DNA of 64,000 nucleotides from Bacteroidia bacterium (GTDB lineage Bacteria; Bacteroidota; Bacteroidia; J057): contig JAWPMV010000001.1 in the NCBI GenBank assembly GCA_033391075.1, positions 3,224,001 through 3,288,000 of the forward strand, read 5' to 3'. Shown here piece by piece: positions 1 through 64,000 of this stretch. How positions within the stretch are numbered: the stretch's first letter is position 1; every line of letters starts with the position of its first letter. The notes beneath the pieces are model-generated. The model ran no database searches. It was not told the DNA's origin and saw only the letters and a list, made by a program, of their open reading frames with translations. Made by a program: the position numbers and the translations under genes.

Positions 1-709
1 ATAGTTTGAGTTTCTCTCCACTTTGGGTTCCTGCTGGTATGGTGAAACTGACACTTCCCTTTAAAGTAGGGATTTTGATCTTTCTATTGAGAACGAGATC
101 AAAAAGATCCACCTTGAGGTCTATGTATAGATCGTTTTCTCGGCGGCTGAATTTGCCATGGGGTTTGATTTTCACTTCTAAAATGAGATCGCCAGCAGGC
201 CCTCCACTTCTTCCCGGTCCCCCCTGCCCTTTCAGCCGCAACTTCTGGCCATGCTTTACCCCTGCTTTGACATGTACTCGCAATTTCTTACCATCATACT
301 TCAGAACATCTCTCATGCCTTTATAGGCCTCCTCAAGACTGATGGTCATATTAGCAACATGGTCCCGACCTTTACGTATGGTATTTCGGGCACCAAATAT
401 CTCTTCAAAAAATGAGGTAAATACCGAATTGATATCTCCTCCACCGGGAGCCTGCCTAAAACCTCCCATAGGTCCCCCCTGATATTGGCGGAAATTCTGC
501 CCCAGCATATCGTACTTGCGCCGGTTGTCCGGATCAAGCAGTACTTCCTTGGCTTCACTGATCTCTTTAAACCGCTGTTCGGCAGAAGGATTGTTGGGAT
601 TGGCATCGGGATGATACTTTACCGCCAGCTTCTTATACTTCTTCCGGATCTCCTCTTCACTCGCAGTACGGCTTACTCCCAGAACTTTATAATAATCTTT
701 ATACTGCAT
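1..709 (-). CDS. DnaJ/CbpA-type J-domain co-chaperone, C-terminus cut by window edge
   Basis: Reading leftward from the ATG at 707-709, an open frame of 236 codons runs off the window start. Residues 1-70 form a J-domain with the HPD tripeptide (KYHPDAN) that stimulates DnaK ATPase. A Gly/Phe/Gln-rich linker follows (about 75-100), then a DnaJ C-terminal substrate-binding domain. No CxxCxGxG zinc-finger repeats are present, so it is the CbpA (class B) type rather than DnaJ proper. CbpA-type proteins are cytosolic partners of Hsp70. Only the end of the second beta-domain is missing. The next gene on this strand lies upstream, behind a terminator at 741-777, so it is probably transcribed alone. 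Confidence 0.9.
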   Translation of the reverse strand, partial: MQYKDYYKVLGVSRTASEEEIRKKYKKLAVKYHPDANPNNPSAEQRFKEISEAKEVLLDPDNRRKYDMLGQNFRQYQGGPMGGFRQAPGGGDINSVFTSFFEEIFGARNTIRKGRDHVANMTISLEEAYKGMRDVLKYDGKKLRVHVKAGVKHGQKLRLKGQGGPGRSGGPAGDLILEVKIKPHGKFSRRENDLYIDLKVDLFDLVLNRKIKIPTLKGSVSFTIPAGTQSGEKLKL

Positions 710-740
710 CAATCAATAGTACACAATTCCCGTGCAAAAA

Positions 741-777
741 GAAAAGTGTCAGATGCAGGAGGTCCCACATCTGACAC
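741..777 (-). terminator. Rho-independent terminator downstream of the lamin-tail protein gene
   Basis: The arms GTGTCAGATG (746-755) and CATCTGACAC (768-777) form a perfect 10-bp stem. Read on the minus strand, the stem is followed by a T-rich stretch (TTTTCTTTTT). It lies 36 nt after the stop of the minus-strand gene 814-3459. Confidence 0.8.
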
Positions 778-813
778 AAGGTCATAAAATTTATGTCAAG
801 CTGACAAATCAGC

Positions 814-3459
814 TTATTTCTTCAAAAGACGGGCTGACCATATCCCTTCTGCAGTTTCTACTCGTACGAAGTAGAATCCAGCAGGAAGTCTTGAGATATC
901 CAACTGCTTATCGAAAGCTTTTTCTTCCAATTGCAGCATAGTTTGTCCTACCAAATTGATCACAGAGATCTTTTCCATTTGCAGGCTGGCATCCAGTCTG
1001 ATTTGAGTTTGAGCAGGGTTAGGATACATCTTGATTGCATCAGCAGGAAGCAATTCAGGAATACCAACTGTGCTTTCTACCAGACGTACAGTAATGGTAT
1101 CTATAGAAACAGTAGCATTGTTGTCAACAGAAGTGATAACAATTTCTACGAATTCTTCTCCTTCAGAATCTGTATCACCAATGATTTCCAATGGAAGAGC
1201 AACAGAATCATTTTCACAACCAGAAACAGTGAAAGTACTGTCAGTCCAGTTGAAGTCCGTTCCCGCGGTAGCTGTAGTACCAGCACCCAATGCAACAGAA
1301 ATAGTAGTGGTATCAGGATTGTTGTTGGAAGTAACTACTACGATATCAGCAGTACTTGTAACGGTATCAGAAACCGTTTTTCTGTCAGTGTAGAATCCTA
1401 CAACAGGATTACGTGCTACAAAATCAGACAGACGGCTTGGGAGGATCTGGTGTCCACCTAATGGAGGATCATCTCTGTCAAACTGAGTTCCCAGACCGGT
1501 TATGTTCCACCAGTTTCCAGAAGGAAGCGGGGTACCATTGATATCTGTATCTGAGTCAATTCTTACGATAAAGGTATCCACTCCGTTAGTGAAGTCTATG
1601 TTGACACTTCCACCTGCAGTGGTTGGCCAATCAGCAGTATCAATGATAGCTACACAACCTAAGGTAATGTATTCTGATTCAGTAGACTCATCAAGCATAG
1701 ATACTTCTCGTGGAGTTTGCAATGCATTCCCTTGAGAAATAAGAATGATTTCTGAAACAAATATTTCTGCCAGACCGTTGAAGTTAGCTACCTCTCCCTG
1801 GGCAATGATTTCATCACCTTCCGTTACCTGGTAACCACTAGGGGCATCATTGAAGTTGAAGATATTGATACCACCTGTGCTGTCAATCAGGTAGAAAGAG
1901 TAACCGTTATTTCCGTCATAATCGATTCCGTGAACGATTCCTTGAACCTGAGCCACGACATCAACAGAGTCGGTAATACCATCACCGTCTGAATCCCCTG
2001 TAAGTACACCAATCGGATATTGTGGAAGATCATTGTCTTCTACAGTAATCGTTAATACACTATCAGCACCTAAAACAGCACCATTTGTTGGATTGCTAAG
2101 TTCCAGTACGATGGTTTCGTCTCCTTCAACATCATTATCATCAGTAAGTGCTATTGTCAAGGTATCAGTGGTATTCATTGCGTCCAGAGAAATGGTCGTA
2201 TCAGCCCAGCTAAAGTCAGTACCACTGGTCGCTGTGGAAGTTCCCAAACTTACGGTAACCATAACTGTATCAGCATTAGCAGCTGAAAGTTCAACTACTA
2301 CTTCTGCTGAACCGTCTCCTTCATTGACTATGATAGCAGTACTAGCGAAATCAACTTCTGGATTCATCGCTGGAGGTTCGCAGTTACTAGTATGCATACC
2401 TATATCAGCAGCATCATTGATAGGATATACGTCCCATTGGGTAGAACTTAAAGCCCAGTCGGTAGTTCCCCCATCGACACTGGCCTTACGTCTTAAGGTA
2501 AAGTTTGCTGTAGCACCGGTATCTACTGGCCAGGAACTGCCAGGATCTACACCAAGTATACCAAAGATATCAAGGGTATCACCCGTTGCTACATTCAGCA
2601 ATACAAGCACATCATCCCCATTGAAAAAAGTAATAGAATGTGTAGTATCAGCGGCAGCTAAAACAGCGGCATCAGCAGAAGCGTTAGCAGCTACATAAAC
2701 GTCATAGGGCGCGAGCATACCTGGAAGATCTAGCGTATCAGGGTCCGTAGTCCCACCATTGTTGAAGCGGTGAACCTGATAATCTGTCAGATCAATAGCA
2801 GTTGCTGTTGGATTGTAGATTTCGATCGCTTTGTTGTTACCGGAACCTTCTATGTACTCAGAAAGGAATAGATCTGAGCAAGGCACAGGTGCACAAACAG
2901 ATGTATGCATCCCTAGATCAGCGTCATCATTGGTAGGGAATACATCCCACTGGCTTGAACTTAGTGCCCAGTCTGTGGTTCCATTTTGAACGCTCATCAT
3001 ACGCCTCAGGGTAGTGTTTGCAGTAGAACCCGTTCCTACTGGCCATGAACTTCCAGGATCGACCCCTAGTACACCAATTATATCCAGGGTATCACCCGTT
3101 GAAATATTAATCAAGACAAGTACATCGTCTCCATTGTAAAAGGTAATAGAATGGGTTGTATCAGCTGCAGCAAGAATAGTAGCATCTGCAGAAGAGTTGG
3201 CAGCTACATAAACGTCATAGGCAGCGAGCATACCTGGGAGGTCCAGCGTATCCGGGTCTGTAGTCCCACCATTGTTGAAGCGGTGAACCTGATAATCAGT
3301 CAGGTCAATCGCCATGGAACTCGAATTGTAAATTTCAATGGCTTTATTATTCCCCGAGCCTTCAATGTATTCGGAGAAGAAAAGATCTCCACATTGAGAC
3401 CATACTGGTTGCATGAAAGAGAATGCAACCAGAAAAAATAGTAACGGTTTAATGTTCAT
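814..3459 (-). CDS. Secreted lamin-tail / Calx-beta / OB-fold protein with T9SS type A sorting domain
   Basis: An 881-residue exported protein. Residues 1-22 are a Sec signal peptide ending PVWSQ. Two lamin-tail domains (about 23-190 and 195-362, each starting with LFxSEYIEGSGNNKAIEIYN-like sequence) are nearly identical. A Calx-beta repeat (about 370-475), an OB-fold-like segment (about 480-590), a second Calx-beta-like repeat (about 695-790) and a C-terminal sorting domain (MYPNPAQ...LPAGFYFVRVE...LLKK) follow. T9SS type A domains direct export through the outer membrane and attachment or release. Lamin-tail plus OB modules commonly accompany secreted nucleases, but no nuclease domain is visible, so a binding or adhesive role is an inference. 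The lamin-tail pair is a tandem duplication of 171 codons. Confidence 0.85.
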   Translation of the reverse strand: MNIKPLLFFLVAFSFMQPVWSQCGDLFFSEYIEGSGNNKAIEIYNSSSMAIDLTDYQVHRFNNGGTTDPDTLDLPGMLAAYDVYVAANSSADATILAAADTTHSITFYNGDDVLVLINISTGDTLDIIGVLGVDPGSSWPVGTGSTANTTLRRMMSVQNGTTDWALSSSQWDVFPTNDDADLGMHTSVCAPVPCSDLFLSEYIEGSGNNKAIEIYNPTATAIDLTDYQVHRFNNGGTTDPDTLDLPGMLAPYDVYVAANASADAAVLAAADTTHSITFFNGDDVLVLLNVATGDTLDIFGILGVDPGSSWPVDTGATANFTLRRKASVDGGTTDWALSSTQWDVYPINDAADIGMHTSNCEPPAMNPEVDFASTAIIVNEGDGSAEVVVELSAANADTVMVTVSLGTSTATSGTDFSWADTTISLDAMNTTDTLTIALTDDNDVEGDETIVLELSNPTNGAVLGADSVLTITVEDNDLPQYPIGVLTGDSDGDGITDSVDVVAQVQGIVHGIDYDGNNGYSFYLIDSTGGINIFNFNDAPSGYQVTEGDEIIAQGEVANFNGLAEIFVSEIILISQGNALQTPREVSMLDESTESEYITLGCVAIIDTADWPTTAGGSVNIDFTNGVDTFIVRIDSDTDINGTPLPSGNWWNITGLGTQFDRDDPPLGGHQILPSRLSDFVARNPVVGFYTDRKTVSDTVTSTADIVVVTSNNNPDTTTISVALGAGTTATAGTDFNWTDSTFTVSGCENDSVALPLEIIGDTDSEGEEFVEIVITSVDNNATVSIDTITVRLVESTVGIPELLPADAIKMYPNPAQTQIRLDASLQMEKISVINLVGQTMLQLEEKAFDKQLDISRLPAGFYFVRVETAEGIWSARLLKK

Positions 3460-3670
3460 ATTGATTGTGGTTAAGGTTTTAGGTTTATGGTTTGGTTAGA
3501 GTATGTGTGAAGACTGCCAAAATAGTAATTAAATTCCGGTAGTTTCAAATTCTAAAATTAACATATAGTAAATTTTTCTCTCTCAGCATTTTAGTCAGGA
3601 TAAATTAGTGAGCATTTTATACTTGTAGGCTCTACCTAAAAGTCTTAATTTCAGGCAAATTTGGTGTTGA

Positions 3671-4666
3671 ATGAAAGCAGTGATTCCGGTAGCAGGTGTG
3701 GGAACCAAATTACGTCCCCATACACATACACAGCCCAAGCCTCTAATCCCTGTGGCGGGGAAACCTATCCTTGGCCATATCATTGATAATTTGATAGAGG
3801 CCGGGATCAAAAAGCAGGTCTTCATCATTGGATACCTTCGAGAGAAGATCCAGGAGTATGTGGAAACTGCCTATGAAGGAAAAATAGAAATGGAGTTTGT
3901 CGTGCAGGAGCCGCGCAAGGGGCTTGCCCATGCCTTATGGACCTGTAAAGATGTTCTCGCCAATACAGATGATATCCTCATCAATTTGGGAGATACCATC
4001 TTTGACAAAGACACCCCCAAAATCATGGATCAAGAGGGTTCTATCCTCGCCGTTCAACAAGTGGAAGATCCGCGTGAATTTGGCATTGCGATCCTGGGTG
4101 GAGATGGATTTGTAAAGAAACTTAGTGAAAAGCCAGATATCCCTACCAGCAATCTCGCCCTGGTTGGCATGTATAAAATCAGCCAGGTAAAACTTTTGCT
4201 GGAAGTCCTGGATGAGATGATGAAAGACGGGGTACAGGAAGATGAAGAATATGCCCTGACCGATGCCTTGATGGATATGGTGCAAAGGGGACATAAATTC
4301 AAAACACATACGGTTGAGAACTGGTTTGATTGCGGCCGTATGCAAACCTTGCTCCTGGCAAATAAAATTCTGCTGGAAAGATCAGGCTCTCATATGCCCG
4401 GCAAGTATCCGGACTGCGTGATCATACCTCCGGTATTTATTCCTGATTCCTGCGAAATCAGCCAATCGATCATAGGTCCTTATGTAGCTATAGCTGAGCA
4501 TGCCCATATCGACAATTCCATCATTTCCAACTCCATACTCGGTGCCTATTCACGCCTCGATTCTATCATCCTTCGCAAATCCGTAATCGGTAATGACACC
4601 AGCCTTCGCCAAAAATCTCTCAGCATAAATATCGGCGATAATACAGAAATCGACTTCGAACAATAA
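3671..4666 (+). CDS. Sugar-phosphate nucleotidyltransferase
   Basis: A 331-residue enzyme of the NTP-transferase family, which joins a sugar 1-phosphate to an NTP to give an NDP-sugar. The N-terminal signature (GVGTKLRPHT...PKPLIPVAGKPIL) is the nucleotide-binding loop, with Lys in place of the usual Arg in GTRLRP. LGDTIF and WFDCGR motifs sit further along. The C-terminal 80 residues show left-handed beta-helix-like hexapeptide repeats (isoleucine every sixth residue or so), as in GlmU and GDP-mannose pyrophosphorylase-like proteins. The actual sugar and nucleotide cannot be read from sequence. The stop overlaps the ATG of the next gene by one base (TAATG), which implies translational coupling. 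Confidence 0.85.
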   Translation: MKAVIPVAGVGTKLRPHTHTQPKPLIPVAGKPILGHIIDNLIEAGIKKQVFIIGYLREKIQEYVETAYEGKIEMEFVVQEPRKGLAHALWTCKDVLANTDDILINLGDTIFDKDTPKIMDQEGSILAVQQVEDPREFGIAILGGDGFVKKLSEKPDIPTSNLALVGMYKISQVKLLLEVLDEMMKDGVQEDEEYALTDALMDMVQRGHKFKTHTVENWFDCGRMQTLLLANKILLERSGSHMPGKYPDCVIIPPVFIPDSCEISQSIIGPYVAIAEHAHIDNSIISNSILGAYSRLDSIILRKSVIGNDTSLRQKSLSINIGDNTEIDFEQ

Positions 4667-4995
4667 TGGCCTATATCTACCACCTTATTCCTGCAAAGGA
4701 ATGGGAAAAAGCTCTCCAAAGGGACAGTTACAAAACAGAATCTCTCAAAACTGAGGGTTTTATTCATTTTTCCACCAAAAAACAGGTAATCGGCTCCGCG
4801 AGCAAGCATTACCCAAATGAGGATAGCCTGGTGTTATTAGCCGTCCACGAAAAGCGGGTAAAAAAGCACCTTAAATGGGAACCCTCACGCAATGAGGAAT
4901 TATTCCCCCACCTCTATTCCAAAATCAATATGGAGTGGATCGACACGACCTTTCTACTCAGTAAGAATGGAGAGGGAGAATGGGAGTGGGAGTAG
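4666..4995 (+). CDS. DUF952 family protein
   Basis: A 109-residue protein matching the DUF952 pattern: the start AYIYHLIPAKEWEKA, a GFIHFSTKKQV segment near residue 31, and a downstream LYSKINMEWI segment. The fold is related to ADP-ribosyltransferase-like proteins, but no reaction is established for the family. It overlaps the stop of the nucleotidyltransferase by one base and is almost certainly co-translated with it. The Glu/Trp-rich tail (EGEGEWEWE) runs to within a few bases of an inverted-repeat element starting at 4997. Confidence 0.8.
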   Translation: MAYIYHLIPAKEWEKALQRDSYKTESLKTEGFIHFSTKKQVIGSASKHYPNEDSLVLLAVHEKRVKKHLKWEPSRNEELFPHLYSKINMEWIDTTFLLSKNGEGEWEWE

Positions 4996-4996
4996 G

Positions 4997-5067
4997 AAGT
5001 GTTCTTGTGTTCTGGTGATCTGGTGATCTGGTGTTCTGCTTTGGCAGAATATGCAAGGAGAACACTT
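4997..5067. repeat. Intergenic inverted-repeat element, locus A (GTGTTCTGG family)
   Basis: Perfect 9-bp outer arms AAGTGTTCT (4997-5005) and AGAACACTT (5059-5067) enclose tandem TGTTCTGG/TGATCTGG units and an inner TTCTGC/GCAGAA hairpin (5034-5049). It sits directly after the DUF952 stop and before the convergent gene at 5091. It belongs to the same family as the repeats near 6.2, 8.8, 10.2, 11.0/11.5, 14.0 and 15.7 kb. Confidence 0.8.
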
Positions 5068-5090
5068 GAAAACGAAAGCAAATGAAAACA

Positions 5091-5918
5091 TTATTTAACT
5101 GTTACACATATCATCACCTGACCGGCTTCAATGGCATTGGCAATTTGCTGACCGCCTTTGAGGACTTGTGCTATGGAGAAGTTCTCATCTTCTACTTTGA
5201 TGATTTTGATCTCTCCGATTTGTTGTGTGCGCATAAGGGTGGTTCCATTGGAAAGGGTTTTGGGCATGCGAATGGAAACAGATAGTTTCTGATTTTTCTT
5301 AAAACCAGCCATAGCCCCTCCAGATACCAGCACCAGTTTAGCCTGGCTTCCTTTGTGCTCCGTGATTTCGACCAGTTCTGCTTCGAGCTTGAAGTGTTTC
5401 TGAATGAACTTTTTGGTCTTATTCCCCAGAATCTTCATGGCATTTTCCATGGCTTCTTCAGGAGTTTTCGCATTCCTTACAAAACTACCTACGCCTCCAC
5501 CAGCTAGTACATCATTGCCTATTCGCATTTGTTTGGAAGCAATGATTTGTCCGGTTTTTGGTTCGGTGATTTTCAGGCTGACATTGATATAAGCTTCATA
5601 GGTAAAGCTTACTTCGCCCGTTTCCTCATTGGTTTTCGAATTCTCTTTTACCTCAACCCCCAAAATGCTGCCTTCCATGACATAGTCGGTAGTTGCCATA
5701 CCTGCGCTAAAGCCAGGAGAATTCTCCCCTAATACTTCAACACGTTTGGACGCTATAGCTCCACTATAGGTATATTGACTTACTCTTTCGGCTACACCAT
5801 CATCTACCATTCCCGCAACGGTAAAGGGAGTGATTTGCAGACTTTTCTTTTTGACTTGAGAGAATGTAGAGAAAGGAAAAATGAGAAGAAGAACGATTGA
5901 AGTGATAAGGTATCTCAT
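5091..5918 (-). CDS. Secreted CsgG-like protein, uncharacterised
   Basis: The start is placed at the ATG 5916-5918, which gives a clean signal peptide (MRYLITSIVLLLIFPFSTFS) and a 275-residue protein. An upstream start would add eight residues ahead of it. The mature part resembles the CsgG/LpoB/FlgT-type periplasmic fold: a TDYVMEGSI segment, then VSLKITEPKTGQIIASKQMRI, then a C-terminal beta-rich domain (KLVLVSGGAMAGFKKNQKLSV). Such proteins are found in curli-like export and as cell-envelope lipoproteins, but no lipobox is seen here. Envelope localisation is well supported; function is not known. It is transcribed alone, convergent with the DUF952 gene. Confidence 0.6.
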   Translation of the reverse strand: MRYLITSIVLLLIFPFSTFSQVKKKSLQITPFTVAGMVDDGVAERVSQYTYSGAIASKRVEVLGENSPGFSAGMATTDYVMEGSILGVEVKENSKTNEETGEVSFTYEAYINVSLKITEPKTGQIIASKQMRIGNDVLAGGGVGSFVRNAKTPEEAMENAMKILGNKTKKFIQKHFKLEAELVEITEHKGSQAKLVLVSGGAMAGFKKNQKLSVSIRMPKTLSNGTTLMRTQQIGEIKIIKVEDENFSIAQVLKGGQQIANAIEAGQVMICVTVK

Positions 5919-6007
5919 GAAATTGGCTTTAGGATTATGCACTGATATACTGTGATTGTTTTCAATGCTTGGTATCCTAAGTCTTGCATTTCGTAACCTC
6001 TGAAATC

Positions 6008-6038
6008 AAGAAAGCAGGAAGAATCTTCCTGCTTTCTT
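6008..6038. terminator. Hairpin terminator next to tRNA-Arg
   Basis: A 13-bp perfect stem (AAGAAAGCAGGAA / TTCCTGCTTTCTT, loop GAATC) lies just 5 nt past the 3' end of the minus-strand tRNA. A T-rich run follows it best in the plus direction; in the minus direction the stem end itself is pyrimidine-rich. It probably ends the tRNA transcript. Confidence 0.65.
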
Positions 6039-6042
6039 TTTG

Positions 6043-6116
6043 TACCCGCGGATGGATTCGAACCATCGACCTTTGGTTCCGGAGACCAACGCTCTAATCC
6101 CCTGAGCTACGCGGGC
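6043..6116 (-). tRNA. tRNA-Arg (anticodon CCG)
   Basis: Minus-strand cloverleaf of 74 nt. The acceptor stem is GCCCGCG / CGCGGGT with a G1-U72 wobble and discriminator A73. The D-arm is GCTCAGGGGATTAGAGC. The anticodon arm is TTGGT-CTCCGGA-ACCAA with loop positions 34-36 CCG. The T-arm is GATGG-TTCGAAT-CCATC. The 3' CCA is not encoded. It reads CGG codons. Confidence 0.95.
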
Positions 6117-6189
6117 GGGAGTGCAAAGCTAATACATTTTCTTTTCTACGAAAAGGGAATGAGGATTAAAAACGTGTTTGGTTGTTATT

Positions 6190-6240
6190 GTGTTCCTGTA
6201 TTCTAGTGGATACTTCCAGAACACGAGAACACCAGAACAC
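6190..6240. repeat. Intergenic inverted-repeat element, locus B (GTGTTCTGG family)
   Basis: A left arm starting GTGTTCCTGTATTCTAG (6190) and a right arm of GAGAACACCAGAACAC units (6225-6240) are imperfectly complementary. They close on a tight TGGA-tact-TCCA hairpin (6207-6218). The element lies between tRNA-Arg and the SGNH lipoprotein gene. Confidence 0.7.
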
Positions 6241-6288
6241 TCTTCCAGCTTTTCCTTATTTTTAAGGCTCCATTCGCATTTACGAAAC

Positions 6289-6945
6289 ATGACCAAATAT
6301 TGTAGTCTTATCATTTTGTTCTTTGCTTTACTCTCTTGCGGCCCCAAAGAAGATGCTCTACGCATTGCCTGTGTAGGGGATAGTATCACTTTTGGGAGTG
6401 GAATTCGATTTAGGAGCTGGAGAAGCTATCCGGCACGCTTGCAAAAATTGATGGGAAGAGATTTTCGAATAGGAAATTTTGGAAAGAGTGGAGCGACTTT
6501 GCTGGAAAAAGGAGATTTGTCATATCGTGTACAGAAAGAATATGAAGAAGCCCTTAGCTTTACCCCAGATATTGTGATAATCAAACTGGGAACCAATGAT
6601 AGCAAGGACTATAATTGGGAACATGGGAAAGAATTTTACCAGGACTATATGAGCCTGATTGCTGCTTTCCGAAATGAGTTGGACAATCCCCGGATCATCA
6701 TCTGCAAACCTGTACCGGTTTTTCAAGAGAATTGGTCCATAAGCAATGAGGTAGTCAGGGATGAAATCATTCCGATGATAGATGAGGTTGCGAAGGATGC
6801 AAAAGTTGAATTGATCGATTTGTATCGACCATTTAGCCAGAAAGCAGAGCTATTTCCAGATGGAGTTCATCCCAATGCAGCAGGAGCTTCACGACTGGCA
6901 GAACATATAGGGAATTATTTGGAAAACAATCCCGAGCTTAAATAA
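6289..6945 (+). CDS. SGNH/GDSL-family lipoprotein hydrolase
   Basis: The ATG at 6289 gives a 218-residue protein starting with a lipoprotein signal (FFALLSCG, lipid Cys17). A frame extension upstream would translate the locus B repeat and destroy the signal, so it is rejected. SGNH hydrolase blocks are clear: GDSIT with nucleophile Ser32, a Gly in IGNFGKSG, the GTND block and a C-terminal DGVHPN carrying the Asp-His pair. Members are esterases, lipases or carbohydrate deacetylases at the cell surface. Length and layout match small SGNH enzymes such as TesA-like proteins. The substrate is unknown. Probably monocistronic, 42 nt before msrA. Confidence 0.85.
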   Translation: MTKYCSLIILFFALLSCGPKEDALRIACVGDSITFGSGIRFRSWRSYPARLQKLMGRDFRIGNFGKSGATLLEKGDLSYRVQKEYEEALSFTPDIVIIKLGTNDSKDYNWEHGKEFYQDYMSLIAAFRNELDNPRIIICKPVPVFQENWSISNEVVRDEIIPMIDEVAKDAKVELIDLYRPFSQKAELFPDGVHPNAAGASRLAEHIGNYLENNPELK

Positions 6946-6987
6946 GTAATAGCTTTTATAGATGTTAATCAAGCATATTAAATCATA

Positions 6988-7671
6988 ATGAAGTATATCA
7001 CGCCAACTATCGCAGGCCTTTTGATGGGTCTCATCCTTTTAAGCGCCTGTACACTTACGGGCAAAAATGGGAAGGATGCAATGGAAAAAGCTCCGGTAAT
7101 GGAGCAAAAATTGAGTGCTGAAGAATTGGGAAAACTCAAGAAAGCCTATTTCGCGAGTGGATGTTTCTGGTGCGTTGAAGCCATATTTGAATCCGTCATC
7201 GGAGTGAAAGAAGTAGTTTCCGGTTATGCAGGGGGAGAAATTGATAATCCCAGCTACCGTCAGGTCGCATCTGGCCAAACCCGTCATGCAGAGGCTGTAG
7301 AAGTTTACTATGATCCGGAATTGGTAAGTTATGAAACCCTACTCCTGGTATTCTTTGATTCTCATGATCCGACTACCCTCAATCGTCAGGGCCCGGATAG
7401 AGGACCTCAATACCGTTCTGCCATCTACTATATAGGGGAAACAGAAAAAAATCTGGTTGAAGCCTATATTCAGAAGTTGAAAGATGAAAAGGCTTTTGAT
7501 GGAGAAATAACTACCGAAGTCAGTCCTTTCACCAAATTCTGGAAAGCAGAAGAATATCATCAGGACTTCGAAAGAAAAAATCCTAACCAGCCTTATGTAA
7601 GAGCGGTATCTATTCCTCGCTTGAATAAATTTAAAGCCAAGCATCCGGAATTGCTTAAGAAAGAACACTAG
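6988..7671 (+). CDS. msrA: Peptide-methionine (S)-S-oxide reductase MsrA, lipoprotein form
   Basis: A 227-residue MsrA with an N-terminal lipoprotein signal (LILLSAC, lipid Cys21), so it should act in the periplasm or at the outer membrane rather than the cytosol. The catalytic motif GCFWCVE carries nucleophile Cys59. SGYAGG, GHAEAV-like TRHAEAVEV, FFDSHDPTTLNRQGPDRGPQYRS and the EEYHQDF block follow in the canonical order. It reduces methionine-S-sulfoxide in oxidised proteins, with thioredoxin-type regeneration. No MsrB domain is fused. A terminator hairpin follows at 7694. Confidence 0.93.
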   Translation: MKYITPTIAGLLMGLILLSACTLTGKNGKDAMEKAPVMEQKLSAEELGKLKKAYFASGCFWCVEAIFESVIGVKEVVSGYAGGEIDNPSYRQVASGQTRHAEAVEVYYDPELVSYETLLLVFFDSHDPTTLNRQGPDRGPQYRSAIYYIGETEKNLVEAYIQKLKDEKAFDGEITTEVSPFTKFWKAEEYHQDFERKNPNQPYVRAVSIPRLNKFKAKHPELLKKEH

Positions 7672-7693
7672 AGAAGATATATATCATATAATG

Positions 7694-7734
7694 GTTGCGG
7701 CAGGTTCTGACCTTGTCGCAACTGTTTTTGTTTT
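7694..7734 (+). terminator. Probable Rho-independent terminator of msrA
   Basis: The stem GTTGCG (7694-7699) / CGCAAC (7717-7722) with a partly paired interior is followed by TGTTTTTGTTTT. It lies 23 nt after the msrA stop. Confidence 0.65.
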
Positions 7735-7735
7735 A

Positions 7736-7743
7736 TACCTTTG
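7736..7743 (+). promoter_or_regulatory. Bacteroidota-type -7 box for the 7749 gene
   Basis: TACCTTTG matches TAnnTTTG. CTTG at 7712-7715, 20 nt upstream, could serve as the -33 element. The ATG at 7749 begins only 5 nt downstream, which implies a very short or absent leader. Confidence 0.5.
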
Positions 7744-7748
7744 GTTAT

Positions 7749-8009
7749 ATGCGTTTTACGAAAACCACACAGGAAAAATTGCAGACCATTCTCAAGGCTC
7801 AGGGCTATCATGTCCGGTATGAGCGGGGGAATTTTAAAGGCGGATATTGTATTGTACATGAGCAAAAGACCATCGTCATCAATAAATTTCATCCCCTCGA
7901 AGGCAAGATCACAACTTTGTCAGAGATCATAAAAAGCCTAAAAATAGATGGGGAAGTTTTGACAGAAGATCAAAACAAAATGGTGGACCGGATCAAAGGC
8001 AGCGATTGA
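7749..8009 (+). CDS. Conserved hypothetical protein, 86 residues
   Basis: The ATG at 7749 is preferred over an in-frame alternative start at 7695, because the latter lies inside the msrA terminator and upstream of the -7 box. The protein is small, basic and soluble: MRFTKTTQEKLQTILKAQGY, then a beta-hairpin-like GGYCIVHEQKTIVINKFH, then a helical, acidic tail. No signal peptide or membrane segment is present. I do not recognise a characterised domain. It ends one base before the ATG of the PhnP-like hydrolase, so the two are probably translated from one message. Confidence 0.7.
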   Translation: MRFTKTTQEKLQTILKAQGYHVRYERGNFKGGYCIVHEQKTIVINKFHPLEGKITTLSEIIKSLKIDGEVLTEDQNKMVDRIKGSD

Positions 8010-8010
8010 T

Positions 8011-8775
8011 ATGAAGTTTAGCTTTTTGGGAACCGGCACCTCTTCCGGTGTACCCATGATCGCATGTGATTGCTACGTTTGTACTTCCAAAGACCCCCGA
8101 GACAAACGTCTGAGAACAGCGGGTTTATTGGAAAAGGGAAATACCCGAGTTGTATTCGATACCGGTCCTGACTTTCGCCAACAAATCCTACGATCAGGTA
8201 TCAAAGAACTACAGGCAGTAGTTTTTACCCATTCGCACAAAGATCATATCGCCGGAATGGATGATATTCGTGCTTTCAACTTCTTCATGAAGCAGGACAT
8301 GAATATCTATGGAACCTCTATTACTCTGGATCGGGTAAAAATTGAATTCTCTTATATTTTTGAGGCAGCAGACTATCCCGGAGTTCCCCGAGTCCAGATT
8401 CATGAAATCGATGAAAATCCATTTAGGATAGGAGATATTGATCTGACTCCTATCCCCGTCTTGCACAAAGAAATGGAAGTCTATGGATTTCGTTCAGGAA
8501 ACTTTGCCTATGTAACTGATGCGAATTACATCTCGCCAGAGTCAATGGAAAAGCTCCGAGGTCTGGATGTGTTGGTACTCAATGCCCTTCGCTGGCAAAA
8601 GCATTATTCCCATTTCACCCTGGATGAAGCAATAGAAATTATCGAAGAACTCAGGCCTCAAAAAGCCTATCTGACGCATATCAGTCATCAATTGGCTACC
8701 CATGAAAAACTACTAGAATATTTGCCTAAGGGAATTGAGCCAGCTTATGATGGTTTGGAGATTGAGGTGTTCTAG
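8011..8775 (+). CDS. PhnP-like metallo-beta-lactamase-fold phosphodiesterase
   Basis: A 254-residue enzyme of the MBL-fold PhnP/lipoate-ligase-associated group. It starts with the typical FLGTGTSSGVPMIACDCYVC. The metal-binding motif THSHKDHIAGMDD (HxHxDH) sits near residue 74, the later VTDANYI supplies the bridging Asp, and THISHQ supplies the last His. PhnP proteins hydrolyse cyclic phosphodiesters; in Bacteroidota this branch is a general MBL hydrolase of unknown substrate. It lies one base after the small gene at 7749. Its last codons (GTG TTC TAG) form part of the left arm of repeat locus C, so that element abuts and includes the stop. Confidence 0.85.
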   Translation: MKFSFLGTGTSSGVPMIACDCYVCTSKDPRDKRLRTAGLLEKGNTRVVFDTGPDFRQQILRSGIKELQAVVFTHSHKDHIAGMDDIRAFNFFMKQDMNIYGTSITLDRVKIEFSYIFEAADYPGVPRVQIHEIDENPFRIGDIDLTPIPVLHKEMEVYGFRSGNFAYVTDANYISPESMEKLRGLDVLVLNALRWQKHYSHFTLDEAIEIIEELRPQKAYLTHISHQLATHEKLLEYLPKGIEPAYDGLEIEVF

Positions 8776-8831
8776 GGTTCTGGTGTTCATGTGTTAGGCA
8801 GGAAACAATCAACAATAACAGCAGAACACCT
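8765..8831. repeat. Intergenic inverted-repeat element, locus C (GTGTTCTGG family)
   Basis: Perfect 9-bp arms AGGTGTTCT (8765-8773) and AGAACACCT (8823-8831). The left arm continues as AGGGTTCTGGTGTTC tandem units. It starts inside the last codons of the MBL gene and lies just beyond the 3' end of paaK, between two converging genes. Confidence 0.8.
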
Positions 8832-8839
8832 GCGCAGGT

Positions 8840-10159
8840 TTATCCCCTCTTATCCACAATCCTACTCAACTTCCCTCCCTGACTGCGGGGAATTTCTCCA
8901 AAATGGCAAATCTCCACACTCATACTGATGCCAATATTATCCTTGATCTTTTTACTAAGCTTGGCTGAGAGTTCAGTGCAGAGTTCGGTTGAGGAAAGAT
9001 TTTGACCGAGAAGGTCATTGGAGACTCTTTCGTCTAGTTCGACTTTTAAGGCTACTTCATCCATGGTTTTTTCCCGACTCACGATGAGCTGATAGGAAGG
9101 TGCGAGATGAGGGAAAGCAGGGAGTAAGTCTTCGACCTGTGTATGAAAAAGATTTACGCCCCTAATTATAAGCATATCATCGCTACGCCCTTTGATGGGA
9201 GACATCTTTATATGGGTTCTTTTGGCATCTGAATCATAATAGATGCTGCAAATGTCATTGGTCCAATAGCGTAAAATGGGAAGTGCCTCTTTCGTAAGGG
9301 TCGTAAAAACCAGGACTCCTTCTTCTCCATAGGGCAAAGGTTCGCCCGTATCTTTGTCTACTATTTCCGGAAAAAAATGATCCTCCCAGATATAGCTGCC
9401 ACTTCCTTTTTCTTCAAAATCTTCCTGAGATACTCCGGGTCCGATGATTTCACTTAATCCATAGATATTGGTTGCATTTACTTCCAGACTTGCTTCTACC
9501 TGTTGGCGAATAGCTTCCGTCCAGGGTTCGGCGCCCAGAATGGCATATTTAAGATTTAGGCTATCGAGAGATATGCCTCTTTTCTGTATTTCCTCTCCCA
9601 ATGTTTGTGCATAAGAAGGCGTACAACAAATCACTTCTGGTTGAAAATCCTGCAGGATCATCAATTGGCGATCGGTCATACCTCCTGAAACCGGAATTAC
9701 GGCCATGCCTAATTTAGTTGCGCCTCCATGCATTCCCAGACCTCCGGTAAAAAGTCCATACCCATAGGCATTATGAAGCTTCATTCCCTTCCTTGCACCC
9801 GCACACACCAGGGAACGGGCTACTACCTCATCAAATACCTCCAGATCATGACGATTGTAGCCAACTACAGTTGGTTTGCCTGTAGTCCCACTTGAGGCAT
9901 GTATTCTCACTACTTCCTCCTTAGGAACCGCAAAAAGATCGAAGGGATAGTTATCTCTCAGGTCTGTCTTTTTGGTAAAGGGTAGCTTATGTAGATCCTC
10001 AACTCCTTTAATATCAGCGGGTTTTAAACCTCTTTCATCAAATACCTTTTTGTAAAAAGGCACATGTGTGTATTGCCTTAGCAGCATTTGTTGCAGGCGT
10101 TCGTTTTGAAGCTTGCGGAGCTTATCGAGGGGAAGAGTTTCTATTTCTTTGTTGTACAT
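8840..10159 (-). CDS. paaK: Phenylacetate-CoA ligase
   Basis: A 439-residue adenylate-forming ligase, the normal PaaK length. It converts phenylacetate, ATP and CoA to phenylacetyl-CoA, the committed step of the aerobic hybrid pathway. The P-loop ASSGTTGKPT is near residue 93; YGLSE (A5-like) and a C-terminal GRSDDMLIIRGVN with the PaaK-specific C-terminal dimer domain (FPHLAPSYQLIVSRE) follow. It is the last gene of the paa cluster, 70 nt after the enoyl-CoA hydratase gene with repeat locus D in between. Confidence 0.95.
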   Translation of the reverse strand: MYNKEIETLPLDKLRKLQNERLQQMLLRQYTHVPFYKKVFDERGLKPADIKGVEDLHKLPFTKKTDLRDNYPFDLFAVPKEEVVRIHASSGTTGKPTVVGYNRHDLEVFDEVVARSLVCAGARKGMKLHNAYGYGLFTGGLGMHGGATKLGMAVIPVSGGMTDRQLMILQDFQPEVICCTPSYAQTLGEEIQKRGISLDSLNLKYAILGAEPWTEAIRQQVEASLEVNATNIYGLSEIIGPGVSQEDFEEKGSGSYIWEDHFFPEIVDKDTGEPLPYGEEGVLVFTTLTKEALPILRYWTNDICSIYYDSDAKRTHIKMSPIKGRSDDMLIIRGVNLFHTQVEDLLPAFPHLAPSYQLIVSREKTMDEVALKVELDERVSNDLLGQNLSSTELCTELSAKLSKKIKDNIGISMSVEICHFGEIPRSQGGKLSRIVDKRG

Positions 10160-10177
10160 GGGAGGGGATTAATGTGC

Positions 10178-10226
10178 GCTTGTGTTCGGGTGAAAACAAC
10201 TAAAACACGAGAATACCAGAACAACT
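10178..10226. repeat. Intergenic inverted-repeat element, locus D (degenerate)
   Basis: TTGTGTTCGGGTG on the left and CACGAGAATACCAGAACAAC on the right read as opposed GTGTTC-type units, with only short perfect pairing (TGTTC 10183-10187 / GAACA 10219-10223). It is the weakest copy of the family. It fills the gap between paaK and the enoyl-CoA hydratase gene. Confidence 0.5.
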
Positions 10227-10229
10227 GTC

Positions 10230-10988
10230 TTATTTCTTCTCAAATCTCGCCAGCGCCTCTTTGGTATAATCACTCAGCACCAGTCGCCCAGACATCTCAG
10301 CTCTTTTCTCCAGCAATTCATCCCAGTCTTCCGTTCCTGCCCAAATAACCTCTTTGAGCATGCGCTGTGCTTCTGGATTACTGCTCGCCAGATTATCTGC
10401 AAGCTCCAGGATAGCTTTGTCCAGTTCTTCCGGCCAATCAAAAACCTCTGTATACAGTCCTTTTTCTTTGGCCCATTGTGCGGATTGGAATTCGGTAGCA
10501 TTGATGGTAAGCTGAGAGAAAGCAGAGCTTCCGATCTTCCTTTCGACTGCAGGTCCAACAACAAAAGGTCCTATGCCCACTGCCAATTCACTGAGCTTTA
10601 TCCCTGCATATTTGCTGGCCAAACAGTAGTCTACTGCTGCTGCCAAGCCAACTCCCCCACCTACAGCTTTTCCCTGTACACGTCCAATGATGAACTTTGG
10701 GCATTTACGACAGGCATTGATGACATTGGCGAAACCCATGAAGAATTTCTTGCCCGTTTCGAAATCATTGATAGTGATGAGCTCATCGAAACTGGCACCT
10801 GCACAAAAAGTGCGATCTCCTCCACTTTTGAGGATGATGACTTTTATCAACTCATCCTGACCGGCTTTTGTAATGGCAGCAGCAAGCTGCGACAGGATAT
10901 CTCCGGGGAGAGAGTTGTGGGCCGGATGGTAGAAGGTGATGACGGCGATGCCGGGTTTTATTAGTTCGGTACGAACGAAAGGGTCCAT
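10230..10988 (-). CDS. Enoyl-CoA hydratase/isomerase family protein of the paa cluster
   Basis: A 252-residue crotonase-fold protein. The oxyanion-hole blocks are CAGASFDEL (about residue 62) and GKAVGGGVGLAAAVD (about 105). Of the two catalytic glutamates of classical enoyl-CoA hydratase, the first is Gly here (GGGVG where GGGCE is usual) and the second is kept (KLSEL, exactly 20 residues on). It may do the PaaF hydration step in beta-oxidation of the ring-opened product, as no other PaaF candidate is present, but the residue pattern makes that uncertain. It is divergent from the better PaaG match at 15762. The neighbours are paaK downstream and the four-helix-bundle element upstream. Confidence 0.75.
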   Translation of the reverse strand: MDPFVRTELIKPGIAVITFYHPAHNSLPGDILSQLAAAITKAGQDELIKVIILKSGGDRTFCAGASFDELITINDFETGKKFFMGFANVINACRKCPKFIIGRVQGKAVGGGVGLAAAVDYCLASKYAGIKLSELAVGIGPFVVGPAVERKIGSSAFSQLTINATEFQSAQWAKEKGLYTEVFDWPEELDKAILELADNLASSNPEAQRMLKEVIWAGTEDWDELLEKRAEMSGRLVLSDYTKEALARFEKK

Positions 10989-11005
10989 ATATTCTTTTTT
11001 AAGGA

Positions 11006-11475
11006 AGTGTTTTAGTGTTGTAGTGTTATAGTTTCATTTTTCAATAGTTGTGCGGAGATACCTCAAGAAGCCTAGAGTTAAAGACAGGGTATTTGAAAGG
11101 TGCAACTTTATTTTATTCAAATTTTCCTTATCAGCATACTCAAGATCTTCCAATATATAAAGCATACTTTTTACTTCTAAGGCTGAACTTTGAGAATATT
11201 CAAGGAATCTAATGAATTCCTTATTACTATATCTTCCAAAACCCTCTGCAATATTGTTCATTACAGATAATGATGCCCTTTTCAATTGGCTTTTCGTATC
11301 AAAATCCCTCCGAAGTTTTCCTTGTTCACATATTATAAAAACTTCTGTAACCAGCTTTCGTGCTTCTTTCCAACAATCCAGTTCTTCAAATCTGTTAATT
11401 TTTGCCATATACAATTTTTATTCTATATGACACCAAAAGAAACAGCTATATATACAACTACAACACTAAAACACT
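11006..11475. mobile_element. Inverted-repeat-bounded unit carrying a four-helix-bundle gene (locus E)
   Basis: Perfect 19-bp terminal inverted repeats, AGTGTTTTAGTGTTGTAGT at 11006-11024 and its exact complement at 11457-11475, enclose a single gene (11034-11414). The arms are built from the same GTGTT-type 8-9 bp units as the empty elements nearby, and the similarity continues imperfectly a few bases inward and outward. No transposase and no clear target duplication are seen. It is inserted between paaZ and the enoyl-CoA hydratase gene, in the middle of the catabolic cluster. Confidence 0.7.
11034..11414 (-). CDS. Four-helix-bundle protein (S23 / 23S rRNA intervening-sequence family)
   Basis: 126 residues from the ATG at 11414, or 124 from the ATG two codons later. 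It matches the S23/Avd-like four-helix-bundle family: FEELDCWKEARKL in helix 1, SQLKRASLSVMNNIAEGFGR across helix 2, SNKEFIRFLEYSQSSALEV in helix 3 and a closing amphipathic helix. Family members were first found in intervening sequences of 23S rRNA; the DGR accessory protein Avd has the same fold and binds nucleic acid. The molecular role is unknown. Here it sits inside perfect inverted repeats and looks more AT-rich than the paa genes around it, which suggests insertion. Confidence 0.9.
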   Translation of the reverse strand: MYMAKINRFEELDCWKEARKLVTEVFIICEQGKLRRDFDTKSQLKRASLSVMNNIAEGFGRYSNKEFIRFLEYSQSSALEVKSMLYILEDLEYADKENLNKIKLHLSNTLSLTLGFLRYLRTTIEK

Positions 11476-11500
11476 ACAACACATTCAAATCTTTATTTAA

Positions 11501-13999
11501 TCACTTCGTGATAAGCCCAAATTGCTCAAAATGATGATGAAAATGTTTCCGATTATAATTCTCCCACATCTCTTCATCGAGCATGCCAAAAACCGGATTG
11601 AATAGGGTCGCTGCCGGATTTTCTTTGAAAAGCGCATCTGATTCATCCATGGATTTGCGGAGGGCTTCTTTGGCTTCTTCCAGACTTCCGTATTTCAAGT
11701 CTTCCAGTTCTCCCTTTTTCAAAAGGGGATGTTGAAATTCTTTTGGCATACCTTTAAAATTGAAAAGCATCTCCTGGGTTTTTTCCATGTACTTTTCGGG
11801 CGTGGTCTGGGGTACTTCTATTTTGCCTAAAGCAATGTCATAGAAGTATTCCAAATGCTCTACCATATGCTGAGGTGTCAGGATTCCCCAGGAAGGTTTG
11901 GTTGATTCTGTTAGGGCATTGAGACTGGCATCTACCTTCTCGCGGCTAAATTCGAAGAAAGGATTTTTCTTTTGAACCAGGGTCAGTATGGTTGCCATGG
12001 CGACCAATTCACCTTCCTGATCGAAGATCTCTTCATACCATTTTACCACACCAGAAGGATATTCTCTGCCACGACTGTCGCGTTCTACTTTTTCTTTGCA
12101 GGTCAAACGTACTTGCAAGGTATCATTATGGTAGATGGGGCGAATGAAACGACATTCGTCCAGACCATAGTTTGCACCAACAGGACCTTTACCCGGATGA
12201 ACAAACAAGCCTGCAGCAGCAGCCAAAATGAAATAGCCATGTGCAGCTCTTTTCTCAAATATCGACCCTTTAAGGGAGGTAATATCTGTATGTGCGTAGA
12301 AATGATCCCAGGTCAGATTGGCGAAATTGATGATATCACTATCTGTAATGGTACGCTTATGCGTAGTTATGGACATACCTGGCTGTATATCTTCGAAGTG
12401 ATATTTAAAGGGATGTTGTGGCGCCTCCACAACTTTAGATCCGGATTGATAAATACCCGTAATGGCAGTCAAAGTAGTGGGAGTTCCCTGTACAGCACAT
12501 CTCTGTAAATAATGCTTGATCCCTCTCATGCCTCCCATTTCTTCTCCGCCACCTGCTCTACCGGGTCCACCATGAACCAAAGTAGGTAAAGGAGAGCCAT
12601 GTCCGGTACTTTGTTTGGCATTTTCTCTATTGAGTACCAAAATTCGTCCGTGATGACTAGCTGCACCTACGACAAAATCCCGGGCTTCCTGATCATCGAA
12701 TGTTGCTATTGAACAACAAAGGGAGCCTTTGCCCATTTGAGCCAGTTCAATAGCTTCCTCCATATTTTTATAAGGCATAAGGGTACTTACCGGACCAAAT
12801 GCCTCAATTTCGTGTACGCCTACATTTTCGAAGGGGGATTTCTCCAGCATCAAGATTGGAGAAAGGAAGGCCCCTTTATTTGCATCGGCATCTATTAGCT
12901 GAACTTCATCTAAAGAACCATATACAATCTTAGCGGTCTGAGCAATTTCCCCTACCCTTTCTCTCACTTCTTCGACCTGGTCTTTACTCGCCAAAGCTCC
13001 CATTCTAACTCCCTCCGCTAGTGGATTTCCAATTCCTACTTTCGCCAAAGATTTTCCCAGGGCGATTTGTACATCTTCTATCAAATGTTCTGGAACAATT
13101 ACACGGCGAATAGCTGTACACTTCTGCCCGCATTTTGATGTCATTTCCTTGCGTACCTCTTTGATAAAGAGATCAAATTCGGGCGTACCTGGAACAGCCT
13201 TTTCCCCTAATACAGAACAATTCAAACTATCTGCCTCCATATTGAAGGGTACAGCTTCTGAGATGATCCGAGAATGAGATTTCAAATGACGACCAGTATC
13301 TGCAGAACCCGTGAAAGTAACTACATCCTGAGATTCAACTGCATCTAAAATCGTCCTCGCAGATCCACAGATCAATTGCAAGGCTCCTTCAGGCAATATT
13401 CCGGAGGCAATGATTTCCTTTACCACAGCCTCTGTCAAAAAAGAGGTAGCCGTTGCCGGTTTCACTACTGCCGGAACTCCTGCCATCCAATTACATGCAC
13501 ACTTTTCCAACATGCCCCAAACCGGAAAATTATAGGCATTGATGTGAATCGCTACCCCTCTTTTTGGCACCATGATATGATGCCCCATGAAACTTCCTCC
13601 ACGAGAAAGATCGATCGGATCACCATCCACATGAAAACTCTGATTGGGGAAATTCTTCCTTAAAGAAGCATTGGCAAAAAGATTACCAAATCCCCCCTCT
13701 ATATCTACCCAGCTATCTGCACGAGTCGCTCCTGTCTTATAACTAATTTCGTAGAATTGCTCTTTTCTTTTGTTGAGGTACAGGGCAAGTCGCTTGAGCA
13801 TATTGCCTCTTTCCTGAAAGGTCATTTTACGCAGCGGATTCCCTCCGACCTTTCGACCATAAGCTAAAACCTCAGCCAGATCAATTCCATCTGTAGTTGC
13901 GGTTGCAATAAGCTCTCCATTTACTGCATTGTACAAGGGTTTTCCTTCTCCCTTTCCATCCATCCAGCTTCCAAGTACGTAATTTCCGAGTTTGTACAT
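11501..13999 (-). CDS. paaZ: PaaZ: oxepin-CoA hydrolase / 3-oxo-5,6-dehydrosuberyl-CoA semialdehyde dehydrogenase, with C-terminal DUF1569-like extension
   Basis: An 832-residue bifunctional ring-opening enzyme. Residues 1-520 are the aldehyde dehydrogenase domain (catalytic Cys in CGQKCTAIRR near 295). Residues about 530-680 are the MaoC-type hotdog hydratase (FANLTWDHFYAHTD, matching the catalytic Asp-His of E. coli PaaZ). E. coli PaaZ is about 680 residues; the extra 150 (TPQHMVEHLEYF ... NPVFGMLDEEMWENYNRKHFHHHFEQFG) resemble a DUF1569/DinB-like helical domain. The protein cleaves oxepin-CoA and oxidises the resulting aldehyde. It lies between repeat loci E and F. Confidence 0.93.
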   Translation of the reverse strand: MYKLGNYVLGSWMDGKGEGKPLYNAVNGELIATATTDGIDLAEVLAYGRKVGGNPLRKMTFQERGNMLKRLALYLNKRKEQFYEISYKTGATRADSWVDIEGGFGNLFANASLRKNFPNQSFHVDGDPIDLSRGGSFMGHHIMVPKRGVAIHINAYNFPVWGMLEKCACNWMAGVPAVVKPATATSFLTEAVVKEIIASGILPEGALQLICGSARTILDAVESQDVVTFTGSADTGRHLKSHSRIISEAVPFNMEADSLNCSVLGEKAVPGTPEFDLFIKEVRKEMTSKCGQKCTAIRRVIVPEHLIEDVQIALGKSLAKVGIGNPLAEGVRMGALASKDQVEEVRERVGEIAQTAKIVYGSLDEVQLIDADANKGAFLSPILMLEKSPFENVGVHEIEAFGPVSTLMPYKNMEEAIELAQMGKGSLCCSIATFDDQEARDFVVGAASHHGRILVLNRENAKQSTGHGSPLPTLVHGGPGRAGGGEEMGGMRGIKHYLQRCAVQGTPTTLTAITGIYQSGSKVVEAPQHPFKYHFEDIQPGMSITTHKRTITDSDIINFANLTWDHFYAHTDITSLKGSIFEKRAAHGYFILAAAAGLFVHPGKGPVGANYGLDECRFIRPIYHNDTLQVRLTCKEKVERDSRGREYPSGVVKWYEEIFDQEGELVAMATILTLVQKKNPFFEFSREKVDASLNALTESTKPSWGILTPQHMVEHLEYFYDIALGKIEVPQTTPEKYMEKTQEMLFNFKGMPKEFQHPLLKKGELEDLKYGSLEEAKEALRKSMDESDALFKENPAATLFNPVFGMLDEEMWENYNRKHFHHHFEQFGLITK

Positions 14000-14010
14000 A
14001 TTTCAGCGTA

Positions 14011-14074
14011 TTAGGGTGTTTGTGTGTTTGGATGCTAGGGTTCTAAATCATTTACTAATACCCTAACACCCTAA
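14011..14074. repeat. Intergenic inverted-repeat element, locus F (GTGTTAGGG variant)
   Basis: Perfect 10-bp arms TTAGGGTGTT (14011-14020) and AACACCCTAA (14065-14074), continued outward and inward by further GTGTTTG and CTAAAACAC units. The repeated unit differs from locus G but is shared by both arms of this locus. It lies between paaZ and paaI. Confidence 0.75.
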
Positions 14075-14087
14075 AACACTCATACAT

Positions 14088-14519
14088 TTAATCTCCCAAA
14101 ATCTCCCTACTACTCCGGTACACAGTCCCTCGGAAATAGTAGAGCACTTCTTTTGTATGTTTATTTAAGACCTTGACATCAAAGTCAGCGGTTTTGTGTG
14201 TTACATTGAGGGCTGTGGCCTCTGCGATCAGTTCGTCGCCTTCTTTGGCTGATTTAGCATAGTTCATGCTGCCCTGAATCGAAACTGCCAATCTCCCATA
14301 AGAATTGGAGGCGAAGGCAAAGGCGCTATCAGCAAAGGTGAAGGCTATGCCACCATGTAAAATTCCATGGCCATTGAGCATTTCCTGTCGAACCTTCATC
14401 CCGATTTGGCAATGTCCTTCTTCTATCAATATAGGTTTGATGCCCAGCCATTGACTGCAATAGTCTTTTTCCATCATTTTCTCATAGATGGCCTGGGCTT
14501 TGGATTGGGAATCAGGCAT
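14088..14519 (-). CDS. paaI: PaaI hotdog thioesterase
   Basis: A 143-residue hotdog-fold acyl-CoA thioesterase of the PaaI family. The signature NGHGILHGGIAFTFADSAFAFASN contains the HGG and the catalytic Asp region. In known paa pathways PaaI hydrolyses stalled ring-hydroxylated phenylacetyl-CoA species and so releases trapped CoA. The ATG at 14519 overlaps the last bases of paaH (stop 14512-14514) by 8 bp, so the two are translationally coupled. Confidence 0.92.
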   Translation of the reverse strand: MPDSQSKAQAIYEKMMEKDYCSQWLGIKPILIEEGHCQIGMKVRQEMLNGHGILHGGIAFTFADSAFAFASNSYGRLAVSIQGSMNYAKSAKEGDELIAEATALNVTHKTADFDVKVLNKHTKEVLYYFRGTVYRSSREILGD

Positions 14520-15690
14520 GGTAACTTTCTTCTGATGGGAAAAAGTTAGTATTCTCTCGGGCCATCTTCCTCAATAAGGGACTGCATCTGTATCGGTCTT
14601 CCCTGTATTCTTCATACAGTGCATCCAGTTTTTCGACACAAGCTTCTATGCCCAATTCATCGGCCCAGGCAAGGAGGCCTTTGGGATAATTGACCCCTTT
14701 GGTCATGGCCAGGTCGATATCTTCCTTGCTAGCAATATTGAGGTGCAAAGTATCTGCTGCTTCATTGATGAGCATAACCAGGACACGATCCAGAATCATC
14801 TTTCCCTGCACCTCATCTTTATTGGGTAAAGGATTTTCAGCACCTTCCCGATAGTCATAAAATCCTCTTCCCGTCTTTCTGCCTAAAAATCCAGCCTCTG
14901 CCAGACGCTTTTGACTAAAAGAAGGTTTGTAACGAGGATCAAAATAAAAGGCATGAAAAACGGTTTCTGTAACGATGTAATTAACATCATGGCCAATGAA
15001 ATCCATAAGCTGAAAAGGTCCCATTCGGAATCCTCCCAGCTCTTTCATCGCCCAGTCTATATCCGCTATACCGGCTAGTCCTTCATCGTATATGCGTAAA
15101 GCTTCCCCATAAAAAGGTCGAGCCACTTTATTGACGATAAAGGCTGGGGTATCCTTGGCTAGTACCGTCAATTTCCCCCAGGATTCAATGACTTTTCTGG
15201 ATTGCTCCAAAACCTCAGGACTTGTCTGGACAGCCGGAATAATTTCTACCAATTTCATGAGCGGAGCGGGATTGAAGAAATGGATACCAATGAAACGATC
15301 CGGTTTTCTCAGGGCTGCTGCAAGTGCCGCTATTGAAAGAGAAGAAGTATTACTCGCGATGATACATTCAGGGCTCAGAATTCCTTCCAGACCTGAAAGC
15401 ACCTTATGTTTGATCCCTAAATCCTCTACGATAGCCTCGATCACCAGATCTGCTCCAGTCATAGGCTCGACTTCCTCTGTATAGGTAATCTGATTTCTGA
15501 TTCGCAGGGATTCCTCCATACTAACTCTCCCCTTCTCCACCAGTCTCAACATGAGTTTCCGTAGTTTCTCATGACTGCTTTCCAGCATTTCACCACTTAC
15601 ATCATAGAGAACCACCTCCCAGCCGGCTGTAGCTGCGACCTGCGCGATTCCGCTCCCCATGGTTCCTGCTCCGATTATGCCTAGTTTCAT
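14512..15690 (-). CDS. paaH: 3-hydroxyacyl-CoA dehydrogenase PaaH
   Basis: The start is set at 15690, where MKLGIIGAGTMGSGIAQVA opens the Rossmann fold directly; the longer frame only translates repeat locus G. 392 residues. The NAD-binding GxGxxG is at residues 7-12. An HFFNPAP block and a second helical dimerisation domain with GRKTGRGFYDY follow, and a further helical unit (TKGVNYPKGLLAWAD) is at the C-terminus. PaaH oxidises the 3-hydroxyadipyl-CoA intermediate. Slightly longer than single-domain FadB-like dehydrogenases (about 285), comparable with PaaH-type duplicated C-terminal domains. Confidence 0.92.
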   Translation of the reverse strand: MKLGIIGAGTMGSGIAQVAATAGWEVVLYDVSGEMLESSHEKLRKLMLRLVEKGRVSMEESLRIRNQITYTEEVEPMTGADLVIEAIVEDLGIKHKVLSGLEGILSPECIIASNTSSLSIAALAAALRKPDRFIGIHFFNPAPLMKLVEIIPAVQTSPEVLEQSRKVIESWGKLTVLAKDTPAFIVNKVARPFYGEALRIYDEGLAGIADIDWAMKELGGFRMGPFQLMDFIGHDVNYIVTETVFHAFYFDPRYKPSFSQKRLAEAGFLGRKTGRGFYDYREGAENPLPNKDEVQGKMILDRVLVMLINEAADTLHLNIASKEDIDLAMTKGVNYPKGLLAWADELGIEACVEKLDALYEEYREDRYRCSPLLRKMARENTNFFPSEESYHA

Positions 15691-15697
15691 ATTAATA

Positions 15698-15752
15698 GTG
15701 TTCTGGTGTTCTGGTGTTCTGGTGTTAGGGTCCAACTTGAACACCAGAACAC
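15698..15752. repeat. Intergenic inverted-repeat element, locus G (TGTTCTGG tandem)
   Basis: Three perfect tandem TGTTCTGG units (15699-15722) plus a variant TGTTAGGG. The arm GTGTTCTGGTGTT (15698-15710) is perfectly complementary to AACACCAGAACAC (15740-15752), a 13-bp inverted repeat. It fills the gap between paaG and paaH and starts 8 nt upstream of the paaH ATG, so it may cover the paaH ribosome-binding region when folded. Confidence 0.85.
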
Positions 15753-15761
15753 ATGAGCACC

Positions 15762-16541
15762 TCATTTTCCTTTAAACTCCGCTTTCCTTTTTTCTACAAA
15801 GGCCTGAACGCCTTCATTATAATCATAGGTCTCGAAGGCTGCGAGTTGAGTAGCTGTCTCCAGACTGAGTTGAGATTCGAGATTATTTGTGAGGGATTGA
15901 TTAAAAGCTTTTTTGGTTAAAGCGAGGCCCTTTGTGGCCATTTTGGCCATTCTATGGGCAAGACTTAATGACTCACTCATGAAATCTTCTGCAGGCAGGA
16001 CTTTGTAGATCATCCCCATTTTTTCCGCTTCAGTTGCAGAAATTTTATCGCCTAGCATACTGATGGCCAAAGCTTTTTGAAATCCAATAAGCCGAGGAAG
16101 GAAAAAAGTTCCTCCACTATCCGGAATCAAGCCTATACCTGAAAATGCCTGAATGAAGCTGGCTTTTTCGCTGGCAAGCACAATATCACAGGCCAGAGCT
16201 ATATTCGCTCCTGCTCCCGCTGCTACTCCATTTACGGCTGCAATCACGGGCTTTTCAAGTTCTCTTATTTTGAGGATTATAGGTTTGAAATGCTCATCAA
16301 GAATTACCCGAAATCCCGGACGGTTTTCTTCATCGGTAATTTCTTTTAAATCCTGACCGGCACAGAAGGCTCTTCCAGTACCTGTAATAAGAACAGCCCT
16401 TACATCTTCCCTGCTTGCGCAAGTATCCAGAGCTTCCTGAAAAGCCAGAGCCAGTTCGCGGGTGACACTATTGAAAGCATCAGGCCGATTCAAGCTAATT
16501 GTTCCTACTCCCTCATTGATCTCGAATAGTAGTACAGACAT
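15762..16541 (-). CDS. paaG: 1,2-epoxyphenylacetyl-CoA isomerase PaaG
   Basis: The start is set at 16541 (MSVLLFEINEGVG), giving 259 residues, the usual PaaG length; the 33-residue upstream extension reads back into paaD. A crotonase fold with PaaG hallmarks: AFCAGQDLKE, VNGVAAGAGANIAL, QAFSGIGLIPDSGGTFFLPR. Both hydratase glutamates are absent while the Asp of IPDSGG is kept, as expected of the isomerase that turns ring-1,2-epoxyphenylacetyl-CoA into oxepin-CoA. The end VEKRKAEFKGK is typical. It follows paaD after 22 nt. Confidence 0.92.
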   Translation of the reverse strand: MSVLLFEINEGVGTISLNRPDAFNSVTRELALAFQEALDTCASREDVRAVLITGTGRAFCAGQDLKEITDEENRPGFRVILDEHFKPIILKIRELEKPVIAAVNGVAAGAGANIALACDIVLASEKASFIQAFSGIGLIPDSGGTFFLPRLIGFQKALAISMLGDKISATEAEKMGMIYKVLPAEDFMSESLSLAHRMAKMATKGLALTKKAFNQSLTNNLESQLSLETATQLAAFETYDYNEGVQAFVEKRKAEFKGK

Positions 16542-16563
16542 GTAGATATAGACTTTATTTTCT

Positions 16564-17055
16564 TTATAGACATTTAAAGTAGTCGAAAGGCTCCAGACAA
16601 TCTTCACACTTAAAGAGTGCTTTACAGGCCGTAGAACCAAACTGACTTACCATTATTGTATTTTTTGAGCCGCAATGGGTGCAAGTCACCATCTTTTTCT
16701 CACCCATCAAGGCTTTCTTATCTGCCGAAGCATCCAATGGAGCGGCTATCCCATATTCTTCTAACTTTCTTCTCCCCTCTTCCGTAATCCAGTCAGTAGT
16801 CCAGGCGGGAGCTAAAACCAATTTTATCTTTGTTTCATAGCCCCTTTTTTTCAAAGCCCTCACAATATCATCCCCAATCACATCCATGGCCGGGCAGCCA
16901 GAATAGGTAGGAGTGATACTCACTTTCAATTGTTTTCCTTCTACCTCAATATCCCGTACAATCCCCATGTCCATGATGGACAAAACAGGAATTTCAGGAT
17001 CGGATACCTCATAGAGATAGTCCAGAATCTCTTTATGTTGTTCGGCAATTACCAT
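16564..17055 (-). CDS. paaD: Phenylacetyl-CoA epoxygenase assembly subunit PaaD
   Basis: A 163-residue protein: an N-terminal DUF59/MIP18-like domain (SDPEIPVLSIMDMGIV, YSGCPAMDVI) and a C-terminal zinc- or Fe-S-type Cys cluster (CTHCGS ... CKALFKCEDCLEPF). PaaD is needed for maturation of the PaaABCE epoxygenase, likely iron-sulfur delivery to PaaE. The start overlaps paaC by 7 bp. Confidence 0.93.
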   Translation of the reverse strand: MVIAEQHKEILDYLYEVSDPEIPVLSIMDMGIVRDIEVEGKQLKVSITPTYSGCPAMDVIGDDIVRALKKRGYETKIKLVLAPAWTTDWITEEGRRKLEEYGIAAPLDASADKKALMGEKKMVTCTHCGSKNTIMVSQFGSTACKALFKCEDCLEPFDYFKCL

Positions 17056-17801
17056 TTCATATCGGGATAGGTCCGCTGCATATATTGAAGGTCAGCCAGA
17101 ATGTATCCTAATTCTTCTGTGTGAATGCCTTTTTTTCCACCTCCCTGATGCCAGGGAGTATCCGGAATCTCCAAAGTAGCTTCAGACATCACTTCTCTGA
17201 TCGTTTGGATAAATGCTTCTTTTACCTGCTCAAGGTCCGCTCCAATCTTATTCTCCTTCATCTCTTTGTCTATCTCCGTCTCTTCGAATAACTCCCCAGA
17301 GAATCGATAGAGGTGATTAACAGCCTCCTGCATCCTGGCATGACTTTCCTCTGTACCATCTCCCAATCTTATTACCCACTGACTGGAAAAACGGAGATGA
17401 TAGCTAACCTCTTTCAAAGATTTTGTTGCGATAGCAGCTATTTGAGGATCGAGACTTTGAGACAATTCTTCCAAAAAGGGTTTATGAAAGGCATCAAACA
17501 AAAATTGACGAACAATCACATAAGCAAAATCTTTATTTGGCTGCTCGACCAATAAGGTATTCCTGTATTGATTCGGGTAGCGAAGAAAAGCGATTTTATC
17601 TTCTGTAAGTTCTTCTCCTTTTAATTCTGCAGCATATTGGAAATAGCTTCTCACCTGTCCGAATAAATCCAAAGAAATATTGGTTAAGGCTATATCTGTT
17701 TCCAGGCTAGGACCATGTCCACAAAGCTCAGACAATCTATGCCCCAGGATCATGGAATTATCTCCTATCGAAAGTAAATATTGATACAGTTGATCCCGCA
17801 T
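17049..17801 (-). CDS. paaC: Phenylacetyl-CoA epoxygenase structural subunit PaaC
   Basis: A 250-residue ferritin-like helical subunit with the PaaC start (GDNSMILGHRLSELCGHGPSLETDIALTN trimmed to its key residues GHRLSEL and DIALTNI) and the later WVIRLGDGTEESHARMQ. It pairs with PaaA in the AC core and keeps the fold without the full di-iron ligand set. It lies 2 nt after paaB and overlaps paaD. Confidence 0.93.
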   Translation of the reverse strand: MRDQLYQYLLSIGDNSMILGHRLSELCGHGPSLETDIALTNISLDLFGQVRSYFQYAAELKGEELTEDKIAFLRYPNQYRNTLLVEQPNKDFAYVIVRQFLFDAFHKPFLEELSQSLDPQIAAIATKSLKEVSYHLRFSSQWVIRLGDGTEESHARMQEAVNHLYRFSGELFEETEIDKEMKENKIGADLEQVKEAFIQTIREVMSEATLEIPDTPWHQGGGKKGIHTEELGYILADLQYMQRTYPDMKW

Positions 17802-17803
17802 GG

Positions 17804-18091
17804 CTACATGTGTTTTAGTTCTTCTGGCAAATCATAAAAAGTCGGATGACGATAAACTTTGTCCTTGGCAGGTTCAAAGAGTTCGCCGCTGTTTTCCGGA
17901 TTGGAAGCGGAAATGTGTTTGGATTCAACTACCCAAATACTTACTCCTTCACTTCTTCGAGTGTAAACGTCCCGCGCATTTTCCATCGCCATTTCAGCAT
18001 CAGCAGCATGCAGGCTTCCTACATGGCGATGCTCCAAACCATTTTTGCTTCGAACAAACACTTCCCAAATGGGCCATTCTTTTTTATTCAT
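17804..18091 (-). CDS. paaB: Phenylacetyl-CoA epoxygenase subunit PaaB
   Basis: A 95-residue small subunit with the PaaB signature: WPIWEVFVRSKNGLEHRHVG near the start, AMENARDVYTRR, then SIWVVES. PaaB bridges two PaaAC units in the epoxygenase assembly. Tightly spaced, 11 nt after paaA and 2 nt before paaC. Confidence 0.94.
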   Translation of the reverse strand: MNKKEWPIWEVFVRSKNGLEHRHVGSLHAADAEMAMENARDVYTRRSEGVSIWVVESKHISASNPENSGELFEPAKDKVYRHPTFYDLPEELKHM

Positions 18092-18102
18092 GATTTAGCG
18101 GA

Positions 18103-19035
18103 TTATGCGTTTTGGGTAGATTTCTTTTTATCGGCATGCGCAATGGCGGCCTCTCTCACCCAGGCTCCATTGTCCCAGGCTTCGTTACGGGCATTGAGTC
18201 TCTCGCGATTGCATGGGCCATTTCCTTTGACTACCTGCCAAAATTCATCCCAATCAATCTCTCCAAAGTCATATTGGCCCTTCTCTTCATTCCATTTCAA
18301 ATCAGGATCCGGGATGGTCAAGCCTAAAATTTCAGCCTGAGGCACAGTAATATCTACAAACTGCTGCCTCAGCTCATCATTACTTTTGAGCTTAATCTTC
18401 CATTTCATGGATTGCTCGGTATGCGTAGAAACCGCATCCGGAGGCCCAAACATCATAAGGGATGGCCACCACCAACGATTTAAAGCATCCTGCGCCAATT
18501 GTTTTTGCACCTCAGTCCCTTCACAAAGAGTCAGCATGATTTCATATCCTTGCCTTTGGTGAAAAGATTCTTCTTTACAAATCCTCACCATAGCTCTTGC
18601 ATAAGGACCATAAGAAGTTCGGGTAAGCATAACCTGATTGATGATTGCAGCTCCATCAACCAACCATCCGATGGCTCCCATATCTGCCCAACTCAAGGTC
18701 GGGTAATTGAAGATGCTGGAATACTTGGCTTTACCACTATGCAATTGCTCGAAAAGTTCGTCACGACTGATACCAAGCGTCTCAGCTGCACTGTACAAAT
18801 ACAAGCCATGTCCAGCTTCATCCTGCACCTTGGCCAGCAAGGCTACTTTTCTCCTCAAACTTGGCGCACGCGTGATCCAATTGCCTTCTGGCAACATCCC
18901 AACGATTTCAGAGTGAGCATGTTGAGAAATTTGTCGGATATGGGTCTTGCGGTATTTCTCGGGCATCCAATCTTTGGGCTCAATATTTTGGCCGGCATCG
19001 ATTTTAGCTTGAAATGCTGCTTCTTGAGATTGCAT
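18103..19035 (-). CDS. paaA: Phenylacetyl-CoA epoxygenase catalytic subunit PaaA
   Basis: A 310-residue di-iron oxygenase subunit. Ligand motifs are visible: [11 protein letters not shown] (first Glu), [13 protein letters not shown] (ExxH), and [13 protein letters not shown] (second ExxH). It inserts one O2 atom into the aromatic ring of phenylacetyl-CoA to give the 1,2-epoxide. The C-terminus ([20 protein letters not shown]) is typical. It is the second gene of the operon, after paaE with a 38-nt gap; in many proteobacteria paaA leads instead. Confidence 0.95.
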
Positions 19036-19073
19036 AGTATTTATGGTAAAATGCAGACGATAACAATCGTCCG

Positions 19074-20141
19074 TTATGAATCAAAATCAACGATTACTTT
19101 ATCTGATTTAGGTACAGACTGACAGGTCAGAATGTATCCGGCATCCAGTTCTTCTTTTTCCAGGGAATAATTCACTTCCATATCCACTTCTCCCTCAATC
19201 AGTTTTGCTTTACAGGTGCAACAAACTCCTCCTTTACAAGCGAACGGTAAATCAGCAGAGCGATCTAAAGCTGCATCCAGGATGAAGTCAGATCCCCGAG
19301 GGATTTTGAAAGTGAAACTTTTGCCTCCTTCTAATATTTGCACCTCAGACATAGCCGAATTAGCTGACTGGGATTTCCCGGGCTTCTTGCGATTAGCGGT
19401 AGACGTATTGAAGAGTTCAAAATGAATTTGTTTTGCCTCTACTTCTCTTTCCATTAAAAAATCTCTCAGGAGAAAGATCATTTCCTCCGGGCCACAAATG
19501 AAAAAATCATCTGTCCCTTTTATATCGAGCAGAGAATTAGCCAAAACTTCCAGTTTCTCCCTATCCAGTCTTCCATTAAAGAGGGGAATATTACGTTCTT
19601 CCTGGGTCAGAAAATGAAAGATTTCGAAACGTTGAAAAAATCTGTTTTTCAAGCCTTCAATTTCTTCTTTAAGGATAATAGAGGAAACGCTTTGATTGAT
19701 ATAGAATAATTTGAAACTGCTTTTAGGTTCCAGTTCCAAATGGGTTTTGATGATGGAAAGTATGGGAGTAATACCACTTCCTGCAGCAAAAGCAACATAG
19801 CTTTTTTCTTGAGAAGGATCGATTTCCGTATAAAATCTTCCATTGGGCAGCATTACCTCTACATGATCCCCGCACTTGAGTTCGCGATTGACAAAGGTCG
19901 AAAACTTACCATCCTCTACTCTTTTTACGGCTACCCTCCACTCCCCTTCCAAAGGACTGGAGCATAAAGAATAAGATCTCCTGACTTCCTCCCCTTCAAT
20001 GTCGGTTTTCAAGGTAAGGTATTGTCCCTGTATAAATTTGAAGCTCTCTTTTAATTCTTCAGGAATATCAAATACCACCGAAACACAGTCCGGGGTTTCT
20101 TCTCTGATTTCTTTAACCGCTAAGCTATGAAAGTGACTCAT
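19074..20141 (-). CDS. paaE: Phenylacetyl-CoA epoxygenase reductase PaaE
   Basis: A 355-residue three-domain reductase: an FAD-binding barrel with [10 protein letters not shown] (about 55-64), an NAD(P)-binding domain with [12 protein letters not shown], and a C-terminal plant-type [2Fe-2S] ferredoxin with [13 protein letters not shown] and the last Cys in ILTCQSVP. It feeds electrons to the PaaA di-iron centre. As the first gene of the operon it follows the promoter/operator at 20151-20201. Confidence 0.94.
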
Positions 20142-20150
20142 ATTGACACG

Positions 20151-20168
20151 CTAACTAACACTCGTTAG
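20151..20168 (-). promoter_or_regulatory. Candidate operator at the paa transcription start
   Basis: CTAACGAGTGTTAGTTAG (minus strand) has CTAAC/GTTAG arms with an 8-bp centre; a shorter TAAC/GTTA pair is nested. It begins 1 nt downstream of the -7 box and 9 nt upstream of the paaE ATG, so it would overlap the start of transcription. The form suits a repressor dimer (TetR-like). No TetR gene is in the window; the adjacent regulator is AraC-type. Confidence 0.45.
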
Positions 20169-20169
20169 G

Positions 20170-20201
20170 CAAATATACGGATTTCCACCTGAAGGTTGCA
20201 A
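20170..20201 (-). promoter_or_regulatory. paaE operon promoter, Bacteroidota type
   Basis: On the minus strand TATATTTG (20170-20177) matches TAnnTTTG exactly, with TTG at 20199-20201, 21 nt upstream, as a -33-like element. It drives the paaE-A-B-C-D-G run, with the operator directly downstream. Confidence 0.6.
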
Positions 20202-20247
20202 TATTTCTTCAAAAAAATGGATCGATAAGGGGCCGAGACTTACCCGA

Positions 20248-21162
20248 TCAGGATCTGTTGGCAAACATCAAATACTTCTTGGGGGTAACTCCAAATTTCT
20301 TTTTAAAGGCTGCGATAAAATGGCTGGAATTGCTAAAACCGACCTGATATCCAACTTCATTGACCCGAAGCTGTCCCAGATCCAGCATTTTCCGAGCCTG
20401 ATTCATCCGATAATCAGTCAGATATTTGTGTACGGTATTTCCGTATATATTCTTAAATCCAACCTTAAGTTGATAGGTATTCAAGCCGATTTCCTTCGCC
20501 AGTTCTTCTAAGCCAGGAGGATTGGCCATACGTTCGATGATGATTTGCTTTGCCTGACGAATTCTTTTCACATTTACCTCATCCAACAAGAAAGGACATT
20601 TTTCCATGCCTTTATCTTCTTCCCGGCTAAAGTAGAGACTGAGTATCTCCAGGATTTTGGCCCGATAATAAAGCTTGAGAGTATTTGAATTAAAGTCGAG
20701 GTTAAAAAGCTGATCAATCACCATTGCCAAAGCGGGGTTCAGGGGTTGATCTGCATAAAATTTCCGATTGATCTGCTCATTATTGAGGAAATGGATTTCC
20801 TCTGATTCTGCCAGAAACCATTGATGCAATTTCTGAACAGACACAAATAAAGCCATCAATTTCGCCTGAGGTTCCAAAATGATTTCATGTGGCAAGGCTT
20901 TTTCCGGATTGTAAAAGAGAAAGCTCTGATTAGGATTGAGTTCCTTTACATAGTTTCCCCGATGAAAAGAGAATTTCACACCTCCACGTGTACTAAAATA
21001 AAATTGAATCAATCCTGGATCCAACTCTCCTTGAACCTGAAAGGTCTCTTTATCAGGATTATAGGTTTTTGCAAGGGAAAGATCCTGGTCCAGCATAACG
21101 ATCTCAACTCGACTTTTTGCGGCATTTTGAGAAAGCACTGGAAGAAAAACGGGTTCAGGCAT
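20248..21162 (-). CDS. AraC-family transcriptional regulator
   Basis: A 304-residue regulator. The C-terminal 100 residues carry two helix-turn-helix motifs (GLEELAKEIGLNTYQLKVGF and VNEVGYQVGFSNSSHFIAAF) ending in FKKKFGVTPKKYL, the AraC/XylS signature. The N-terminal 180 residues are a beta-rich sensor-like domain. It is co-directional with the paa operon and ends 106 nt upstream of paaE. Members of this type are placed beside paa genes in other Bacteroidota; control of the operon by phenylacetyl-CoA or phenylacetate is an inference. The gene has its own upstream region shared with the divergent gene at 21304. Confidence 0.85.
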   Translation of the reverse strand: MPEPVFLPVLSQNAAKSRVEIVMLDQDLSLAKTYNPDKETFQVQGELDPGLIQFYFSTRGGVKFSFHRGNYVKELNPNQSFLFYNPEKALPHEIILEPQAKLMALFVSVQKLHQWFLAESEEIHFLNNEQINRKFYADQPLNPALAMVIDQLFNLDFNSNTLKLYYRAKILEILSLYFSREEDKGMEKCPFLLDEVNVKRIRQAKQIIIERMANPPGLEELAKEIGLNTYQLKVGFKNIYGNTVHKYLTDYRMNQARKMLDLGQLRVNEVGYQVGFSNSSHFIAAFKKKFGVTPKKYLMFANRS

Positions 21163-21213
21163 AGAACATTATTTATTAATAATACCAATTTAGGTCTTTT
21201 TTAGTTTCTTTTT

Positions 21214-21258
21214 AGGCAAAAAAAGGCAAAAGCTTTTTGGGGTATTTTTCTTTTGCCT
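21214..21258. promoter_or_regulatory. AGGCAAAA direct and inverted repeats in a divergent promoter region
   Basis: AGGCAAAA at 21214-21221 and again at 21224-21231 are spaced 10 bp, one helical turn. The second extends to AGGCAAAAG (21224-21232) and is matched by its exact complement CTTTTGCCT at 21250-21258. The set lies between the divergent araC-type gene and the T9SS surface protein, as a regulator binding array would. Confidence 0.4.
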
Positions 21259-21303
21259 GAATCCATTGGACATAATAAATATTTATTAAAAATTATCGGA
21301 TAG

Positions 21304-23229
21304 ATGCGTATCTTTAAGTTCTTAAGAGAAGACTGCATCATGCCTAGCAAAACAACGCTACTACTTTCTGTATCCTTATTTTTTCTTGTCCCTCTCTACG
21401 CCTATCCTCCTCTTCAGCTGGATAGCACACTTAGCTGTAATGGAAGTTTGGGAGATAATATATTTACCGATGGCGACTTTGGTTCGGGTGTTCCGAATCT
21501 GGTAACTGTAAATCCCCAGATTGCTCCCGGATATAACTATACCACAGCCGTTCCTCCTGGAGATGGCTTTTATACAATCACCAACAATACCGGTGCATGG
21601 CCCAATCTATATGGAACCTGGCTGGAGTTGAGAGATAATTCTTCTGATCCCAATGGTTACTTTATGGTAGTAAATGCCAGTTTTGAACCGGGACTCTTTT
21701 ATGAACAGCAAGTAGATGGATTGTGTGGAAATACCCAATATGAATTCAGTGTTGATATTATCAATCTCATCAAGAGACCCGTTACCGGTCATATAGACCC
21801 CAATGTAGATCTGCTCTTGGATGATCAGGTAGTACTTTCAACCGGAAGTATTGGGCAAACGGAAAGATGGAATAATTACAGTGTGGTATTCTGCACAGGT
21901 CCTAATCAAACCAGCATGAAATTATCCATCCGGAACAATGCTCCGGGCGGGACAGGAAATGACCTGGCCCTGGATAATATTCTTTTTCGTCCTTGCGGAC
22001 CGGATGCACTTGTAAGTCCGGCAGACACTTCCTATGTATGCGTAGATGATACCGATCAGTTTCTGTTAACTGCCAATATAAGTGATCCGGCATTTCAAGC
22101 AGTCAGATGGCAAAGAAGTACAGATGATGGAGCTAGTTGGCAAGACCTGCCCAATGGAGATCAACTGATCTTTCCTGTGACTAATTTTGCAAGTGGTACC
22201 TATCTCTATAGATATCTTTTAGCGACCGATAATGGGAATTTGGACAATGTTACCTGTCGGCTTATCTCTGCTGAAAAAACTTTGATAGTAGTACCCATTC
22301 TCTATAGTCAAACGGATACGATATGCGATGGCAATTCTTATTTCGTGGGAAATTCTGTTTATAAGCAGACCGGGATCTATGTAGATTCTCTTATCTCAAG
22401 CATCGGTTGCGACAGCATAGTGACTACTGATTTAAGCGTCTTGCCCAGATTACAGACAGAGCCGATTTATACAGTACAAAGTCCCAATTGCTTTGGAGGA
22501 AGTGATGGTTCCATCGTTATTACGGATGTACCGGATGGATATCCCCCATTCAGCTATATCCTGAATGGAGTGGATGTAAACAATACAGGAATATTCACAG
22601 ACCTGACTGCAGATACCTATCAGGTGATTGTAACCGATAAATTTGATTGTGATTTCCCTGCAACGATTGTTGTTCCAGCGCAGGACCCTTTTATTGTCAG
22701 CGTTCCGGAAGATACCAGCCTTTCATTTGGGGAGACCCTTTTACTCAGCAGCTTTTCGTCTATAACTAATGTAAGTTATAGCTGGAGTCCTACAGAAGGA
22801 TTGAGTTGTACAGACTGCCCAGATCCTATTGCCTCTCCTCCGTCAACTACCCAATACGTATTGCTAGTTGAGGATGATAAGGGCTGCACGGCAAGAGATA
22901 GTCTTACCATCGAAGTAACTAAAGCCAATTTTCTTGTCCATGCTCCTACAGCTTTTACGCCAAATGGAGATGGACAAAATGATATTTTTCATGTCGTCGC
23001 GAGAAGCCCTGCAGGAATTCGTCAGATCAGAAAATTTTCCGTTTTCAATCGTTGGGGAAAAATCATATATAGTGTCGATGGTCCTGCTGCAGGTCAAAAT
23101 GTCGTTTCCTGGAATGGCACTACTCAGGGAAAGTTTGCCCCACAAGGTGTCTATGTCTTTGTAATCGAAATGGAACTTATTGACGATCGAATCCTTCAAT
23201 ACAGCGGTTCTATTTCCCTATTACGTTAG
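21304..23229 (+). CDS. T9SS type B (gliding-motility C-terminal) surface protein
   Basis: 641 residues from the first ATG. The ATG at 21340 (MPSKTTLLLSVSLFFLVPLYAY) makes a better signal peptide and gives 629 residues. The mature part has a jelly-roll/CBM-like domain (about 45-240, NNTGAWPNLYGTWLELRDN), Ig-like segments, a SprB-type repeat (SPNCFGGSDGSIVITDVPDG near 395) and a C-terminal type B sorting domain starting TAFTPNGDGQNDIF with FNRWGKIIY and APQGVYVFVIE. Such proteins are exported by T9SS and displayed on the surface, often adhesins. The ligand is unknown. The stop is 22 nt before the next gene. Confidence 0.88.
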   Translation: MRIFKFLREDCIMPSKTTLLLSVSLFFLVPLYAYPPLQLDSTLSCNGSLGDNIFTDGDFGSGVPNLVTVNPQIAPGYNYTTAVPPGDGFYTITNNTGAWPNLYGTWLELRDNSSDPNGYFMVVNASFEPGLFYEQQVDGLCGNTQYEFSVDIINLIKRPVTGHIDPNVDLLLDDQVVLSTGSIGQTERWNNYSVVFCTGPNQTSMKLSIRNNAPGGTGNDLALDNILFRPCGPDALVSPADTSYVCVDDTDQFLLTANISDPAFQAVRWQRSTDDGASWQDLPNGDQLIFPVTNFASGTYLYRYLLATDNGNLDNVTCRLISAEKTLIVVPILYSQTDTICDGNSYFVGNSVYKQTGIYVDSLISSIGCDSIVTTDLSVLPRLQTEPIYTVQSPNCFGGSDGSIVITDVPDGYPPFSYILNGVDVNNTGIFTDLTADTYQVIVTDKFDCDFPATIVVPAQDPFIVSVPEDTSLSFGETLLLSSFSSITNVSYSWSPTEGLSCTDCPDPIASPPSTTQYVLLVEDDKGCTARDSLTIEVTKANFLVHAPTAFTPNGDGQNDIFHVVARSPAGIRQIRKFSVFNRWGKIIYSVDGPAAGQNVVSWNGTTQGKFAPQGVYVFVIEMELIDDRILQYSGSISLLR

Positions 23230-23251
23230 CAACCCATTCTCAAAAAATATT

Positions 23252-25345
23252 ATGCCTGAAATCCACTACAGAACTTGTAACCTTTGTGAAGCCTTATGTG
23301 GCATTGAAGTCCATCATGAAGATGGGGTTGTGACTAAAATACGGGGAGATAAAGCGGATCCTTTTAGCAAAGGACATATATGTCCCAAAGCTGTCGCTTT
23401 AAAGGATGTCTACGAAGATCCCAATCGTTTAAAGAAGCCCGTTAAACGCACAGAAAATGGATGGGAAGAGATCAGTTGGGAAGAAGCCTATGAGATGATG
23501 GTAAGTGGGATAAAATCTGTACAGGCAAAATATGGTACAAATTCCGTAGGAGTGTATCAGGGAAATCCCAATGTCCACAATCTAGGTTCCAGCCTCTTTA
23601 GCCCTAATTTTGTCCGTTCTCTCAATACGCACAATCGCTTTTCTGCAACCTCGGTAGATCAGCTACCTCATCATATAGTTGCCCACTTCATGTTCGGGCA
23701 TCCCCTGAGTATACCCATTCCGGATATTGATCGGACAGATTTTATGCTCATCATGGGAGGCAACCCGCTGGTATCCAATGGCAGCCTGATGACAGCTCCT
23801 GATTTTGCAGGTAGATTAAAAGCCTTACAAGCAAGGGGAGGCAAATTTATTGTGATCGATCCTCGTAGAACTGAAACTGCGGATAAAGCTGATGAACACA
23901 TATTCGTAAAGCCAGGTTCGGATGCCTATCTATTGGCAGCCATGCTTCATACACTTTTCGAAGAGAAGTTAGTAGCCCCTGGAGCCCTGGCAGATCATTT
24001 GGAAGGCATGGAAGGACTAGCAGAATATTTTGCTCCCTTTAGTCCGGAAGAAATGGAAAGCTTATGTGGAGTTCCTGCATCAAAAATCCGAAGCTTGACC
24101 CATGAATTTGCTCAAGCGGACAAAGCCGTAATCTATGGCCGTTTAGGATTAAGTGTACAGGTATTCGGTGGGCTATGCAATTGGATGTTTACGCTCCTGA
24201 ATCTGCTTACAGGGAACATTGATTCCGAAGGAGGAGCTATGTTTACGCAACCCGTTGTAGACCTCGTTCTTCAAAGGGGTAAAAAAGGGAAAGAAAGATT
24301 TGCAAGATGGAAGAGTCGTGTCCGAGGCCTTCCGGAGTTTGGTGGAGAATTGCCAGTTTCTGCTTTGAGTGAAGATATCCTCACTGCTGGTGAAGGCCAG
24401 ATCAAAGCCATGATCACCATAGCCGGCAATCCGGTACTTTCAACCCCGGATGGCGGGAAACTGGATACTGCTTTCGAGCAATTAGAGTTTATGGCGGCTA
24501 TTGATATTTACATCAATGAAACTACGCGTCATGCTCACCTCATCCTTCCTCCGACCACAGGTCTTGAAGTCGATCAATATGACATTGCCTTCCATGGTCT
24601 GGCTATCCGTAATACCAGTAAATTTTCAAAAGCGCTCTTCACCAAAAGGGAGGAACAGCGACATGATTATGAAATTTACCAGGAGCTCACGGATCGCATG
24701 AAAGAAAAGAAAAGTCCGCATTATACTTCCGAGCAAATGCTGGCCTTTGCCATCTCAGGCAGCACTTATGCAAAAGGAGGACTCAGTCTGGAAAAACTCA
24801 AAGAAGAAGTTCACGGAGTAGACCTGGGCCCCTTAAACCCCTGCCTTAAAGACCGTCTTTTAACAGATAGTGGAAAAATTGAATTGAGTCCGCAGCTTTT
24901 TCTTGATGACCTTAAGCGATTAAGATCGATGTATGAAAAAAGAAAAGAGGACGGAACTTCCTTTTCTTTGATCGGAAGAAGGCATCTGCGATCCAACAAT
25001 AGTTGGATGCACAATTCTCAAAGATTGGTCAAAGGTCCAGTACGTTGTACAGCTTTGATTCATCCTGAAGATGCCCGCTCATTGAAGATTGAAGATAAAG
25101 AAGAGATCAGGATCAGCTCGCGGGTGGGAAGTGTTGATATTCCTGCAGAAATTTCCGATGAAATCATGCAAGGGGTTATCAGTATTCCTCATGGATGGGG
25201 ACATGGCAGGAAAGGAATCAAAATGGATATCGCCAGTGCCCATGCGGGAGTGAGTATAAATGATCTTACCGATCCTCTATATATAGACGAACTCACCGGT
25301 AATGCTGCTTTAAATGGGGTGGCAGTTCGAGTGGAAAAGATTTAG
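23252..25345 (+). CDS. Molybdopterin-dependent oxidoreductase (DMSO-reductase superfamily)
   Basis: The start is set at 23252 (MPEIHYRTCNLCEALCGIEV), giving 697 residues; the longer frame overlaps the surface-protein gene. An N-terminal [4Fe-4S] motif CNLCEALC...GHICPKA is followed by molybdopterin-guanine-dinucleotide domains (MGGNPLVSNGS, VIDPRRTETADKAD, and a C-terminal TALIHPEDARSLKI...IPHGWGHG). The position of the metal-ligand Cys or Sec of formate dehydrogenases and Nap reads FSATSVDQLP, so the ligand is probably Ser or Asp. No Tat signal is seen, hence cytoplasmic. The substrate is unknown. Two SLC13 transporters follow within 26 and 23 nt. Confidence 0.85.
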   Translation: MPEIHYRTCNLCEALCGIEVHHEDGVVTKIRGDKADPFSKGHICPKAVALKDVYEDPNRLKKPVKRTENGWEEISWEEAYEMMVSGIKSVQAKYGTNSVGVYQGNPNVHNLGSSLFSPNFVRSLNTHNRFSATSVDQLPHHIVAHFMFGHPLSIPIPDIDRTDFMLIMGGNPLVSNGSLMTAPDFAGRLKALQARGGKFIVIDPRRTETADKADEHIFVKPGSDAYLLAAMLHTLFEEKLVAPGALADHLEGMEGLAEYFAPFSPEEMESLCGVPASKIRSLTHEFAQADKAVIYGRLGLSVQVFGGLCNWMFTLLNLLTGNIDSEGGAMFTQPVVDLVLQRGKKGKERFARWKSRVRGLPEFGGELPVSALSEDILTAGEGQIKAMITIAGNPVLSTPDGGKLDTAFEQLEFMAAIDIYINETTRHAHLILPPTTGLEVDQYDIAFHGLAIRNTSKFSKALFTKREEQRHDYEIYQELTDRMKEKKSPHYTSEQMLAFAISGSTYAKGGLSLEKLKEEVHGVDLGPLNPCLKDRLLTDSGKIELSPQLFLDDLKRLRSMYEKRKEDGTSFSLIGRRHLRSNNSWMHNSQRLVKGPVRCTALIHPEDARSLKIEDKEEIRISSRVGSVDIPAEISDEIMQGVISIPHGWGHGRKGIKMDIASAHAGVSINDLTDPLYIDELTGNAALNGVAVRVEKI

Positions 25346-25370
25346 GATCGCGCATAACACTACTTACTAC

Positions 25371-26864
25371 ATGAAACCTAGTTCTCAAACTATCGGCCTG
25401 ATTCTGGGGCCTCTGGCATTTATCTTCACGCTTTTGAGCATTCATCCGGAAGGAATGAGCCCAGAAGCCAATGCAGTACTGGCGACTACCCTTTGGATGG
25501 CCATCTGGTGGATCACCGAAGCCGTGCCAATTGCTGTAACTGCTCTTTTGCCTATTATCCTCTTTCCACTTACAGGTGGAATGGATATCAAATCTACCAC
25601 GGCATCCTTTGGACACCGCTATGTATTCTTATACATAGGAGGATTTATCCTTGCTGTGGCCATAGAAAAATGGAATTTACACAAACGAATAGCCCTCAGC
25701 ATCATCAATATCATCGGGACAAATGTCATCATGATAATTCTGGGCTTTATGGTAGCTACAGCATTCCTTTCCATGTGGATTTCCAATACCGCAACTTCAG
25801 TGATGATGCTTCCTATTGGCATGGCCATTATTGCACAACTCAAAGACAATCCAGAGACCCAGGAAGATGAGAACGAAATCTTTGGAAAAGCCCTCATGTT
25901 GGGAATTGCTTATAGCGCCTCCATTGGTGGAGTTGCGACTCTGGTAGGAACTCCGCCCAATTTGGTCTTAGCTTCTGTAGTAGAAGAAATCTATGGTATA
26001 GAGATCAGTTTTGCCCAGTGGTTCAAATTTGGATTCCCGATTTCTATCCTTCTCTTGGGTGTATGCTGGTTCTATCTGACCCGTTTTGCTTTTAGCTTCA
26101 AACAAAAAGAGTTTCCTGGTGGCAAAAGTGAAATCCAACGTCAATTACGATCCTTGGGGAAATTGAGTTATGAGGAAAAATGGGTATTGGCTGTTTTCAT
26201 TTTAACCGCCTTTTGCTGGATTTTCCGGGTTCCTATATTCAATGAAGGTCTGGGTATAAAAGCACTGGATGATACCATCATCGCAATGAGCAGTGCGGTC
26301 TTAATATTCTTGCTGCCCAGTTCAGATCGAGGACAAAAACTTATCCGTTGGGATGAAGCTGTAAAAATCCCATGGGGAATCATTCTGCTGTTTGGAGGCG
26401 GTCTGGCCTTGGCTGAAGGCTTTAAATCCAGCGGGCTTGCCGTTTGGATTGGAACCCAAATGAGTTTATTGGATGGATTGAGTATTGTCTTCCTTGTGTT
26501 GATTCTGGTTGCTGCCGTTAACTTCCTTACGGAGATCACTTCAAATCTCGCAACAACCTCCATGCTCTTACCCATACTGGCACCTATGGCCCTCAGCATA
26601 GATGTACATCCTTTCCTCTTGATGGTAGGAGCTACAGTTGCTGCTTCCTGTGCCTTTATGCTGCCCGTAGCCACCCCGCCCAATGCGGTTGTTTTTGGCT
26701 CTGGCTATTTACGCATACCCGATATGGTAAGAAGTGGGATTTGGATGAATATTATTTCCATTTTTATCATTACAGCCTTTGTCTATATAATTTTACCCAT
26801 GCTCTGGGATTTTGACCCCAGTACTTTTCCAGAAGGATTAAAAAACGTACTTCCTTCCAATTGA
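25371..26864 (+). CDS. SLC13/DASS family sodium:carboxylate or sulfate transporter, copy 1
   Basis: A 497-residue inner-membrane transporter with about 11-12 hydrophobic segments. The start is placed at 25371, since the longer frame reads into the oxidoreductase gene. DASS hallmarks are present twice as expected of the inverted-repeat fold: MWISNTATSVMMLPIGMAI (about 150) and TEITSNLATTSMLLPIL (about 390), plus GTPPNLVL and ATPPNAVVFGSG. These SNT-type motifs bind Na+ and carboxylate. Members move succinate, citrate, or sulfate. It pairs with a paralog directly downstream. Confidence 0.9.
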   Translation: MKPSSQTIGLILGPLAFIFTLLSIHPEGMSPEANAVLATTLWMAIWWITEAVPIAVTALLPIILFPLTGGMDIKSTTASFGHRYVFLYIGGFILAVAIEKWNLHKRIALSIINIIGTNVIMIILGFMVATAFLSMWISNTATSVMMLPIGMAIIAQLKDNPETQEDENEIFGKALMLGIAYSASIGGVATLVGTPPNLVLASVVEEIYGIEISFAQWFKFGFPISILLLGVCWFYLTRFAFSFKQKEFPGGKSEIQRQLRSLGKLSYEEKWVLAVFILTAFCWIFRVPIFNEGLGIKALDDTIIAMSSAVLIFLLPSSDRGQKLIRWDEAVKIPWGIILLFGGGLALAEGFKSSGLAVWIGTQMSLLDGLSIVFLVLILVAAVNFLTEITSNLATTSMLLPILAPMALSIDVHPFLLMVGATVAASCAFMLPVATPPNAVVFGSGYLRIPDMVRSGIWMNIISIFIITAFVYIILPMLWDFDPSTFPEGLKNVLPSN

Positions 26865-26886
26865 TACATAAGCCCTGAAATAGCCC

Positions 26887-28329
26887 ATGCAGGAATATCC
26901 CTTGTATAAAAAGATCGGATTTATTACGGGTCCTATCTTATTTCTGATTATTCTGTTTTTCCCTTATGAGATTATCAATCCTACGGCTCAAAAAGTATTT
27001 GCTGTCGCAGCCTGGATGATTTGTTGGTGGCTGACAGAAGCTTTGTACATCGCCATTCCGGCCTTATTACCGCTCACCCTTTTTCCCCTGATAGGAATCA
27101 TGGATATAAAAGCGGTAGCGGCTAATTATTCCAGTCCCATCGTTTACCTCTTTTTTGGAGGATTTGTGATTGCGCTCGCATTGGAAAAAGTACAGTTGCA
27201 CAAAAGAATTGCCCTTTCGATCATAAAACTAACCGGTACTCATGCAAATGGAGTCATCCTGGGATTTATGTTGGCTACAGCTCTTATGAGTATGTGGATC
27301 AGTAATACAGCAAGTACTGTTGTTATGCTGCCGATTGCCCTCTCTGTAATCAAACTATTGATCGATGACAAGGATGGATTCACCAAAGAAGAACAATCCT
27401 TTGCTTTGGCCATTATGCTGGGCATTGCCTTTTCCGCCAATATAGGAGGTATGGCTACTCTCATTGGCACCCCTCCCAATTCGGTTATGGCTGGTTTCCT
27501 GGAAAATGAATATCAGATTACCATTAGTTTTGTCAATTGGATGATCATGGGTGTTCCACTTGCAGCCGTTTTATTAGGGGTAAACTATTTTGTCATCACC
27601 AAAATTTTCTATCCCAATAAGCTGGGAAATATGGCCGAATCTTCTGAAGTAATAGAGGAAGAATTGAAAAAACTGGGACCGATCCGAAAAGAGGAAAAAC
27701 TGGTACTAGTTATTTTCTTCCTTACCGCTTTAGCCTGGATTATGCGTGCCAGTATCAATAGCTGGTTCCCGGAACTGAAGCTTACGGATACGAGCATCAG
27801 TATGGTAGCAGCCATGGCTATGTTAAGTGTACCAATTAGTTTTAGTAAAGGAGAGTTTGCATTGAAGTGGGAGGACACAAAAAATCTCCCCTGGGGGATA
27901 TTGATCCTATTTGGAGGAGGATTGGCACTGGCCAATGGTCTTTCTCAAGCAGGAATTATAGATCTGATAGGTGCGACTATATCCCAACAGGAAGGACTAA
28001 GTGTATTTGCAGTAAGCACACTCCTCATTTTTGTCATGCTCTTTATGACGGAGCTGATGAGTAATGTCGCACTAGTGGCCATTTTCGCTCCGGTAGTTGC
28101 TGGTATTGCTATTGGGCTGGATGTATCTGTTGTTCACATGATCATTCCTATAGCCCTAGCCTCCAGCTGTGCTTTTATGCTTCCTATGTCAACCCCCCCA
28201 AACGCCATTGTTTTTGCCAGTGGCCATATCAAAGTATACCAGATGGCCCGAGTTGGAATTGTACTCAACATTATTTCTATTATTCTTCTTGCCATTCTCG
28301 CTCAGACCCTGATTCCTGTTTTATTCTAA
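26887..28329 (+). CDS. SLC13/DASS family transporter, copy 2
   Basis: A 480-residue paralog of the preceding gene, in the same order of motifs: MWISNTASTVVMLPIALSV, GTPPNSVMAGF, TELMSNVALVAIFAPV and STPPNAIVFASGH. The two differ widely outside the motifs, so the duplication is old. It lies 22 nt downstream and probably completes a three-gene unit with the molybdoenzyme, which suggests uptake and oxidation (or sulfur/carboxylate handling) of the same compound; this is inference. Confidence 0.9.
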   Translation: MQEYPLYKKIGFITGPILFLIILFFPYEIINPTAQKVFAVAAWMICWWLTEALYIAIPALLPLTLFPLIGIMDIKAVAANYSSPIVYLFFGGFVIALALEKVQLHKRIALSIIKLTGTHANGVILGFMLATALMSMWISNTASTVVMLPIALSVIKLLIDDKDGFTKEEQSFALAIMLGIAFSANIGGMATLIGTPPNSVMAGFLENEYQITISFVNWMIMGVPLAAVLLGVNYFVITKIFYPNKLGNMAESSEVIEEELKKLGPIRKEEKLVLVIFFLTALAWIMRASINSWFPELKLTDTSISMVAAMAMLSVPISFSKGEFALKWEDTKNLPWGILILFGGGLALANGLSQAGIIDLIGATISQQEGLSVFAVSTLLIFVMLFMTELMSNVALVAIFAPVVAGIAIGLDVSVVHMIIPIALASSCAFMLPMSTPPNAIVFASGHIKVYQMARVGIVLNIISIILLAILAQTLIPVLF

Positions 28330-28336
28330 AAAAAAA

Positions 28337-28357
28337 GAGCCACCTAAAAGGTGGCTC
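28337..28357. terminator. Bidirectional terminator between converging genes
   Basis: A 9-bp perfect stem GAGCCACCT (28337-28345) / AGGTGGCTC (28349-28357) follows the SLC13 stop by 7 nt. On the minus strand it is followed by a run of nine T, an excellent terminator for the gene ending at 28380; on the plus strand it is preceded by the A-run only. Confidence 0.85.
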
Positions 28358-28379
28358 AATCAATTCATATTGTTTTTTC

Positions 28380-28775
28380 CTAAGCGTTCTCGACAATCCA
28401 GAGTACGAGGAATACGATACCAATCAACCAGGCTAGACCACTGAGTACCCAAAGGAATGGAAGGAACCATCCTAGAATACTTAATACAACAGCGCCCAAT
28501 CCAAAGATGATTGCCAATTGAAGGTTACGGTCAAGATCAGAAAAGCCGTTCTTCTTGCGCTTTTTTTCCATTTTAACCATACGTTTTTCAACGCGTTTTT
28601 GGATAAAGTTGGCAATTTTCTCGGCACGCTTTTGCTTACGTAATTCCTTTTTAGTTTTAGTATGTGTTTTTACCGGCGCTGGAGCCTTGGGCATAGCACT
28701 TCCCGCCAAGCTAATCGCGGGAGCAAATAGCCCCATAAAACTAAAGACCAGAATTCCTAGAATAAAGTTTCTCAT
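28380..28775 (-). CDS. Small basic membrane protein, copy 1
   Basis: The start is placed at 28775, which puts a signal-like helix (MRNFILGILVFSFMGLFAPAI) first and gives 131 residues. A short AGSAMPKAPAP stretch, a strongly basic Lys/Arg-rich helix (KKELRKQKRAEKIANFIQKRVEK) and two C-terminal membrane helices (LQLAIIFGLGAVVLSILGW; VLSGLAWLIGIVFLVLWIV) follow. It is homologous over its full length to the gene at 28885. I do not recognise a characterised family. The basic part would face a polyanion such as membrane phospholipid or nucleic acid. Confidence 0.75.
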   Translation of the reverse strand: MRNFILGILVFSFMGLFAPAISLAGSAMPKAPAPVKTHTKTKKELRKQKRAEKIANFIQKRVEKRMVKMEKKRKKNGFSDLDRNLQLAIIFGLGAVVLSILGWFLPFLWVLSGLAWLIGIVFLVLWIVENA

Positions 28776-28834
28776 AGTAAGAAATGGTTGGTTATAAATG
28801 TGTTTGTAACAAGTGATTTGTAAAAGTAGGTATC

Positions 28835-28876
28835 CTTTAAGGGACAGCTTTTCTCTGTGAAAGTTGCCCCTTAAAG
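28835..28876 (-). other. Hairpin between the paired small membrane genes
   Basis: CTTTAAGGG (28835-28843) and CCCTTAAAG (28868-28876) form a 9-bp stem with a 24-nt loop just after the 28885 gene. No T-run follows on the minus strand, so it may be an attenuator or RNA-stability element rather than a terminator. Confidence 0.4.
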
Positions 28877-28884
28877 ATTTGTTC

Positions 28885-29304
28885 TTAAACGTTGTCAATC
28901 AACCAGAGGACAAGGAAAACAGCAGCAGCCAGCCAGGCCAGTCCACTAAGGGTTGCAAATAATCCATAGCCGGTAATAGAACCAGAGACGAAGACTCTCC
29001 AAAGAATACCCAACACAATCGCAATCGCAGCAAATATAGCAGCCAATTGCAAATTTTTGTCCCAGTCTCCGAATGCTCCTTTTTTACGTTTTTTAGAAAT
29101 TTTAGCAGCTTTCTTTTCCATTCTCTTCTTGACAAAATTGGCAACCTTTTCTGCCCGCTTCTGCTTACGAAGCTCTTTTTTTGTCATAGGTTTCGCTGCT
29201 TCTGTAGCAGGAGTTTTAGGCATAGCACTCCCAGCGTTTACAGGTATTGCAGCAATAGAAAACAAGAAAGCAAATAGCAATAGTTTTAGAGAGAAGTTTT
29301 TCAT
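28885..29304 (-). CDS. Small basic membrane protein, copy 2
   Basis: 139 residues from the ATG at 29304. Same layout as its neighbour: a signal-like helix (MKNFSLKLLLFAFLFSIAAI), AGSAMPKTPA, a basic coil (KKELRKQKRAEKVANFVKKRMEKK) and two hydrophobic segments at the end (LAAIFAAIAIVLGILW; LFATLSGLAWLAAAVFLVLWLI). The motif KKELRKQKRAEK is almost identical in both, so this is a tandem duplication retained under selection. Function unknown. Confidence 0.75.
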   Translation of the reverse strand: MKNFSLKLLLFAFLFSIAAIPVNAGSAMPKTPATEAAKPMTKKELRKQKRAEKVANFVKKRMEKKAAKISKKRKKGAFGDWDKNLQLAAIFAAIAIVLGILWRVFVSGSITGYGLFATLSGLAWLAAAVFLVLWLIDNV

Positions 29305-29508
29305 AGTCAAGAAGTGGTAATTAGGTGTATTAAAGAATCAAAAAAGTAAATAAAGAATTCAATCCCAAAGATTATTTATATTATTTGAGCAATGGAAGTT
29401 CCATAATTCAGCTGTTTGAAATGGGTATTCAATCAATTTTGGAAAGAATTTTAATTTTTTTTTCTAAGAGCTGTAACAAAGCATTTCCCCAATCGTCATC
29501 CTCTTGAA

Positions 29509-30048
29509 ATGGCAATACAAGACTTTCCAAACTCTATTCTCAAAACTCAGAACAAGCTTTATCGCTTTGCCCTGAGGATCCTTGGCAGTGTCCAGGAAGC
29601 TGAGGATGTGGTTCAGGAGGTACTGATGAAAGTTTGGGAAAAGCGATTGGACCTCGGCACGATTCAGAACAAAGAAGCCTGGTGTATGCGGATGGTAAAA
29701 AACAAATCTCTGGATAAGCTAAAGGCTAAACCGAACCAACCGCATGAAGCAGTAGAAAGTCTGTACTACCTGGATAGCAATCAAAGCCCTGAAAGAGAAA
29801 CCGAGACCCGCGACATGCTGGATCATGTAAGTCGGATCATCGAAAAACTTCCTGAAAAACAACGGATGTGCATCCAACTCAGAGAGATCGAGGGAAATAG
29901 CTATGAGGAAATCTCTGAAATACTGGAAATATCCATGAACCAGGTTAAGACTAATATCTTTCGAGCCCGTCAAAAAATAAGGACGGCCATGATAAAGCTC
30001 GAAGTAGAAGAACAAAAAAAAAGACCGATGAAGGAATCTTGTGAATAA
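29509..30048 (+). CDS. ECF-type RNA polymerase sigma factor
   Basis: A 179-residue sigma-70 family protein with only regions 2 and 4. Region 2 includes LGSVQEAEDVVQEVLMKVWEKR (about 26-47) and region 4 LPEKQRMCIQLREIEGNSYEEISEILEISMNQVKTNIFRARQKIR, cited here by its ends LPEKQRM and FRARQKIR (about 115-160). It directs RNA polymerase to a stress or envelope regulon. Its stop is 4 nt before the ATG of a membrane protein with anti-sigma layout, which supports a sigma/anti-sigma pair. Confidence 0.92.
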   Translation: MAIQDFPNSILKTQNKLYRFALRILGSVQEAEDVVQEVLMKVWEKRLDLGTIQNKEAWCMRMVKNKSLDKLKAKPNQPHEAVESLYYLDSNQSPERETETRDMLDHVSRIIEKLPEKQRMCIQLREIEGNSYEEISEILEISMNQVKTNIFRARQKIRTAMIKLEVEEQKKRPMKESCE

Positions 30049-30052
30049 ACTT

Positions 30053-30526
30053 ATGAAAGACCTTATCGAAAAATATTGGCAAGGAGAAAGCAGTCTGGAG
30101 GACGAGCGGAAATTGAGGGAATGGTTGAAGACGGCTCCCGACAGCCCAGAGAATCAACGACTCTCTCGATTGATGAACTGGTATGAAAAGGAAGCAGATA
30201 TTCGCATACCTAAAGAAATTAAAGTAGCGGATAAGATTGCCACCAGAGGAAGACGCATCAATATCATGCGTTGGGCAGTAGGCATAGCCGCAGCGATTGC
30301 TCTCCTATTTGCAACCATCAGCCTGGCAATAAGATTGAATGAAGAGGACAATAGGAGAAGTATGGCATATGTTGATACCTATGAGACTCCCGAAGAAGCT
30401 TATGCAGCCACCCAGGAAGCTTTGCTTCTCATTTCAACCAAAATGAATTCCACCAAAAAGCATAAAAAGAAACTCAGGAAGATCCATATCCTATCCGATC
30501 TGGTTGAATCCTATACAAAAAAATAA
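30053..30526 (+). CDS. Putative anti-sigma factor, single-pass membrane protein
   Basis: 157 residues from the ATG at 30053; a GTG at 30041 inside the sigma gene would add four residues. The N-terminal 85 residues are soluble and charged with a zinc-free anti-sigma-like helical start (DLIEKYWQGESSLEDERKLREW). One membrane helix follows (WAVGIAAAIALLFATISLAI), then a periplasmic tail rich in Lys (KKHKKKLRK). The layout and position match anti-sigma factors of Bacteroidota ECF operons. Direct binding to the sigma factor is inference. Confidence 0.7.
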   Translation: MKDLIEKYWQGESSLEDERKLREWLKTAPDSPENQRLSRLMNWYEKEADIRIPKEIKVADKIATRGRRINIMRWAVGIAAAIALLFATISLAIRLNEEDNRRSMAYVDTYETPEEAYAATQEALLLISTKMNSTKKHKKKLRKIHILSDLVESYTKK

Positions 30527-30527
30527 A

Positions 30528-31082
30528 ATGACTAAGCAATTCTATATATCTCTGGCCACACTACTTTGTGTATTTCTTTTGGCTGCAGCTCCTCAACAAC
30601 TGCATGCACAAAATGATGCGATCGCCAAATACTTTAGTAAGTATATGGATCAGGAGGAATTTACCAGTATTTATATTTCTCCCCGTATGTTTAGACTGAT
30701 GGGTGCCAATAAACAGCAGGATGCAAGTCCTGAGATGAAGGAAACCATCAGACAAATCAGCGGTCTACGAATTCTCAGTGCTGATTCTATAAATGGTAAC
30801 CGCCTCTATGATGAGATTTTCAGCAAACTCAATCAGGAATCTTATGAAGAATTGATGTCAATTCGTGAACCTGATAGTGATGTCAAGTTTCTGGTAAAAA
30901 TGGCTGGTGAAAATAAAGTCAGTGAATTGTTGATGCTGATTGGCGGAGATGACAGCTTTTTTATGATGAGCATTATAGGAGTGAACCTAGACCTCGATAG
31001 TGTAATCGATATTGCCGATGACATAGGTCCTTCAGATGAAGAAGAGGAAGACGACAACAATAATAATGAAGAAGAGGAATAG
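30528..31082 (+). CDS. DUF4252 secreted protein, copy 1
   Basis: 184 residues from the ATG at 30528, 1 nt after the anti-sigma stop. A signal peptide (FYISLATLLCVFLLAAAPQQLHAQ, ends only) precedes a DUF4252 domain: FSKYMDQEEFTSIYISPRMFR, then DEIFSKLNQESYEELMSIRE and SELLMLIGGDDSFFMMSIIG. The last 20 residues are almost all Asp, Glu and Asn, an unusual acidic tail. DUF4252 genes are regularly found in ECF operons of Bacteroidota; function is unknown. Confidence 0.8.
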   Translation: MTKQFYISLATLLCVFLLAAAPQQLHAQNDAIAKYFSKYMDQEEFTSIYISPRMFRLMGANKQQDASPEMKETIRQISGLRILSADSINGNRLYDEIFSKLNQESYEELMSIREPDSDVKFLVKMAGENKVSELLMLIGGDDSFFMMSIIGVNLDLDSVIDIADDIGPSDEEEEDDNNNNEEEE

Positions 31083-31190
31083 GCTCCTCTAGTTTCCGAA
31101 ACACGTATTTATCTCCTAAATCCTGAGAACAATTTCTTAGGCTGGGAAAACTATATCCGAATCTATCTTTTAACCCACTAATAATTATTT

Positions 31191-31682
31191 ATGAAAATTA
31201 AATTTTTCATCCTAAGTCTGATGGTTTTACCCATCTTCATGTCAGCTCAGTCAAGAAGTATCGAAAAGTTTTTTGAAGCGCACAAAGACAATGATGATTA
31301 CACCCTTATTGAGATTAGCGGCAATCTCTTTAACATGACAAAAAATAAAGATAAAGCGAATAAGAAAATCCGGATTGATGGCTTTCAATTGCTCAGTGCA
31401 CCCAAAGGCTCCAGCGGTATTTCTTTATCTGAAGTCAGAGGATTTGCCAATCAGATCAAGAACGAGAATTTTGAAGACCTGATTACCGTTCGTGACTCCG
31501 ATACACGATTCAATTTCATGGTTCAGGAATCCAATGGAATCATAAGTGAACTGGTAATGATCGCTGATGAAGACGACAGCATCACGATCATGAGTCTGAG
31601 AGGAAAGATACCAACGGAAGAATTGGACAACTTATATGATGAAGTTGAAATAGACGGTCTGGAAAAACTGAAAAAAAATTAG
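31191..31682 (+). CDS. DUF4252 secreted protein, copy 2
   Basis: 163 residues, signal peptide MKIKFFILSLMVLPIFMSAQ, then the same domain order as copy 1: SRSIEKFFEAHKDNDDYTLI, LISVRGFANQIK-like EVRGFANQIKNENFEDLITV and SELVMIADEDDSITIMSLRG. It lacks the acidic tail. The 108-nt gap to copy 1 is larger than the rest of the cassette, but a shared transcript is likely. A terminator follows at 31700. Confidence 0.8.
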   Translation: MKIKFFILSLMVLPIFMSAQSRSIEKFFEAHKDNDDYTLIEISGNLFNMTKNKDKANKKIRIDGFQLLSAPKGSSGISLSEVRGFANQIKNENFEDLITVRDSDTRFNFMVQESNGIISELVMIADEDDSITIMSLRGKIPTEELDNLYDEVEIDGLEKLKKN

Positions 31683-31699
31683 ATTAGACTGACCTGACG

Positions 31700-31737
31700 G
31701 ATCCGGATGTTAGCAGACATCCGGGTCTTCTATTTTT
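31700..31737 (+). terminator. Rho-independent terminator of the sigma/DUF4252 cassette
   Basis: The stem CCGGATGT (31703-31710) / ACATCCGG (31717-31724), extended by three further pairs including one G-T, is followed by TTCTATTTTT. It lies 17 nt after the last DUF4252 stop. Confidence 0.75.
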
Positions 31738-32053
31738 CATTGCTTACTCTTTCGAGAGCTTCTTCTGCTAAATTTTCCCACTGCTCCAGAGAAACAAAGG
31801 GTAAAATGAACCAGTTTTTCATAGGGGGTTTATTCTTAAATGGGCTCAGGTACTCTGCTTCTTTTAATTCCTCGCGTTCAATATCGGTTTCTTTCCCAAG
31901 TTTGAATCCCATTTTCTCCTGGTGGAAAAAACAAAACACTTTCCCATTCACTTTCAAGGCCGGAGCTCTCATCATTTTTCCAGCTTCTACTTCTGGAAAG
32001 TTTTCCAGAAAGCGATTACAGATTTCTTCAAAAATCTTTTCCGGTTGTAGCAT
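31730..32053 (-). CDS. TfoX/MmcQ-like small protein
   Basis: A 107-residue soluble protein. The pattern GKMMRAPALKVNGKVFCFFHQEKMGFKLG (cited by GKMMRAPALKVNGKVF) and the closing WFILPFVSLEQWENLAEEAL resemble TfoX N-terminal or MmcQ/YjbR-type proteins, which are small and of unclear function. No signal or membrane segment. It lies 8 nt downstream of batA and is probably co-transcribed with it. Confidence 0.55.
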   Translation of the reverse strand: MLQPEKIFEEICNRFLENFPEVEAGKMMRAPALKVNGKVFCFFHQEKMGFKLGKETDIEREELKEAEYLSPFKNKPPMKNWFILPFVSLEQWENLAEEALERVSNEK

Positions 32054-32061
32054 GACAAGAT

Positions 32062-33048
32062 TTATTGTTCCAGGGGATTGTAAATAAAGGTCAGCATCAG
32101 CAGGTAAGCCAGTGCAAGCAATATGATGGCTACCTGTACGAAAATAGGATAATAATCTTTTACCTCCCGTAAAGGGATGGTGGGGATTTCGGAGGCTTCT
32201 AAACTGGATATTTTGCCCAAAGCAGAAGCCAATGCTGTTGAATTATTGACAAAGAAATATCGTCCCCCACTAATTCGACTAATCTCTCGCAAACTTTCTT
32301 CATCCAGTCCAACCTCTTTACTAGCTGTATTCCTCCCGCTTCCCCTGCGACCAATCCCAATCGTATAGGTTTTTATATCGAAACTAGCAGCCAGACGGGC
32401 AGCGGATATGGGATCTATTTCGCCCCGATTATTAGCCCCATCTGTGATCAAGAGCATCACCTTTGTTTCTGTATCATGGTCCCTCATCCGATTGATCCCC
32501 ATGATCATCGCGGGTCCAATGGCAGTCCCATTTTTGGGCAGGAAATCAAATCCAACATCATCCAACATTCGGTTGAGGTAATTCAAATCCTGTGTCAGAG
32601 GCACATAATTAAGGGCAGTCGCAGCAAACAAGATCAAACCGATGCGATCATTGGGTCGATTGGCAGTGAAAGACTTAATCGTCTTTTTAGCTTCAGCCAA
32701 TCTTGAAGGCCTGAAATCATCCTGCTCCATAGAACTACTTACATCCAGAAGGAGCATAATCTCCATCCCATTTGTTCGTTTTTCCATGATTTTATTGACC
32801 TCCTGAGGCCTGGCAATAGCCACGATGATAAGCGCCAGTGAACTAAGCTGTAACGCGCGGGGAAAATGTCTGAGAAAACTCAATTTAGGTCCGCTTTTAT
32901 TGAGTTTACCGGGATCATAACTCAAACGAATCAAAAGCCTTTGCTTTCGATAAAAGCGGATATACCAGAACAAGTATATTGGGATCAATGCCAACAAAAG
33001 CAATGCCTCCGGATTTCTAAACGTCTCTATGCCAACAAGCTCCTTCAT
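32062..33048 (-). CDS. batA: BatA-like VWA-domain membrane protein
   Basis: A 328-residue protein with two N-terminal membrane segments (LLLLALIPIYLFWYIRF; LQLSSLALIIVAIA), a von Willebrand A domain with the MIDAS motif DVSSSM (about 101) and TDGANN, and a C-terminal membrane helix (IFVQVAIILLALAYLLML). This is the BatA (aerotolerance) layout. Bat proteins are thought to help envelope stress tolerance. The usual neighbours (MoxR ATPase, DUF58, BatB to BatE) are absent beside it; only a BatD-like fragment lies far away at 63728. Confidence 0.85.
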   Translation of the reverse strand: MKELVGIETFRNPEALLLLALIPIYLFWYIRFYRKQRLLIRLSYDPGKLNKSGPKLSFLRHFPRALQLSSLALIIVAIARPQEVNKIMEKRTNGMEIMLLLDVSSSMEQDDFRPSRLAEAKKTIKSFTANRPNDRIGLILFAATALNYVPLTQDLNYLNRMLDDVGFDFLPKNGTAIGPAMIMGINRMRDHDTETKVMLLITDGANNRGEIDPISAARLAASFDIKTYTIGIGRRGSGRNTASKEVGLDEESLREISRISGGRYFFVNNSTALASALGKISSLEASEIPTIPLREVKDYYPIFVQVAIILLALAYLLMLTFIYNPLEQ

Positions 33049-33233
33049 GTAATCCTAATACACTTTTATAAGAAATATTCTTGTGCGGATATCTTTTCGG
33101 CAAATTAATTTTAAGTCCTGCTCAAAACAAACGAATCAGTCAGCTTTTATTTCCGTTTAGGTAAAAAAGCCTCCCTTAGAGGCAACTTGTAACTCAAAGG
33201 AGAAAATTGACCTAAAGATTTGGGGGAAAGCTA

Positions 33234-33241
33234 TATCTTTG
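33234..33241 (+). promoter_or_regulatory. rfbB promoter -7 box
   Basis: TATCTTTG matches TAnnTTTG, 19 nt upstream of the rfbB ATG at 33261. A TTGA at 33207-33210 could serve as the -33 element, though the spacing of 23 nt is long. Confidence 0.5.
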
Positions 33242-33260
33242 TCGTTTAATATCTTTATGC

Positions 33261-34325
33261 ATGAAGAAAAATATTCTTATCACAGGTGGAGCAGGCTTTA
33301 TCGGATCTCATTTAGTCAGGCATTTTGTTGAAAAATATCCCGATTATATGGTCTATAATCTGGATAAGTTGACCTATGCGGGAAACTTGGGAAACCTGAG
33401 TGATCTCGAAGGGAAGAAAAACTATAGCTTCATTAAAGGAGATATTTGCGATGCGGATCAAATGGAACTTATTTTCAGTGAGAAAAAGATCAGCCATGTG
33501 ATTCATCTCGCAGCGGAGAGCCATGTAGATCGCAGCATCCTCAATCCTCTCGAATTTGTAACGACCAATGTATTAGGAACTGTTAGCCTGCTCAATGTAG
33601 CCAAGTCAAATTGGGCAGCAAATATGGAAGAACATCTCTTCTACCATGTTTCTACCGATGAGGTCTATGGTTCTCTGGCAGATGGCGAATTTTTCACCGA
33701 GGAAACAGCTTATGATCCTCGCAGTCCATATTCCGCCTCCAAAGCGAGTTCCGATCATTTTGTGAGAGCATATGGCAATACCTATGGACTGCCTTTTGTT
33801 GTAAGTAATTGCTCCAATAATTACGGTCCTTTTCAATTTCCTGAGAAACTTCTTCCCCTTTTCATATCCAATATTCTTGAAGAAAAAGCCCTGCCGGTAT
33901 ACGGTAAAGGGGAGAATGTAAGGGATTGGTTATGGGTTGAAGATCATTGCTCAGCAATCGACCTGATTTTTCACAAAGGAAAAAATGGCAGCACCTATAA
34001 TATTGGAGGAGAAAATGAATGGCAAAACATTGATCTCATCCACTTACTCTGCAAAATCATGGATAAAAAACTGGGCAGAGAAGGGGGAAGTTCTTCCTCT
34101 TTGATCACCTATGTTACAGACAGACCTGGCCATGATCATAGATATGCCATTGATCCTGGAAAATTGAGAAATGAATTGGGCTGGCGTCCATCGCTAACTT
34201 TCGAAGAAGGACTGGAGAAAACCATAGATTGGTACCTTGCCAATAAAGAATGGATCAGCAATGTTCGTTCTGGAGATTACCGCTCTTATTATGAAAAACA
34301 ATACGGTAACAGGTTATTAGGTTAA
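33261..34325 (+). CDS. rfbB: dTDP-glucose 4,6-dehydratase
   Basis: A 354-residue extended SDR enzyme. The NAD motif GGAGFIGSH is at residues 8-16. The catalytic set STDEVYGSL, YSASKASSDHFVRAY (YxxxK) and NCSNNYGPFQFPEKLLPLF follow in order, and the C-terminal RPGHDHRYAIDPGK is typical of RfbB. It converts dTDP-glucose to dTDP-4-keto-6-deoxyglucose for rhamnose or other deoxysugars. No rfbA, C or D lies beside it; the sugar nucleotidyltransferase at 3671 is far away. The downstream TTG-start gene begins 4 nt after the stop. Confidence 0.93.
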   Translation: MKKNILITGGAGFIGSHLVRHFVEKYPDYMVYNLDKLTYAGNLGNLSDLEGKKNYSFIKGDICDADQMELIFSEKKISHVIHLAAESHVDRSILNPLEFVTTNVLGTVSLLNVAKSNWAANMEEHLFYHVSTDEVYGSLADGEFFTEETAYDPRSPYSASKASSDHFVRAYGNTYGLPFVVSNCSNNYGPFQFPEKLLPLFISNILEEKALPVYGKGENVRDWLWVEDHCSAIDLIFHKGKNGSTYNIGGENEWQNIDLIHLLCKIMDKKLGREGGSSSSLITYVTDRPGHDHRYAIDPGKLRNELGWRPSLTFEEGLEKTIDWYLANKEWISNVRSGDYRSYYEKQYGNRLLG

Positions 34326-34329
34326 AGGC

Positions 34330-35103
34330 TTGAAACGCAAAAACATCACACTCAGTCCACTGGGTGCAATCCTCTCACTAGCTTCAACATCTATTTATTA
34401 TCCGGGTTCACAACAATTGACGCTCTGGGGCTACATCCTTCTTACCCTATTTGCCATTCTGCATATGGGGCTCCTTTATTTTGTAGCGAGTAAACTCTCT
34501 AAAACACAGATAGGTGAATTTGCACGAGGAAGCATGATTGGATTAAATACAGGTTGGAATGCACTTCTCCTTTTTTATTTTACGGGAAGTTTGGCCTTAA
34601 GTATCCTCATCGTTCTGATCCTTTTATCCTCCAGTCTCCTGAGGATATCCAGAAATCAACATTATCACAGGCTCATTTCCTGGCTCAATTGGATACTTCC
34701 TATGAGTATTTTAGTAAATATTCCCGGCATGTTGATCTTCCTGATCAATATTTTCTTCGCACCATTTGGCTATTTACATCCCCTACTCCATGGAATCAGA
34801 CTTCGCTTCCACTGGGCCCCTCATTGTTCTTCTATAACGATCTATGGAGGCCTGATAAGGCCTATGAAGGGATTTGCTGGACTTAATATGGGCAATTTCA
34901 TTTTCATTAATCCCGGCTGGCAGCATTTACTCAGACATGAGATGGGACATCTGCTTAGCCTGGCAGCTATGGGCTCCATTTTTCACTATATCGGAGGCAT
35001 AGATGAAAATTACCTTCAGAAACATTATTGGAAGGCTTTGGCAGAGTACTTTGCAGAAAGCTATAACTCTTCAGAGGATTCAGTCCTGAGTATGTGGAGC
35101 TAA
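34330..35103 (+). CDS. Membrane protein with HExxH-type motif, TTG start
   Basis: 257 residues from a TTG at 34330, 4 nt past the rfbB stop with an AGGTTAAAGG stretch as ribosome-binding site; no ATG lies nearby. Four or five hydrophobic segments fill the first 155 residues (TLWGYILLTLFAILHMGLLYF is one, cited by its ends). The C-terminal third holds NPGWQHLLRHEMGHLLSLAAMG with HEMGH, the zinc-protease motif, and a downstream ALAEYFAES that could supply the third ligand. It could be an intramembrane or envelope metalloprotease; not assigned to a family. Confidence 0.6.
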   Translation: MKRKNITLSPLGAILSLASTSIYYPGSQQLTLWGYILLTLFAILHMGLLYFVASKLSKTQIGEFARGSMIGLNTGWNALLLFYFTGSLALSILIVLILLSSSLLRISRNQHYHRLISWLNWILPMSILVNIPGMLIFLINIFFAPFGYLHPLLHGIRLRFHWAPHCSSITIYGGLIRPMKGFAGLNMGNFIFINPGWQHLLRHEMGHLLSLAAMGSIFHYIGGIDENYLQKHYWKALAEYFAESYNSSEDSVLSMWS

Positions 35104-35236
35104 AGAGCGTTTGTCGATAATTTATGGAGGTTTGTCCATAGAGTCTCATTTAGGTGGTTGTCAATTCAGCCTATGTGAAAAAATTGTCCTAATTTATCCT
35201 TTTATCACAAACCTAAATTCGAAACTTCTATCTAAG

Positions 35237-38200
35237 ATGAGACATCTACTATGCATGCTCCTGTGTCTGTCGATGCTTGGCCAAACAGAACTATGGGCTC
35301 AAAAGAAAAAGAAGGATAAAAATTCCGATAAAGAGAAAACGGAAAGCAAAGAAAAAAGCTTGATAAATTCCGGTACCCTAAGCGGATTTAAATTCCGCGC
35401 CATTGGGCCTGCACTTACTTCCGGAAGGATATCTGACTTTGCGGTAAATCCTCAAAAACCCTCAGAATATTATGTAGCGGTTGCTTCTGGAGGAGTTTGG
35501 AAAACCACAAACTCCGGAACTACCTACAAACCTATATTTGATAGCCAGAAATCCTATTCCATAGGAGTTGTTGAAATGGCTCCCACCAATCCCTATACCA
35601 TTTGGGTAGGAACGGGTGAGAATAATGGCCAAAGATCTGTAGCCTATGGAGATGGAGTCTATAAATCTATGGATGGAGGGAAATCCTGGAAAAATATGGG
35701 CCTGAAAAATTCCGAGCATATCGGAATGATCCTTATTCATCCCAAAGATGAGAATACAGTTTTCGTAGCAGCCCAGGGACCTCTTTGGAGCTCTGGAGGG
35801 GATAGAGGCCTGTATAAAACTACGGATGGTGGAGAAAACTGGAAGAAAGTACTCGACATCAGCGAACATACGGGAGTCAATGAGGTATTTATCGACCCTC
35901 GTGATCCTAATATCATGTATGCCAATTCCTGGCAAAGAGCCAGAAAAGTCTGGACCTTTTTAGGAGGTGGACCAGAATCAGCAATCTATAAATCTACTGA
36001 TGGCGGAGAGAGCTGGTTCAAGTCTCAGAAAGGTATCCCAGGTGGTGATATTGGAAGAATAGGCATGGCCGTTTCACCTGTGAATCCTGACATAATATAT
36101 GCGATTTTGGAAGCAGAGAATGGAGGGGGATTTTATCGTTCGACCAATCGCGGCGCTTCCTGGCAGAAAATGAGCAGCCAAACTACCAGTGGCAACTACT
36201 ACCAGGAAATTATTGCAGATCCTCATGATGTGGATCGAGTATATGTGATGAATACCTGGAATCTAGTAACTAATGATGGAGGAAAGACCTTCGTCGCTTT
36301 GGGGGAAGGTGATAAGCATGTGGACAATCATTGTCTCTGGATTGATCCCAAAGACCCTGAGCACTATTTGGCAGGTTGTGATGGCGGTATTTACGAAACC
36401 TGGGATGCTGCAAAAAGCTGGAGCTACAGATCTAATTTATCTGTAACTCAGTTTTACAAAGTTGCAACGGATAATGCAGAACCCTTTTATAATGTATACG
36501 GTGGTACACAGGATAACTTCAGCTTAGGAGGTCCTTCACAAACTACCAGTTCTTCGGGTATTGTAAACAGCGATTGGTTTGTTACCAATGGTGGAGACGG
36601 ATTTGAGTCTCAGATCGATCCCGAGAATCCTAACATTGTTTATGCACAGGCTCAATATGGATGGTTGGTGAGATATGACAAGAAAAGTGGGGAAAGAATC
36701 AACATTCAACCTCAAGCTGGAAAAGGGGAAGCTGGACTTCGCTGGAACTGGGATGCTCCCTTGATGATCAGTCCTCACAAAGCTACCCGTCTATATTTCT
36801 CTGCGAATAAAGTCTTCAAAAGCGAAGACAGGGGAAATACCTGGGAAGCCATTAGTGGAGACCTTAGCAGACAGTTGGATAGAAACAAATTGCCTGTAAT
36901 GGGCAAAGTATGGAGCATGGACGCTGTGGCAAAAAACCGCTCCACCTCTATCTATGGAAATATTGTTGCCTTTCATGAATCTTCCGTAAAAGAAGGTCTT
37001 TTATATGCTGGAACGGATGATGGACTGATTCATGTAAGCGAAAATGGCGGAGGCGAATGGAAGAAAATGGAATCCTTCCCGGGCATACCTGATATGACCT
37101 ATGTGAATATGCTCCTCACTTCGCAACATGATGAAAGTACTGTCTATGCAGTATTTAACAATCACAAGCATGGAGATTTCAAGCCATACATCCTTAAAAG
37201 TACAGACAAGGGAACTAGCTGGACTTCTATAGCTTCCAATCTACCAGAAAGAGGATCGGTCTATTGTATAGCAGAAGATCATGTAAATAAGAATCTTCTT
37301 TTTGCAGGAACTGAGTTTGGAGTTTTCGTGAGTATTGATGGAGGGGGAAACTGGACCCAAATGAAATCTGGTTTACCCACAATTGCCATTAGAGACATGG
37401 AAATCCAAAAGAGAGAAAATGACCTCGTTCTGGCATCTTTCGGCAGAGGATTTTATGTACTGGATAATTATGCTCCATTAAGAGAAATCGGTAAAGAGCA
37501 GATGGACAAGGATGCACATATTTTTGCCATCAAAGATGCCTTGATCTTCCTCCAAAGCAGTCCTATCGGAGGCAGAGGGAAAAGCTCTCAGGGATCCGAC
37601 TACTTTACAACTCCCAACCCAAGTGTTGGCGCGACTTTCACCTATTACCTCAAAGAAAGTCCCAAAACGATCAAGCAGAAAAGAAAAGCTGCTGAAAAGA
37701 AAGCAGTCAAAGATGGTGGAAATCCTGAATATCCAAGTTTTGATGAAATGAGAGCTGAGGACAATGAGGAAAAAGCATACCTGCTTTTTACGATCAAAGA
37801 CTCAGATGGAAATATTGCCAACCGCATGAAAAGTTCTGCTTCCAAAGGCATCAAGCGAATGAACTGGAACTTCAGGTATCCTTCTCCACGTCCGATCTCA
37901 GTGAGAGGAGGGGGTGGTCGCAGATTTGGCGGCGGCGGAGGCCAGCTTGCTATGCCCGGAACCTATTCGGTTTCTATGGCAATGGTAAAAGATGCTGAAA
38001 TGACCGAGTTAGCCGGACCTGTTGAATTCAAGGTAGTTCCTTTGAACAACTCAACGCTACCTCCTGCAGACAAAGCTGCTCTATTTGCTTTCCAGAAAAA
38101 GGTAAGTGAGTTAAGTAAGGCTGTCAGTGGTGCGGGCAATCTCTACAGAGAACTGGACAATAAATTGAAACATATCAAAGAAGCTATCCGACTTACTCCT

Positions 38201-38542
38201 AGCATTCCGTTTGAAAAGAATAAGGACGTAAAAATGCTGGAAGAAAAAATGCGGGGAATTAGCTTGAAAATGAATGGAGATCAAAGCCTTAGCCGCAGAC
38301 AATTTGAAACAGCTCCTTCTATTTCAGGCAGAATCAACTCGGTGATGTTTGGCATGTTCAGCTCTACTTCAGCTCCTACCAAAACTATGGAGCAAGGATA
38401 TGAAATTGCAGCTGAAGAATTTCAGCCGGTTTACGCCAGCTTGAAAGAAGTTGTAAAAGAAGTGAAAGAAATGGAAAAAATGCTGGAGAAGTATGGAGCT
38501 CCATATACTCCGGGAAGAATGCCTGTTTGGAACAAGGAATAA
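35237..38542 (+). CDS. Secreted VPS10/sortilin-like Asp-box (BNR) repeat protein
   Basis: The start is set at 35237, which gives a signal peptide (MRHLLCMLLCLSMLGQTELW) and 1101 residues; the longer frame adds 42 residues of non-signal sequence. Many Asp-box motifs are visible (YKSMDGGKSWKN, YKTTDGGENWKK, YKSTDGGESWFK, LKSTDKGTSW, SIDGGGNWTQ), consistent with a pair of beta-propellers as in VPS10/sortilin and xyloglucanase-like proteins. The C-terminal 300 residues are helical, with a Gly-rich segment (RGGGGRRFGGGGGQ). No T9SS sorting domain is present. Members are often called glycosyl hydrolases, but catalysis is unproven here. Confidence 0.85.
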   Translation: MRHLLCMLLCLSMLGQTELWAQKKKKDKNSDKEKTESKEKSLINSGTLSGFKFRAIGPALTSGRISDFAVNPQKPSEYYVAVASGGVWKTTNSGTTYKPIFDSQKSYSIGVVEMAPTNPYTIWVGTGENNGQRSVAYGDGVYKSMDGGKSWKNMGLKNSEHIGMILIHPKDENTVFVAAQGPLWSSGGDRGLYKTTDGGENWKKVLDISEHTGVNEVFIDPRDPNIMYANSWQRARKVWTFLGGGPESAIYKSTDGGESWFKSQKGIPGGDIGRIGMAVSPVNPDIIYAILEAENGGGFYRSTNRGASWQKMSSQTTSGNYYQEIIADPHDVDRVYVMNTWNLVTNDGGKTFVALGEGDKHVDNHCLWIDPKDPEHYLAGCDGGIYETWDAAKSWSYRSNLSVTQFYKVATDNAEPFYNVYGGTQDNFSLGGPSQTTSSSGIVNSDWFVTNGGDGFESQIDPENPNIVYAQAQYGWLVRYDKKSGERINIQPQAGKGEAGLRWNWDAPLMISPHKATRLYFSANKVFKSEDRGNTWEAISGDLSRQLDRNKLPVMGKVWSMDAVAKNRSTSIYGNIVAFHESSVKEGLLYAGTDDGLIHVSENGGGEWKKMESFPGIPDMTYVNMLLTSQHDESTVYAVFNNHKHGDFKPYILKSTDKGTSWTSIASNLPERGSVYCIAEDHVNKNLLFAGTEFGVFVSIDGGGNWTQMKSGLPTIAIRDMEIQKRENDLVLASFGRGFYVLDNYAPLREIGKEQMDKDAHIFAIKDALIFLQSSPIGGRGKSSQGSDYFTTPNPSVGATFTYYLKESPKTIKQKRKAAEKKAVKDGGNPEYPSFDEMRAEDNEEKAYLLFTIKDSDGNIANRMKSSASKGIKRMNWNFRYPSPRPISVRGGGGRRFGGGGGQLAMPGTYSVSMAMVKDAEMTELAGPVEFKVVPLNNSTLPPADKAALFAFQKKVSELSKAVSGAGNLYRELDNKLKHIKEAIRLTPSIPFEKNKDVKMLEEKMRGISLKMNGDQSLSRRQFETAPSISGRINSVMFGMFSSTSAPTKTMEQGYEIAAEEFQPVYASLKEVVKEVKEMEKMLEKYGAPYTPGRMPVWNKE

Positions 38543-38563
38543 TTTTCCAAAAGTATAAATACA

Positions 38564-38590
38564 GGGGGAGCCTTGAGCTTCCCCTTTTTT
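38564..38590 (+). terminator. Terminator of the 35237 gene
   Basis: GGGGAGC / GCTTCCCC pair with a single bulge, followed by CTTTTTTATTTTG. It lies 22 nt after the stop and overlaps the 3' end of the converging gluQ gene. Confidence 0.7.
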
Positions 38591-39509
38591 ATTTTGACAA
38601 AGTAAGAAGTCCTTCAATATGATTTACATGAAGCAAAAGTTCATGAACATCATTGATCCTCAGGTCAGCTGGGCAGCCCAACATATGTGCAATTTGCGTT
38701 ATAATGTCCGAGCTTTTTGTAGAAGTTTTTCTGAGCTCCCGAATGGAGAGCGCGCCTGCGGATTTTGAGAGTTTTTCACCATCCATTCCTCTGAGCAAAG
38801 GATGATGTAGGAAATTTGCATGTGAAAAGGAATCAAAACCCAATCGTTGGGCCAGAAAAAGTTGAGCAGCAGATGAGTCTTTAAGGTCTTCTCCCCTAAC
38901 CAGGATATTCACCCCCATATCCCTATCATCAACCAAAGAAGCAATCTGATAAGCTGGAATTCCATCTTTCCTCAGGATCACAAAGTCCCGCATACTGGCA
39001 TAAAGGTTCAGGCGTTGAGGTCCCTGCTTCAGGTCTTCCCACTCTACAAAACTGCCTTCCGGCACCTTTATCCTAATAGCGTACTTATCAAGCAAAGCAG
39101 GATCCAGATTAGACTCTCTGCAGGTCCCGGGATATTGCCCGTCTTCTGATTCTTTTAGAATTTGCTTGCGGGTACAGCTACAAATAAAATAATCTTCTTC
39201 CAGCTCTTTGATCACTTCGAGATAGCGATCTATGCGTAAACTCTGCGAATAGGTCTTTTGCAATTCGTCAGGACTTTGGGGCCCTTCATCATAGTCCAGG
39301 CCCAACCAATCAAGGGTCCTAAAAATATCTTCTACATATTCTGAGCGCATGCGGGGCGCATCCAAATCGTCTATACGTAAAATCAATGGAGCATTATGGC
39401 TTTTTGCCATTAGCCAGGTATAAACAAAATTGAGTGCATTCCCCAAATGGAGGAATCCACTGGGAGTTGGAGAAATCCTGGTCTTGAAATAAGGTTCTTC
39501 CAGATCCAT
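38589..39509 (-). CDS. gluQ: Glutamyl-Q tRNA(Asp) synthetase-like protein
   Basis: A 306-residue class I synthetase core without an anticodon-binding domain, the GluQ-RS size. The ATP motifs are HLGNALNF (HIGH-like, near 21) and DGEKLSKSAG (KMSKS-like, near 250). A zinc-type Cys pair (FICSCTRKQIL ... TCRESNL) sits in between. GluQ-RS charges glutamate onto queuosine of tRNA-Asp. The start MDLEEPYFKTRISPTPSGF agrees with the family. It converges on the terminator at 38564. Confidence 0.85.
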   Translation of the reverse strand: MDLEEPYFKTRISPTPSGFLHLGNALNFVYTWLMAKSHNAPLILRIDDLDAPRMRSEYVEDIFRTLDWLGLDYDEGPQSPDELQKTYSQSLRIDRYLEVIKELEEDYFICSCTRKQILKESEDGQYPGTCRESNLDPALLDKYAIRIKVPEGSFVEWEDLKQGPQRLNLYASMRDFVILRKDGIPAYQIASLVDDRDMGVNILVRGEDLKDSSAAQLFLAQRLGFDSFSHANFLHHPLLRGMDGEKLSKSAGALSIRELRKTSTKSSDIITQIAHMLGCPADLRINDVHELLLHVNHIEGLLTLSK

Positions 39510-39533
39510 AGTAAAGACGAGAATTAGTTAATT

Positions 39534-41045
39534 TTACAAAGATTTCCTTATTATTCCTAAAGCTTCAAGCGGCTTTTTTTGGTCGAGTGTAATTTTCTCG
39601 TAAGCAATTATTCCACTAAGACAAGCACCTGGAATGCCCTGCCCTGGGTAGGTACTGTCTCCACATATATACGCCCGTTTGTGATCCAGACGAGCATCCA
39701 TCATTTGCCAGGGTTTGATGGACATATATTGGGGATAGCCTCCTACAAATCCCCAGGATCGTGCCGTCCATTTTTCCCAGGCACCCGCTGTAGAAGAATG
39801 GGAAAAAATAATTTCATCTGCATCTAAAAAACCCTGCTCACTCAAGGCTGCAATAATAGCAGCTTCAATTTCGCTTTTATCTTCGATCACGTGATTAGAA
39901 GGGTCCGGAATATGGGTTGAGATAGAAGCCACATATTCATTCATACCACACCTCAATTGATCATCCGGATGAGAAAGGCTGAGGAAAATGCTATCTGTAT
40001 TGATTTGAGGTAAAGCTTCTTTCAAATGTATCTGGTAATGAATACAGTCGAATTTCTTTTTCCGGGGAAAAACAATTCCCATTGTAAAAGCACTGTTCAA
40101 TTGATCTGATTTCATCAATTTTCCTTTATGCTTCTTTTCAAGCTCTGATCCACGAAATAGCTTGAGGGTATTGTTTAAAGGGATGGCTGAAATAAGGCTC
40201 TTCGCAGAAAATGATTCCTGCTTTCCTCTATAGACACTTTCAACTTCATAGAATCCGTTATGGTAAGTAAGTTTTTCTACCGGTTTTCTCAATTGAACTT
40301 CTCCTCCTCGCTCACGGATATAGTCAACCAGCAAATCAGCGACCTTTATCAAGCCCCCTTCTACATAATAGTTCTTATAATTGGTGTAGCAGAGTGCAGT
40401 CGCCCCAAATAAGACATTCACCTCCTTCAGATAATTTTGAGCCGTAATCAGGAGTTGTTCATTGACAAAATCGACAAATGGCTCATTGTCGAGCAAATCA
40501 TACTTGCCCAAAAGTCCTTCCATGGATTGAAAAGCCAGGCGAGCAAAGCCCAATTGTTTGAATTCAAAATTTTTAGCTGCTGATAATAAATCGGAAAAAG
40601 AGCTGGGAGGAAAAGCCTTTTGTTTGAGCGATGTATCCCAGACAAACTGACTGACCTTGAAGCAATATTCCCAAAAGGCCCGTTGATTTTTCTTACCAAA
40701 AACCCTTTCTGCTTCTGTTATCCAATCTTCCAGATCATGGTATCGCGTGATTTCCGTACCATCTTTCAACAAAACTTTCATCGGAATCTCCAGCTCCCAG
40801 GCATCAAGTTCAATCCCTAATTCATCCAGCAAATGCCCCAAAGGCATGTTTTTTTCCAATCCGACTAAAGTTGTTGCCCCTGCCTCAAAAATGTAACCTT
40901 TTCGAGGATAAGAACTCATACAACCACCGGGCAACCAATTTTGCTCTAACACCGTAACAGGAAAGGCATCACGGCTAAGTAGGGATGCAACAGCAAGCCC
41001 TGCAATGCCACTGCCGATAATGATGTATGGAGATTTAGCTTGCAT
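39534..41045 (-). CDS. Phytoene-desaturase-like FAD oxidoreductase (CrtI/CrtISO family)
   Basis: 503 residues from the ATG at 41045, where MQAKSPYIIIGSGIAGLAVA opens the FAD fold; the longer frame adds 20 residues before the dinucleotide motif. The GSGIAGLAVA motif is followed by VLEQNWLPGGCMSSYPRKGY, the usual lid of carotenoid desaturases, and the C-terminal GDSTYPGQGIPGACLSGIIA closes the FAD site. It could be a carotene isomerase, all-trans-retinol saturase relative or desaturase; no other carotenoid gene lies beside it. Confidence 0.8.
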   Translation of the reverse strand: MQAKSPYIIIGSGIAGLAVASLLSRDAFPVTVLEQNWLPGGCMSSYPRKGYIFEAGATTLVGLEKNMPLGHLLDELGIELDAWELEIPMKVLLKDGTEITRYHDLEDWITEAERVFGKKNQRAFWEYCFKVSQFVWDTSLKQKAFPPSSFSDLLSAAKNFEFKQLGFARLAFQSMEGLLGKYDLLDNEPFVDFVNEQLLITAQNYLKEVNVLFGATALCYTNYKNYYVEGGLIKVADLLVDYIRERGGEVQLRKPVEKLTYHNGFYEVESVYRGKQESFSAKSLISAIPLNNTLKLFRGSELEKKHKGKLMKSDQLNSAFTMGIVFPRKKKFDCIHYQIHLKEALPQINTDSIFLSLSHPDDQLRCGMNEYVASISTHIPDPSNHVIEDKSEIEAAIIAALSEQGFLDADEIIFSHSSTAGAWEKWTARSWGFVGGYPQYMSIKPWQMMDARLDHKRAYICGDSTYPGQGIPGACLSGIIAYEKITLDQKKPLEALGIIRKSL

Positions 41046-41169
41046 CAGAAAAAGAACAGGAAAATATGAGAATTGTTTAATGTGTAAACAAAAATCAAAA
41101 TCCACAGGTTCTTTTTAAGATGTGACAAAAATTAATCTATATAGTCAAAAATAAGACAGCTAGAATTTT

Positions 41170-41177
41170 TATTTTTG
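41170..41177 (+). promoter_or_regulatory. Possible -7 box for the pterin operon
   Basis: TATTTTTG matches TAnnTTTG, 43 nt upstream of the ATG at 41221. No good -33 element is seen. Confidence 0.4.
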
Positions 41178-41220
41178 TTGAATTTCGAAAAACAAAATCA
41201 AATAGAGATCAGTTCCCTTC

Positions 41221-41631
41221 ATGAAAGTCGCCGTATATAGAAAGGCACATTTTAACGCAGCCCATCGTCTTCATAATCCTGACTGGTCTGATGAAATGAA
41301 CCAAAGAGTATTTGGGAAATGTAATAATCCCAACTACCATGGGCATAATTATGATCTGGAAGTAAAGATTGTAGGAGAGGTTGACACAAGAACCGGCTAC
41401 GTAATGGATATGAAGGAATTGAAAGATCTGATCAACGAACATATCCTGGAAAGATTTGACCACAAAAACCTCAACCTGGATACAGAAGAATTCAAATCAC
41501 TGAATCCCACAGCTGAGAATATCGCAGTTGTAATCTGGAATATTCTAGATAAACAGCTGAGGGACGAATTACAATTAACAATTAGATTATATGAAACCGA
41601 ACGAAACTTTGTGGAATACCCCGCCACGTAA
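41221..41631 (+). CDS. 6-pyruvoyltetrahydropterin synthase-type protein
   Basis: A 136-residue PTPS/QueD-fold enzyme. Zinc ligands are His in HFNAAHRLH and the pair in HGHNY. The catalytic Cys sits in FGKCNNPNYHGHNY, i.e. C-x5-HGH, the spacing of the animal-type PTPS; QueD enzymes usually have C-x3-HGH. VYET-like LYETERNF supplies the pterin-binding Glu. PTPS turns dihydroneopterin triphosphate into pyruvoyltetrahydropterin. The next gene folE, overlapping by 41 bp, makes its substrate, so the pair builds a tetrahydropterin cofactor; queuosine use is a second option. Confidence 0.85.
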   Translation: MKVAVYRKAHFNAAHRLHNPDWSDEMNQRVFGKCNNPNYHGHNYDLEVKIVGEVDTRTGYVMDMKELKDLINEHILERFDHKNLNLDTEEFKSLNPTAENIAVVIWNILDKQLRDELQLTIRLYETERNFVEYPAT

Positions 41632-42337
41632 TGGGGTAAATGGCCATAATGGACGCAATGGACATAATGGTCAGAACCACTCAGGGAAACACGGTCTTCA
41701 TGAGGAATTGGGAGATTTGCATGTCGCAACTTCGACTGACACGCCTTTGAAGCCTGATGCTTTCGAGATGGATGACGACAAGAAAATTGAGCTAATTGAG
41801 GCACACTTTTCAGAAATCATGGACATCCTGGGATTGGACCTGACCGATGACAGTCTAAGCGGTACTCCGAGGAGAGTTGCGAAAATGTATGTCAAAGAGA
41901 TCTTCAGCGGACTTAATCCTGCGAACAAACCCGAAGCACGTATGTTTGAGAACAAATATCAGTACAATCAAATGCTGATAGAGAAGGATATCACCTTCTA
42001 TTCAAACTGCGAGCATCATTTTGTACCTATTTATGGCAAAGCTCATGTCGCTTATATTTCAAATGGCATGGTTGTTGGTCTATCAAAACTGAACCGGATC
42101 GTGCAATATTTTGCTAAGCGACCCCAGGTTCAGGAAAGGATGACTATGCAAATAGTCAAAGAGTTGAAGGAGGCCCTGAATACAGAAGATGTGGCAGTAA
42201 TCATAGACGCAAAACACATGTGTGTTTGCTCTAGAGGAGTCAAAGATGTGAACAGTAGTACGATCACTGCAGAATATTCAGGAAAATTTAAAAATTTTGA
42301 AACTAAAAAAGAGTTTCTATCGTTATTAGAATTGTAG
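41591..42337 (+). CDS. folE: GTP cyclohydrolase I, with low-complexity N-terminal extension
   Basis: 248 residues from the ATG at 41591, which overlaps the preceding gene by 41 bp in another frame; an internal ATG at 41768 (MDDDKKIELIEAHF) would give the standard 189 residues and may be the real start. The extension has Asn-Gly-His repeats (NGVNGHNGRNGHNGQNH). The catalytic core has SNCEHHFVPIYGKAHVAYI and HMCVCSRGVKD, providing the zinc Cys and His. FolE converts GTP to dihydroneopterin triphosphate for folate or biopterin. Confidence 0.92.
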   Translation: MKPNETLWNTPPRNGVNGHNGRNGHNGQNHSGKHGLHEELGDLHVATSTDTPLKPDAFEMDDDKKIELIEAHFSEIMDILGLDLTDDSLSGTPRRVAKMYVKEIFSGLNPANKPEARMFENKYQYNQMLIEKDITFYSNCEHHFVPIYGKAHVAYISNGMVVGLSKLNRIVQYFAKRPQVQERMTMQIVKELKEALNTEDVAVIIDAKHMCVCSRGVKDVNSSTITAEYSGKFKNFETKKEFLSLLEL

Positions 42338-42361
42338 TAGTAGTAGTTTTAATAGATCCTT

Positions 42362-42395
42362 ATGCGCAGAACGCCCGTTCTGCGCATTTCTTTTT
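42362..42395 (+). terminator. Terminator of the pterin operon
   Basis: A 12-bp stem ATGCGCAGAACG / CGTTCTGCGCAT (42362-42387, loop CC) followed by TTCTTTTTG. It lies 24 nt after the folE stop, past a short GTAGTAGTAGTAG run. Confidence 0.85.
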
Positions 42396-42450
42396 GCCCA
42401 AAATCTTGCATACTTTGCTCCAGTAGCCGTTTTTCTCTATACTAGAGTTC

Positions 42451-42458
42451 TATCTTTG
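42451..42458 (+). promoter_or_regulatory. -7 box for the PfkB kinase gene
   Basis: TATCTTTG matches TAnnTTTG exactly, 14 nt upstream of the ATG at 42473, with AAGAAAGAAAA between as a purine-rich binding site. Confidence 0.5.
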
Positions 42459-42472
42459 AAGAAAGAAAATAT

Positions 42473-43312
42473 ATGCTGGGATACTTCCTTGGGCTTAGCA
42501 CTATAGACATACAATACCTCGTAAATTCCTTCCCTCGGGAAAATATCAAGCAAAAATCCACAGATTTTTGCATAAATATTGGCGGACCTGCACTCAATGC
42601 AGCAGCGACTTTTGTTCGACTGGGGGGACAAGCAAAATTCTTCACGGTTGTAGGTTCAAATCCTTTGCGCCCTTTTATTCTGTCTGAAGCCGAAAAATTG
42701 GGAATCGAAATCATCGACCTTTCGCCTGATGAAAAAGAATTACCTATAATGGCCACGGTGATCAGCAATGCACAAAGTGGAGATCGGTCTATCCTCAGAA
42801 ATACAGGAAGGCAGCCTAAACTGGACTTGGAAATACTAAGGACTGCACTTAGGGATACGCCCGATATTGCACTATTGGATGGATTTCATATGGATGGGGC
42901 AATCATATTAGCTGAATATGTAAAAGCTTTGGCTAAACCTATTGTTATGGATGGAGGAAGCTGGAAGCCGCGCAGTCCGGAATTGATTGCACATTCAGAT
43001 ATAGCCATTTGTTCCGCTGATTTCACAACAGCTGATATGCCCGTTTTTGAATACCTGAAAGCTCAAGGGGTTAACTACAGGGCAATAAGTCGAGGAGCCA
43101 AGCCTATTTTATTTGAAGAGGGAAGTCAGAAAGGTGAGATAGAAGTAACTCAGGTAAAAGCGATTGATAGCTTAGGAGCAGGAGATATCCTTCATGGAGC
43201 TTTTGCCTATTATTTTGCCAGGGGAGATAGTTTTCAGTTGGCATTAGAAAAAGCAGCTGGAGTTGCCAGCATGAGCACCAGTTGGTTTGGGACCAGATTT
43301 CCTAATCAATAA
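42473..43312 (+). CDS. PfkB-family carbohydrate/nucleoside kinase
   Basis: A 279-residue ribokinase-fold protein. [18 protein letters not shown] (GG hinge) is near residue 40 and the C-terminal catalytic motif [17 protein letters not shown] contains the GAGD with the base Asp. [11 protein letters not shown] lies in the middle. Members phosphorylate sugars or nucleosides; the specific substrate is not deducible. The last 11 bp overlap the converging yidD gene. Confidence 0.88.
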
Positions 43313-43565
43313 GTTCAGATTCATCCCATTGATTTTCCGTTCCCGGCACAGGATCATAGCCAGAACCTCCCCAGGGATGACAGGAGCTGATGCGTTTGAT
43401 GGCTAAGGCGCCTCCCTTAAAAGGACCGTGCAACTGTATAGCTTCTTTCGCATAATGGCTACAAGTGGGAGTATATCTACAGCTAGGGGGAAATAAAGGA
43501 GAGATGACGTATTGATAAAATTTAATCAATAGTAAAAAGAATCCACCTATCAATGTTCGAAGCAT
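43302..43565 (-). CDS. yidD: Membrane protein insertion efficiency factor YidD
   Basis: 87 residues from the ATG at 43565. The family signature is complete: [28 protein letters not shown], cited by its core [12 protein letters not shown], then [17 protein letters not shown]. YidD helps YidC insert membrane proteins. It is away from the rnpA-yidC locus here. A TATCTTTG box (43569-43576) lies only 3 nt upstream of the ATG. Confidence 0.93.
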
Positions 43566-43568
43566 ACA

Positions 43569-43576
43569 CAAAGATA
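43569..43576 (-). promoter_or_regulatory. -7 box immediately upstream of yidD
   Basis: On the minus strand TATCTTTG ends 3 nt before the yidD ATG (43563-43565), so the transcript would begin at or next to the start codon. Confidence 0.45.
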
Positions 43577-43632
43577 CGGATTCGGCTCCATTTGTTTCAG
43601 GATTTGTATCTTTATTGTCTTAATATCTCCTT

Positions 43633-44952
43633 ATGATTCTTAATACTACGACTCGATTTCTCCTATTATCCTTTTTTTGTATTTCCCTTTCCCCTTTAAC
43701 TTCTTATTCCCAGGAAATCAAAAATGTTCTCCTTGATAATACGGGTTTACTCTATCAACCTTGTGAACCCAGCATCGCCATCAATCCCAAAAATCCTGAC
43801 AATATTGTAGGTGGTGCCATACTCAATAAGGTTTATTACACAATGGATGGAGGAAAGAATTGGGAAACCGGCAAATTGAGATCAAGCTATGGGGTTTTTG
43901 GAGACCCTTGTATCATTGCCGATAAGAAAGGCAATTTTTATTATTTCCACCTTTCAGATCCGGATCAAAAAGGTTGGTTTAGCGACAAACTACTTGACAG
44001 GATCGTAGGGCAAAGATCCAGAGATGGAGGAAAAAGCTGGGACAATGGATCTTTTATGGGCGAAAGACATCCCAAAGATCAGGACAAAGAATGGGCCATT
44101 GCCAATCCCAAAAACGGACATCTTTATGTAACATGGACCCAATTTGATGCTTATGATAGCAAAGATCCTCAGGACAAGAGTAATATCCTTTTTTCCTATT
44201 CCAAAAATAAAGGCAAGAGCTGGAGTGAGGCGGTCCGGATCAATCAAATTTCCGGGGATTGTATTGACGACGATGGGACAACCGAAGGAGCAGTGCCAGC
44301 GGTTGGGCCTAAAGGGGAAATTTATGTAGCCTGGTCCCTGAATGAAAAAATATATTTTGACAGAAGTCTTGATAAAGGCAGAACCTGGATGGAAGAAGAC
44401 AAAGTGATAACAGAACAGCCTGGCGGTTGGACCATTGACATTCCCGGCTTAAATCGCTCCAATGGCATGCCTATTCTACTTTGTGATGTGAGTAAAACTG
44501 ATACCCGAGGCAATCTCTATGTAAACTGGGCTGACCAAAGAAATGGAGAAGACGATACAGACATTTGGGTCAGTAAATCCACAGATGGCGGAGATAGCTG
44601 GTCCGCTCCTAAAAGAGTAAATGATGATGGAGCAGGCAAACAACAATTTCTCAGCTGGATGACTATTGACCAAACGACGGGTTATCTCTATACAGTATTT
44701 TATGACAGAAGGAATCATGCAGGTCTGGAAACGGACGTATATATCGCCTATTCTACTGATGGGGGCGAAAGTTTTACCAATGTGAAAATCAGCGAAAGTC
44801 CCTTCACACCCGGAAGAGCTCCCTTCTTCGGAGATTATAATAATATCTCCGCTCATGCCGGAAGAATTTGTCCGATATGGACCCGGGAAGAAAATGCAAA
44901 AACCAGCGTCTGGACAGCGGTTATTTCTGAAAGTGATCTGGGAATCAAATAA
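43633..44952 (+). CDS. Secreted sialidase-like Asp-box (BNR) protein
   Basis: A 439-residue protein with signal peptide FLLLSFFCISLSPLTSYSQ and a six-bladed sialidase-type propeller: Asp-boxes TMDGGKNWET, SRDGGKSWDN, SLDKGRTWME, STDGGDSWSA, STDGGESFTN. The arginine triad of true sialidases is not obvious, so exo-alpha-sialidase activity is uncertain. No sorting domain is present. Its stop is 3 nt from that of the converging nuclease gene. Confidence 0.8.
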   Translation: MILNTTTRFLLLSFFCISLSPLTSYSQEIKNVLLDNTGLLYQPCEPSIAINPKNPDNIVGGAILNKVYYTMDGGKNWETGKLRSSYGVFGDPCIIADKKGNFYYFHLSDPDQKGWFSDKLLDRIVGQRSRDGGKSWDNGSFMGERHPKDQDKEWAIANPKNGHLYVTWTQFDAYDSKDPQDKSNILFSYSKNKGKSWSEAVRINQISGDCIDDDGTTEGAVPAVGPKGEIYVAWSLNEKIYFDRSLDKGRTWMEEDKVITEQPGGWTIDIPGLNRSNGMPILLCDVSKTDTRGNLYVNWADQRNGEDDTDIWVSKSTDGGDSWSAPKRVNDDGAGKQQFLSWMTIDQTTGYLYTVFYDRRNHAGLETDVYIAYSTDGGESFTNVKISESPFTPGRAPFFGDYNNISAHAGRICPIWTREENAKTSVWTAVISESDLGIK

Positions 44953-44955
44953 ATG

Positions 44956-46212
44956 CTATCGCTTCAGGACCTTTTCAGACAGAAAGCGACCAGAAGAATC
45001 CTCAATTTTCAAAATATAAAGGCCACTTTCTAATTGGGACATTGGGAGTTCCAGCCTTTGAGTTTGGGAACTAATATCTCTTTGCCATACTTTTTGCCCC
45101 AGCATGTTCTGCAAGCTAAGGTTGAAGTCTTCTTGCTGAATTTGGGTATACAAAAAATCGATGGTCAGATTGTCAGCTACCGGATTGGGAGCCAGGTTCA
45201 TTCTAAGTCCGGGTATGCGTAAATCTCTGTCTGTAGAAACGACAGTAGAAGCTACCAAATCGGCAATTACAGGTAGATGGTCGGACATGAGGATAAGGGC
45301 CGTACACACGCTGAAAGGCACCTCAGAATTCCCCTGACACTGTAGAGACTGATTATAAGGATTGGAATCATTGCCAAAAGCAGTATAGCTGGCGTTTTCC
45401 AATTGGAGGTCCGAATTTGCATTGACCAGTTCGGAACTAAACAGCATCATATCAAAGCGATCATCCATACCTCCTGCTGATCCACAATCCTGGCTGGTTG
45501 TACGGGTAGACTGTGTATAAAAGGCTGCTCCACCAGCGCCTCCCCAACCAACCGTCGAAATCACATCGACCAGACTTAGTGCGGCATTGCTATTGTTAGT
45601 CATGGTTTGGTAGGCCGTTTCACTCGGACGATAGATATTAAAATCTCCCATGACCACTACTCCATCGCCATTGGCATTTTGGTCAATCCAGTTCATCACC
45701 AGATTTGCTGCCACCGCTCTGCTATTCGCAGAACTGCTTTCATCAGTCGCTTTAAAGTGTCCTACTATACAATAGAAAAAGAGGGAATCATTTCCATTTA
45801 TACCACTCCCCTTCACAAATAATCGATAGGCATTGATATCGCGCAGACTATAAGGAATGACCGATTCAGAGATCAACTCAAGCTTATCTTCATTGTAGAA
45901 AAGTTGATTGACAATACTTGAATTTGCCTGATTCGTAATACTAGCCCTTTTAATAGCGTTTGTATATCCAAAGGAACGGGAAACAATTCCGTTGCTGAAA
46001 ATAGGATTTGGATTTATCTCATTAACCGTAAATACATCCGGTCGTGCTTCTTCCAGGATTGTTTCCAGCCAGGCATATTTGCTCAACACATCAACATTGC
46101 CACAGTTATTACCAAAATTGAGCAAATTATAATGCATCATTTTGATTCTCTGTTGAGCAGGAAGCGTGCTGGAAAGAAGGAGGAAGGACAAAAAAACCAG
46201 GAGTATGCGCAT
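44956..46212 (-). CDS. Secreted endonuclease/exonuclease/phosphatase-family protein with T9SS type A domain
   Basis: A 418-residue exported protein: signal peptide MRILLVFLSFLLLSSTLPAQ, an EEP domain (about 22-320) with MHYNLLNFGN, VFTVNEINPN (metal Glu), VMGDFNIYRPSE (GDFN) and LMSDHLPVIADL (SDH), then a C-terminal sorting domain (LAPNPVADNLTIDF ... LESGLYILKIEDSSG ... LSEKVLKR). The active-site order matches DNase I-like nucleases and phosphodiesterases. It probably degrades extracellular DNA or phosphoesters after T9SS export. Confidence 0.88.
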   Translation of the reverse strand: MRILLVFLSFLLLSSTLPAQQRIKMMHYNLLNFGNNCGNVDVLSKYAWLETILEEARPDVFTVNEINPNPIFSNGIVSRSFGYTNAIKRASITNQANSSIVNQLFYNEDKLELISESVIPYSLRDINAYRLFVKGSGINGNDSLFFYCIVGHFKATDESSSANSRAVAANLVMNWIDQNANGDGVVVMGDFNIYRPSETAYQTMTNNSNAALSLVDVISTVGWGGAGGAAFYTQSTRTTSQDCGSAGGMDDRFDMMLFSSELVNANSDLQLENASYTAFGNDSNPYNQSLQCQGNSEVPFSVCTALILMSDHLPVIADLVASTVVSTDRDLRIPGLRMNLAPNPVADNLTIDFLYTQIQQEDFNLSLQNMLGQKVWQRDISSQTQRLELPMSQLESGLYILKIEDSSGRFLSEKVLKR

Positions 46213-46242
46213 GTAAATTTTTGGTTAATGATCTTGAGAAGC

Positions 46243-46250
46243 CAAAAATA
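46243..46250 (-). promoter_or_regulatory. -7 box for the EEP nuclease gene
   Basis: On the minus strand TATTTTTG matches TAnnTTTG, 30 nt upstream of the ATG at 46212, within a divergent gap shared with the WG-repeat gene. Confidence 0.4.
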
Positions 46251-46306
46251 CAAATCCTAAAAGTTTTGTATCTATGTAAGCGAAATATTTTACAGAATAA
46301 TTCATC

Positions 46307-46963
46307 ATGATGAAGCCAAAACTTCCTGAATCCACGATCTTTTCTTTCTTCCTCCTCTTATTCATTTCCTTTGGGAATATCAGCCTTCTGGATGCACAGC
46401 CAGAAAAGGATCCCAATAAATTTCCTGTAGGAATTGCCGAGGGGAGTTATGATCGGGTTTATCCTTTATCTGAAAATCTCTCACGTGTCAAAAAAGGAGT
46501 AAAATTTGGATTTGTAAATCAAGAGGGAACCCTGGTTATCAGTCTGATTTTTGATAAAGCGGCTGACTTTTCCATGGAAAGAGCCCGTGTTAGCCTCAAT
46601 GAAAAAAGTGGCTTTATCGACAAAAGTGGCGAGGTAGTTATTCCGATGATGTACGACAGGTGCTGGAGTTTTACAGAAGGATTAGCAAAAGTTAAATTGA
46701 ATGATAAGTATGGCTTCCTAAATCCTGAAGGCGAGCCGATAATTCCCATTGAGCACGATGAAGCTCAGCCCCCTTCCGAAAAAATGGTTCTGGTCAGGCT
46801 TGGGACGAAGTATGGATTCTATAGCAATGAGGGTCAATTGAGTATTCCCCTTAATTTTGATGAGGCCTATTCCTTCTTTGCAGGTAAAGCACGAGTCAGA
46901 ATGGGAAATGACTGGTTTTATATCGACAAAGGAGGGAGATGTATAGAAGATTGCAAGAACTAA
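46307..46963 (+). CDS. WG-repeat protein, exported
   Basis: A 218-residue protein with an N-terminal signal (FSFFLLLFISFGNISLLDAQ) and four to five WG-type beta repeats of about 35 residues: KFGFVNQEGTLVI, KSGFIDKSGEVVIP, KYGFLNPEGEPIIP, KYGFYSNEGQLSIP, then FYIDKGG. WG repeats occur in many bacterial surface or periplasmic proteins; their function is poorly known. Monocistronic as far as visible. Confidence 0.85.
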   Translation: MMKPKLPESTIFSFFLLLFISFGNISLLDAQPEKDPNKFPVGIAEGSYDRVYPLSENLSRVKKGVKFGFVNQEGTLVISLIFDKAADFSMERARVSLNEKSGFIDKSGEVVIPMMYDRCWSFTEGLAKVKLNDKYGFLNPEGEPIIPIEHDEAQPPSEKMVLVRLGTKYGFYSNEGQLSIPLNFDEAYSFFAGKARVRMGNDWFYIDKGGRCIEDCKN

Positions 46964-47029
46964 GCGTGATTTCCAACTCCCGGAATTCCTTGCTGTCCTT
47001 TCTTTGAAAGCCTGTCAATTACTCCCCTT

Positions 47030-48124
47030 ATGGAAAGCAAAACTGAAAGCCTGAATATAAAATGCCCGAATTGTGGTTCTCCTCATGTTGCCTTTAGTGC
47101 GGAGCATCAGGCGCTTCATTGCGAATATTGTGAATTCAGCAAACATCTCCCGAAAGGGAATGATGAAATTGTCGAACGCCCCCTTTCAGCTTCCTATCAT
47201 GCTGAGGATAGTCCTACCGGTCTTCATGTGAATGCCAAAGAAATTCACTGTGAAAACTGCGGATCGGACACCATGATTTCTCGTGAGCAGGTAAATCTTT
47301 CCTGCCCTTTTTGTGGTTCTAATCATGTCAATGAGCAGGCCATGAGCCAGAGGATCATAGAACCCTCAGGAGTTTTGCCTTTTAGCGTACCAGAGGATGA
47401 GGCCAAATCAAAATTTGAGAAATGGATAGGCTCAGGCTGGTTTAGTCCCTCCAATCTTTCCAAAAAAGCCCAAATCGATTCCATAAAAGGCGTCTACCTA
47501 CCCTTTTGGACTTTCGATGCTTTCACAGAATCAAGTTGGAAAGCAGAAGCAGGCTATTATTACTTTGTCCAGAAAAAAGTAAGGGGGCCCAATGGTCAAA
47601 TACAAACGAAGACAGTACGCAAAGTAAGATGGGAAGCTGCAAGCGGTTATTTTGATCACTTCTTTGACGACACCTTGATTTGTGCTTCTCATGGAGTGGG
47701 TCAAAAGTTGGTAGATCAAATACTTCCCTATCACTTAAGTCAGGTAGTAAACTTTGACAATCGATATCTCCTCGGCTGGGATACCGAATTGTACCAGAAA
47801 AATTTGCAGGAAGGCTATGAAGTGGCTGATCAGAAAATGGATAATTTCATCCGAAGCGCCTGTGCAAGTCAGATACCGGGAGATACCTATCGAGGCCTCA
47901 GGGTGCGCACGGAAAAACACCGCCATACCTTCAAACACCTTTTATTGCCTCTTTGGATTGCGGGATACACCTATAAAGGCAAGGTTTTTCAATTCATCGT
48001 AAATGGCCAAAGTGGAAAAATTTCTGGCAAAAAACCCGTGTCTTGGGTAAAAATCACACTTTTAGTGATCCTCATTGCAATAATTGTCGCTGTAATCGTT
48101 TATTTTTCAGGGGCACAGTTTTAA
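47030..48124 (+). CDS. Zinc-ribbon protein with C-terminal membrane helix
   Basis: A 364-residue protein with two N-terminal zinc ribbons: CPNCGSPHVAF...HCEYC (about 10-36) and CENCGSDTMIS...SCPFCGS (about 75-100). A long middle domain (GVYLPFWTFDAFTESSWKAE, AGYYYFVQKKV) and one membrane helix at the end (ITLLVILIAIIVAVIVYF) follow. It resembles TFIIB-type zinc ribbon proteins often annotated as PriA-like helicases, but it has no helicase motifs. Function unknown; a membrane-bound adaptor is a possible reading. Confidence 0.75.
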   Translation: MESKTESLNIKCPNCGSPHVAFSAEHQALHCEYCEFSKHLPKGNDEIVERPLSASYHAEDSPTGLHVNAKEIHCENCGSDTMISREQVNLSCPFCGSNHVNEQAMSQRIIEPSGVLPFSVPEDEAKSKFEKWIGSGWFSPSNLSKKAQIDSIKGVYLPFWTFDAFTESSWKAEAGYYYFVQKKVRGPNGQIQTKTVRKVRWEAASGYFDHFFDDTLICASHGVGQKLVDQILPYHLSQVVNFDNRYLLGWDTELYQKNLQEGYEVADQKMDNFIRSACASQIPGDTYRGLRVRTEKHRHTFKHLLLPLWIAGYTYKGKVFQFIVNGQSGKISGKKPVSWVKITLLVILIAIIVAVIVYFSGAQF

Positions 48125-48162
48125 CATGCGTATACCCAATTAGCATCTGTGTCTTGTAAAGG

Positions 48163-48186
48163 TTTCAAATTTGTAATAATTTGAAA
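48163..48186. other. AT-rich hairpin upstream of the sensor kinase gene
   Basis: A 9-bp stem TTTCAAATT / AATTTGAAA with loop TGTAAT ends 22 nt before the kinase ATG. No T-run follows. It may be an operator or a leader structure. Confidence 0.35.
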
Positions 48187-48208
48187 TGAGTCACCCTGAA
48201 CAGAGCAT

Positions 48209-49975
48209 ATGTGGTTTACCAAGAAAAGTGAGGTTATTACTGCTGCAGATTTTAGTCTGAATGTAGGAAGAATGTTATTAGGTGCTTTCCCCATCATCCT
48301 CCTGGGGATACGTCTGGCCCATCCGAAGGAATTTGAATTAAACATCATCAATGACATAAGTGCCTACACCATCGGTATTTACTGTTGGGGGGTTTTGCTT
48401 TTATCCTTCTTGATCGATTGGGTGAGAGAGAATATTTATTCTATGGTGATCATGGCGATTGCCCTGATTGGCTTTGATTATCTCTACAATCTCTACCTGA
48501 CTCAGTTCTCACTTTATGCCCGTACGGGCCTCATGTTGATGATTGCAGTGACTATGTGGTATTTCAATGACCGCATTCATGTGCTCATTTTCATGTTTGT
48601 ATTTCTGCTCCTGATTGTTCTGACTGCCTTTCTGACTCCTCCACAGGGAGTAATCGATATAGAGATCATCAAATTCATCGCTCGCTACGTCCTGCTTTGT
48701 ACGGTCATTTACTTGATTGTTGGATCTCATATTCATACCCTCAATCGTTTGGTGCATCAGAGCCAGGAAAACAGGCAAATGATGATTAATCTCAATGAAG
48801 GAGTCTGGCAAGTAGATAATAAAGGGACTATCAGATTTGTCAACAATATGATCTGCAAGATGCTCGGCTATAAAAATAGCGAGTTGGTAGATGTGATGAA
48901 TGTCTTGGAAATGGTTGCCCAGGAGGATAAAGAACTCCTGGACGAAAAACTCCTTGAACGCAAGCAAGGTATCTCCGGCACATACGATATTCGTATGGTT
49001 CGCAAAGATGGATCTATCATCTGGATGCAAATCAGTGCTACCCCTATCTTTGATAAAAATGAATTTGTCGTAGGATCGACTTCTATCGCGATCGATATCA
49101 CTGATAAAAAGGCTGGCGAACTGGAACTGGACAATTATTCCAATGCCTTAAAATACACCAATAAAGAATTGTCGATCAAAAATGCCGAGCTAGAGCAATT
49201 TGCCAGTATGGCTGCGACAGATCTTCGCTTTCCCCTCGAAAAAATAGAACAGGCATCCGTGATTCTTCGACATCTTCAGGATAAGCCAGATCCTTTGGCT
49301 GATGAATACATGGATGAGATCACAAACAGAAGTAAACAGATGCGTGATCTGATTGATGCACTCAATATCTATTCTTCCTCGGGCGCTGATAAAATGCAGG
49401 CCCAATCTGTAGACCTGAATGAAGTCATAAAAGAAGTGGAGAGTAATCTGGCTGATAATTTCGAGGCCTATAACGTTCAGTTGCATTATGATCAATTGCC
49501 TACCCTCAATGCGGACCGTATTCAAATGATCCGCCTCTTCAAAAATATCATCGACAATTCCGTAACATACAGAGGGGAAAAACCACCGGAAATAAACATT
49601 TCCCACACCCTTGATATAGAGAAGAAGCAACACATATTTGCCTTCGAAGACAATGGTGCGGGTATCAAACGTGAAGACTACGATAAAATCTTCATGATCT
49701 TCCAAAAAGACTCAGAAACAGACCAAAATATTGGAATGGGATTGGCCATTAGTAAAAAGATTGCCCTCAATCACAATGGCAGGCTCTGGTTTACCTCAAA
49801 TGTAGGCAAGGGTACTACCTTTTATTTGAGTCTTCCCTGTACGTCTGAGGAAAGATGCCCTGAAACGGGAAAACTACTTAGTGAAGTAGAGAGAGAAAAG
49901 CAGCTTGCCTCCCAAAATGGCAATGGTGTAAAAAAAGAGACCAAAGCAAAATTGAGTGAGGAAGCCGTAGATTAA
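48209..49975 (+). CDS. Membrane PAS-domain sensor kinase homolog lacking the phosphoacceptor His
   Basis: 588 residues: six hydrophobic segments (about 15-180), a PAS/PAC domain (about 190-305, NLNEGVWQVDNKGTIRFVNN; STSIAIDITDKK), a short coiled coil, a HisKA-like helix pair and a HATPase domain. The H-box, normally SHDL, reads FASMAATDLRFPLEKI, with Thr at residue 337 where His is phosphorylated. ATP-binding boxes are kept: NIIDNSVTY (N), EDNGAGIKRED (G1), GMGLAISKKI (G2). So it may bind ATP but cannot autophosphorylate on His in the usual way. No response regulator adjoins. Confidence 0.85.
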   Translation: MWFTKKSEVITAADFSLNVGRMLLGAFPIILLGIRLAHPKEFELNIINDISAYTIGIYCWGVLLLSFLIDWVRENIYSMVIMAIALIGFDYLYNLYLTQFSLYARTGLMLMIAVTMWYFNDRIHVLIFMFVFLLLIVLTAFLTPPQGVIDIEIIKFIARYVLLCTVIYLIVGSHIHTLNRLVHQSQENRQMMINLNEGVWQVDNKGTIRFVNNMICKMLGYKNSELVDVMNVLEMVAQEDKELLDEKLLERKQGISGTYDIRMVRKDGSIIWMQISATPIFDKNEFVVGSTSIAIDITDKKAGELELDNYSNALKYTNKELSIKNAELEQFASMAATDLRFPLEKIEQASVILRHLQDKPDPLADEYMDEITNRSKQMRDLIDALNIYSSSGADKMQAQSVDLNEVIKEVESNLADNFEAYNVQLHYDQLPTLNADRIQMIRLFKNIIDNSVTYRGEKPPEINISHTLDIEKKQHIFAFEDNGAGIKREDYDKIFMIFQKDSETDQNIGMGLAISKKIALNHNGRLWFTSNVGKGTTFYLSLPCTSEERCPETGKLLSEVEREKQLASQNGNGVKKETKAKLSEEAVD

Positions 49976-52900
49976 AGCTGTTCGCTCTCCTGCAATTTGT
50001 GGGTTTCAAATACAAAATCATACAATTCCTGCATCAGGATCATCACCTTTTTGATCCTTGACACATCCTGATAGATCATGTATAAATGTTTGGGAGTTTG
50101 TTTGATTTTTACCCGTGCCGTAAAGGTTTGTACATATTCCAGTACTCTACCAAATTCAGGACTTTGATAAAAGCTGGATTCCTGATTGTTGATAAAATAC
50201 AAGCGCAAACTATTGGCTTTTAAGCCTACCCGTTCTATTCCCATCTGCTTGGCCAATTCTCGAATCCGGGTTGCATCAAAGAGTCCCATTACCTGAATGG
50301 GCATAGGACCAAATCGATCTATCAATTCAACTTGTATTCCTCGTAGCGTTTCTTCAGAGTCTGCCCCTGCAATCCGTCGGTAGAATTTCAAGCGTTCGGG
50401 TATGCTTGGTAAATAGGATTCTGGAATTCGAATATCCAGATCAAGGTCTATTTTACAATCCTCCACAAAGACTTTCTTCCGATGAGTCAATTCTTCCTCA
50501 AACATATCCGAGAAGTGCTCCTCTTTTAGTTCCCGCACAGCCTCATCCAGAATCTTGTGATACATATCATAGCCGATCTCTGCTACGAATCCGCTCTGTT
50601 CGGGCCCCAGGAGGTCTCCTGCACCCCGAATATCCAAATCCCTTAGCGCAATATGAAAACCACTTCCGAGCTCAGAGAACTCCTCCATGGCCCTCAGGCG
50701 CTTTCGTGCATCCTGGGTCAATGAGATCTCCGGAGGTGCCAGCAAATAGCAGAAGGCTTTTCTATTGGAACGACCTACCCTACCTCTCATTTGGTGAAGA
50801 TCAGCGAGGCCGTATTTATTGGCTTCATTGATGATGATGGTATTGGCATTAGGTATATCAAGACCAGATTCGATAATGGTAGTTGCCACCAGTACATCAA
50901 ATCCTCCTTCTATAAAACTGGCCATTCGGTTTTCCAGTTCCTGGCCCGTCATCTGACCATGCCCTACCTTCACCCGGGCATCTGGCACCAATTTCTTAAG
51001 GGAACCCGCTACCTCTTCTATATCTTTCACTCTAGGGTGGATGAAAAAGACCTGTCCTCCCCTTTTCAATTCATAACTGATCGCATCTCTCAAAATGGTT
51101 TGAGAAAAAGTAGTCAGAACCGTCTCTATAGGTTGTCGATTTGGTGGTGGAGTTCCTATAACTGAAAGATCCCGAATACCAGCAAGTGAAAACTGAAGGG
51201 TCCGTGGAATAGGTGTTGCGGTAAGGGTCAGGGTATCCACACCGGTTTTCAGCACCTTGAGCTTATCCTTTACATTTACCCCAAAACGCTGCTCCTCATC
51301 AATGATCAAAAGTCCCAGTTCTTTAAACTTTACATCTTTAGAGACCAAACGATGAGTTCCGATCAGCACATCTACCTTACCAGAAGCAACATTGGCCAGG
51401 GTCTCTTTGATTTGCTTTGTGCTTTTAAATCGATTGACATAGTCAACCGTAATCGGCATATCCTTGAGTCGATTAGAGAAGGTACGGAAATGTTGCAGGG
51501 CCAAAATAGTTGTTGGGACCAAGACGGCTATTTGCTTTCCATCTACCGCAGCTTTGCAGGCTGCACGTATTGCAATTTCTGTTTTCCCAAATCCTACATC
51601 CCCACATACCAGTCGGTCCATAGGGTGCGGTGCCTCCATATCAACTTTTACATCTTCTGTAGTTTTTACCTGATCCGGCGTATCCTCATACATAAATGAG
51701 GCCTCCAATTCCTGCTGGATATAGGTGTCTTTGCTATAGGCGAAACCCGGCATAGCCTTACGTTTCGCATACAGAGATACCAAATCAAAAGCCAGCTCTT
51801 TGATGCGTTTTTTGGTCTTGGCTTTTGTTTTGGCCCAGGCAGGAGAACCCAGCTTATTCAGTTTGGGTACAGCTCCTTCTTTCCCGGTATATTTACTGAT
51901 TTTATGGAGGGCATTTACGTTGACGAAAATAGAATCGCCATTCTTGTACATCACTTTAGCAGCTTCCTGCGTATGTTGCCCCATCTGGATCGTATGCAAG
52001 CCCGCAAACTTCCCGATTCCATGATTTACATGAACCACATAATCTCCCGGCTTCAATGATTTGAGTGCTTTCAGGGTAAGTGCCTGAGAACGGACTTTGC
52101 TAGCCTGGCTTTTAAAACGGTGATAGCGGTCAAAAATCTGGTGATCGGTATAACAAGCAATTTCTAATTGTTCATCCTTGAATCCTTCATGGATATCTCC
52201 GATTACCCCATCAAATCGCACTTCCGGATCAACTTCTTCAAAAATTTCTTTGAGTCGCTGAATCTGTTTCTCGTTTTCTGACAGGACATAATTTCTGATA
52301 TCAGATTGGGTATTTTCTTTAAAATGTTTGGCCAGCAATTCAAATTCTTTGTGAAAGGAAGGTTGGGCCTGTCCTTTCCATTCCAAACTGCTTTCTTGAT
52401 CTGGAAAAAATGGATTGCCCCCCAATTCTAAAACGCTTCGACTTTTCAAGTCATTCAGAAAAGCTTCCGGTTTATAGTACACTTCATCCGGTTCAAGACT
52501 CAAGGCTGCACCTCCACTATTTTTCATGAGGGTTTCAAAATTATCCTCTGCTTTCTGATAGAGTCTTTCCAGATCTGCTTCAACAAAAGATATATTTTTT
52601 GTAATAATCAGGGTACTATCAGAAACATAATCCAGGAAGGAAACTTTCTCTTCTGTAAGCAGGCTACGTTGGATATTAGGGATAAGAGAAACTCGTTTTA
52701 CCCTCTCTTCTGATATTTGGCTCACGGGATCGAAAGTCCGGATACTTTCGATTTCCTCTTCATCAAACTCCACTCTATATGGTTTTTCATGGGCAAAGGA
52801 GAAAATATCAATAATCCCACCTCTGACTGCATAATGTCCGGGTTCATAGACATATTCCTCTCTCTCAAATCCATAGGTATCCAGGGTTTCAATGATAAAG

Positions 52901-53367
52901 TCCATCCCGCAATCTTCACTCTCTTTGATCTCCAGGGTATTTCTTACCAGGGATCGTTTATTAACCACTTTTTCATTGAGGGCCTCTGCGAAAGTCACGA
53001 TGACCTGCCTTCCGCTGCGGGTATGGTTTATCTCATTGAGAACCTCGGCTCGCTGCAGGACATTGGCATTATCTACTTCTTCTACCTGATAGGGTCGTTT
53101 ATAGGAAGCAGGGAAATACAGGATTTCCTTTTTCGGCATGAGTGCCTTGAGGTCATTTTGAAAATAAAGGGCCTCTTCTTTGTCATTGAGAATGATCAGG
53201 AGGTTTCTTTGGACCAGACGATAAAGTCCCACCAACACAAAGGCTGCCTGGCTGCCCGCCATTCCTTTTATCTGAAATTTCCCCCCTTGATCTTCTTTAA
53301 TTTTCTCAGCAAAGGATTTCAGCAATTCATTTTCCCTGTACGAAACCAGGATATCAGCTTTTTTCAT
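49972..53367 (-). CDS. mfd: Transcription-repair coupling factor Mfd
   Basis: 1131 residues from the ATG at 53367 (an upstream TTG would add five). In order: a UvrB-homology region (about 30-380), a CarD-type RNA-polymerase-interacting domain (KPGDYVVHVNHGIGKFAGL near 430), a RecG-like SF2 motor with CGDVGFGKTEIA (Walker A), DEEQRFGV (DEEQ box) and GRVGRS, and a C-terminal Mfd domain. It removes stalled RNA polymerase at DNA lesions and recruits UvrA. The stop overlaps that of the converging kinase gene by 4 bp. Confidence 0.96.
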   Translation of the reverse strand: MKKADILVSYRENELLKSFAEKIKEDQGGKFQIKGMAGSQAAFVLVGLYRLVQRNLLIILNDKEEALYFQNDLKALMPKKEILYFPASYKRPYQVEEVDNANVLQRAEVLNEINHTRSGRQVIVTFAEALNEKVVNKRSLVRNTLEIKESEDCGMDFIIETLDTYGFEREEYVYEPGHYAVRGGIIDIFSFAHEKPYRVEFDEEEIESIRTFDPVSQISEERVKRVSLIPNIQRSLLTEEKVSFLDYVSDSTLIITKNISFVEADLERLYQKAEDNFETLMKNSGGAALSLEPDEVYYKPEAFLNDLKSRSVLELGGNPFFPDQESSLEWKGQAQPSFHKEFELLAKHFKENTQSDIRNYVLSENEKQIQRLKEIFEEVDPEVRFDGVIGDIHEGFKDEQLEIACYTDHQIFDRYHRFKSQASKVRSQALTLKALKSLKPGDYVVHVNHGIGKFAGLHTIQMGQHTQEAAKVMYKNGDSIFVNVNALHKISKYTGKEGAVPKLNKLGSPAWAKTKAKTKKRIKELAFDLVSLYAKRKAMPGFAYSKDTYIQQELEASFMYEDTPDQVKTTEDVKVDMEAPHPMDRLVCGDVGFGKTEIAIRAACKAAVDGKQIAVLVPTTILALQHFRTFSNRLKDMPITVDYVNRFKSTKQIKETLANVASGKVDVLIGTHRLVSKDVKFKELGLLIIDEEQRFGVNVKDKLKVLKTGVDTLTLTATPIPRTLQFSLAGIRDLSVIGTPPPNRQPIETVLTTFSQTILRDAISYELKRGGQVFFIHPRVKDIEEVAGSLKKLVPDARVKVGHGQMTGQELENRMASFIEGGFDVLVATTIIESGLDIPNANTIIINEANKYGLADLHQMRGRVGRSNRKAFCYLLAPPEISLTQDARKRLRAMEEFSELGSGFHIALRDLDIRGAGDLLGPEQSGFVAEIGYDMYHKILDEAVRELKEEHFSDMFEEELTHRKKVFVEDCKIDLDLDIRIPESYLPSIPERLKFYRRIAGADSEETLRGIQVELIDRFGPMPIQVMGLFDATRIRELAKQMGIERVGLKANSLRLYFINNQESSFYQSPEFGRVLEYVQTFTARVKIKQTPKHLYMIYQDVSRIKKVMILMQELYDFVFETHKLQESEQL

Positions 53368-53670
53368 AAAGGTATACAACAAGAATAGCCCAAAGCTTGT
53401 TCGAGAGCTTTCGGCTTGCGTTGAAATATGAGTCCCAGAAGCAAGCTCCCGGGAATGCTCGCAAGGTAGGAAAAGTGCGGAAACTTATGAAAATAGCTTA
53501 TTATAAAATATCTTACTTATACTTGCGTAAGTGTTAGTAAGAACTGCATTCGTTTGTACAGAATGCATGCCCTACTTATCTTTCGCCAATACGCCCTAAG
53601 CTTTTTGTAGTAAAGATTACTTTCTGAATTATCAGAAGGTAACAGTGATATACCGCAGGCTAATTGCGAA
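53368..53670. other. Gene-free divergent region between mfd and the 53671 gene
   Basis: About 300 nt without a coding frame of note. An imperfect hairpin (CTTACT 53512-53517 / AGTAAG 53536-53541 with inner ACTT/AAGT) is the only clear structure. Promoters for both genes are expected here, but no exact TAnnTTTG box is seen. Confidence 0.5.
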
Positions 53671-55188
53671 ATGGATAAAAAAGACAAATTACACGAACTG
53701 GTTCGGTCGATGAGTATGGCCGAAAAGCGGCGTTTTACCATAGATGCATCTCAACATACGACAGGAAAAGAGCGAAAATACATCTTGCTTTTTGATGTGA
53801 TGGTTGAGATGAAAGTCTACAATGCAGAGGCTCTGGTTGAAGTACTCAAAAGTCATGGCTATGCAACTCAGCATCTGGCTTCTGATAAAAACTACCTCTA
53901 CAACCTTATCATCAAGAGCTTAAGCTCTTTTTATTCGGGAAAAAATACCAGCCTTAATATCAAAGAAAAGTTACATCAGGTAGAAATTCTTTTTGAACGG
54001 GGCTTATATGAGCAATGCATTTCCATTCTGAAAAAAACAGAATCACAAGCGAGAAAATATGATCTCTACGCGCTTTTGATTGAAATTGCCAGCTGGAAAG
54101 GTCGGACGTATGAGCGTTTGGGGGAATACAGCAAAGCTGCTGGAGAACTTCAGCATACCCTTTCGCATATGGCCTGGATGGACAATCGCATGGCCTTTAA
54201 GAAACTCTTCTATCAGATGCAGGAGTTGGTTGAAAGGATTCCGAGTGTGAGGAATGAGCAGGAAATGAAAATCTATCAGGATTTTATTTCCCATCCTTTT
54301 CTGGAAAATGAAGAAATTCCGCTGTCTTTTCATGCAGGTCTGGATTTCTGGCGCATCCATCAACATTATCATCAGGCCGTCGGCAATGTAAAAGAAGAAC
54401 TGCAAGCCAATCACAAGCTTTTGGGCCTGATGGAATCGCAGTCAGACTATATCGAGGAATTTCCTTATGATTATGCCACTATCCTGAGTCGCATTCTTAG
54501 ATTGAGTTTACAGGCCTCTGAGGAAGAGTTTGAGCTTAACCTTGAGCGTCTTCAATCATTCCCCGCCAAAGCAAAGAAACTCAAACGCTCGGTAGAGGCC
54601 CGAGCAAAAATAGATACCAGTCTGATCCGACTTGAGAAACTAATAAAGGATCAGGAATATGCGGAAGCCATCAGTTTTCAGAAAGAGATGGAAAAAATCT
54701 GCCAGGTCCACAGAAAGCATATGAAAAAGGCCGATACCTTCAGGTGTCATTTCCTTTCAGCAGTCATTTTCGTCAAGGTAAATCGAATTAAAGATGCCCT
54801 GGATAAGGTCAATGAATTGCTCAATGAACATAGATCTGCTGCCAATCGAGAATTACAGATCAGTCTGGAAATCCTGAATATGGTTGTCCACTATCACCTC
54901 GGAAACTTCAGTTTGCTTAAGTATCGCGCAAAATCCCTCTCCGGTCAGCTAAGTCGTTCTCAAAGACTCTACAAACCAGAGGAAGAAATATTCCGTTTGT
55001 TCAGCAAACTATCCAATGACAAGATCAAGGACCCCAATTACCATAGCCAATTATTGATCGACGCACATGAGGTCCTATATGCATTGATGGAAGACCCTCT
55101 CCATCGGAAAGCCTTCCATCATTTTGATTTTCTTGTATGGTTAAACCGGCAAAAGAAAGAAATCAGTGGCCAGCTCCAGGAAATCTAG
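53671..55188 (+). CDS. Helical-repeat protein of unknown function
   Basis: A 505-residue, almost wholly alpha-helical cytosolic protein. The first 100 residues (KLHELVRSMSMAEKRRFTID...YLYNLIIKSLSSF) look like a separate helical domain; the rest is in TPR-like helix pairs (LFERGLYEQCISILKKTES, WKGRTYERLGEYSKAAGELQ). No catalytic motif, signal or membrane helix is seen. It has the character of a Bacteroidota-specific conserved hypothetical. The stop overlaps that of the converging lon gene by 4 bp. Confidence 0.7.
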   Translation: MDKKDKLHELVRSMSMAEKRRFTIDASQHTTGKERKYILLFDVMVEMKVYNAEALVEVLKSHGYATQHLASDKNYLYNLIIKSLSSFYSGKNTSLNIKEKLHQVEILFERGLYEQCISILKKTESQARKYDLYALLIEIASWKGRTYERLGEYSKAAGELQHTLSHMAWMDNRMAFKKLFYQMQELVERIPSVRNEQEMKIYQDFISHPFLENEEIPLSFHAGLDFWRIHQHYHQAVGNVKEELQANHKLLGLMESQSDYIEEFPYDYATILSRILRLSLQASEEEFELNLERLQSFPAKAKKLKRSVEARAKIDTSLIRLEKLIKDQEYAEAISFQKEMEKICQVHRKHMKKADTFRCHFLSAVIFVKVNRIKDALDKVNELLNEHRSAANRELQISLEILNMVVHYHLGNFSLLKYRAKSLSGQLSRSQRLYKPEEEIFRLFSKLSNDKIKDPNYHSQLLIDAHEVLYALMEDPLHRKAFHHFDFLVWLNRQKKEISGQLQEI

Positions 55189-57692
55189 GCCTGAGCGACA
55201 ATCTTTCTGATTTGCTCTATTCTATTAAGATCTTTTTCAGCGGCTTTTTCTGATTCCTTTTTTTTAGGAAGCAATCGTTTGGCATTTTTAACTGGCTCTA
55301 TTTCCAGGGCATGCTCTATTACCTCTGACATCTTACTGACATAGATGAATTCAAGGTCCTTTACATAGGATTCCTTGATCTCACTTACATCTTTCTGGTT
55401 TTCCTGGCAAAGGACGATGGTTTTGATTCCAGCTCGTTTTGCGGCCAGCACTTTTTCCTTTATTCCCCCTACAGGCAATACTTTACCTCTTAAGGTAATC
55501 TCTCCCGTCATCGCCAAATTGGTCTTAATGAGGCGTTGAGAGAACTGAGATGCCAAAGAGCTCAGGATGGTTATACCTGCTGAGGGGCCATCTTTAGGAA
55601 TTGCTCCCGCAGGAATGTGCAGGTGAATGTTCCAGTGCTTAAAGACATCGTAAGGGATGCCAAAGGAATCGCAATTAGCCCGAAGATAGGTATATGCCAG
55701 AGTGGCAGATTCTTTCATCACTTCTCCCAGTTTTCCCGTCATGCTCAGTCGGCCGTTTCCAGGGGTCAGGGTTGATTCTATATGTAAAATCTCACCTCCT
55801 ACCCTCGTCCAGGCTAATCCAATAGCAACTCCGGGACTTTCAATCTGCTTATAGGCTTCTTTTTCAAATCTTTTTATGCCAAGGAAGTCTCTAAGGTTCT
55901 TCTCAGATACGTTGACTTTCTTTTTACCCTCCAGTACAATTTGCTTGGCTACTCCTCTGCAAATGCTCGCAAATTGCCTTCCCAGGACACGCACGCCAGA
56001 TTCTCTGGTGTAATTTTCAATTACTGTGCGAATAGCTTTAGGACTCACCCCGATATGGCTGGTCTTCAAGCCATGATCCTTTCTGGCTTTGGGTAATAAG
56101 TGCTTACGCGCTATCTCGATCTTTTCTTCAAGCGAATATCCATTGATTTCGATGATCTCCATTCTATCTCTCAATGCAGGATGGATGGTCGAAAGGGTAT
56201 TTGCTGTACAAATAAACATCACGCTGGAGAGATCATACTCTACTTCGAGGAAGTTATCACGGAAACTATTGTTTTGCTCCGGATCCAACACTTCCAATAA
56301 GGCAGAACTGGGATCTCCTCTGAAGTCATTCCCCACTTTATCAATTTCATCCAACATCAAAACGGGATTGCTGGTCGACGCCTTTTTCAATCCCTGAATG
56401 ATACGACCGGGCATCGCCCCGATATAGGTTCTTCTATGCCCACGTATTTCGGCCTCATCTCTTGCACCTCCCAAAGAAATGCGGATGAATTCCTTATTCA
56501 TCGCTCGGGCAATAGATTTACCCAAAGAGGTTTTCCCCACTCCGGGAGGGCCATAGAAACAAATGATTGGTGCCTTTTTATCTGCCTTCAGCTTCAATAC
56601 TGCCAGATGCTCAAGGATACGCTCTTTTACCTTCTCAAGTCCATAATGATCCTCATCCAGTATTTTCTGTACCTCAGGAAACTCAAAACTGTCTTCTGCA
56701 TAATGTTCCCAGGGAAGATCAAGGAGCCATTCGATATAGTTGATAACGATGGCATAATCCGGCATAGAAGGGGTCAGGCGTGATAGCCTCAGGATTTCTT
56801 TGTCGAAAGCCTTTTGAACTTCATCCGGCCATATTTTCACACTGCCACGATTTCGCAGTTCTTCTACTTCGGATTCAAAGTTAGCTTCGCCTAATTCATC
56901 CTGAATAGTTCGAATCTGCTGACGAAGGATATATTCTCTTTGTTGTTTATCGAGGTCCGTTTTGACTTTCGTCTGAATTTCTTCACTGAGTTCAAGGACT
57001 TTCAATTCATCTCCGAGAAACTGAAGAATAATTTCTCCTTTCTCCAGAAGATCATCCATTTCCAGAATTTCCTGTTTTTCAGAAATCGTCAGACTGAGGT
57101 TGGATGCGATGAAATGTGTGAGGAAGCTCAGGCTCTCAATATTGTCCAGCGCGATTCTTGCCTCACTGGGTATATTAGGAGAAAGATCAATGATGCGGCT
57201 GGCCTCTTCCTTGAGGCTATGCATGAGGGCTTTGACCTGATCAGATTCCGGATAGGTATCCAAAGCCCGTGTAATTTTCCCTTTGAAATAAGGATCTCTC
57301 TGGGTGAACTCCAGAACTTCTACTTTGGATCGTCCCTGGATCACAATCGTAACACTACCATCAGGCATCTTGATCATTTTGTGAATGTGGGCAAGGGTGC
57401 CCACCATATACAAATCATCAAAATCAGGATCTTCTACTTCTATATTCTTTTGGGTGATTACTCCAATTCTTCGGTCATTGCTTTTATAAGCTTCCTTGAC
57501 CAGTCTGATGGATTTATCTCTGCCTACCGTAATTGGAATCACAATACCCGGAAAAAGAACTGTATTCTTAAGTGTAAGGATACCAATCTCATCGGGCAAC
57601 TCTTCATTCATGATCTTCTGCTCATCAGAATCAGATACAATCTGAAAATCATCGTCAAAAAACCCTTCCTGATCAAATGGTGAAAATGTCAT
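55185..57692 (-). CDS. lon: ATP-dependent protease Lon
   Basis: An 835-residue LonA protease. The N-terminal substrate domain is about 35-240, followed by a helical linker, the AAA+ module with Walker A GPPGVGKTSLGKS (about 380) and Walker B LMLDEIDKVG, and the C-terminal peptidase with PKDGPSAGIT (catalytic Ser) and a Lys in AAKRAGIKTI. It degrades misfolded and regulatory proteins. The ATG at 57692 is supported by the length. The upstream gap (57693-57919) is shared with the divergent DUF5606 gene. Confidence 0.96.
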   Translation of the reverse strand: MTFSPFDQEGFFDDDFQIVSDSDEQKIMNEELPDEIGILTLKNTVLFPGIVIPITVGRDKSIRLVKEAYKSNDRRIGVITQKNIEVEDPDFDDLYMVGTLAHIHKMIKMPDGSVTIVIQGRSKVEVLEFTQRDPYFKGKITRALDTYPESDQVKALMHSLKEEASRIIDLSPNIPSEARIALDNIESLSFLTHFIASNLSLTISEKQEILEMDDLLEKGEIILQFLGDELKVLELSEEIQTKVKTDLDKQQREYILRQQIRTIQDELGEANFESEVEELRNRGSVKIWPDEVQKAFDKEILRLSRLTPSMPDYAIVINYIEWLLDLPWEHYAEDSFEFPEVQKILDEDHYGLEKVKERILEHLAVLKLKADKKAPIICFYGPPGVGKTSLGKSIARAMNKEFIRISLGGARDEAEIRGHRRTYIGAMPGRIIQGLKKASTSNPVLMLDEIDKVGNDFRGDPSSALLEVLDPEQNNSFRDNFLEVEYDLSSVMFICTANTLSTIHPALRDRMEIIEINGYSLEEKIEIARKHLLPKARKDHGLKTSHIGVSPKAIRTVIENYTRESGVRVLGRQFASICRGVAKQIVLEGKKKVNVSEKNLRDFLGIKRFEKEAYKQIESPGVAIGLAWTRVGGEILHIESTLTPGNGRLSMTGKLGEVMKESATLAYTYLRANCDSFGIPYDVFKHWNIHLHIPAGAIPKDGPSAGITILSSLASQFSQRLIKTNLAMTGEITLRGKVLPVGGIKEKVLAAKRAGIKTIVLCQENQKDVSEIKESYVKDLEFIYVSKMSEVIEHALEIEPVKNAKRLLPKKKESEKAAEKDLNRIEQIRKIVAQA

Positions 57693-57919
57693 TTTGTCTG
57701 CTTATGCGTATTGAAATCTTGCCCTAGCCAGTATATTGGAGTAAAAATGGGGCAAAACGGCCGTCAATTGTATTTAACAAGGAGAGTGCCTGCTTTACAA
57801 AATTAACGTATTCTAGCACATTGTCAGTACTTTTTTGTCGGAATGTTCAATTTTGTCAGGTAAGTTTTGTTTTTTCGCGCTTAGGTTAATTAACAGTAAC
57901 TCTTTTTTTTACGAAACAT

Positions 57920-58393
57920 ATGTCTATATCTTTTAATGATGTTGTCTCAGTAACGGGATTACCCGGTCTTTATCAGGTGATCAAGAATAATGACAATTCG
58001 ATAGTGGTTGAGTCATTGGATGACAAGAAAAAACGACAACTAATTCGGGGAAATATGATGGTGTCCAAGCTCACCGATGTTAGTATTTATACCGAAGATG
58101 ACAGTGAGCCACTATTGAGCGTGTTGCAGGAGATCCAGAAAAAGTTTGGGAAAGAGCTTCCTGTCAGCAAGAAAAGTAGCAAAGATGAACTCATGGGTTT
58201 TCTAACCGGGGTTTTACCTACTTTAGACTCTGAAAGGGTTTATCCTTCCAATGTGAAGAAGCTGATCGGATGGTATAAAATCCTCAGTTCATTTGACATT
58301 GAATTGAAAATCTCCAAAGAGGAAGAAGAAAAGAACAAAGAAGAAGCTAAGAAAGCAGCGATCAAAGAGAAGGAAGCCAAACAGAAAAAATAA
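57920..58393 (+). CDS. DUF5606 domain protein
   Basis: A 157-residue soluble protein: VVSVTGLPGLYQVIKNNDNS at the start (the family typically opens with a similar GLPGLY-type stretch), VVESLDDKKKRQLI, then a helical domain with NVKKLIGWYKIL and a Lys/Glu-rich coil tail (EEEEKNKEEAKKAAIKEKEA). It is common in Bacteroidota and of unknown function. The next gene starts 6 nt past the stop with TTG, so the two are probably a bicistronic unit. Confidence 0.8.
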   Translation: MSISFNDVVSVTGLPGLYQVIKNNDNSIVVESLDDKKKRQLIRGNMMVSKLTDVSIYTEDDSEPLLSVLQEIQKKFGKELPVSKKSSKDELMGFLTGVLPTLDSERVYPSNVKKLIGWYKILSSFDIELKISKEEEEKNKEEAKKAAIKEKEAKQKK

Positions 58394-58399
58394 TTCCTT

Positions 58400-58804
58400 T
58401 TGCCTCTTACGCTACACCCCATAAGTGTCCATTTCCCCATCGCCTTTTTATTTCTGGCTGGTGGATTGTACATTTTTTATCTTTTCAAATCTGACTTTTT
58501 CTTCTATCGATCTGCAAAACTCGTCCACCTCTTAGGAGTGGTGGGATTGATTCTTGCCATGTTGACAGGCAGGAGTGCAGCTAGCGAGATAGAAGCGGAC
58601 AGTCCCTTAACTGATATTGTCCGAAATCATGAAATCCTGGGATACGGTGCCATCTGGGCATTTAGCATGCTACTGGTATGGTCTTACTTGCGGGAGAAAA
58701 GTTTTAAACAAAAAGAGCTGATATTTTTCAGTACTCTTTATTTAGTTTTTCTGGGAGTAATGGTCTATAGTTCCTACCTGGGCGGAGAGATTGCTCATCC
58801 CTAA
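58400..58804 (+). CDS. DUF2231-type small membrane protein, TTG start
   Basis: 134 residues from a TTG at 58400. Four hydrophobic segments; the first carries LTLHPISVHFPIAFLFLAGG, the HPxxVHFPIA motif of DUF2231-like membrane proteins. LVHLLGVVGLILAMLTGRSA and NHEILGYGAIWAFSMLLVW follow. These His-containing helices may bind haem in some relatives; unproven here. The terminator at 58807 follows directly. Confidence 0.75.
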   Translation: MPLTLHPISVHFPIAFLFLAGGLYIFYLFKSDFFFYRSAKLVHLLGVVGLILAMLTGRSAASEIEADSPLTDIVRNHEILGYGAIWAFSMLLVWSYLREKSFKQKELIFFSTLYLVFLGVMVYSSYLGGEIAHP

Positions 58805-58806
58805 AA

Positions 58807-58840
58807 GAAAAAGCCCCGAAGAATTCTTCGGGGCTTTTTC
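58807..58840. terminator. Bidirectional terminator
   Basis: A perfect 34-bp palindrome built of GAAAAAGCCCCGAAGAA and its complement, with T-runs on both sides. It ends the plus-strand DUF2231 gene and the minus-strand RGG gene (stop 58859). Confidence 0.93.
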
Positions 58841-58858
58841 TTATTTATGTTTATCAGA

Positions 58859-60073
58859 TCATTCTTCTGCTTCTCCTCCGCCTTTTTCCTCATTTGAGGT
58901 TTCTGGCGTTTCTACATTCTTGGTCTCCTCCACATTTGTATTTGTGTTGTCAAATTCATTTTCGGAGCTACCAATGCGACGCCTTCTTCTTCTTTTTGAA
59001 GGATCCTTGTCTGCATCCCCCTGATCAGAATTATAATTGCGATCGCGATCTGAATAATTGTCTCTATTTCTATAGTCGCGGTTATATCCTCCTCCTTCTC
59101 TGCGGTCTCCATATCCACCGCCACCTCCGCGGTTGTAACCACCTTCACGGCGATCTCCATATCCACCACCGCCTCCGCGGTTGTAGCCTCCGCCACCACC
59201 GCCTCCACGGTTATAGCCTCCTCTACTGTCACGATTGTAGCCTCCGCCACCACCGCCACCGCGGTTGTAACCTCCTCTGCTATCGCGGTTGTAGCCGCCG
59301 CCACCGCCGCCACGGTTATAGCCGCCTCTGTTATCTCCTCCTCTATTATCTCCACCTCTGTTGTCTCTATTGTATCCGCCTCCACCTTCTCTGCGGTCTC
59401 CATATCCACCGCCTCCTCCACGGTTGTAGCCACCTTCACGGCGATCTCCATAACCACCACCGCCTCCGCGGTTGTAACCTCCTTCACGACGGTCGCCGTA
59501 GCCACCACCGCCTCCACGGTTATATCCTCCTTCACGACGGTCTCCATAACCACCGCCGCTTCCGCCGCCGCGATTGTAGCCGCCTCCGCCGCCACCTCCA
59601 CGGTTGTAGCCTCCGCCACCTCCGCGATTGTAACCGCCTCCGCCGCCACGGTTGTAGCCGCCTCCGCCACCACCACGGTTGTAGCCTCCGCCACCCCCGC
59701 GATTGTAACCGCCTCCGCCGCGGTTGTAACCGCCGCCGCCACCACGATTGTAGCCTCCGCCTCGGTTGTAACCTCCACGGCCACCTCCTCGGTAGCCACC
59801 TCGGCCACCTTCTTCGGCTTCTCTTTCTTTTTTACGTTTTACTTTGAATGCCAGTCTGGCATTGATTTCCTGATCGATCTTCTCGATAAAGTTTTCGGGA
59901 TAGGCGTTAACTTTAAAACTTTCCCCATCTTCCTGTTGCTCTATCTGCTCTGGATCTCCCCCGGTTTCTTCTCTGTACAAATCTGCTACTCTCCAGCCAA
60001 TTACCTGGAGGTCTCTGCGTGTCATTCGTAAGTCTCGGGCCTGAATTTGTTGAAATACGGTGATAAGATTCAT
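58859..60073 (-). CDS. RGG / GYNRGGGG low-complexity protein
   Basis: 404 residues from the ATG at 60073. Residues 1-85 form an ordinary folded-looking domain (MNLITVFQQIQARDLRMTRR...GWRVADLYREETGG) with a basic KVKRKKERE tail. Residues about 90-350 are repeats of GYNRGGGG and GYGDRREGG units, almost all Gly, Arg, Tyr, Asn, Asp. An Arg-rich (SKRRRRRRI) and acidic end follow. RGG repeats bind RNA and drive condensation in eukaryotic FUS-type proteins; a similar role here is inference. DNA in the repeat zone is far more GC-rich than its surroundings. Confidence 0.85.
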   Translation of the reverse strand: MNLITVFQQIQARDLRMTRRDLQVIGWRVADLYREETGGDPEQIEQQEDGESFKVNAYPENFIEKIDQEINARLAFKVKRKKEREAEEGGRGGYRGGGRGGYNRGGGYNRGGGGGYNRGGGGYNRGGGGGYNRGGGGGGYNRGGGGGYNRGGGGGYNRGGGGGGGYNRGGGSGGGYGDRREGGYNRGGGGGYGDRREGGYNRGGGGGYGDRREGGYNRGGGGGYGDRREGGGGYNRDNRGGDNRGGDNRGGYNRGGGGGGYNRDSRGGYNRGGGGGGGYNRDSRGGYNRGGGGGGGYNRGGGGGYGDRREGGYNRGGGGGYGDRREGGGYNRDYRNRDNYSDRDRNYNSDQGDADKDPSKRRRRRRIGSSENEFDNTNTNVEETKNVETPETSNEEKGGGEAEE

Positions 60074-60335
60074 GAAAGGATGCTTAATGTCGGTTATGCA
60101 CAATACGACGCTAATAACAAAACTTGGGTCTCAAATAATATTAATGATTACTACTCTAGTGCGTTTGTAGGTAATAGTTACGTGAATTTGCTGTGCTTGT
60201 ATATATTAGTATTACGTATATCTTGAACAAAGTTCTCTATTAATCTCTAAATTCTCAAGTAAATATAGTGTCAAATCAAAAACTTTATGCCGAAATAATA
60301 TTTAAACTCTATTAAAAACTCAATTTTTGCTACAA

Positions 60336-61232
60336 ATGCAGTACCAAAAGCTCGGAAATTCCTCATTAAATGTAAGTATTATCTCTCTGGGATGTATGTC
60401 ACTTGGCACAGATCAGACAAAAAATGAACGAATTATTCACGCTGCTATTGATCAGGGCATAAATTTCTTTGACACGGCAGACTTATATGATAAAGGATTA
60501 AATGAGGAAAATGTTGGAAAAGTTTTGAAGGAAAAACGACAAAATGTCTACCTCGCATCCAAAGTGGGTAATGAATGGAGAGCTGATGGGTCAGGCTGGG
60601 ACTGGAATCCACATCCCGATTATATAAAAAAGAGTATTCATAAAAGCCTCCAGAGATTAGGCACCGATTATCTGGATCTTTATCAACTTCATGGAGGGAC
60701 AATGGAAGACCCTATTGATGAAACCATAGGTGCATTTGAAGACCTAAAACAAGAAGGCTTGATAAGATATTATGGCATTTCCTCCATTCGCCCGAATGTC
60801 ATTCGGGCCTGGACGGAAAAGTCCCATATGAGTTCTGTGATGATTCAATACAGCTTGCTGGACCGTAGGCCCGAGGAATTTAGCCTGGATCATCTCCATG
60901 CCCATGGAGTCTCAGTGCTTGTCAGAGGAGGGCTGGCAAAAGGTCTTCTGGTAGATAAAGAAGCAAGACCTTATTTGGGATATACTGCTGAAGAGGTTAA
61001 AGAGGCCCGGGAGGCGGTATATAATGTAAGTGGCCCTCTAAGGAGTCCGGCTCAGGTAGCCTTACAATATAGTCTGGGGCATGCAGCAGTATGTAGCATC
61101 GTATCAGGTGCCAGTAAGCTTGAGCAAATCCTGGAAAATACTGGGGCCGCGTCTTCTCCTGCTCTGAGTATGGACGAACGGATCAGTCTTCAAACGAGTA
61201 TCCGGCCTATTCGATATGAAAAACACAGGTAG
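60336..61232 (+). CDS. Aldo/keto reductase
   Basis: 298 residues from the ATG at 60336 (an in-frame TTG three codons earlier is less likely). AKR tetrad visible: Asp in FFDTADLYDKG, Tyr in the same block, Lys in VYLASKVG, His in DLYQLHGG. The C-terminal NADPH region includes VRGGLAKGLLV and SIVSGASKLEQI. Fold and length match the AKR family that reduces aldehydes or sugar derivatives. It stands alone. Confidence 0.9.
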   Translation: MQYQKLGNSSLNVSIISLGCMSLGTDQTKNERIIHAAIDQGINFFDTADLYDKGLNEENVGKVLKEKRQNVYLASKVGNEWRADGSGWDWNPHPDYIKKSIHKSLQRLGTDYLDLYQLHGGTMEDPIDETIGAFEDLKQEGLIRYYGISSIRPNVIRAWTEKSHMSSVMIQYSLLDRRPEEFSLDHLHAHGVSVLVRGGLAKGLLVDKEARPYLGYTAEEVKEAREAVYNVSGPLRSPAQVALQYSLGHAAVCSIVSGASKLEQILENTGAASSPALSMDERISLQTSIRPIRYEKHR

Positions 61233-61558
61233 TTCGAACTATCATATGTTCTAATTAGGATCATTTGCCCTTCTTTTTAGAAATATGTGGCGAAAGCAAA
61301 AAATATTTACTTTTCTTCCTGTCTGCCGCCTTCCCCTAAATCAAGTCTAATGAAGCTGTAAAGTCCCTTCAAATCCCTCTTTTTGGCATTCCTACTTACA
61401 TTTCTTACTTCCTTCATATTGCGTTAATATAAAGCCTCTTTTGGATTGGGATTCAAATATGAGGCCGGTATATATGTAGCTCAGAAAGGGAAAATCCTTT
61501 CAGTTTTACTTCTTTACTTTTCCTGAAACCTTTAAACAAACAGAAAGCCACCCGAGAT
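61233..61558. other. Gene-free region upstream of the receiver-like gene
   Basis: 326 nt without a gene. Only a weak 6-bp hairpin (GAAAGG 61484-61489 / CCTTTC 61496-61501) is visible. No RNA gene or repeat is recognised. Confidence 0.5.
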
Positions 61559-62182
61559 ATGCAGGCAAGCGCATTGGTATATTGTAAAAAATCCCCTAAA
61601 AGGGTTGTACTTGTTTCTGAGGATGAAAGCCTTGAAGAAGAAATTGAAGGCATTCTTTCCCAAATCAACCTTCCCAAAGTCATTAAGAGACACAAAAGTT
61701 TGGAGATAGATTCATCTATCCTAGAAGAGGAAAATCCTCACATGGTCATCATAGATTATGAGACTTGTTCCAATCCAGGCTTTATAAAGAAGGTAAAACA
61801 ATTTGACCCGGAATTACCCCTTATCCTTATCCATGCATCAGAAAAAGCAGGTCACAAGCTGGCTGAGGAAGTCAATGGCCGTATAAAGTTTATGCCAAGG
61901 GATACCGTACGTTTTTCGGGCCAAATCCTATATAAACGAATTCATAGTTACGCGATCAAAAATTTTCAGGAACAAAGAGAGAATACGCGTAAAAAAATAG
62001 AGGAAAACATCCAGGGTTTAACTGAAATTCAGGATTTCTGGAATGCGGAGTCTCACCAAATCGATCCTTCCTACAAAAAGGTTTTGGCTGAATTAGCATC
62101 CACCCTCAATTATCTCCAGATGCTCAATCAGGAATTTGATACTTCCTGGGAATTTCAAGAAAATCCTAAAAAGACCAACTAA
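61559..62182 (+). CDS. Receiver-like (degenerate response regulator) protein
   Basis: 207 residues. Residues about 14-125 follow the receiver pattern: RVVLVSEDESLEEEIEGIL (acidic pair), MVIIDYETC (phosphoacceptor-like Asp), LPLILIHASEKAG (Ser/Thr). The conserved Lys before the cis-Pro is Met (KFMPRDT). The C-terminal 80 residues are helical (FQEQRENTRKKIEENIQGL, VLAELASTLNYLQML) with no DNA-binding motif. It could be a signalling or partner-switch protein. Its last 17 bp overlap the converging gene. Confidence 0.6.
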   Translation: MQASALVYCKKSPKRVVLVSEDESLEEEIEGILSQINLPKVIKRHKSLEIDSSILEEENPHMVIIDYETCSNPGFIKKVKQFDPELPLILIHASEKAGHKLAEEVNGRIKFMPRDTVRFSGQILYKRIHSYAIKNFQEQRENTRKKIEENIQGLTEIQDFWNAESHQIDPSYKKVLAELASTLNYLQMLNQEFDTSWEFQENPKKTN

Positions 62183-62624
62183 AGGCTTTTTTCATTTTTG
62201 CGCCTCCACAAGCAAATTTCTGACTAAAAATACTGCTGGATTCAACCCAATACCCTTTCTCATTCCTGACCAGTTTCATTCGAACTTTAACTCTTTGATC
62301 GTATAGAAGTTTAATTTTTACCTGTTCCGATCCCAGGCGTATTTTTTTGATCTCCAGCCAGTGTTGATCATTTTTATCAATAGATAAACGCATAGGCAGA
62401 ATTTCTTTTTGGAAACTCAGGTCTTTATAAAGAGGAATTCGCGAGTTACTTACAATTCCTTTTAGCAGTACGTTCTTACTGCTATCTCTACAGAAGTACC
62501 CTTCCCATTGACTGGAATTCATTGCTGTCTCCAAAATTTCAGGTAGATCGCTTTGCGCATAAAGGGAAAAACAAGAGATGCATATCAGGCAGCAGATAAG
62601 GTTCTGCCGCAAAAAATGAGGCAT
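62166..62624 (-). CDS. Exported protein of unknown function
   Basis: 152 residues with signal peptide LICCLICISCFSLYAQ, then a small beta-rich domain (WEGYFCRDSSKNVLLKGIV, MRLSIDKNDQHWLEIKKIRL, IKLLYDQRVKVRMKLV). I do not recognise a family. It lies 60 nt downstream of ppk2 on the same strand and may be co-transcribed. Confidence 0.65.
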   Translation of the reverse strand: MPHFLRQNLICCLICISCFSLYAQSDLPEILETAMNSSQWEGYFCRDSSKNVLLKGIVSNSRIPLYKDLSFQKEILPMRLSIDKNDQHWLEIKKIRLGSEQVKIKLLYDQRVKVRMKLVRNEKGYWVESSSIFSQKFACGGAKMKKAFSWSF

Positions 62625-62684
62625 AGGACTTAATTTCCCCTAAGAAGAGATTGTGGGTAAAAAGGTTGCAAAAGGAAGGCCTAA

Positions 62685-63566
62685 TTATTCATTCTGCAGC
62701 CTTTGTTTATATCCTTCTAGCTCGGCCATAGTTTCTGCATCCAGTTTAGGATAAGCCATATCCAGTTTTTCCATATGCTGCAATATGATCTGAGATACAA
62801 TCAGGCGCATATTCTTTTTATCATCTGCTGGAACCAGGTACCAGGGAGCAGTGGGTCGAGCCGTTTCATTGATGGCATCTTCATAGGCCTCCATATACTT
62901 ATCCCAGTGTCCTCTTTCTTCGACATCTCCTCCCGAAAACTTCCAGTTCTTCGAAGGGGTATCAATCCGTGCCAGGAATCGGTTTTTCTGCTCCTCCTTA
63001 GAGACATTTAGAAAAAACTTGACTACCTGAATTCCATTTCGGAAAGCATAATCCTCCAGATTCCGAATATCCTGGTAGCGATCCTGCCAGACTTTATCCA
63101 AATCCTCAATTTGCTCTGGAGGAATTCTTTGGTATTTCTGCACAATCTTAGGATGTACCTTTACAACCAATACTTCTTCATAATAGGATCTATTAAAAAT
63201 CCCTATTCTCCCACGAGGAGGAAATCTACGGGTCGTTCTCCACATAAAATCATGATCCAGTTCTTCTTTGCTTGGGGCTTTGAACGCAGATACCTCAACC
63301 CCATGCGCATTGATGCCAGACATTACGTGGCGGATGGTACTATCTTTTCCTGCTGCATCCATGGCCTGGAAGATCAATAACATCCCATATCGGTCATGGG
63401 CATACATCATGTTTTGCAACTCATCGATTTCCTCCCGATAATCTGACAATTGATCTTTATAGTCCTTCTTATCCTCATAACACTCCTGAACCTTGTTCGG
63501 GAATTTACTCAATTTGATCTTTTTTGAACCATCAGCCAGGTAGGGCTTTATATCTATAAATCTCAT
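62685..63566 (-). CDS. ppk2: Polyphosphate kinase 2 family protein
   Basis: A 293-residue PPK2 class enzyme. Walker A is FQAMDAAGKDSTIRHV (about 67-82), the lid region has LDHDFMWRTTRRFPPRGRIGIFNRSYYEEVLV (cited by DHDFMWR and FNRSYYEEV), and the substrate region carries RFLARIDTPSKNWKFS. PPK2 enzymes use polyphosphate to phosphorylate nucleoside mono- or diphosphates. Length and motifs match class I/III short PPK2. Cytosolic. Confidence 0.92.
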   Translation of the reverse strand: MRFIDIKPYLADGSKKIKLSKFPNKVQECYEDKKDYKDQLSDYREEIDELQNMMYAHDRYGMLLIFQAMDAAGKDSTIRHVMSGINAHGVEVSAFKAPSKEELDHDFMWRTTRRFPPRGRIGIFNRSYYEEVLVVKVHPKIVQKYQRIPPEQIEDLDKVWQDRYQDIRNLEDYAFRNGIQVVKFFLNVSKEEQKNRFLARIDTPSKNWKFSGGDVEERGHWDKYMEAYEDAINETARPTAPWYLVPADDKKNMRLIVSQIILQHMEKLDMAYPKLDAETMAELEGYKQRLQNE

Positions 63567-63727
63567 AGTTTTCGTTTAGCTGGAAATATAGATACTATTC
63601 GAAGAGTATTCAACCTCGAATAGGCAGTAATTGAGAATAGACAGGCTTGCCGAATAATAAAATGGATCGAAGTTCTTTTCTTTTGCTTTGAAAAAAGTTA
63701 CTTTCGTTTGCCTAACAAACACCGGAC

Positions 63728-64000
63728 ATGCCCAAACAACTGTTCATTTTTTGTTTGTTCGTTTATTTATTACCTGTTAGCTCAGACGCACAAAACCTAA
63801 AGGCACAAATAAATAAGACTCATCTGGAAGCTTCGGAGATCCTGAAGCTTGACCTTACTATATTAAGTCGTAAAAAAATTGAGGAACCCCATTTTCCTGA
63901 TATCACTGGATTCAGGAAAGGGAAATTGATTAGTCCCAAATTAAGCAGGGGAAGTAGAAGGGAAGCTACTTATTCTCAATTGTATTATCCACTTGCGCTG
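63728..64000 (+). CDS. BatD-like exported protein, C-terminus cut by window edge
   Basis: An open frame of 91 codons from the ATG at 63728 to the window end, with no stop. A signal peptide (LFIFCLFVYLLPVSSDAQ) precedes a beta-rich start (INKTHLEASEILKLDLTIL, then FPDITGFRKGK and ATYSQLYYPLAL), resembling the first Ig-like domain of BatD/oxygen tolerance proteins. BatD works with the BatA-type VWA protein. The match is weak in the visible part. Confidence 0.5.
   Translation, partial: MPKQLFIFCLFVYLLPVSSDAQNLKAQINKTHLEASEILKLDLTILSRKKIEEPHFPDITGFRKGKLISPKLSRGSRREATYSQLYYPLAL

Follow-up and report, generated by a model that had tools for sequence, protein, structure and literature searches.

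The unit at about 11003-11482 of the window (the whole 64,000-nucleotide stretch of Bacteroidia bacterium DNA analysed here) is probably one copy of a widespread, REPIN/RAYT-like mobile element whose sole protein is a four-helix ring and which has no known recombinase. The element as we propose it would be a cassette of ~420-480 bp in which one S23/IVP gene is bounded by terminal inverted arrays of 7- or 8-nt units, the dialect of the arrays differing from one S23 gene to another. Palindromic arrays that lack the gene but are of like dialect, within one genome, would then represent its non-autonomous form, comparable to REPINs in their relation to RAYT genes.

The S23 unit of the window

The gene (11034-11408, minus strand) encodes a protein of 124 amino acids from an ATG at 11408; the listed ORF extends further at its outer end (11034-11414, minus strand, 126 aa), where it has a TTG start. 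The protein exceeds the curated cut-offs of both Pfam PF05635 (23S_rRNA_IVP; E 4e-30, 104.6 bits against a cut-off of 33.8) and TIGR02436 (four helix bundle protein; E 5.7e-27, 94.1 bits against 24), and on these profile matches and its predicted four-helix fold the gene is a member of the S23/IVP family. To our knowledge, this is a family of solved fold whose function is not known. The AlphaFold monomer (pLDDT 95.6) consists of four helices. In a Foldseek comparison its top PDB match is XCC0516 (2gsc, TM 0.83), with the solved S23 protein 2rld also matched, whereas the match to Avd (4dwl_D; TM 0.73, E 0.035, 8% sequence identity) is weaker than those to the S23 structures. XCC0516 is described in the available part of PMC4990558 as a homopentameric ring. 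A phage collection searched with the window protein at E 1e-3 gave zero matches. In an alignment of S23 proteins (A1), Q41, R44, S48, N52 and E55 are invariant polar residues along helix 2, where R59 is almost invariant, and helix 3 has two more invariant ones, S75 and E78; on the alignment and the model, these residues could possibly form a functional face.

Upstream of the S23 gene lies paaZ (11501-13999, minus strand; TIGR02278) and downstream a gene for an enoyl-CoA hydratase/isomerase (10230-10988, minus strand; assigned by profile match), all three being on the same strand, with a paaK-like gene further on, so that the unit does split a catabolic cluster, as the preliminary description of this DNA had it. 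The S23 gene (PF05635) is the only gene of the unit, which encodes no nuclease, transposase or reverse transcriptase. The PaaZ protein of the window carries ~150 additional C-terminal residues (window 11501-11959); three same-family PaaZ proteins end before this extension and the matches of four more stop at the identical point.

Perfect 19-bp complementary ends around one S23 gene had also been reported, and by exact match the left copy (11006-11024, plus strand) is indeed the exact complement of the right copy (11457-11475, minus strand). As an account of the ends, however, this was an understatement: they are octamer arrays (AGTGTTNT), and other members of this octamer family are found elsewhere in the window. 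The arm 5' of the gene (11453-11482, minus strand), a lag-8 array, reads GTGTTGTAGTGTTTTAGTGTTGTAGTTGT on the minus strand, and the 3' arm, an inverted octamer array (11003-11037, likewise assigned to the minus strand), reads AGTGTTTTAGTGTTGTAGTGTTATAG on the plus strand and extends up to the stop codon. From 11006 the plus strand runs through the octamers AGTGTTTT, AGTGTTGT and AGTGTTAT, with the inverse at 11482-11453. The arms can also be matched over a longer, imperfect 46 nt (74%; 11006-11051/11430-11475) and, in a shifted register, over 18 nt (94%; 11015-11032/11465-11482). The window contains 13 copies of GTGTTNNNGTGTT, against an expectation of 0.03. The only other exact 19-mer inverted pair within 1 kb in the window is a perfect 38-bp palindrome at 58805-58842.

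Dialects and gene-less arrays in the genome

The 9.49 Mb genome contains two PF05635 matches, the window gene and a second locus, L001, whose protein is 57% identical to the window S23 protein. Inverted octamers surround the second gene too, though in another dialect, with GGTGTTCT...CGTGTTCTGG before the gene and AACACCAG repeats after it; the dialects of the two genes are TA and CTG. There are 66 matches to AGTGTTNTAGTGTT in the genome (one for the reversed control), and at many of the 30 places inspected an array is followed, after a short spacer, by one in inverted orientation. The octamer pattern GTGTTNNNGTGTTNNNGTGTT has 243 matches, several per array (four for the reversed control), and 0 in 22 relatives. 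GTGTT-type repeats, which had been put forward as the general arm of such genes, are therefore a dialect of this one genome, and other loci have other 7/8-nt units.

Gene-less arrays of the CTG dialect are present in the window itself, at 4998-5068 (an octamer array with a short inverted counterpart, AGTGTTCTTGTGTTCTGG... / ...AGAACACTT), at 6190-6241 (an inverted array, GTGTTCCTGTATTCTAG / CCAGAACACGAGAACACCAGAACAC) and at 15697-15762 (an inverted array with the unit found in the L001 arms). A third dialect, AGG (GTGTTAGG, GTGTTTGG), is dispersed in the genome, GTGTTAGG being found at C1:754106-754134 and C1:1863800-1863828, for example; no S23 gene with arms of this dialect was found among the two PF05635 matches of the genome. 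The genome thus displays the REPIN/RAYT trait of a gene flanked by repeats that are also dispersed as inverted pairs. A second such trait, a flavour of repeat proper to each protein, fits the TA and CTG genes but not the AGG dialect, for which no S23 gene was found.

Inverted arms at S23 loci of many phyla

Our joint set comprised 178 S23 loci from many phyla, of which 173 were usable (L094 duplicates L103 and was left out, and so was L103 itself). Locus-specific inverted repeats with a score of at least 14 are present at 109 of the 173. A further 45 of the 64 remaining loci have a 7/8-nt array in a flank, compared with 32 of 1000 intervals drawn at random from S23-less genomes, and 19 of the 173 show neither arms nor flank array at these thresholds. 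The expectation of the preliminary description that S23 genes would not lack repeats is thus borne out in one form or the other for all but these 19. In the S23-bearing genomes, controls with scores of at least 14 amounted to 13 of 3000 random 370-nt intervals and 5 of 306 ORFs, falling to 10 and 3, respectively, at a score of at least 16.

The same picture emerges from the individual samples. Of the 80 genomes in the relatives set, 57 have PF05635, in up to 23 copies, and 86 of these matches, taken mostly highest-scoring first, were examined as window-class loci by comparing the 250 nt before the gene with the 250 nt after it: complementarity of at least 16 was found at 47 of the 86, against 32 of 7132 cross-locus pairs. 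A multi-phylum set, built from the best 80 of at least 573 relatives of XCC0516 and reduced to 74 usable loci by the removal of six with short flanks, gave 37 of 74 at the same threshold against 82 of 5402 cross-locus pairs; it includes loci from Xanthomonas, Flavobacterium, Nitrospira, Desulfuromonadales, Planctomycetes, Clostridia, candidate phyla and one ANME-1 archaeon. In a sample of cyanobacterial plasmids (12 of 28 records), 9 of 12 S23 loci score at least 14.

Direct matches of at least 16 between the flanks are seen at 12 of the 86 window-class loci and at 13 of the 74 multi-phylum loci (best 80 of at least 573), and arrays can also produce matches of this kind. Strong direct repeats between the S23 flanks are found at L062, L109, L113 and L117 (genomes G002 and G010); at L062 and L113 the inverted match is not above background. 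The plasmid units L121, L128, L127, L125 and L120 lie between cas6 and cas4, between cas10 and cmr3, between an AAA ATPase and a ParB gene and between two ribonucleotide reductase genes.

At four Xanthomonas loci (L131-L134) the S23 gene has GGGAATC arms and lies between genes read by eye as accB and accC. Four more loci at the same accB/accC place (L135-L138) score below 14, with arrays visible by eye in L136-L138. From its sequence context, this single fixed place in Xanthomonas and its kin looks to hold a resident copy, not a jumping one.

What the arms have in common

The letters of the arms vary between loci. Among 108 arms, 81 fit a period of 7 best and 19 a period of 8, other lags being at background, and the arm before the gene has more G than C at 100 of 109 loci, with the reverse at six. 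The 72 period-7 arms yield the unit consensus KKRRNAG (A 0.77, G 0.80), with an information content of 2.87 bits against 2.23 bits with permuted unit columns (largest of 20 controls, 2.29); for 17 period-8 arms the values are 3.54 and 3.06 bits (largest control, 3.32).

Where S23 proteins are >80% identical the arms are alike in 9 of 9 pairs, but since six of these are Xanthomonas orthologues, the similarity of protein and arm is in part shared descent. At 60-80% identity the arms are alike in 3 of 18 pairs, and across the set the correlation between protein and arm similarity is weak (Mantel rho 0.128, with 0 of 500 permutations as high). We had expected the S23 copies of one genome to have arms in common, an idea that was rejected: such arms are no more alike than those of different genomes. 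Like arms do occur at unlike places, as with the plasmid genes L125 and L126 and with L191 (Spirochaetaceae) and L203 (Thiohalocapsa), which suggests that gene and arms travel together.

Distribution of gene-less arrays

Arrays were counted in 20-kb stretches of genomes from one class, picked blind to arrays; the counts ignore phylogeny. There are 22 lag-7 arrays in 400 kb from 15 S23-bearing genomes and 3 in 697 kb from 18 S23-less genomes, with 6 and 0 inverted pairs of such arrays, respectively, whilst lags of 6, 9, 10 and 12 show no such difference. Counted by genome, an array is present in 11 of 15 S23-bearing and 3 of 18 S23-less genomes (Fisher p 0.0016, phylogeny ignored), the arrays of the S23-less genomes being weak. 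All 11 sampled genomes with at least five S23 genes have an array, as do none of the four with fewer. No S23 gene was found in the sampled array stretches at E 1e-4 (two marginal matches appear at E 1e-2), so the sampled arrays are gene-less. When 26 sampled arrays were compared with S23 arms, nine fitted the arms of the genome they came from better than the arms of any of 37 others, where ~0.7 would be expected; the nine come from five genomes, are partly both arms of one element and were compared with S23 genes that only partly cover each genome.

The Y1 transposase, as candidate driver of the arrays, is disfavoured, since in the sampled genomes having Y1 is no predictor of having arrays. 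Y1 genes are found in 56 of 80 genomes, including that of the window (E 2.4e-10). Amongst the sampled S23-less genomes, arrays are present in 0 of 9 with Y1 and in 3 of 9 without, and G029 has S23 and an array with no Y1 match. In G076, one 7-nt array lies ~320 nt from a Y1 transposase match (L216:6098-6753, G076:C1) and is possibly a RAYT-type neighbour.

Empty, array-only and filled sites

Orthologous paaZ-hydratase gaps without the gene of the unit, which the preliminary description had proposed to look for, were found. In the same family, G006 has a gap of 15 nt with no unit (an empty site), and two genomes have gene-less arrays only, inverted GGGTTTC in G002 and inverted GATTATT in G010. 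A fadA match is present in 66 genomes, and for 64 of these (all but G009 and G021) the space between fadB and fadA was also tabulated. Nine of the 64 rows have an S23 gene, five an array only and 23 a gap of no more than 60 nt, the rest having other spacing or other neighbours. All five array-only rows are from S23-bearing genomes (the array of G002 is not inverted by score), and within one genus G025 has an array and G071 a gap of 12 nt. As for a single origin of the fadB-fadA insertions, the label needs five changes on an 85-row tree, of whose 82 inner branches 34 are open, and the tree supports neither vertical descent nor repeated insertion. The fadB/fadA gap of S23-less G077 (L319) contains a long hairpin without 7/8-nt units, perhaps of another repeat family.

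Closely related cyanobacterial plasmids allow the edges of individual insertions to be seen. The L130 unit is absent from L349 and L350, at a flank identity of 97.7%. GTAAT occurs once in the empty site of these two plasmids and on both sides of the 423-bp L130 insert, a 5-bp duplication (read from the L350 comparison and the printed L349 alignment), and the ends of the insert are heptamer repeats in register. At the same place, L351 has only the 5' arm and a truncated S23 gene. A unit related to that of L130, present in L358 and L359, is missing from L129 at 93% identity; TTCTA flanks the L358 unit on both sides, with one base differing beside it, and on the right side of L359 the sequence is TTCTG. 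The 5-bp target duplication is thus seen in two events, involving related S23 genes in cyanobacterial plasmids that are 93-98% identical. Between L364 and L119 (97.9% identity) the difference is one of the interior only, the outer parts of the arms being kept and the gene between them absent, and L354 lacks the gene but has an array resembling that of L126. In the comparisons made for L126, L123, L129, L120, L127 and L363 the relative lacks the unit, and its edges do not reveal a duplication.

The claim that the unit is mobile in the manner of REP/RAYT is supported by the inverted repeats at most loci examined, the dispersed gene-less arrays of like dialect and the empty sites. A conserved position without empty sites, against which the preliminary description had staked its case, is not the general pattern, as empty sites exist, but the accB/accC place is persistent in Xanthomonas and its kin.

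Orientation and selection

Relative to the S23 gene, both neighbours (taken as longest open frames of 900 nt) are co-directed in 98 cases and both are opposed in five, of 163; the plasmid locus L120 is an exception of the latter kind. Either the S23 gene relies on read-through or insertion prefers transcripts. In six close pairs of S23 genes (three from Xanthomonas; two with dS of at least 1) dN/dS is 0.04-0.07, and the protein is therefore kept by purifying selection; in one distant pair the value is 0.59.

A possible mechanism and its alternatives

We infer that the S23 protein reads the arm repeats and has a role in movement. As a pentameric ring of four-helix bundles of the Avd fold, the S23 protein would bind that strand of the arm repeats which is rich in G and contains AG, presented as a single strand or hairpin of DNA or RNA, and this binding would guide copying or insertion by an enzyme encoded outside the element. 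More tentatively, the ring could join the ends or shield a single-stranded or RNA copy, with cutting carried out by a host or other enzyme. The gene would be expressed via read-through of its operon. An RNA intermediate may be involved, as both the orientation in sense and the resemblance to Avd would allow. In reading AG-containing units at even spacing, such a ring would resemble the TRAP protein. A broader proposal, which we advance tentatively and with rather more doubt than conviction, is that the S23/IVP proteins are founders of a separate class of mobility proteins, non-recombinase pentamer rings that would read AG repeats at 7/8-nt spacing, one per subunit, and drive REPIN-like inverted heptamer elements in bacterial and possibly archaeal genomes, with rRNA intervening sequences, the GGGAATC arrays of Xanthomonas and the heptamers of cyanobacteria as their products.

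The features of the unit might also be those of an RNA module whose mobility is incidental. The arms would base-pair within the transcript of the operon, cutting of the RNase III type would trim or separate the cistrons, and the S23 protein would bind arm RNA and control its own or neighbouring messages, as may hold for rRNA intervening sequences. The sense RNA of 11000-11485 does fold with its arms paired (z -3.77, with 0 of 100 shuffles equally stable), the predominant orientation of S23 genes is sense to both neighbours, and the S23-containing intervening sequence of Coxiella 23S rRNA has, according to the available part of PMC4990558, its gene in sense orientation, is 428 nt long and bounded by a stem, and is excised by RNase III. 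Such a module leaves unexplained the many gene-less copies in one genome, the empty sites and the 5-bp duplications, however, and we consider it unlikely as the main account, although it is compatible with mobility and both could hold.

A different possibility is that the arrays are moved in trans by another enzyme, for example a RAYT-like Y1 transposase or a DDE transposase, with the S23 protein as cargo or helper. Terminal inverted repeats and 5-bp duplications resemble ordinary transposition, Y1 genes are common in the genomes surveyed and that of the window has one, and there is the G076 array close to a Y1 match. The arrays nevertheless track S23 and not Y1 in the S23-less and G029 comparisons given above, a survey of Y1 alone, and we judge this explanation decidedly improbable. 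That the arrays arise through polymerase slippage and palindrome correction, and lie near S23 genes by chance or through intergenic tolerance, seems to us barely credible: indels in steps of 7 nt are reported for cyanobacterial heptamers in the available part of PMC4679880, but slippage does not account for the S23 association, seen across phyla and with controls, or for the shared dialects and the insertions.

Relationship to known systems

The S23 element shares with insertion sequences and MITEs its terminal inverted repeats and its gene-bearing and gene-less forms; a 5-bp duplication is seen in two plasmid events and does not show in six other comparisons. MITEs and their parent insertion sequences likewise have gene-bearing and gene-less forms, terminal inverted repeats and target duplication. 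The S23 unit differs from them in encoding no recognised transposase family and in having terminal repeats that vary by locus. Its likeness to the REPIN/RAYT system, as far as the available part of PMC3116915 describes it, lies in a protein gene flanked by repeats, dispersed intergenic inverted pairs and genome-specific expansion. RAYT genes each have their own flavour of repeat (PMC3116915, available part), and S23 arms likewise differ from one another, but for the AGG dialect no S23 gene was found. Unlike REPIN/RAYT, the S23 unit is without a Y1 (PF01797) transposase, has 7/8-nt arrays instead of REP palindromes, can be numerous as a gene within one genome and shows, in two cases, a 5-bp target duplication. 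As there is no Y1 in the unit and Y1 is not predictive of arrays in our sample, the S23 element is not a member of the REPIN/RAYT system.

With the rRNA intervening sequences described in the available part of PMC4990558, which have been proposed in print as mobile elements where they carry an S23p/IVP gene, the unit has in common the protein family, a size of ~430 nt, an inverted-repeat stem (in our case of a predicted transcript) and the sense orientation. Unlike them, it lies outside rRNA, between the paaZ and hydratase genes, and a search of 10900-11600 against Rfam gave zero family matches; S23 units differ further in having arms that are heptamer or octamer arrays and dispersed gene-less copies of like dialect. 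The same source, in its available part, counts the Xanthomonas S23 protein among intervening-sequence proteins, a placement not borne out by L131-L138, where the neighbouring genes read as accB and accC. The fold resembles that of Avd from diversity-generating retroelements (PDB 4dwl, 8ub7; TM 0.73 to 4dwl_D), but sequence identity to Avd is 8% and the immediate neighbours of the window S23 gene are catabolic, without a reverse transcriptase or template/variable repeat. No report of Avd as a pentamer was found in the open-licence literature.

Intergenic heptamers have been described before, namely GGGAATC in Xanthomonas and GGGGA(C/T)T in Nostoc (PMC4692102), with 186 repeat patterns of GGGAATC and 70 convergent inverted pairs in one Xanthomonas genome according to the available part of that account. 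TAACTGA heptamers occur in Beggiatoaceae, cyanobacteria and Bacteroidetes, by a mechanism of spreading described as not evident in the available part of PMC4679880; they are mostly direct repeats and our analysis makes no tie between them and S23. The published heptamers (in the parts of these accounts available) share the period of 7 with S23 arms, and GGGAATC is the exact arm unit of the Xanthomonas S23 gene (L131-L134), so that the intergenic heptamer repeats of Xanthomonas would be a gene-less form of the S23 element. Unlike our account of the S23 elements, the available parts of PMC4692102 and PMC4679880 name no S23 protein, and no link of S23 proteins with heptamer or octamer repeats was found among the matches listed in the open-licence literature.

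Implications

Two orphans, the intergenic heptamer repeats and the S23/IVP proteins, may thus explain each other. If this pairing is true, there is a class of mobile elements without a known recombinase, and the rRNA intervening sequences would be copies of a genome-wide element that have landed in rRNA. Taken together, the results point to a type of mobile element not recognised so far, one that may account for scattered short repeats in bacterial genomes.
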